In this document: in pieces, positions 1-33,513 of the stretch | How positions within the stretch are numbered: position 1 is the first letter of the stretch | Layout: each line of letters begins with the position of its first letter | Origin: a bacterium | GTDB lineage: Bacteria > Margulisbacteria > Marinamargulisbacteria > JAAEMD01 | NCBI GenBank assembly: GCA_024225875.1 | Contig: JAAEMD010000004.1 | Coordinates: 1 to 33,513 of the forward strand | Direction: 5' to 3' | DNA length: 33,513 nt | Made by a program: the position numbers and the translations under genes | Notes under the pieces: generated by a model | The model's input: the letters and a program-made list of their open reading frames with translations, nothing else | What the model was told of the DNA's origin: nothing | Databases searched by the model: none

Positions 1-572
1 AAAGTCTAACTGCTCGTGGACTATCTGGTGTTAAGTACATTGTGTCAGATGATCACGAAGGGTTGAAATCCGCCTTAGAGTCAGTCTTTCCAAATGTGAT
101 TTGGAATCGATGCCACACTCATTTAGCTCGTAATGCTCAACCCTGTGTGAGTCGAAAAATTAACAAGGCAGATGTGGCTTCAGATATCCGTGATATCCTT
201 CAGGCTGCAGATCAAGAAACTGCACAGTTTCTTCTCAACCGATTTATTGAGACTTGGCAAAAAACTGAACCAAAACTGGTGGAATGGGCTGAACTCAATA
301 TCCCAGAAGGATTCAATGTGTTTAACTTGCCAAAAGCCATTCAAAAACGGCTTAGAACAACGAACCTTATTGAACGAATGAATCAAGAGCTTAAACGACG
401 CTCACGCGTCGTTCGCATCTTTCCAAATGAGGCATCTTGTCTCCGGCTCTTATCTGCTGTTGCTCTCGAAATTCACGAAGACTGGTTAACTGAAAGGAGG
501 TGTTTTTCTGATGACTATTTAATCATTTCTGAAACTATTGGAAATAGAAATTACAGAAAGAAGGTTGCTTAA
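1..572 (+). mobile_element. IS256/Mutator-family transposase, 3' (C-terminal) part; reading frame is open to the left window edge
   Basis: Frame open from about nt 3 (SLTARGLSGVKYIVSDDHEGLKSAL...), followed by RCHTHLARNA and LRTTNLIERMNQELKRRSRVVRIFPNEASCLRLLSAVALEIHEDW, typical of the Mutator transposase C-terminus. Confidence 0.9.
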
Positions 573-671
573 TCATGTGACTATGTTACACTATATTTTG
601 AGATGAAAACAGTATTATGTTTTGGTAAATTTGAGAGTATAGAAAAACGAGGGTTTTAAGAAACTAAAGCT

Positions 672-1187
672 ATGATAGAACATGCCATGTTAACAACAAT
701 AATATCTTCGGGTGTTTTAGTAGCTATCGTTACATCTTGTTGTTCGATCATTATATCCATAAGAAATGAAAAATTTAAAAAAAATAGCTCAATCAACGAA
801 TTTCGGTATAAGAAATTATTTGATTTGAATTATGAATTACATAGCTTGCCGCCTATTGATTACACACTGGGAAAAGAAAAAAATGGAAAATTCGAGCAAA
901 CTAAAGACAAGGTAAGCAATGTAGTTAAGAAAGATACTGAAAAATTTTTTAAAATTAAAGATATTTTTAATAAATCCACCCCTTTGCTTGACAAACCCTT
1001 AATTGATGAGTTGCTACCTTTAATAAAGCAAGAAGAAGATTTAAGCCATGTACTAGTAAAACGTATTTATACCACAGATTTAGATCCTCCAGGTTCACTA
1101 AAAGAACTTTTTGAGGCAAGAAATATATTTAAAGAGACTTTTAGTGCTTCAATTATAACTCAACTTAGAAAACTTGTTTTGGAATAA
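672..1187 (+). CDS. Hypothetical protein with one N-terminal transmembrane segment and a cytoplasmic tail
   Basis: 171-aa ORF; N-terminal hydrophobic stretch (LTTIISSGVLVAIVTSCCSIIISI) followed by a charged K/E-rich region. Confidence 0.55.
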   Translation: MIEHAMLTTIISSGVLVAIVTSCCSIIISIRNEKFKKNSSINEFRYKKLFDLNYELHSLPPIDYTLGKEKNGKFEQTKDKVSNVVKKDTEKFFKIKDIFNKSTPLLDKPLIDELLPLIKQEEDLSHVLVKRIYTTDLDPPGSLKELFEARNIFKETFSASIITQLRKLVLE

Positions 1188-1229
1188 ATAGCTCTGTGAC
1201 ATAATTTTTCAGTTGATTTAAACATAATA

Positions 1230-1394
1230 ATGAATGGGGTAAACCTTAAAACCGTTCAAGAATTCTTAGGCCATGCCTCAATTGAAATCACCTCAGATTA
1301 CTACAGTCATCTATGCCCTTCTTTCAAACAAAATGAGGTAGATAAACTAAACTATAAGCTTTCTGGCATTGAAACAACCAATCTACTTACTTAA
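1230..1394 (+). pseudogene. C-terminal remnant of a tyrosine recombinase/phage-type integrase
   Basis: Reading from ATG 1230: MNGVNLKTVQEFLGHASIEITSDYYSHLCPSFKQNEVDKLNYKLSGIETTNLLT*. LGHASIEITSDYYSH matches the C-terminal catalytic box (LGH..I..T..YxH with the nucleophilic Tyr). No upstream Arg/HxxR domain is present in frame. Confidence 0.75.
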
Positions 1395-1560
1395 TAACAT
1401 TCTTTCATCTTAAATCTATGGATAACATTTTTTCAATTAGCATGTTTTTATTTGCTTTTATTTGCGTCCGCTAACCACAAGTTTCTTAGACATTTCTTAG
1501 ACACTTTTGTTGTTAAGCGTTTCAGTACTACCTTTTCCTGTTATTTCAAAGCTAAAAAAA

Positions 1561-1637
1561 TGGTACCCCCGACAGGATTCGAACCTGAGACCTTCGGATT
1601 AGGAATCCGACGCTCTATCCTACTGAGCTACGGGGGC
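1561..1637 (-). tRNA. tRNA-Arg (anticodon CCU), CCA encoded
   Basis: Reverse complement GCCCCCGTAGCTCAGTAGGATAGAGCGTCGGATTCCTAATCCGAAGGTCTCAGGTTCGAATCCTGTCGGGGGTACCA folds as a cloverleaf; anticodon loop TTCCTAA, T-loop GGTTCGAATCC, 3' CCA. Confidence 0.95.
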
Positions 1638-1709
1638 AAATTATTGTATTTGATATGTTAAGCGAACAAACATTGATTATTATGTATCCAGCAGGCATAA
1701 TAATCAACC

Positions 1710-3131
1710 ATGTTTATATTTTATGACTTTGAAACATCCTCCAAAGAACTTTTAGGCCAGATTCTTACTTATGCCTTTCTGGTAGTCGACAGTCACTTCA
1801 ATATTATTGACGAAATGACAGGCAAAATAAAACTCAACAGAACTCAACTACCGGATATAGAAGCTATTCTCACAAATAAACTTAATGTACTGGATCTACA
1901 AAAAGAAGGAGATCCTGAAAATATAGCTGCAATAAAAATAAGCCGGTTCCTCAGCAAACAAGTCGATAAATATCACCAGGTTAAATTAACTGGTTACAAC
2001 TCAAATAATTTTGATCTTGCATTTTTAAGGAACCTGCTTATAAGATATGGTATCAATCCATACTTTGAAGGCAGATTATCCAGTATAGATATACTGCACT
2101 ATGTCCAGCACCTTGCTTTTGAAAACCCCGATAAATACAGATGGTCTTTAGCACTGAATAAAAATAATCAGCCTTATTATAGTTTTAAACTTGAAAATAC
2201 ACTGCATAAATTCGGACTGCTGGATAAAAAACAATCGCACGAAGCAAGGGAAGATGTCATCTCTACAATTAAGCTTGTAAGAAAGCTTCAGGATGAATTT
2301 AACTTACCTCTAAACAAATTCAAGCCGATCCATATCCCCCATAATTTTGAATGCCATGATAGTATGGAGGTCGCTAAACAAAAGACCCCTGATTATAACA
2401 GTAATGAAGCTGGCCTTAGTAAATTCATCTATACTTACTGGCTGAAAATACAGTCCTCTCCTAAAAATAAACTTGTAGTAAACCTGGCAAGATATCAAGA
2501 ACTGACATCATCAGACTTCTCACTTATGGGAACTGGTGATAATGCTAAATATCTTCGTTATATAAACCATAATAAACATTTTTTTATCCTGGAACCATTA
2601 AATAAAAGTGAAAGAACAAAGTGGCAGCCTGTTATTGAAAAATGCAAAAATGATCCTTTCCTGCAAAGTTTAAATATGGAAAAATACTTTACACTCATAA
2701 AAAAAGAATGGGACATTGAATATCAAATCCATGAGCTTGGGTTTCAAAAAATAAAAGATCTTCATTATTTGATAAATAAACTCTTAACTTATCCGGAAAA
2801 CTATAATGACACCCTGAAAATATTATTAAATAGTAGAAAAGATAAAAAAGACAATTATCTTATTCAGCTGTATAACCGGGTATATTTAAACTATCATCCT
2901 GATCCAAGGCCAGAATACCTCTATAAATATATTGAACCCAGATACATAACTGGTACTATGACAAAAAATCCGGATGATTTTGTTCCACTAAAGCAAAGGT
3001 TAGAGAAAATGACTTTAATATTAAAGTCCGATGAGTACTCAAAAGAAGACAGGGTATTAATCAAAAGCTTAAAAGACTATTATCTTAACTTTTTAAAACA
3101 TAACCATCTTCAGTCTTTTTCTACTGACTGA
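1710..3131 (+). CDS. sbcB: Exodeoxyribonuclease I-like DEDD exonuclease (SbcB family)
   Basis: N-terminal DFETSS, TGYNSNNFDLAFLRN and HEAREDV (DEDDh motifs); 473 aa; C-terminal helical part (KEDRVLIKSLKDYYLNFL) resembles the ExoI C-terminus. Confidence 0.75.
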   Translation: MFIFYDFETSSKELLGQILTYAFLVVDSHFNIIDEMTGKIKLNRTQLPDIEAILTNKLNVLDLQKEGDPENIAAIKISRFLSKQVDKYHQVKLTGYNSNNFDLAFLRNLLIRYGINPYFEGRLSSIDILHYVQHLAFENPDKYRWSLALNKNNQPYYSFKLENTLHKFGLLDKKQSHEAREDVISTIKLVRKLQDEFNLPLNKFKPIHIPHNFECHDSMEVAKQKTPDYNSNEAGLSKFIYTYWLKIQSSPKNKLVVNLARYQELTSSDFSLMGTGDNAKYLRYINHNKHFFILEPLNKSERTKWQPVIEKCKNDPFLQSLNMEKYFTLIKKEWDIEYQIHELGFQKIKDLHYLINKLLTYPENYNDTLKILLNSRKDKKDNYLIQLYNRVYLNYHPDPRPEYLYKYIEPRYITGTMTKNPDDFVPLKQRLEKMTLILKSDEYSKEDRVLIKSLKDYYLNFLKHNHLQSFSTD

Positions 3132-3222
3132 TAATCCATAAAGACAGGATAACAAATCATAACAAACAAGCTGCTGCATGACAGATAAAGGATATGATAA
3201 ATATATCTGAGTATTTACGTAA

Positions 3223-4335
3223 TTAAAAAGTACTTTTTATTCTATCATAAATGTTTTCTGACCGTTTAGAATCACCTCGCACCTTACTAAACTCTTTAAT
3301 CAGCTCTTTTTCCTTTGAAGAAAGGTTGCCAGGAATAGTAACCTTTACCTTGACATACTGATCCCCTTTGCCAAAGCCCCGCAAATGTGGGATACCCTTA
3401 CCTTTTAACCTGAAAACAGTATCCGGCTGTGTACCGGGTGGTATTTTCAGCACAGCTTTGCTGTCAAGAGTCGGAACCTCTATTTCCGTACCAAGAACTA
3501 CCTGACTAAACGGAACTTCCGCCTCTATATGTATATTATCTTCTTCCCTTTTAAAATATCGATGATATTTAACTTTAATAAATACATACAAATCTCCAGG
3601 AGATCCTCCATTAGCGCCATAATTACCTTCCCCGCTTACTCTTAGTTTAACCCCATTATCAATCCCGGCAGGGATATCAACTTTTATCTTTTTTTTCTTT
3701 TTCTCCAGGCCCTTACCATAACAGTTACGACATTGTTTTTCTATTACCTGTCCGGCACCGCCACATTTAGTGCAGGTAGAAACCTGTGAAATACTGCCAA
3801 GAATTGTTCTTTGTATAATCTTTATCTGACCTGTTCCATGACAATTAGAACAGGTTGTTTTTGAGGTACCCTTTTCCGCACCACTGCCTTTACATCCAGA
3901 GCATTTATCCAGATGATATATATCTATATTTTTAGAGAAGCTCTTTATTGTATCTTCAAGCTTAATTTCAAAATCAAACCGCAGATCCTCTCCTCTAACA
4001 GGACCTGAAGACCGACCTGAAGATCTTCTGCCTGGCCCACCAAAAAAAGATTCAAAAATATCTTCAAATCCATCAAAACCGCCAAAGCCACCAAAACCGT
4101 CGCCACCTCCTCCCGGAGCATCATCGGTTATTCCAAATTGATCGTATGCAGATTTTTTTTGTGCATTAGAAAGAATATCATACGCCCGCTGAACCGTTTT
4201 AAATTTTTCTTCTGCATCAGCTTCTTTGTTTACATCAGGATGATACTTCCTGGCTAAATTACGATAGGCTTTTTTTATTTCAGCTTCACTTGCATTTCTG
4301 TTTAACCCTAAATTTCCATATAAATCTTCAGACAT
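3223..4335 (-). CDS. dnaJ: Chaperone DnaJ (type I, J domain, G/F region, four CxxCxGxG zinc-finger repeats)
   Basis: J domain with HPD (KYHPDVN), G/F-rich region, [32 protein letters not shown] repeats. Confidence 0.97.
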
Positions 4336-4353
4336 TTATCCTCTTCCCAAATA

Positions 4354-4379
4354 AGAAGCTGCTTAAAAAAGCAGCTTCT
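4354..4379 (-). promoter_or_regulatory. Strong intercistronic hairpin between dnaK and dnaJ
   Basis: agaagctgc-ttaaaaaa-gcagcttct: perfect 9-bp stem with an 8-nt loop, lying between the dnaK stop and the dnaJ start. Confidence 0.6.
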
Positions 4380-4393
4380 CTATATTATAGATA

Positions 4394-6313
4394 TTATTTT
4401 TTTTCTTTGACTTCAGTATATTCTGCGTCTACTACATTATCATCTGCCCTGCTGTTACTTTCCCCCTGCTCTTCTCCTGCCTGCTGTTCCGTACTTTGAG
4501 CAGCTTCCGATGCTCCTGCATTTTTGTATAGTTCTTCTGACATTTTATATACATCCTGCTGAAGTTTTTCTGTAGCAGCTTTCATTTTTTCTGTATCATT
4601 CGATTCAACAGCTTTTTTGAGATCGTCAACACCTGTTTCCAGTGTCTTTTTTGCTTCCTCATTTATTTTATCAGCATTTTCCTTTATCTGCTTTTCAGTT
4701 GAATAAATCAGAGCATCTGCCTGATTTTTTGTTTCGATCTCTTCTTTTTTCTTTTTATCCTCTTCAGCATGGGCATCCGCATCATTTTTCATCTTTTCAA
4801 TATCTTCGTCAGACAAGCCGGAAGAAGCAGTTATTGTTATCTTTTGTTCTTTGCCAGTACCTTTATCTCTGGCTTTTACATTAAGTATACCATTAGCATC
4901 AATATCAAAAGAAACCTCAATCTGAGGAACACCTCTTGGAGCAGATGGAATGCCTTCCAGAATAAACCTGCCTAAAGTTCTGTTATTAGCTGCCATTTCA
5001 CGTTCACCCTGTAAAACATGTATATCTACACTGGTCTGCCCATCAGCCGCAGTTGAAAAAACCTGACTTTTAGACGTTGGAATAGTAGTATTACGCTCAA
5101 TTAATTTAGTGCATACACCGCCAAGAGTCTCTATACCCAGAGACAGAGGCGTAACATCAAGTAATACAACATCTTTAACATCTCCGGAAAGAACACCTCC
5201 CTGTATAGCTGCCCCTAAAGCAACAACCTCATCAGGATTAACACCCCTGTTTGGTTCTTTACCAAAAAACTTTTTAACTTCTTCCTGAATGACAGGTATC
5301 CTGGTTGTTCCACCAACAAGAATTATCTCGTTAATATCATCTTTAGTTAAGCCGGCATCTTTCAGCGCTTTTTCACAAGGCTCTAACGAACGTCTGACCA
5401 TACCATCGATCATCTGCTCAAATTTTGCTCTGCTCAGTTGTATATTAAGGTGCTTTGGCCCGGAACTATCTGCTGTAACAAATGGCAGATTAATATCGGT
5501 AGTAGTAGTTGATGATAATTCAATTTTTGCTTTTTCAGCTCCCTCTTTTAAACGCTGAAGAGCTATCACATCCCTGCTTAAATCTATCCCCTGGTCTTTT
5601 TTAAACTCTGCCGTAAGCCACTCAATAATTATCTCATCAATATCATCTCCACCAAGATGAGTGTCCCCATTAGTAGATTTAACTTCAAAAACCCCATCCC
5701 CTATTTCCAGAATAGATATATCAAAAGTACCTCCACCAAAATCATAAACAGCTATTTTCTGATCATTCTTTTTATCCATTCCATAAGCTAAAGCTGCAGC
5801 TGTAGGTTCGTTAATAATCCTTAATACTTCCAGGCCAGCTATTTCCCCGGCATCTTTGGTAGCTTTTCTCTGGCTGTCATTAAAATAAGCAGGAACTGTT
5901 ATAACTGCCTGTTTAATTTCTTCTCCAACATAAGATTCAGCATCATTTTTAATTTTCTGGAGAATCATTGCCGAAATTTCAGGCGGAGTATACTCCTTGT
6001 CCTGAGCTTTAACAACAATAACACCATCACTTCGCTCATCTACTTTATATGAAACTATCTTCTCTTCTGCTTCTACTTCAGAATGGTTGCGGCCCATAAA
6101 TCTTTTTATTGAATAAACTGTGTTCTGAGGGTTTGTTACCGCCTGCCTTTTTGCCGGTTGACCAACAAGTCTCTCCGCATCTTTTGTGAATGCTACAACA
6201 GATGGCGTTGTCCTGGTACCTTCAGCATTAGTTATAATTGAAGGGTCCTTTCCTTCCATAACAGCAAAACATGAGTTTGTTGTACCCAAATCAATTCCTA
6301 AAATTTTACCCAT
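4394..6313 (-). CDS. dnaK: Molecular chaperone DnaK (Hsp70)
   Basis: [53 protein letters not shown]; 639 aa. Confidence 0.99.
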
Positions 6314-6404
6314 AATATTTACTCCTGATTATTTTTATAATTTAATTTTAACTTAACTATATTTTATATATATATTAAACCAAAAATGTTTGATTTAATT
6401 AATA

Positions 6405-6971
6405 TTATTTCGAAACAACAACCATAGCCGGTCTTATTACTTTTTCATGCAGCTTATACCCTTTCTGCATTTCTTTTATAACAGTGTCAGGCTCCACCTC
6501 CTCACTTTCTTCCTGCATAATCGCCTGATGATAATTATGATCGAATTTTTTACCAGTTGACTCTATTTGTGTAATACCTGCCTTATCAAGAACATCATGA
6601 AACTGTTTTTGAATCAGGATAAACCCTTTCATAACTTCCTGAGTTTGAGATTCCGAGTCCTGTGAATGCTCACATGCCCGGTCAAAGCTGTCCAGTACAG
6701 GTAATAACTGCATTATCAGTTCTTCTACAGCATATTTTCTAAACGACTCCAGCTCCTGATTTTTTCTCTTCTTAAAATTTTCAAGTTCAGCAAGGGCTCG
6801 TAAAACTTTTTCATTACTTTCTTCTATAGCGGGCCGAACGTCCTCTTTCTCTTTTTCCAGTTCACAGATCCTTTCTTCCAGTTCTGTTATCTTCTTTTTA
6901 TCTTTATTCTCTGTTGCTCCAGTAGATTTCTTCCTGTTTCTTTTCTTCTTTTTCTCAACTTCCTTAGTCAT
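6405..6971 (-). CDS. grpE: Nucleotide exchange factor GrpE
   Basis: Coiled-coil N-terminus, then LLPVLDSFDRACEH and YKLHEKVIRPAMVVVSK, typical of GrpE; between hrcA and dnaK. Confidence 0.95.
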   Translation of the reverse strand: MTKEVEKKKKRNRKKSTGATENKDKKKITELEERICELEKEKEDVRPAIEESNEKVLRALAELENFKKRKNQELESFRKYAVEELIMQLLPVLDSFDRACEHSQDSESQTQEVMKGFILIQKQFHDVLDKAGITQIESTGKKFDHNYHQAIMQEESEEVEPDTVIKEMQKGYKLHEKVIRPAMVVVSK

Positions 6972-7015
6972 TAAAATCCTCCATAATTATTAACAGTATC
7001 AACTAATCAATTTTC

Positions 7016-8041
7016 TTAAGTATTTAAACAAGTATCGACCATTTTAGAAATACTCTTAACCATAGGTACTATAGAAGGATATACCATCCTTTTAGGACCA
7101 AGTATTCCTATAGTACCCACAGGTGTTTTTTCAATTTTATATTGAGCAAGAATAAGGCTGCACTCCTCCAGCCCCTCTACCTTTGTCTCTTCACCTATTA
7201 AAACATTACAGCCCTTATCAGACATATATTCAGAAAGAATGCCAAGTAAAGCCTTGTTTTCTTCTAATAAATAAATGACTTTTTGAGTTAATTCTATATT
7301 TTTAAACTCAGGTAATTTCAACATATTTGAAAGACCGGTTGTGAGAATTTGCCGGCCCTTATTCTTGTTTAATGTCTGTAACCTGCTTATTTCTTTACAC
7401 AATTCTACCAGAATACCTTTAAACTGCGGCAACTCCGTTATTAATTCGGCAATAAGTTCTTTGTCAAACAACTCTAAAGATTTACCACCAAGTTTTTCAG
7501 TTACCAGTTTAGATATTTTATTTAGTTCCTCCTGGGTGACTTTATGTTCTATTCGTAACAAAAACTCCTTGTTTATACCCAGAGAATCCAGAAGAACAAC
7601 AAGTACCTTATTTATATCCATTAAAATTAAATGCGCTACTTTTAAGGTCTCCTGGTAAATATCTTTTTTAAATACTATCGTTGTATAATCAAACATTGAA
7701 GACAGTATATAAGAAATCTGCCGCAAAGAATCATGCACATTTTGTCCTATCACATTCACCTGAGTTAATACACGCCTTTTCTGCTCTTCTGTAGGTTCCT
7801 TATATTTCATTAAAGAGTCAACATAAACCCTGTATCCCTTATCAGTAGGAATTCGTCCAGATGATGAATGCCGCTGTGTTAAATAACCATCATTAACCAG
7901 TTCATTAAGCTCATGACGAATTGTTGCTGACCCGATATTAAACTTCTTATTCTCCGTCAAATACCTGGAACCTACCGGCTGGGCGGTTTCTATATAAGTT
8001 TCTATTGTTGCTTCAAGAATCTCCTGTTTTCTAATATCCAT
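7016..8041 (-). CDS. hrcA: Heat-inducible transcription repressor HrcA
   Basis: N-terminal winged helix (NIGSATIRHELNELVNDGYLTQRHSSSGRIPTDKGYRVYVDSLM) and C-terminal PVGTIGILGPKRMVYPSIVPMV. Confidence 0.97.
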   Translation of the reverse strand: MDIRKQEILEATIETYIETAQPVGSRYLTENKKFNIGSATIRHELNELVNDGYLTQRHSSSGRIPTDKGYRVYVDSLMKYKEPTEEQKRRVLTQVNVIGQNVHDSLRQISYILSSMFDYTTIVFKKDIYQETLKVAHLILMDINKVLVVLLDSLGINKEFLLRIEHKVTQEELNKISKLVTEKLGGKSLELFDKELIAELITELPQFKGILVELCKEISRLQTLNKNKGRQILTTGLSNMLKLPEFKNIELTQKVIYLLEENKALLGILSEYMSDKGCNVLIGEETKVEGLEECSLILAQYKIEKTPVGTIGILGPKRMVYPSIVPMVKSISKMVDTCLNT

Positions 8042-8073
8042 AATTAAATTATTAACCTGTTAAAAATAAATTA

Positions 8074-8100
8074 TTAGCACTCTGTTGCAGCGAGTGCTAA
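8074..8100 (-). promoter_or_regulatory. CIRCE operator (HrcA binding site) upstream of hrcA
   Basis: Perfect TTAGCACTC-N9(tgttgcagc)-GAGTGCTAA. Confidence 0.97.
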
Positions 8101-8152
8101 AGAGCGCCTAGGATACCCTTAAAATGAACATAATGTCAATATAGTTTTATAC

Positions 8153-8223
8153 TATACAGCTGGTACAAATTGAAATGTCCGTTTAACTTTAAGTGTCGGA
8201 CATTTTACTTTGGAACAGCTATA
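8153..8223 (+). repeat. Palindromic MITE-like element, copy A (short variant, central stem deleted)
   Basis: tatacagctggtacaaattgaaatgtccg-tttaactttaagtgt-cggacattttactttggaacagctata; both terminal inverted repeats kept, interior reduced. Confidence 0.85.
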
Positions 8224-8337
8224 TAGCCGATCCGAAATGAAATGTCCGTTTAAATGACTGAGTGCTGTGTACTGACGTACATAAACGAAGTCATTTGAAA
8301 ACTTTAGTGTCGGACATTTTACTTTGGAACAGCTATA
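8222..8337 (+). repeat. Palindromic MITE-like element, copy B (full length); abuts copy A at a shared TA
   Basis: tatagccgatccgaaatgaaatgtccg...gtgtactgacgtacataaacgaagtcatttgaaaactttagtgtcggacattttactttggaacagctata. Confidence 0.9.
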
Positions 8338-8414
8338 GCTCAAAGATAACTGTTTCTTGAGATTACAAAACATGTTATCTTTATTGACTTTATTAAAGGA
8401 GGGAAAGGAGCAGG

Positions 8415-9377
8415 ATGTTAAATACTGGAGTTATCGGCCTTGGTAATATGGGGCGGCACCATGTTAGATTATACAGCGAAAATAAAAGAGTTAATTTAGT
8501 TTGCGTTTGCGATATTCATCAGGACATCTTAAATAAATTCACTTCTAATTATTCATGCCGGGGTTACTTAAACCTCGATGATATGTTAAATAATGAAGAA
8601 CTTGACGCAGTAACCATAACCTCACCAACCTCATTACACTACGAAATTGCTAAAAAAATCATCCAGAAAGGCATCCATGTTCTTATTGAAAAACCAGTTA
8701 CAGATACAACCGAAAGAGCTAACGAGTTAATAGATCTTGCAAAAAAACATAATGTGATAATTATGGTCGGTCATATAGAACGTTTTAACCCGGCTGTTAC
8801 AGCTCTTAAAAAACTAATCGATGAAGGTCAGGCAGGCAGGATCATTTCCCTTTCTTCCCGCAGGCTTGGAACCTTTCCTAATCAAATAAAAGATGCCAGT
8901 GTTATTATTGATCTGGCAGTACATGATATTGATATCTGTTCTTACTTACTGGATAAAGAACCTGTAAAAGTATATGCCCATAAAGTTAAGGCTCTTATTG
9001 ACAGTAGAGAAGACCATGCAGAACTTTTTCTTACTTATGACAATGAAAGCGCTTTTATTCAAGTTAACTGGATAACCCCCATAAAGATAAGGACCCTTGC
9101 AGTAACAGGAACCAGAGGCTATGTAGAGCTGGATTATCTAACAAAAAAATTAACTTTATATAAGAGTAATTACTCCAGAAGCAAAGATATAAACGGAGAA
9201 ACTGTTATAAATTTTAAAGATACTGAAAAAGTTGATATACCTGTTCAAAACATCGATCAGCTGACAGTAGAAATAGACCATTTTGTTACCTGTATCAAAG
9301 AAAACAGGCCGCCTCTAATAGACGGTGAAGCAGGAAAGAAAGCTCTGGAAACAGCACTTAATGTTCTTAATCAATAA
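8415..9377 (+). CDS. Gfo/Idh/MocA-family NAD(P)-dependent oxidoreductase (possibly a sugar or nucleotide-sugar dehydrogenase)
   Basis: Rossmann GVIGLGNMGRHHVRLY, LIEKPVTDT, VIIDLAVHDIDICSYLL; 320 aa; good SD (aaggagggaaaggag). Confidence 0.9.
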   Translation: MLNTGVIGLGNMGRHHVRLYSENKRVNLVCVCDIHQDILNKFTSNYSCRGYLNLDDMLNNEELDAVTITSPTSLHYEIAKKIIQKGIHVLIEKPVTDTTERANELIDLAKKHNVIIMVGHIERFNPAVTALKKLIDEGQAGRIISLSSRRLGTFPNQIKDASVIIDLAVHDIDICSYLLDKEPVKVYAHKVKALIDSREDHAELFLTYDNESAFIQVNWITPIKIRTLAVTGTRGYVELDYLTKKLTLYKSNYSRSKDINGETVINFKDTEKVDIPVQNIDQLTVEIDHFVTCIKENRPPLIDGEAGKKALETALNVLNQ

Positions 9378-9458
9378 AGAATGATTTAATTAATTTCCTT
9401 AACTGTATCAGGAAAAAATTCAGCACTTCAAAAAAAAGTGTTTAATAATAGAAGTTAC

Positions 9459-9574
9459 TATAGCTGGTACAAATTGAACTGTCCGTTTAAATGGGAAAGT
9501 GCAGTGTACTGGCGTACATTAAAGAAGTCATTTGAAAACTTTAGTGTCGGACATTTTACTGTGGAACAGCTATA
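9459..9574 (+). repeat. Palindromic MITE-like element, copy C (full length)
   Basis: tatagctggtacaaattgaactgtccgtttaaatgg...gtgtactggcgtacattaaagaagtcatttgaaaactttagtgtcggacattttactgtggaacagctata. Confidence 0.9.
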
Positions 9575-9661
9575 AACTTCCAAAACAATAAATATAATGA
9601 TAAACTTCCATTAAAATATTTAATATATATAATTTAACTTAGATAGAAAGGTTTAACTAAA

Positions 9662-10819
9662 ATGACGTATTTATTTAGTTCTGAATCTGTCTCGGAAGGA
9701 CATCCGGATAAACTTTGTGATCAGATATCTGATGCAATTCTTGATGAAGCTTATAGACAGGATCCCCTGTCCCGTGTTGCAGCAGAATGCTTCACAACTA
9801 CAGGATTAGTCGTTATTGGAGGTGAAATAACAACCAGGGCTCAACTGGATATTCAAAATATTGTAAGAAATACAATAAAAGAAATCGGCTACACTAATCC
9901 TGACTATGGACTGGATGGAAACAGCTGTTCTGTTCTATCTGCAATTCATGACCAGTCACCAGATATTGCACAGGGAGTTAACAAAGGTGCCGGACTACAT
10001 AAGGAAATGGGCGCTGGAGATCAGGGTATGATGTTTGGCTATGCCTGCCGTCAAACACCTGCATTGATGCCACTGCCAATATATCTTTCACATAACCTGG
10101 TTAAGGAACTGGCTCGTATAAGAAAGGCAAAGGAGCTATCGTACTTAAGACCGGATTCGAAAGCACAGGTTACAATAGAGTATGAAAATAATTTACCAAA
10201 AAGAGCTCATACAGTAGTAATATCAACACAGCATGATCCTGACGTCAGTCTTGAAACTATTGAAAAGGATATGATCAGCAAATTAATTAAAAATGTAATC
10301 CCGTCACAGTATTTAGATGAAAAAACAAGATACTTTATTAATCCTACCGGCCGCTTCGTTATCGGAGGCCCTCATGGAGACACCGGACTGACCGGCAGAA
10401 AAATCATTGTTGATACTTATGGCGGTTGGGGCGCTCATGGCGGAGGAGCTTTTTCTGGCAAAGACTGCTCAAAGGTAGATCGTTCCGGAGCATATATGGC
10501 AAGATATATTGCTAAAAATATAGTTGCCGCAGAGATTGCTAAAGAAATTGAAATACAAATAGCTTATGCTATTGGCGTTGCTGAACCGGTTTCATTAACA
10601 GTAAAAACGTATGGTTCAGGAAAAGTATCAAATCTTGAAATTACTAAATTAATAAATGACCACTTTGATTTAACCCCGGAAGGCATAATTAAAACACTGG
10701 ACTTAAGACGTCCAATATACAAAAAAACAGCTGCTTACGGGCATTTTGGTCGTGATGATTTAGATGTTAGCTGGGAAAAAACGGATAAAGCTGAAGAATT
10801 AAAAAAAGCTGTAAGTTAA
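9662..10819 (+). CDS. metK: S-adenosylmethionine synthetase
   Basis: [62 protein letters not shown]. Confidence 0.98.
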
Positions 10820-11004
10820 TAAGTTTTTATGCATGTTTATGACAATATTTATAGAATATGAAATACAGTATTATGACTATGATTTTTTACCTTTAATTAG
10901 TTAGACATAACTAAATTTATTGTTTATTTACATAAAAAGTGCAGAGGCAATAGCTTTATATTAACTTTTTTTATCATGCTTCCCGTTTTTGGATAAAAAA
11001 TAAA

Positions 11005-11532
11005 ATGGAAAATATTTTGTTTCAGAATGAACTTGATGATGCAACTCTCAAGTTTAACAGTAAACTTGATTTTGATGTGGCTAGATTATTAAAAACATCG
11101 AAACTAACGCTTTCTGTAGCAGAAACTGTTACAGGAGGAATGCTGGCACAAAGACTAACCAGCTTACCAGGCAGTTTAGTCTATTTTAAAGGTGGTGTTA
11201 TTTGTATAGACACTTTATCGAAAATAAATATTTGCGGGGCAAGCCCTGCCACACTTAGAAAAAAAGGTGAATACAGTAAAGAGTTAACACTAGAACTGGC
11301 AAATGGTGTAAAAAATATAATGAAAACAGATATTTCAATAGCAATTACAGGCCATACAAGTCGTTTTGCTGATAAAAAAGATGAGGTCTTCGGAAAAATT
11401 AATGCAGGCTTCATGTTTAAGAATGATAAAAAGATAAAAGTTTTTAAATTTAATGGAACAAGAAATATAATAAGATATCAGTCAACACTAGCTGCTTTAG
11501 GTTATTTACGCCAGTGGCTTTTAGCACATTAA
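11005..11532 (+). CDS. CinA C-terminal domain protein (PncC-type nicotinamide-nucleotide amidase fold)
   Basis: LTLSVAETVTGGMLAQRLTSLPGSLVYFKGGVICID ... ISIAITGHTS; stand-alone CinA-C domain upstream of recA. Confidence 0.85.
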   Translation: MENILFQNELDDATLKFNSKLDFDVARLLKTSKLTLSVAETVTGGMLAQRLTSLPGSLVYFKGGVICIDTLSKINICGASPATLRKKGEYSKELTLELANGVKNIMKTDISIAITGHTSRFADKKDEVFGKINAGFMFKNDKKIKVFKFNGTRNIIRYQSTLAALGYLRQWLLAH

Positions 11533-11584
11533 CTAAATTAAAAATGCTCTTTACCTTATTTACAAGTTATTAAAGGAGGATAAA

Positions 11585-12601
11585 ATGGACGAAAATAAAA
11601 CAAAAGCTCTTGACTTTGCTATAACACAAATTGAAAAAGCACACGGAAAAGGTTCTATTATGTGGTTAGGAAACTCACCAAAACAAACGTGTAGCGTAGT
11701 TTCTTCTGGTGCACTATCACTGGATCTGGCTCTTGGAGTCGGCGGCTACCCTACCGGCAGGATTGTTGAAATATTTGGACCGGAAGCTTCCGGAAAAACA
11801 ACACTATCTCTTCACGCTGTTGCTGAAACACAAAAAAATGGCGGTGTGTGTGCCTATATTGATACTGAGCACGCTTTAAATGCAGTTTATGCTGAAAAAC
11901 TGGGAATTAATTTACAAACCCTGCTTTTATCTCAGCCTGACTATGGTGAACAAGCACTTGAAATTGCTGAAACTTTAGTAAGATCAGGAGCTATAGATCT
12001 AATTGTTATAGATTCTGTTGCTGCGCTGGTACCCAAGTCAGAAATAGAAGGTGAAATGGGAGACCCTACAATGGGTACCCAGGCCAGACTAATGTCACAG
12101 GCTTTAAGAAAACTCACAGCTATTGTAAATAAATCCAATACCACAATTATTTTTGTTAACCAGATAAGAGAAAAACTCGGTGTAATGTTCGGAAATCCTG
12201 AAGTTACTCCCGGAGGACGAGCCTTAAAGTTCTATTCTTCTATCCGCATTGATATCCGAAAAATCGAATCAATAAAAACCGGTGTTGATATAACCGGTCA
12301 CAAAGTAAGAGTAAAAATTGTTAAAAACAAAGTAGCTCCACCATTTAAGTATACAGAGCTTGAAATTGAATTTGGCAAAGGAATATCAGGTGTTGGAGAT
12401 CTCCTGGACCTGGGTGTCAATATGGGCTTTATAGAAAAAAGCGGCACCTGGTTTTCTGTTGGAAAAGAAAGAATGGGCCAGGGAAGAGAAGCCGGAAAAA
12501 AGTTTTTGCGGGAAAATGAAGAAATCGCTAATGATATCAGAAATAAAATAAAGGCAAAAACAGGCCTTGTTCCAACTGCCGGAAAAAAAGAGGAGGAATA
12601 A
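11585..12601 (+). CDS. recA: Recombinase RecA
   Basis: Walker [66 protein letters not shown]. Confidence 0.99.
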
Positions 12602-12604
12602 AAA

Positions 12605-14143
12605 GTGAGTTTATTAATCGCACTGTCCAGTGCAGGAATAATACTTATAACAGGGGTTTTTGTTTTCTTTATAATAAGAAAAAAATCTGCTGATATTAAA
12701 ATAGAAAATGCTGAAAAAAAAGCTCAGCACACTCTGGAAGATGCTGCTATCAAGGCACAGTCAATCCTCGCAAAAGCAAATACTGAAGGGCAGGATGTAA
12801 TAACAAAAGCGCGTCTTGGAGTTGAAGAAGAGGTTAAGGCCAGAAGACAGGCCATTGCTCAAGTCGAAAATAGAGTACTGCAAAAAGAAAAATATATTGA
12901 TACCAGAGAAACTCACCTGAGTGAAAAAGAATCCATGCTGGAAAAAGATCTTGAAAAGGTAAAAAACCTTAAGAAAAAACAGGAAGCTATTATTCAGGAT
13001 CTTTCCGATACTCTGGAAAAAGCTGCGGGCTATTCAAAAGAAGAGGCAAAAAAAATACTTCTTACTAATGTTGAAAGAGAAGTACGTCAGAGAGCTGGTC
13101 TTATGATAAAGCAAATTGAGGACCAGGCCAGAATAATAGCTAATAGAAAAGCCAGAGAAATTATAACTGATGCTATACAAAGAACAGCTATTGATCATAT
13201 TTCCGAAATCACAACTTCGGTAGTACAGCTGCCTGATGATGATATGAAAGGAAGGATCATTGGACGAGAAGGTAGAAATATCCGTGTATTTGAAGCTGTT
13301 ACAGGGGTAGATGTTATAATAGACGATACACCTGGAGCAGTTGTACTTTCATCATTTGATCCCATAAGAAGAGAAATTGCAAAATTAACGCTGTCTAAAC
13401 TTATTTCTGACGGACGTATCCATCCTACCAGAATAGAAGAGCTTGTTGAGATTTCCAGAAAAAATCTTAAAGAGTTCATTATAGAAAAAGGTGAGCAGGC
13501 TGCTGATCAGCTGGGGCTGCAGTTCTCTCCAAAAATCATTGAACTGTTAGGCAAGCTGCATTTCAGAACAAGTTACGGTCAGAATATTCTGACCCACTCT
13601 ATTGAATGTGCGCATACAGCAGCTATTATGGCTCAAGAATTACAGGTTAATGCTCACCTGGCAAAAAGAGGTGCCCTGTTACATGATATAGGTAAAGCTC
13701 TTGATTTTGAGCAGGATGGCACACATGTACAACTGGGTAAAGAAGTCTGCGAAAAAGCTAATGAATCTGAAGAAGTTCTAAACTGTATTGAAGCTCATCA
13801 TGAAGACGTTGCACCAGAAACAGTTGAAGCTATACTGGTAATGGTAGCAGACAGAATATCTTCTGTCAGACCAGGGGCCAGACGCGAGTCACTTGAAACA
13901 TATATTAAAAGACTTGAAAAACTGGAAACTGTTGCAAATTCTTTTGAAGGTATAGATAAGGCATACGCTATCCAGGCAGGACGTGAAATAAGGGTTGTTG
14001 TCAAACCGGATGAAGTTGATGATCCCGCTGCTTATAAATTAGCTTTAGATATTGCTAAGAAAATAGAGTCAGATGTTGATTATCCAGGAGAAGTTAAAGT
14101 ATCTATTATCCGTGAAACAAGAGCAGTCGGAGTTGCAAAATAA
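12605..14143 (+). CDS. rny: Ribonuclease Y
   Basis: N-terminal TM helix, long coiled coil, KH segment (MKGRIIGREGRNIRVFEAVTGVDVIIDDTPGAVVLSSFDPIRREIA), HD domain (RGALLHDIGKA); GTG start. Confidence 0.98.
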   Translation: MSLLIALSSAGIILITGVFVFFIIRKKSADIKIENAEKKAQHTLEDAAIKAQSILAKANTEGQDVITKARLGVEEEVKARRQAIAQVENRVLQKEKYIDTRETHLSEKESMLEKDLEKVKNLKKKQEAIIQDLSDTLEKAAGYSKEEAKKILLTNVEREVRQRAGLMIKQIEDQARIIANRKAREIITDAIQRTAIDHISEITTSVVQLPDDDMKGRIIGREGRNIRVFEAVTGVDVIIDDTPGAVVLSSFDPIRREIAKLTLSKLISDGRIHPTRIEELVEISRKNLKEFIIEKGEQAADQLGLQFSPKIIELLGKLHFRTSYGQNILTHSIECAHTAAIMAQELQVNAHLAKRGALLHDIGKALDFEQDGTHVQLGKEVCEKANESEEVLNCIEAHHEDVAPETVEAILVMVADRISSVRPGARRESLETYIKRLEKLETVANSFEGIDKAYAIQAGREIRVVVKPDEVDDPAAYKLALDIAKKIESDVDYPGEVKVSIIRETRAVGVAK

Positions 14144-14187
14144 TGATGATACAGTAACCATATATTTTTTGTAGATATCTATTTAAT

Positions 14188-14979
14188 ATGAAACTTATTA
14201 ATATACTTTGTCTTGGTGATGTTGTTGGAAAGCCAGGTAGAGAATGTCTTGAGAATAATTTAAAAAACATTCAAGATAAGCACAATATAGATTTTACGGT
14301 ATGCAATATTGAAAACGCTGCTGGTGGATTTGGTTTCACAAGAAACACTTATATTGATTTAAAAAACATAAATATCAACGCTTTTACTTCAGGTAACCAT
14401 GTATATCAGCAAAAATCTGTTCTACAGGACTTCAGCTACTTTAAGAGCCTGGTCAGACCTCTAAATTTTCCGAGTGATAATCCGGGGGCCGGATACAGGA
14501 TTTTTAATCTTAACACTATAAAAATCGGGGTTGTTAATCTTATTGGAAGGGTATTTCTTGGTGAATATGACTGTCCATTCCATTGCATCAAAAATCATAT
14601 TCACCAGATTAAAAAAGAAACCCCGATCATTTTAGTAGACTTCCATGCTGAAGCTACATCTGAAAAAGAAGCCATGGGCTGGTTCCTTGATGGAGAGGTT
14701 TCTCTTATATACGGAACACATACCCATGTAATGACAGCTGATGAGAGAATCCTGCATAAATCAACGGCTTATATTACTGACATCGGTATGACTGGAGCAA
14801 GAAACAGTATTCTGGGCATGAAAAAAGAGCCGGTTATAAAAAAATTTCTTACACAAATGCCCAGCCGGTTTGAAATACCAAAGGATGATGAATGTATTTT
14901 TAACGGTATCAAATGTGTTATTGAAACAGAAACAGGAAAAGCTGTTTGCATTGAAAGGATCTTTGAAGTTTTTAATTAG
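14188..14979 (+). CDS. ymdB: YmdB-family metallophosphoesterase
   Basis: LCLGDVVGKPGRECLENNL, TSGNHVYQQ, ILVDFHAEATSEKEAMGWFLDGEVSLIYGTHTHVMTADERIL; follows rny. Confidence 0.93.
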   Translation: MKLINILCLGDVVGKPGRECLENNLKNIQDKHNIDFTVCNIENAAGGFGFTRNTYIDLKNININAFTSGNHVYQQKSVLQDFSYFKSLVRPLNFPSDNPGAGYRIFNLNTIKIGVVNLIGRVFLGEYDCPFHCIKNHIHQIKKETPIILVDFHAEATSEKEAMGWFLDGEVSLIYGTHTHVMTADERILHKSTAYITDIGMTGARNSILGMKKEPVIKKFLTQMPSRFEIPKDDECIFNGIKCVIETETGKAVCIERIFEVFN

Positions 14980-15013
14980 ATTTACTCTGTTATTTACAGC
15001 CTGTCTTCAAGTT

Positions 15014-15133
15014 TATACAGCTGGTACAAATTGAACTGTCCGTTTAAATGGCTGAGTGCAGCTTCACAGACGTACATAAACGAAGTCATTTGAAAACTTT
15101 AAGTGTCGGACATTTTACTTTGGATCAGCTATA
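15014..15133 (+). repeat. Palindromic MITE-like element, copy D (full length, diverged apex)
   Basis: tatacagctggtacaaattgaactgtccgtttaaatggctgagtgcagcttcacagacgtacataaacgaagtcatttgaaaactttaagtgtcggacattttactttggatcagctata. Confidence 0.9.
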
Positions 15134-15235
15134 GTGTGCCCTTACTGTACTTATCCAGCAAGGCTGATATAGAGCAGGTAGTTAATTTTTAATTCTATAA
15201 AATAACAAATAATCTTGTTACAATAATTTTAACTT

Positions 15236-15532
15236 ATGAAAATATTAATAGATCTGAATATAATAAAAAAAGAAAAGCTGCCTGAACAAATAAACGTTAC
15301 GCTTCACCATGAAATCAGCAGCCCCTTAACCAGCATTATGATTGGATCTCAAGCCTTGAGCGAGTGGTTTGCAGATGGATCTGATGAAAAACATGTAATC
15401 AGCCATATAAAAGACTGCTCGAAACGTATTAAGGAAACAATGGGTTCTTCAGGTAATTTAAAAAACATTATTATTGATGAATATTTAGATGGAATAAAGA
15501 TGGTCAATTTATCAAAATCAAAAGGCCTCTGA
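15236..15532 (+). CDS. Small protein resembling a stand-alone histidine-kinase dimerization/phosphoacceptor (HisKA/DHp) domain
   Basis: 98 aa; H-box-like VTLHHEISSPLTSIMIGSQALSEW followed by a second helix HVISHIKDCSKRIKETM; no room for an HATPase domain before lptB. Confidence 0.6.
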   Translation: MKILIDLNIIKKEKLPEQINVTLHHEISSPLTSIMIGSQALSEWFADGSDEKHVISHIKDCSKRIKETMGSSGNLKNIIIDEYLDGIKMVNLSKSKGL

Positions 15533-15561
15533 CAATGTCTAAATAAGACAGGCACCATATT

Positions 15562-16281
15562 ATGATAAAAGCAAAAAATTTAGTTAAAATATATCATGGA
15601 CGAAAAGTAGTAGATGATGTAAATCTCACAATGAGCCGGGGAGAAATCGTAGGGTTACTCGGGCCAAACGGAGCCGGTAAAACAACTACTTTTTATATGA
15701 TTATAGGGCTTATCAAACCTGCGGCTGGAGAAGTGTTTTTCGATGATATCAACATAACCAGAATACCTATGTTTAAAAGAGCAAGACTGGGGCTGGGTTA
15801 TCTTCCACAAGAATCATCTATATTTAAAAAACTGACAGTTGAAGAGAATGTTTTAGCCTTATGGGAGATAGTCAAAAACATTCCGCCAGAAAAATATGAA
15901 GAAAAACTTGTTGAACTGTTAAAAGAAATGGGGTTATTACACTTAAGAAAATCCAGGGGCATTGAACTTTCAGGAGGAGAAAAAAGGAGGGTTGAGATTG
16001 TTAGAGCACTTGCTACAAATCCATCTTTTATACTGCTTGATGAACCTTTCGCAGGAATTGATCCTATAGCTGTAAACGAAATTCAGGAAATAATAAAATC
16101 TCTAAAAAAGAAAGGCCTTGGCATTATTATAACTGATCATAATGTACGTGAAACACTATCAATAACTGATAGAGCCTACCTGATCCATCAGGGCAAATTA
16201 ATTTTATCCGGCAATTCCAAAGAAATTGCGTCCAGTAAAGTAGCAAAAGAGTTTTATCTTGGTGATAACTTCAAACTTTAG
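15562..16281 (+). CDS. lptB: LPS export ABC transporter ATP-binding protein LptB
   Basis: GLLGPNGAGKTTTFYMIIGLIKP, LGYLPQESSIFKKLTVEENV, ELSGGEKRRVEIVRALATNPSFILLDEPFAGIDPIAV, ITDHNVRETLSITDRAYLI. Confidence 0.97.
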   Translation: MIKAKNLVKIYHGRKVVDDVNLTMSRGEIVGLLGPNGAGKTTTFYMIIGLIKPAAGEVFFDDINITRIPMFKRARLGLGYLPQESSIFKKLTVEENVLALWEIVKNIPPEKYEEKLVELLKEMGLLHLRKSRGIELSGGEKRRVEIVRALATNPSFILLDEPFAGIDPIAVNEIQEIIKSLKKKGLGIIITDHNVRETLSITDRAYLIHQGKLILSGNSKEIASSKVAKEFYLGDNFKL

Positions 16282-17380
16282 AATACTAAAAATTATTGAC
16301 AGCTATATAATAAAAGAGCTTACAGGGCCCTTTATTTTCGGCATAGCTGCCTTTAGCTGTATCCTTGCTGGCAGTACAGTACTATTCCCATTAATAGGGA
16401 CAGCTGTTTCATACAACATCCCGTACACACAAGTTGTTCAGTTATTTATCTATAAGTTACCTAATGTAATAGTTTTTTCTTTTCCTATGTCTATGCTTCT
16501 TGCTTCTATCTTAGCCTTCTCCAGACTTAGCTCAGATAATGAACTAATGGCCTTCAGGTCTACAGGTATCAGCTTCAGGAGATTAGTAATACCTGTTATT
16601 ATTACAGGATTCTTTGTTAGTCTGTTTGCTATCTGGTTTAACGAATCAGTTGTACCCGTATCTTCCAATTCAGCAGAAAACTTAATGAGATCATTTACAA
16701 AAAAACAACTTCCTAATATTAAAAAGAACATAAACTTCACAGAGTATGACCCGATAACAAAAGATCCTGTTCGAACAATAAATGTCAGTGAAGTTAAAGA
16801 TGAAAAAATGAAAAATATTACAATCGCTGAGTATGATAAAGGTAAGCTTGCCCGTATTGTAAGAGCTGGCTCCGGGAAGTGGCTGGAATCCGGGCAGTGG
16901 ATATTCTTTAATGGTGTTATGCACAGCTTTCCGGCAACAGATATAACACAGGTTACAGTTATAGAGTTTGAAAAAGAGTATATTGACATAAAAATCAATC
17001 CTGTTGACCTGACAAAAAGAAAAAAGAACATAGAAGAAATGACAAGAAAAGAGCTTAAGGCAAGAATTATTATGAAAAAAAATACAGGTGCTGACCCCAT
17101 TAAAGACATCGTAAATTATCATCTAAAATATTCCGTTCCCTTTGCCTGCCTTATATTCTCAATATTAGGAACATCCGTAGGTTTGAAACCAAATAGAAGC
17201 TCTTCTGCTTTAGGACTCGGAATAAGTTTAATTGTTATTTTGATATATTATATTTTACTGGGGATCAGTACCGGGCTTGGTTTAGCACATGCAATACCTG
17301 CCCTGTTAGCTGCCTGGCTGCCAAATATAGTGATTGGCATGGCAGGTTTTTTTCTTTTACATAAAATTGCTCAGCAATAG
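16259..17380 (+). CDS. LptF/LptG-family LPS export permease
   Basis: Overlaps the lptB 3' end (TTG 16259 or GTG 16262 start); IIDSYIIKELTGPFIFGIAAFSCI, four N-terminal and C-terminal TM segments, YjgP/YjgQ architecture. Confidence 0.93.
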   Translation: MVITSNFRILKIIDSYIIKELTGPFIFGIAAFSCILAGSTVLFPLIGTAVSYNIPYTQVVQLFIYKLPNVIVFSFPMSMLLASILAFSRLSSDNELMAFRSTGISFRRLVIPVIITGFFVSLFAIWFNESVVPVSSNSAENLMRSFTKKQLPNIKKNINFTEYDPITKDPVRTINVSEVKDEKMKNITIAEYDKGKLARIVRAGSGKWLESGQWIFFNGVMHSFPATDITQVTVIEFEKEYIDIKINPVDLTKRKKNIEEMTRKELKARIIMKKNTGADPIKDIVNYHLKYSVPFACLIFSILGTSVGLKPNRSSSALGLGISLIVILIYYILLGISTGLGLAHAIPALLAAWLPNIVIGMAGFFLLHKIAQQ

Positions 17381-17478
17381 TTTAACAGTCTTAATAGTTA
17401 TTAGCCATTATCAGCAGGGAGTTTTATTGATATAATATCCCGGTTTATACTTTTATTTTTTTAAAAGGAGAATTTTTT

Positions 17479-19782
17479 ATGTGTCAATTTACTTCTATAA
17501 TCTGGTGGCTTGCCCCCATATCAGCACTAACTGCACTTGGTTTCGCTCTGGTACTGTACAAATATTTAATAACTCTATCAGAAGGCACTGATAGAATGAA
17601 AGAAATCGCAGGATATATCAAAGATGGAGCTATGGCCTATCTAAGAAGACAATATACTACTATAACAGTTGTGTTTATGATTATATTTATAACTTTAGGA
17701 GTTATGTCACTTATGGGTCTGCAGAACCCTTTTGTTCCTTTTGTTTTCTTGAGTGGAGGTGTTTTATCAGGATTATCAGGTTATTTAGGAATGAAAACTG
17801 CTACTAATACCTCGGCAAGAACAGCGGCAGCCTGTCAAAAATCTCTAAATAGCGGCTTAAAAGTAGCTTTCAGGGGTGGAGCGATTATGGGACTGATGGT
17901 TGTGGGCTTTGGGTTACTGGGTATCTGCTGCTGGTACTTTATATTAAATTTTATTTTTGATAATAATATATTTGGTACAGCTGAATCTCTATTCATAAAA
18001 CTGGGTATTACAGCCTGGGAGCCTGGCCTGGTTAAAGATCAGATGTTTCAAAAAGTAAAACAGATAGAAATAACCTCTATTCTTCTTACCTACGCTATGG
18101 GCGCTTCAGCAATGGCCCTTTTTGCCAGAGTTGGCGGTGGTATTTTCACTAAAGCCGCAGATGTCGGAGCTGACCTTGTGGGAAAAGTAGAGGCTGGAAT
18201 CCCTGAAGATGATCCCAGAAATCCGGCAACCATAGCAGACAATGTTGGCGATAATGTTGGCGATGTTGCGGGCATGGGAGCAGATCTATATGAGTCTTAT
18301 TGCGGATCAATACTGGCAGCCGCTGCACTTGGGGCATCACTGGCTTTAACTAAAGGCGGCATTGAGCTGATAACAGCCCCTATGATTGTAGCAGGCGGAG
18401 GAATAATTTTTTCTTTAGCAGGTATTTTCTACGTTAGAACAAAAGAAGATGCTACCCAGAAAGATTTACTGCTTTCTCTACTAATGGGTACAGGGCTTGC
18501 TTCAATACTCACACTCATTTTCCTTGTTGCACTGGTAAAAATCGGTTTAATAAGCTGGGGTGTATTTGGTTCAGTTGTAACTGGTTTAATAGCGGGCATT
18601 ATTATTGGTCAGGCTACAGAATATTATACTTCATCAAACTTTAATCCAACAAAAAAAATAGCTGAATTCAGTCAGGACGGCCAGGCAAGTACAATACTAA
18701 CCGGTATATCAACAGGAATGATTTCCACCGGCATTCCAGTAATTGTTATAGTTGCCGGCATTATTATTTCTTATACACTATCCGGAGGACTTACAGATGT
18801 CTCATTTGGTATATACGGGATTGCTTTTGCTGCAATTGGTATGCTTTCAACACTTGGTATTCAATTAGCGACCGATGCCTTCGGACCAATTGCCGATAAT
18901 GCAGGAGGAAATGCTGAAATGGCAGGACTGCCTGAAGAGGTAAGGGAAAGAACAGATGCTCTTGATTCCTTAGGAAATACAACAGCGGCAACAGGAAAAG
19001 GCTTTGCTATTGGTTCTGCCGCTTTAACTGTTCTGGCTTTAATCACAGCATATCTTGACTCTATAAAAATAAGTTTAAGTAAATTAGCAGGCAAAAGCAC
19101 CCACTATATAGGAAATATGGGTTTTACTAATTCAGAGTTACTGGCCTCTAAAAACGAAGCTGTTCATTTCATCAGTGATTTAGATATACCGGCGCTGGTA
19201 GATATTTTCAGAATCAATATCATTAATCCAAAGTTCCTGGCCGGTCTTTTTCTCGGATCTATGCTTGCTTTTGTATTTTGTGCCTTAACTATTACAGCTG
19301 TAAGCAATGCTGCCAGTGAAATGGTTAAAGAAGTCAGACGTCAATTTAGAGAAATCAAGGGTATACTAACTGGAGAGGCTACACCTGATTATGCAAGATG
19401 TGTCGATATATCCACATCCGGCGCTCAAAAAGCAATGCTGCTACCTTCACTTCTAGCCATCTTATCACCAATTGCCACAGGTTATTTTTTGAATGTTGCT
19501 GGTGTAATAGGATTGTTGTCTGGTGCTCTTGTCTCAGGGTTCTCTTTAGCTATTTTCCTGAATAACTCAGGGGGAGCATGGGATAATGCAAAAAAATACA
19601 TTGAATCCGGGCAGTTCGGGGGCAAAGGAACAGATGCTCATAAAGCAGCTGTTATTGGTGATACAATAGGCGATCCCTTTAAAGATACTGCCGGCCCTTC
19701 TCTTAATATTTTAATTAAGCTGATGACTATTGTTTCTATAGTATTTGCCGGATTCATATTAAAATATGGCCTGTTTTTTTAA
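17479..19782 (+). CDS. hppA: Membrane-bound ion-translocating pyrophosphatase
   Basis: [106 protein letters not shown]. Confidence 0.98.
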
Positions 19783-19842
19783 TTTAATTATAAAAATACA
19801 AATAATTACTTTTTTAAAAAACACATACTATAATTATCAGTT

Positions 19843-20685
19843 ATGCGAAATATCTCAACCACTGTAATTACTGAAAAAGTATCTGACCTGGTTAAAGTAA
19901 CAGCTTTATATCTTCGTCCTGATATTATGGATTTTTTCAAAAATGCTATAATAAAAGAAAAAGATGAAAATGCAAAAAAAAACCTGTTAAAGCTAATTGA
20001 AAATGCAGTAACCGCACAGGACAAAAAAGTACCTTACTGCCAGGATACTGGCTTTGAAATAATTTTTTGTGAAATAGGACAAGAAGTGCATATCACCGAT
20101 GGAAGCCTGGATGCTGCCATTCAGGAAGGCATTAAAAAAGGCAGTAAAGACGGCTTTTTAAGACAATCCATTGTTGAAGATCCGATTATACGTAAAAACA
20201 CAGCAACAAATACACCTGGTATTATTAATTATTCAATAGTAGAGGGAGACAAAATAAAATTTTCCTGTATTGCAAAAGGGTTCGGATGCGAAAATAAAGG
20301 ACAAGTCAGCATGTTAAACCCAACTGCTTCAATAAATGATATTAAAGATTTCGTCTTAAAAGTTATTAAAGAAGCTGGTCCCAATGCCTGCCCTCCATTT
20401 TTTATTGGTATCGGGCTTGGTGGTACTATGGACAAAGCTTGTGAACTTGCCAAAAAAGCTCTTTTAGAGCCAGTCGGGAAACACAATAAAAAGAAACACC
20501 TTGCAACACTGGAAAAGGAAATCCTTACTGAAGCTAATAATTTAAATACAGGGCCTCTGGGGCTGGGTGGCAACCTCAGCTGTATCGATATCAAAATCAA
20601 AGAGTATGCCTGCCATATTGCAGGCCTGCCAGTTGCCGTTAATATTGGCTGTCATGCAGTAAGAACAAAGACCATAGTGATATGA
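19843..20685 (+). CDS. Class I (Fe-S) fumarate hydratase, alpha subunit
   Basis: PYCQDTGFEIIF; KGFGCENKGQVSMLNP; GIGLGGTMDKACELAKKAL; GPLGLGGNLSCIDIKIKEYACHIAGLPVAVNIGCHAVR. Confidence 0.95.
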   Translation: MRNISTTVITEKVSDLVKVTALYLRPDIMDFFKNAIIKEKDENAKKNLLKLIENAVTAQDKKVPYCQDTGFEIIFCEIGQEVHITDGSLDAAIQEGIKKGSKDGFLRQSIVEDPIIRKNTATNTPGIINYSIVEGDKIKFSCIAKGFGCENKGQVSMLNPTASINDIKDFVLKVIKEAGPNACPPFFIGIGLGGTMDKACELAKKALLEPVGKHNKKKHLATLEKEILTEANNLNTGPLGLGGNLSCIDIKIKEYACHIAGLPVAVNIGCHAVRTKTIVI

Positions 20686-21215
20686 TAATAAAAATTAACA
20701 CACCGATAGCTCAACACATTATCAATGATCTTAACAGTGGAGATTATGTTGAACTAACCGGGACAATCTATACTGCCCGTGATCAGGCCCATAAAAAACT
20801 TACAGACGCAATACTGGCAAATAAGAGCCTGCCTGTCCCGGTCAACTCAGTCTTATACTATGCCGGACCGTCTCCTGCCAGACCAGGAGAAGTTATAGGA
20901 TCCTGCGGACCAACAACATCAGCCAGAATGGACCAGTTCACGCCTTTATTAGTAGAAAATGGCTTTAAGGTTTGTATAGGTAAGGGTTTAAGAAATAAGA
21001 ATGTGCTTAAAGCAATTAAGAAAAACAAAGGGCTTTACCTTTCTGCTTTTGGCGGCTGTGGAGCACTGTATCATAATAAAATCTTAAAAGCAGAATGCAT
21101 CGCTTATAAGGATCTTCTGTCAGAAGCAATATTTAAACTATATGTAGAAAACTTTCCAGCAGTTGTCGCTATAGACTCAAAAGGAAATGATATTTTTACA
21201 AAGGAGCCTCTATGA
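20682..21215 (+). CDS. Class I (Fe-S) fumarate hydratase, beta subunit
   Basis: GDYVELTGTIYTARDQAHKKL; YYAGPSPARPGEVIGSCGPTTSARMDQFTP; SAFGGCGALY; starts inside the alpha stop region. Confidence 0.95.
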   Translation: MIIKINTPIAQHIINDLNSGDYVELTGTIYTARDQAHKKLTDAILANKSLPVPVNSVLYYAGPSPARPGEVIGSCGPTTSARMDQFTPLLVENGFKVCIGKGLRNKNVLKAIKKNKGLYLSAFGGCGALYHNKILKAECIAYKDLLSEAIFKLYVENFPAVVAIDSKGNDIFTKEPL

Positions 21216-21793
21216 AAAAACTTTTAAAAGAATCATTTGAAAATTCAATAAAAGCTTTAAACAGCTTTTATCAGGATGGGGCAAACATAAATAAAGTGAT
21301 TAATATTTCAGAGTTGATAGCGAATTGTTTTAATAATGGTAATAAAGTTCTGATTTGCGGAAATGGTGGCAGTATGTGCGATGCTATGCATTTTGCTGAA
21401 GAATTTACCGGTCGATTTCGCAAGAATCGAAAAGCTTTACCTGCAATCGCAATTTCTGACCCATCTCACATAACTTGTGCAGCAAATGATTTTGGTTTTG
21501 ATAACATATTTGCCCGCAGTGTAGAGGCTTATGGTCAAAAAAACGATCTACTGATTGGACTTTCTACCAGTGGTAATTCACAAAATATTATCAATGCCGT
21601 AAAAAAAGCAAAAGAGCTGGAAATGAAAACATTCGCTCTACTGGGAAAAGACGGGGGAAAGTTAAAGCAGATTTGTGATTTTGAGTTTATTATACCTGAA
21701 AAAACCAGCGATAGAATTCAGGAAATACATATGATAATCTTACATATAATTATTGAAGGCGTAGAAAGAATTCTATTCCCTGCTAACTATTAA
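21212..21793 (+). CDS. gmhA: Phosphoheptose (sedoheptulose-7-P) isomerase, SIS domain
   Basis: KVLICGNGGSMCDAMHFAEEFTGRFRKNRKALPAIAI; GLSTSGNSQNIINAV; ATGA overlap with the preceding gene. Confidence 0.9.
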   Translation: MKKLLKESFENSIKALNSFYQDGANINKVINISELIANCFNNGNKVLICGNGGSMCDAMHFAEEFTGRFRKNRKALPAIAISDPSHITCAANDFGFDNIFARSVEAYGQKNDLLIGLSTSGNSQNIINAVKKAKELEMKTFALLGKDGGKLKQICDFEFIIPEKTSDRIQEIHMIILHIIIEGVERILFPANY

Positions 21794-21803
21794 GGAGCAA
21801 TAA

Positions 21804-23108
21804 ATGGGACTCAACACAATAAAACAAAAAATTGATAATAAATCACTTAAAGTCGGTGTCATCGGTCTTGGCTACGTCGGACTACCATTAGCTTGTGAAT
21901 TTGCTGAAGCTGATATAGAAGTTATCGGGTTCGATATTGCACAGGAAAAGGTTGATCTAATCAACATGGGCAAGTCCTATATTATAGATATAAAGGATCA
22001 GAAAATAGAAAAACAGGTCTCCAGAAAAAAACTATCCGCAACCACTGATTTTTCTGCTTTGAAAGAGGTTGACTCCATCAGCATCTGTGTTCCGACACCA
22101 CTAAACAAAAGTAAAGACCCTGATATATCTTATATTGAAGCTGCTCTTGAATCTATCATTCCGAACCTGAAAAAAGGACAAATTATAATATTGGAAAGCA
22201 CAACCTATCCTGGAACGACTGTAGAGGTCATTAAACCTCAACTGGAAAAAACCGGGCTTATTATTGGCAGGGACCTTTTCCTTGCTTTTTCACCTGAACG
22301 TGTTGACCCTGGAAACAAAATATATACTACAAAAAATACCCCAAAGGTCCTGGGCGGAGTAACTAAGGAATGCACTAAAACAGGGGCGCTTATTTACGAA
22401 CAGGTTATTAATAAAATAGTAACCGTATCTTCCCCTTCAAGTGCAGAAATGGTAAAGCTGCTGGAAAACACTTTTCGCTCAGTTAATATAGGCATGGCCA
22501 ATGAAATAGTGCTGATGTGCAATAAACTGGGACTAAATGCCTGGGAAATAATAGAAGCAGCAGCAACAAAACCCTTTGGTTTTATGCCTTTTTTTCCAGG
22601 GCCAGGGCTTGGCGGTCACTGTATACCAATCGATCCCCTGTATCTATCATGGAAGCTGAAAACACTAAACTATGATGCTAAATTCATAGGGTTAGCAGAT
22701 GAAATAAACAGCTCAATGCCAGAATATGTAACAACTAAAGTCACGCTCGGACTGAACCAGCATAAGAAAAGTATTAACGGTTCAAGAATTTTAATACTTG
22801 GAGTAGCTTACAAGGCAGATATTAATGATGTTCGCGAATCACCGGCTTTAGATATCATTATGAAACTCCAGAAACTGGGCGCTAATATACAGTATCATGA
22901 TAACTTTATTCCTGAAGTTAAACTTGGCGATAATACTTTCTATTCCCAGGAGCTTTCTGAAGAAAATATATCAAAAAACGATTGCCTTGTAATTATTACA
23001 CATCACTCATATTTCGATATAGACTATATAACAAAAAAGGCCCGGCTGATTATTGACACCAGAAATGCTACTAAAAATTTTAATACTGACAATATAATCA
23101 GACTCTGA
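21804..23108 (+). CDS. Nucleotide-sugar (UDP-HexNAc-type) dehydrogenase
   Basis: KVGVIGLGYVGLPLACEFAEA; ESTTYPGTT; FSPERVDPGN; PGPGLGGHCIPIDPLYLSWK; LGVAYKADINDVRESPAL. Confidence 0.95.
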   Translation: MGLNTIKQKIDNKSLKVGVIGLGYVGLPLACEFAEADIEVIGFDIAQEKVDLINMGKSYIIDIKDQKIEKQVSRKKLSATTDFSALKEVDSISICVPTPLNKSKDPDISYIEAALESIIPNLKKGQIIILESTTYPGTTVEVIKPQLEKTGLIIGRDLFLAFSPERVDPGNKIYTTKNTPKVLGGVTKECTKTGALIYEQVINKIVTVSSPSSAEMVKLLENTFRSVNIGMANEIVLMCNKLGLNAWEIIEAAATKPFGFMPFFPGPGLGGHCIPIDPLYLSWKLKTLNYDAKFIGLADEINSSMPEYVTTKVTLGLNQHKKSINGSRILILGVAYKADINDVRESPALDIIMKLQKLGANIQYHDNFIPEVKLGDNTFYSQELSEENISKNDCLVIITHHSYFDIDYITKKARLIIDTRNATKNFNTDNIIRL

Positions 23109-23128
23109 AAACAGAACTTTTCTGTTTT
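23108..23128 (+). terminator. Putative intrinsic terminator/attenuator hairpin
   Basis: aaaacagaa-ctt-ttctgtttt perfect 9-bp stem overlapping the stop codon of the upstream CDS, with a T-rich 3' arm; no long separate U tract. Confidence 0.45.
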
Positions 23129-23158
23129 GAACAAAGATTTTTATAAGGAGTAAGTGTT

Positions 23159-23956
23159 ATGGAAAAGGTATCAACAGGTATTTTTGGCGGAAGCGGTTTT
23201 TATAAATTCGGAGAAAATATTAGTGAAGTTAAAATAGATACTCCCTATGGTATTACCAGCAGCTCTATATTTATAGCCTCAGTTGAAGGGAAAAGAGTAG
23301 CCTTTCTACCCCGACATGGAGTTGACCATATATATCCTCCTCATAAAATTAACTATAGAGCTAATTTATGGGCAATGAAAGAACTTGGAGTAAAACAGTT
23401 ATTCGGCCCATGTGCTGCAGGATCACTCCAGACACAAATAAAGCCCGGTGAACTGGTATTTTGCGATCAATTTATCGACAGAACTAATGGCCGGAAAGAT
23501 ACTTTCTATGATGGACCGGTAACTACACATATATCCTGTGCAGAACCTTATTGCCCTGAACTACGGACAATTGCCCGGAAATCAGCTGAAGATCTAAAAA
23601 TACCATTCCATAAAACAGGAACTGTTGTTGTAATTAATGGACCAAGATTCTCTTCAAAAGCCGAGTCAAAGTGGTTCTCTGAAAGCGGGTTTGACATCAT
23701 AAATATGTCACAGTACCCTGAAGTTGTTTTAGCAAGAGAACTGGAAATATGCTATATGAATATTTCATTAATAACTGATTATGACTGTGGCCTGGAGCAT
23801 GAGGCTGCACCAACTGATGTTAAAAGTATTATCGAAGTATTTGAACGTAACCTGTCAAACTTAAAATTATTATTATTCAGTATTATCAAAAATCTTCCAC
23901 CTGATCTGCCATGTTCTTGTAAAGAAACTCTAAAAGCATCAAGGTTCAATGATTAA
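23159..23956 (+). CDS. mtnP: S-methyl-5'-thioadenosine phosphorylase
   Basis: TGIFGGSGFYKF; VAFLPRHGVDHIYPPHKINYRANLWAMKELGV; VVINGPRFSSKAES; INMSQYPEVVLARELEICYMNISLITDYDCGLE. Confidence 0.95.
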   Translation: MEKVSTGIFGGSGFYKFGENISEVKIDTPYGITSSSIFIASVEGKRVAFLPRHGVDHIYPPHKINYRANLWAMKELGVKQLFGPCAAGSLQTQIKPGELVFCDQFIDRTNGRKDTFYDGPVTTHISCAEPYCPELRTIARKSAEDLKIPFHKTGTVVVINGPRFSSKAESKWFSESGFDIINMSQYPEVVLARELEICYMNISLITDYDCGLEHEAAPTDVKSIIEVFERNLSNLKLLLFSIIKNLPPDLPCSCKETLKASRFND

Positions 23957-24530
23957 TTTCCTGATAAAAAGAAATATTCATCAACAAATAAAACAGGTCG
24001 GTAGAAAATGCTTTCTTGCAGGCCTTAATAATTCACACAGCGGTAATATAAGTATCAAAAAAAATAATTATATTTATATAACCAGAACAGGCAGCAGTCT
24101 GGATCAGCTAAAAATAAGTGATATCATAAGAACAGAGCTCAATGTAAATAAAGTGGCTGATAGATATGCTTCTATTGAGCTCATTGTTCATCGTGCAATA
24201 TATAAGGCTAACCCGGATATCAACTCTATAACACATGCCCATGCCCCGTATGCTATTGCTATGGCAGATAAAGGCCGGGATTTAATCCCGTATGATGATG
24301 AAGGGAAGTATTATTTAGGCAGTATTCCTGTACTTAGTATTGAAAATACGATAGCATCAAAAAATATAGCTGATCAAATAAGAAGCTATGTTCATAATTC
24401 ACACAGTATTATAATTGCAAAACATGGAGTTTTTGCCTGGGGGCCATCTCTTGATGATGCTTATAAATTTTTGTCAGTAACTGAATCGGCCTGTAAAATA
24501 AACTATCTTACTATAGCTGGTACAAATTGA
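23949..24530 (+). CDS. Class II aldolase/adducin-family protein; C-terminus and stop codon come from a repeat element
   Basis: NSHSGNISIK, YITRTGSSLDQL, ASIELIVHRAIYKANPDINSITHAHAPYAIAMA, IIIAKHGVFAWGPSLDDAY; overlaps the mtnP 3' end; last codons ..T-I-A-G-T-N-stop lie inside element copy E. Confidence 0.9.
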   Translation: MINFLIKRNIHQQIKQVGRKCFLAGLNNSHSGNISIKKNNYIYITRTGSSLDQLKISDIIRTELNVNKVADRYASIELIVHRAIYKANPDINSITHAHAPYAIAMADKGRDLIPYDDEGKYYLGSIPVLSIENTIASKNIADQIRSYVHNSHSIIIAKHGVFAWGPSLDDAYKFLSVTESACKINYLTIAGTN

Positions 24531-24615
24531 AATGTCTGAGTGCTGTGTACTGGCGTACATTAACGAAGTCATTTGAAAACGTCAGTGTCGGACATTTTAC
24601 TTTGGATCAGCTATA
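24512..24615 (+). repeat. Palindromic MITE-like element, copy E (104-bp subfamily)
   Basis: tatagctggtacaaattgaaatgtctgagtgctgtgtactggcgtacattaacgaagtcatttgaaaacgtcagtgtcggacattttactttggatcagctata; lacks ~12 bp of the left inner arm found in copies B-D. Confidence 0.9.
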
Positions 24616-24725
24616 CGTCACTTAAATTGTAAAAACAGCCCTGATAAAATGAGAGCAAACGCATTTTACATTATCGTATTTTCCTGTATTCTTAAAGAAG
24701 TTCCTTAAAATAAAAGGGGGTTACT

Positions 24726-25760
24726 ATGCTGCCAAAAACTATTGAGATTAAGAACGACCGGGTTTTCCTGATTGACCAGACTAAAATTCCTTATAAACTA
24801 ACAACAGTTGAAATAAAAGATATTGAAGAAATGTTCAGTGCGATCAAAAATATGATAGTCCGGGGCGCCCCGGCAATTGGCGTAGCTGCTGCTGCCGGCA
24901 TCGCACTTTACATAAAAAATCATAACTCTAACCAGCTGACCTTAAACAATATTGTTAATGCCGGCCAAAAACTTAAAAATGCCAGACCAACCGCAGTAAA
25001 TTTAAGCTGGGGCATAGATAATACTGTTAAATTCGCAGGTCAATTTACAGATATTAAACTTCTACAAAAAGAAATATGGACTTTTGTAAAAAAACTCGCT
25101 GATGAAGATATCACTACAAACAGATCCATAGGTAAAAATGGCGCTGAAATAATCAAAAAGAAAGATAAAATCAATGTACTTACACACTGCAATGCAGGTT
25201 CTCTGGCAACAGTTTACTGGGGCACTGCACTTGGCGTTATAAGGGAGTTAGCCTCTGAAAATAGAATCAACATGGTATATGCTGATGAAACCCGTCCTCG
25301 ACTTCAGGGTGGTAAAATAACAGCCTTCGAACTACAAAAGGATAATATACCGGTAACAGTACTAACAGACAGCATGGCTGCACACTTTATGAAAAAGGGG
25401 GTTATAGATATAGTGATTACTGGTGCTGACAGAATAGCTTTAAACGGGGATACTGCCAATAAAATAGGTACCTATAGTCTAGCGATTTGTGCTGATTATC
25501 ATAATATTCCGTTTTATGTAGCAGCGCCTGTATCAACTATTGATTTTAATGCCAGTACCGGCAATGATATACCTGTTGAAGAAAGGGGTCCAGAAGAAGT
25601 AACTCATATCAACAGTATAAATATCATAGCTGACAATGTAAAAGTGCTAAATCCTGCTTTTGATATAACACCTGCCAGACTTATCAAAGCAATAATTACT
25701 GAAAAAAAAGCAATTTCCGGAGATCTGGAAAAAGAAATTTTATTACTGAAAAAAATCTAA
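24726..25760 (+). CDS. mtnA: S-methyl-5-thioribose-1-phosphate isomerase
   Basis: MIVRGAPAIGVAAAAGIALY; RPTAVNLSWGID; LTHCNAGSLATVYWGTALGVI; YADETRPRLQGGKITAFEL; GADRIALNGDTANKIGTYSLA. Confidence 0.96.
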   Translation: MLPKTIEIKNDRVFLIDQTKIPYKLTTVEIKDIEEMFSAIKNMIVRGAPAIGVAAAAGIALYIKNHNSNQLTLNNIVNAGQKLKNARPTAVNLSWGIDNTVKFAGQFTDIKLLQKEIWTFVKKLADEDITTNRSIGKNGAEIIKKKDKINVLTHCNAGSLATVYWGTALGVIRELASENRINMVYADETRPRLQGGKITAFELQKDNIPVTVLTDSMAAHFMKKGVIDIVITGADRIALNGDTANKIGTYSLAICADYHNIPFYVAAPVSTIDFNASTGNDIPVEERGPEEVTHINSINIIADNVKVLNPAFDITPARLIKAIITEKKAISGDLEKEILLLKKI

Positions 25761-25782
25761 CCAGTTTATATAAAATAAATAG

Positions 25783-26400
25783 TTACCTTTTAACCATTTT
25801 TAATACTGTTCTAAATAATATTTTCATATCTGTCCAGAAGCCTGCTTCATCTATATATTTTTTATACAAAGCAATTTTCTCTGGCAAAACCTCTTCCAGA
25901 TAACCTTTTTCTTTATCCTCAAATTTTGAAAGTACTCTTTCTTCTTCAATATAATCGATAGCAGCATAATCAGTAATACCTGGTCGAACTTTTAATATAT
26001 CCTGATAATCCTTCCTGTGTTTTACAATATATTTTTCCAGTTCAGGGCGGGGACCTACCAAAGAAATATCTCCAAGTAATACATTTACTAACTGCGGCAG
26101 CTCATCAAGTTTTGTACGCCTCAACCACCTGCCAGCACTGGTTATACGAGGGTCACACTGACTGGTAACACCAGGACCTTTTTTATCTGCATCATAGTAC
26201 ATGGATCTAAATTTATAAAATGTAAACAGCTTAAAATCGCGGCCTACTCTTTCCTGACGAAAAAACACCGGCCCTCTGGAAGTACACTTTATCAAAACTG
26301 CAACAAAAAACAATACCGGGCTTAAAATAAATAGTCCGGTTAATGCCAGAGCAAAGTCCATAATTCTTTTTATATAGTTTACATAAAAGCCTGATTTCAT
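25783..26400 (-). CDS. Undecaprenyl-phosphate sugar phosphotransferase (bacterial sugar transferase, small single-TM type)
   Basis: KRIMDFALALTGLFILSPVLFFVAVLIK, GPVFFRQERVGRDFKLFTFYKFRSMY, LRRTKLDELPQLVNVLLGDISLVGPRPEL, RPGITDYAAI. Confidence 0.95.
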   Translation of the reverse strand: MKSGFYVNYIKRIMDFALALTGLFILSPVLFFVAVLIKCTSRGPVFFRQERVGRDFKLFTFYKFRSMYYDADKKGPGVTSQCDPRITSAGRWLRRTKLDELPQLVNVLLGDISLVGPRPELEKYIVKHRKDYQDILKVRPGITDYAAIDYIEEERVLSKFEDKEKGYLEEVLPEKIALYKKYIDEAGFWTDMKILFRTVLKMVKR

Positions 26401-26407
26401 TGCATCT

Positions 26408-27526
26408 TTATCTGGCGTATTTAATGACTGTATCTATAATATAATCTATCTGTACATCTGTTAAATCAGGGTAAACAGGTAAAGATAGATACTGTTCAAA
26501 GCAGGCATTGGCTACAGAATATTTGCTATCGATAAACTTATACTTTTCTTTATAATATGGATGTTTATGAACAGGTATAAAATGTACTGAAGTAGATATC
26601 CCTTTTTCCTTCAGTTTCTTTATAAGCTCATTTCTATTTTGAACCCTGATAACATATAAGTGCCAGGCTGACTCCCTGTCTGCCGGTACAAAAGGAGTCT
26701 TTATAACTGTATCCTTAAAAGCGGCTGTATACTTTCCCGCAATCTCCGCTCTTTTATCTCTCATCCACTCCAGTTTTTCTAACTGGATAAGACCTAAAGC
26801 AGAACAAATATCAGTTAAATTATATTTATAACCATTATCTACTACTTCATAATACCAGTCACCTGATTCTGAGTAACGGTCCCATGCATCCCTGCTTATA
26901 CCATGTAACCGGTTAATCTTAATCTTCCTGGCATACTGTTCATTATCAGTAGTAGCCATACCTCCCTCTCCTGTAGCAAGTGTTTTGGTAGCATAAAAAG
27001 AAAAACAGGTAATATCACCTAAAGTTCCTATGTTCTTCCCTTTATATGTTGCAGGTACCGCATGAGCAGCATCTTCTATAACAAATAAATCATTCTTTTT
27101 TGCAATAGCCAGTATTTCGTCCATATCGCAGGCTGTTCCAGCAAAATGGACCGGTATTATAGCTTTTGTTCTATCAGTAATTAACTCATTAATTTTCTTG
27201 ACATCAATATTCAGCATCTTATCATCAATATCACATAAAACAGGAACCGCATCAAAATAAGTTACAACCTCAGCTGTAGCAATAAATGTATTAGTTGGCA
27301 GAATAACCTCATCTCCAGGCTTAATACCAACCGCTTTTAGTGCTAAATGTAAAGCTGCTGTTGCAGAATTAAGCGAAACTGCATGTCTGGCACCAGTAAA
27401 ATTTCTAAATCTCTTTTCAAACTCTACAGTTTTAGGCCCCATAGTAAGCCACCCTGACTTTAAGGTATCTACTACTGACTCTATTTCATTATCTCCTATA
27501 CAAGCTTTATGGAATGGTATTTTCAC
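26408..27526 (-). CDS. DegT/DnrJ/EryC1/StrS-family sugar aminotransferase
   Basis: GDEVILPTNTFIATAEV, VIPVHFAGTACDMDEI, VIEDAAHAVPATYKGKNIGTLGDITCFSFYATKTLATGEGGMATT. Confidence 0.95.
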   Translation of the reverse strand: MKIPFHKACIGDNEIESVVDTLKSGWLTMGPKTVEFEKRFRNFTGARHAVSLNSATAALHLALKAVGIKPGDEVILPTNTFIATAEVVTYFDAVPVLCDIDDKMLNIDVKKINELITDRTKAIIPVHFAGTACDMDEILAIAKKNDLFVIEDAAHAVPATYKGKNIGTLGDITCFSFYATKTLATGEGGMATTDNEQYARKIKINRLHGISRDAWDRYSESGDWYYEVVDNGYKYNLTDICSALGLIQLEKLEWMRDKRAEIAGKYTAAFKDTVIKTPFVPADRESAWHLYVIRVQNRNELIKKLKEKGISTSVHFIPVHKHPYYKEKYKFIDSKYSVANACFEQYLSLPVYPDLTDVQIDYIIDTVIKYAR

Positions 27527-27543
27527 AGCAAAACCTCTCTATA

Positions 27544-28077
27544 TTAGTTATCAAGCACCACAAAATAATCAGTTTCCAGTGTATTAATATCACACAGCCC
27601 GATATCCAGAATAATACCGATTGCAACATAAGAAGCCATCGTTTTTAATAATGAAATTGCTGCTTTAGCTGTACCGCCAGTCGCAAAAACATCATCAATA
27701 AGTAAAACACGTGACTCTTTTAGTGAGCTGTTTACCTGCATTTCCAGGCAGTCAGTACCATACTCCAGACTATATTTAATTGATTTAACTTCACCTGGAA
27801 GCTTCCCCTTTTTACGTAGCGGGATAAAACCGCATTTAAGCTTTTGTGCTAAAGCTGATCCCAGGATAAAACCTCTGGCTTCAATACCTATAATATAATC
27901 TATACTCCTGAAACGACTGGACAAAGATGCCATATACTCAATAAGTATAGAAAAAGATTTATGGTTCTGATAAACAGGGTTTAAATCTTTAAACAGGATA
28001 CCTTTTTCAGGAAAATCCTGGTAAAACGTAACATTATTAGATAATATCTGCTTTACATCCTCTCTAGCCTGCTTCAT
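27544..28077 (-). CDS. apt: Adenine phosphoribosyltransferase
   Basis: FPEKGILFKDLNPVYQN, IDYIIGIEARGFILGSALAQKLKCGFIPLRKKGKLPG, VLLIDDVFATGGTAKAAI (PRPP-binding motif). Confidence 0.95.
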   Translation of the reverse strand: MKQAREDVKQILSNNVTFYQDFPEKGILFKDLNPVYQNHKSFSILIEYMASLSSRFRSIDYIIGIEARGFILGSALAQKLKCGFIPLRKKGKLPGEVKSIKYSLEYGTDCLEMQVNSSLKESRVLLIDDVFATGGTAKAAISLLKTMASYVAIGIILDIGLCDINTLETDYFVVLDN

Positions 28078-28139
28078 AACAAACCTCCTGCTTGATAATT
28101 TTTCTTCTTAAAAAAAATTCATGACTGCACTTCTTATTT

Positions 28140-29126
28140 TTAATAAACTTTTTTCCAGTATTCTTTCAAAAAATCCAGTTTCTGTTCTACCCATTTAATG
28201 TTTTCAACATACCATGATACTGTTTTACTTATACCTTCTTCAAATTTAACCTGAGCTGACCAGCCGACCTCCTTATTAATCTTTCCGGTATTCAATGAGT
28301 ATCTGAAATCATGGCCCAGTCTATCTTTGACAAATTCTATTAAACTTTCTGGTCTATCAAGTATATTTAGTATAGCTTTAACAACATCAATATTTCTCTT
28401 CTCCTGCCCGCTGCCTGTATTATATATTTCACCTTTATTACCTTTTTCGATCAAAGCATATACAGCTTGAGCACAATCGGAAACATACAGCCACTCTCTA
28501 ACATTCAAGCCCTGGCCATAAACAGGTATTTTCTCATTATTCAGTGCTTTTAAAATAACAACTGGAATCAGTTTTTCAGGATACTGCCAGGCACCATAAT
28601 TATTTGACGGCCTGACTGTAATAACAGGTAACCCATAAGTATGATAATAAGCTCTTCCCATCATATCTGCCGATGCTTTACTAACCGAATAAGGAGAGTT
28701 CGGATCAAGTGGTGTATTTTCATAAAACTGGCCTTCTTCTCCAAGTTCGCCATACACCTCATCTGTAGAAATATTAATAAATTTCTCCAGCCCGGTCTTT
28801 CTGGCTGCATCAAGCACAACCTGAGTACCCCTTACATTTGTATCAATAAATGGTGAGGCATCCAGAATACTTCTATCCACATGACTTTCTGCCGCCCAGT
28901 GAACAACTGTATCCGGTTTTTCTTCCTCAAAAATCTTCTCCATGGAGTTTTTATCAGCAATATCTGCCTTAAAAAATCTTATTCTGTTTTTAACATCCTT
29001 TATTCTTTCCAGATCACCTGCATAAGCAAGATTATCAATAACACAAAGGTCTAAACCTTTATCTACTCCCTGCCTGATAAACTCACTACCTATAAAGCCA
29101 GCTCCACCGGTAACTAATATTTTCAA
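28140..29126 (-). CDS. rfbB: dTDP-glucose 4,6-dehydratase
   Basis: MKILVTGGAGFIGSEFIRQ, HWAAESHVDRSI, ISTDEVYGELGE, SPYSVSKASADMMGRAYYHTYGLPVITVRPSNNYGAWQYPEKLIP. Confidence 0.96.
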   Translation of the reverse strand: MKILVTGGAGFIGSEFIRQGVDKGLDLCVIDNLAYAGDLERIKDVKNRIRFFKADIADKNSMEKIFEEEKPDTVVHWAAESHVDRSILDASPFIDTNVRGTQVVLDAARKTGLEKFINISTDEVYGELGEEGQFYENTPLDPNSPYSVSKASADMMGRAYYHTYGLPVITVRPSNNYGAWQYPEKLIPVVILKALNNEKIPVYGQGLNVREWLYVSDCAQAVYALIEKGNKGEIYNTGSGQEKRNIDVVKAILNILDRPESLIEFVKDRLGHDFRYSLNTGKINKEVGWSAQVKFEEGISKTVSWYVENIKWVEQKLDFLKEYWKKVY

Positions 29127-29141
29127 TTGCTCACTCCTTTT

Positions 29142-30008
29142 TTACTCTTTAATTATATCCATTAAATACTGACCATAACCTGTTTTTATCAGAGGACGGG
29201 CTAATTCAGTTAATTGTTTTTTATCGATATAACCCTCTCTGTAGGCTATTTCTTCGATACAGGCTATTTTTAAGCCCTGCCTTTCCTCTACAATTTTCAC
29301 AAAATTAGCTGCGTCTAAAAGAGCATTATGGGTACCAGTGTCTAACCAGGCATATCCCCGGCCCATAAGTTTTACATTCAACTCTCCCCTTTTTAAATAT
29401 ACATTATTAACAGATGTAATTTCCAATTCTCCTCTGGCTGATGGCTTTATTGATCTGGCAATTTTCGAAGCATCCTTATCATAATAATAGAGACCTGTAA
29501 CAGCATAGTTAGACCTGGGTATCCCGGGCTTTTCTTCAATAGAAACAGCCTTACCATCACTATCAAACTCAACAACTCCATAGCTTTCTGGATCAGCTAC
29601 ATAATAGCCAAAAACTGCAGCGCCTGACTTTTGTCTGGCTGTTTCTTTTAATAATTCCGTCAAATTCTGGCCAAAATATATATTATCTCCCAAAACAAGC
29701 CAGACACTATCACCATCAATAAACTCTTCACCAATAATTAAAGCGTCCGCTATACCTTTAGGAGAATCCTGAACTGCATATGAGAAGCTAAGTCCTAAAT
29801 GTTTTCCGTCTCCAAAAAGATCCTGATATCGTCCCAGATCTTTTGGTGTTGATATAATTAATATCTCGTTTACTCCTGCTAACATTAAAGTTGATAGCGG
29901 GTAATAAATCATCGGCTTATCATAGACTGGCAATAACTGCTTTAGTGTCGGTATCGTTATCGGATACAAACGGGTACCACTGCCGCCAGCAAGAATTATC
30001 CCTTTCAT
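29142..30008 (-). CDS. rfbA: Glucose-1-phosphate thymidylyltransferase
   Basis: [98 protein letters not shown]. Confidence 0.97.
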
Positions 30009-30052
30009 TATTTAAACAACTCCTTTTTCATCTTAAATATAATCCGTTTACT

Positions 30053-33513: not shown

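What the first reader, a model, noticed from the sequence alone, without database searches (positions are those of the whole stretch)
8222..8337. Family of palindromic, MITE-like elements scattered through housekeeping intergenic DNA (six copies, five loci in 33.5 kb)
Copies at 8153-8223, 8222-8337, 9459-9574, 15014-15133, 24512-24615 and 32651-32754 (inverted) share a layout. The ends are ~27-bp imperfect terminal inverted repeats: left tatagctggtacaaattgaaatgtccg, right cggacattttactttggaacagctata. An inner inverted repeat follows (taaatgac/gtcattt), then an apical hairpin tgtac-TGRC-gtaca and a conserved asymmetric block aactttaagtgt. TATA ends with TA at each junction fit TA target duplication, as in IS630/Tc1-mariner-type MITEs. 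None of the copies encodes a protein and no cognate transposase lies in the window (the IS256 fragment is a different type). At this density the family may be abundant genome-wide, which is an inference.
Basis: partly seen in the sequence, partly recalled or inferred. Interest (0 to 1): 0.85.

Follow-up and report, generated by a model that had tools for sequence, protein, structure and literature searches.

The report
IS630-driven MITE family in uncultivated bacterium
A roughly 116-base, non-coding, hairpin-shaped jumping element is present in about 260-270 copies between the genes of this uncultivated bacterium, almost certainly moved by IS630-type transposases whose remains lie in the same genome; it is a well-supported new example of a known kind of element (like pneumococcal RUP or Neisseria Correia repeats), not a new kind.

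Summary
The six window copies belong to a family with about 270 right ends (<=3 mismatches) in the 2.5-Mb, 590-contig genome; the reversed control pattern gives none. Ends are sharp at TATA...TATA. One copy sits inside another repeat whose uninterrupted copies show a single TA, which establishes TA duplication and past mobility. Four identical copies lie in unrelated flanks. The left end of the 8222 copy matches one of them (IS-A) 27/27; the other two MITE end types match further remnants 26/27 and 25/27. So this is a RUP/Correia-type, IS630-mobilised MITE. No copy was found in 58 relatives, nearest in the same class. The elements avoid genes (84 of 88 have midpoints outside gene calls, where 14.5% of TA sites lie) and fold strongly (z -8.4). 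Minor unusual features: a recurrent 69-70 bp hairpin-less form, tandems always head-to-tail that (in full-length pairs) share exactly TATA, and ends shared with IS-A. Effects on host genes are untested.

The parts
8155..8223 (+). Short-form MITE (69 bp) that lacks the inner hairpin; joined to the next copy through a shared TA
   Evidence: three other short forms at unrelated sites
8222..8337 (+). Full-length MITE (116 bp); left TIR TATAGCCGATCCGAAATGAAATGTCCG identical to the TIR of IS630-type IS-A
9459..9574 (+). Full-length MITE between an oxidoreductase gene and metK
15016..15133 (+). Full-length MITE (left end TACAGC)
24512..24615 (+). MITE with 12-bp internal deletion; its left end supplies the last codons and stop (IAGTN*) of the ORF 23949-24530
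32651..32754 (-). Decayed inverted MITE copy
32477..32528 (-). Uninterrupted copy of a second repeat (GTTTCAGCCTCATTGC..ATCAACACTATTGTGGGCCAGTTTA); in contig C161 a MITE sits in the TA of this repeat, so this copy is one of the related empty sites

Best explanation
These are copies of a non-autonomous MITE moved in trans by IS630-family (DD34E, DDE_3) transposases of the same genome. The transposase recognises the ~27-bp terminal repeats (TATAGC...TGTCCG), cuts at the ends and inserts the element at a TA, which is duplicated. Copies persist mainly between genes because insertions in genes are selected against; some decay, lose the inner hairpin, or become tandem duplicates. Shown here: the ends, the TA duplication at one site, the copy number, identical copies at unrelated sites, and IS630 remnants with matching ends. 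Inferred: that the IS630 transposase does the cutting and joining, and that it still does so today.
For: Family size and control. Sharp TATA boundaries in 75-77 of 80 copies. Related empty site: CATCAACAC-[TATAGCC..CAGCTATA]-TTGTGG against CATCAACACTATTGTGG at several other places including window 32477-32528. Four identical 116-bp copies with unrelated flanks. IS630 remnants: the transposase C-terminus ...GTKLHLLKPAVC* is followed by the TIR in C428 and C536; DDE_3 at 1.3e-26 for the relative in C248. TIR identities of MITE ends to IS remnants are 27/27 (IS-A), 26/27 when the common C variant of the left end is used (C482) and 25/27 (C318). Contigs C93 and C454 each break exactly 140 nt into an identical IS-A copy with unrelated flanks, as expected of a multi-copy IS. 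An IS630 of a same-class genome (G030, 46% identical) is followed by a similar end ..TTTCATTTTGGAACGGGTATA.
Against: No intact full-length IS copy is assembled in the bin, so the complete cognate transposase was not seen. The MITE interior is not recognisably derived from the IS (21 to 268 of 500 shuffles reach the observed score). Only one site gives clean related-empty-site evidence. No orthologous empty sites could be checked because the nearest genome held is only of the same class.
Confidence: 0.93

Rival explanations
1. The elements are now mainly host-exapted RNA or DNA regulatory modules (mRNA processing hairpins, stop-codon suppliers or promoters), retained by selection, with mobility only in the past.
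For: Strong hairpin (z -8.4 for the 8222 copy); excess between divergent genes (29 observed, 19 expected); five genes end in element-supplied tags such as IAGTN* or IAVPK*.
Against: Compensatory base changes are essentially absent: variation at stem positions is mostly one-sided or breaks pairs. The promoter-like count equals shuffles (6 against 5.7). The hairpin follows from the inverted repeats alone. The family is patchy: none in 58 relatives.
Confidence: 0.1
2. REP/BIME-type repeats moved by an IS200-like (RAYT) tyrosine transposase.
For: One Y1_Tnp gene is present (C241); the elements are palindromic and intergenic.
Against: TA duplication with inverted ends identical to IS630 ends; the length and the 27-bp TIRs are not REP-like; RAYT/IS200 elements do not duplicate TA (general knowledge).
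Confidence: 0.02
3. Assembly or binning artefact: repeats of another organism mixed into the bin.
For: Highly fragmented MAG (590 contigs); the same repeats also sit on contigs binned as a Desulfobacteraceae MAG.
Against: Six copies lie within one 33.5-kb contig of housekeeping genes and copies are spread over scores of contigs. Contig L178 of the other MAG shares an exact 141-nt end with contig C237 here and has similar G+C, so that other bin is probably the misbinned one.
Confidence: 0.02

Closest known systems
RUP (repeat unit of pneumococcus) with IS630-Spn1, Streptococcus pneumoniae
   Same: 107 bp, ~108-110 intergenic copies, TA target, TIRs matching a resident IS630 element, hairpin transcript (PMC2229807, PMC3049150)
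   Different: Different host, and no sequence comparison was made; more than twice the copy number here; several co-resident IS630 variants match the different MITE ends; a hairpin-less short form exists
Correia / NEMIS (CREE), Neisseria
   Same: TA at termini, ~24-bp TIRs, 107 and 155 bp forms differing by an internal segment, stem-loop RNA (PMC2229807)
   Different: Different host; the IHF site, promoters and RNase III processing known for Correia are not shown here; that review names no parental IS for Correia, whereas IS630 remnants with matching ends are present here
ERIC / IRU
   Same: 127 bp, intergenic, TA, hairpin-forming (PMC2229807)
   Different: TIR only 7 bp; no parental IS in that review
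TATA-ended MITEs of Candidatus Thiomargarita nelsonii
   Same: Abundant TATA-ended, hairpin-forming elements in a fragmented single-cell genome (PMC4853749)
   Different: No parental IS found there; one lies inside a group I intron

Membership tests
MITE (general) | Short (<~200 bp), non-coding, with terminal inverted repeats | tested here: met
   mostly 116-118 bp with ~27-bp TIRs
MITE (general) | Many dispersed copies with unrelated flanks | tested here: met
   270 right ends; 4 identical copies at unrelated sites
IS630-mobilised MITE (RUP-like) | Insertion at TA with TA duplication | tested here: met
   TATA ends in 75-77 of 80 copies; related empty sites
IS630-mobilised MITE (RUP-like) | Ends match a resident IS630 element | tested here: met
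   27/27, 26/27 and 25/27 to IS remnants next to transposase C-termini
IS630-mobilised MITE (RUP-like) | Transposase of IS630 type (DDE_3, DD34E) | tested here: met
   PF13358 1.3e-26 on the C248 relative; D-34-E spacing counted in the C248 fragment and in the G030 relative (sequences); of IS-A itself only the C-terminal part and the first 57 nt of the coding part are assembled
IS630-mobilised MITE (RUP-like) | Transposition in trans demonstrated | not testable with these tools
   needs an assay
Correia/NEMIS | Sequence homology to the Correia consensus | not tested
   no alignment to a Correia consensus was made; no Rfam hit over the element
REP/RAYT | Short palindromes next to a RAYT gene, no target duplication | tested here: not met
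   TA duplication and IS630 ends; a single Y1_Tnp gene elsewhere

The most novel reading that the evidence does not exclude
The MITE family is cross-mobilised by several diverging IS630 elements of one genome and follows them by exchanging its terminal repeats (the IS-A end appears exactly in several different MITE backgrounds, including the most recently spread identical copies), while its hairpin drives local slippage that repeatedly makes head-to-tail tandems and hairpin-less short forms.
Probability: 0.3. Interest if true: 0.5.

Novelty: new member of a known kind. Interest (0 to 1): 0.36.

Why it matters
It adds a well-documented IS630/MITE pair from an uncultivated bacterium, with a density (about 105 right ends per Mb, about 1.2% of the genome) in the range of the best-known bacterial MITEs, and with the probable mobilising IS in the same genome, which is often missing. 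Several end variants matched to several IS remnants make the co-evolution of MITE and transposase ends testable.

Tried and rejected
Plasmid collection: one 35-bp chance-level match. Viral contigs: no exact match to the TIR pattern. Rfam: only a tRNA in the window. The full-length cognate IS was sought with a hybrid N-terminal query (19 residues read from C454 joined to the G030 relative) and only fragments were found. Derivation of the MITE interior from the IS right end: suggestive 7-8 base matches, not significant. Promoters inside the element: no excess over shuffles in 8100-9700. Other IS630 genes of the genome (C23, C203, C487, C10) have no MITE-like ends nearby. Most of the 'spanning' hits are tandem MITE copies, not empty sites. 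A literature search that included one guessed lineage name found no description; the phylum of the organism was not established; ISfinder was not available.

Full report
What was checked. The window is contig C4 of a 2.52-Mb genome in 590 contigs, 89% complete. All six copies reported are present, with starts corrected to 8155 and 15016. A search with the 8222 copy finds full-length relatives of 86-100% identity on many contigs. The right-end pattern with up to three mismatches occurs 137 + 133 times; the same pattern reversed occurs 0 times. In 542 kb of fetched contigs a profile finds 97 elements or fragments; 18 contigs taken without regard to the element (52 kb) hold 3. A first, unoriented profile run on the same contigs reversed found none.

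Anatomy. The consensus of 74 distinct copies is ATAGCTGgTACAAATTGAAcTGTCCG-TTTAAATGgCTGAGTGCaGTGTACtggCGTACATaAACGAAGTCATTTGAAAACTTtAGTGT-CGGACATTTTAcTTTGGAaCAGCTAT, flanked by T and A. Left and right TIRs differ at fixed positions. The RNA of the 8222 copy folds to -47 kcal/mol against -19.8 +/- 3.2 for shuffles. Stem positions are mostly invariant or vary on one side; compensatory changes are essentially absent, so the hairpin needs no explanation beyond inverted repeats. Base composition is unstructured outside the TATA boundaries.

Mobility. Flanks of 75 copies were joined across a single TA and compared with the held DNA. Most spanning hits are tandem MITE copies, but the C161 copy lies inside a second repeat: CATCAACAC-TATAGCC...CAGCTATA-TTGTGGACC, while uninterrupted copies read CATCAACACTATTGTGGGCC at several places including window 32477-32528. 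The insert is therefore TAGCC...CAGCTA with a duplicated TA. Four copies identical over 116 bp have four unrelated flanks.

Mobilising element. The genome has 14 DDE_3 matches. A group with the C-terminus FCNKSSPEHKAL..KKSVGTKLHLLKP is followed within a few bases by ends of the MITE type. IS-A (C428, C536; left parts C93, C454, C382) has TIR TATAGCCGATCCGAAATGAAATGTCCGGA at both ends; this is the exact left end of the 8222 MITE and of several others. A remnant in C482 (...GTSRHLLRSAIC*) ends TATAGCTGGTACAAATTGAACTGTCC, the common MITE left end; a remnant in C318 (...ARLHLLKPAVC*) ends TATAGCTGTTCCAAAATGAAATGTCCG, close to the common right end (reading frames read from the sequence). C93 and C454 share an identical last 140 nt starting exactly at TATA, with unrelated flanks. 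A shared 141-nt contig end elsewhere suggests an assembly k-mer of 141, so IS-A is multi-copy and its interior was probably lost to repeat collapse; this is inference. In C382 an IS-A end sits at the TA of a MITE-like left end (ATATAGCTGG-TA-TAGCCG), a nested insertion. Beyond TGTCCG the MITE interior does not significantly resemble the IS.

Distribution. Of 88 elements scoring over 30 bits, 4 have their midpoint inside a simple gene call, although 85.5% of TA sites are in such calls; by overlap, 3 lie inside and 11 overlap a call. Between genes, divergent pairs hold 29 (19 expected), tandem pairs 30 (41), convergent pairs 7 (6). Expectations come from crude ORF calls, most contigs were chosen because they hold the element, and tandem elements are not independent, so this bias is weak. 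In five genes the element supplies the last codons and stop, e.g. IAGTN* for the window ORF 23949-24530.

Secondary processes. Short forms of 69-70 bp lacking the inner hairpin occur at four unrelated sites; their remaining right interiors differ (ACTTTAAGTGT, ACTTCAGTGG, ACTTTAGTGT, ACTTATGTGG), much as the full-length variants do, which suggests repeated loss, though spread of a short form with later mutation is not excluded. Adjacent copies are always in the same orientation: four full-length pairs, each sharing exactly TATA, plus pairs with partial copies. In three of the four pairs the partners are among each other's closest relatives. Slippage between the terminal TATA repeats would give this; it is an inference.

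Relatives. No match in 58 other genomes, none closer than the same class. One of those contigs overlaps contig C237 by an exact 141 nt, so it probably belongs to this organism and was misbinned. A same-class genome has a 46% identical IS630 transposase followed by ...GTTTCATTTTGGAACGGGTATA, a related end.

Judgement. The closest known case is RUP with IS630-Spn1; Correia and ERIC are of the same general kind. The kind is known, no description of this family turned up in the papers searched, and ISfinder was not searchable. I file it as a new member of a known kind.

Noticed in passing
window 32477-32528; L121 10258, L122 3460, L127 14042, L160 542 and others: Second dispersed repeat (GTTTCAGCCTCATTGCYCATCAACACTATTGTGGGCCAGTTTA), sometimes next to heptamer-like AACTTAG repeats; three copies keep only the ATCAACACTATTGTGGGCCAGTTT part, so it may be the end of another mobile element.
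   Followed up: partly
L068 ~1413-1439, L071 157-183, L073 ~752-780: Another IS630 group in the genome with ends TATAGCTAATTCATAATAA.. / GCGACATTTTATTATGAATTAGCTATA, remnants only.
   Followed up: partly
L084, L085, L086, L089, L083 (963-1040): A third IS630 group with end TATACCCAGTCCGAAATAAAAACGATAACT; all five copies stop at contig ends, so the IS is probably multi-copy and unassembled.
   Followed up: partly
window 42-572: C-terminal part of an IS256/Mutator-type transposase (PF00872), unrelated to the MITE.
   Followed up: yes
window 1710-3131: 473-aa ORF that reads like an exonuclease I (DEDD) protein but has no Pfam match at E 0.01.
   Followed up: partly
L178-L180 (JAAELK, Desulfobacteraceae MAG Bpl_3): Contigs carrying this MITE sit in a public MAG named as another lineage; L178 overlaps contig C237 of this genome by 141 identical bases, so they are probably misbinned.
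   Followed up: partly
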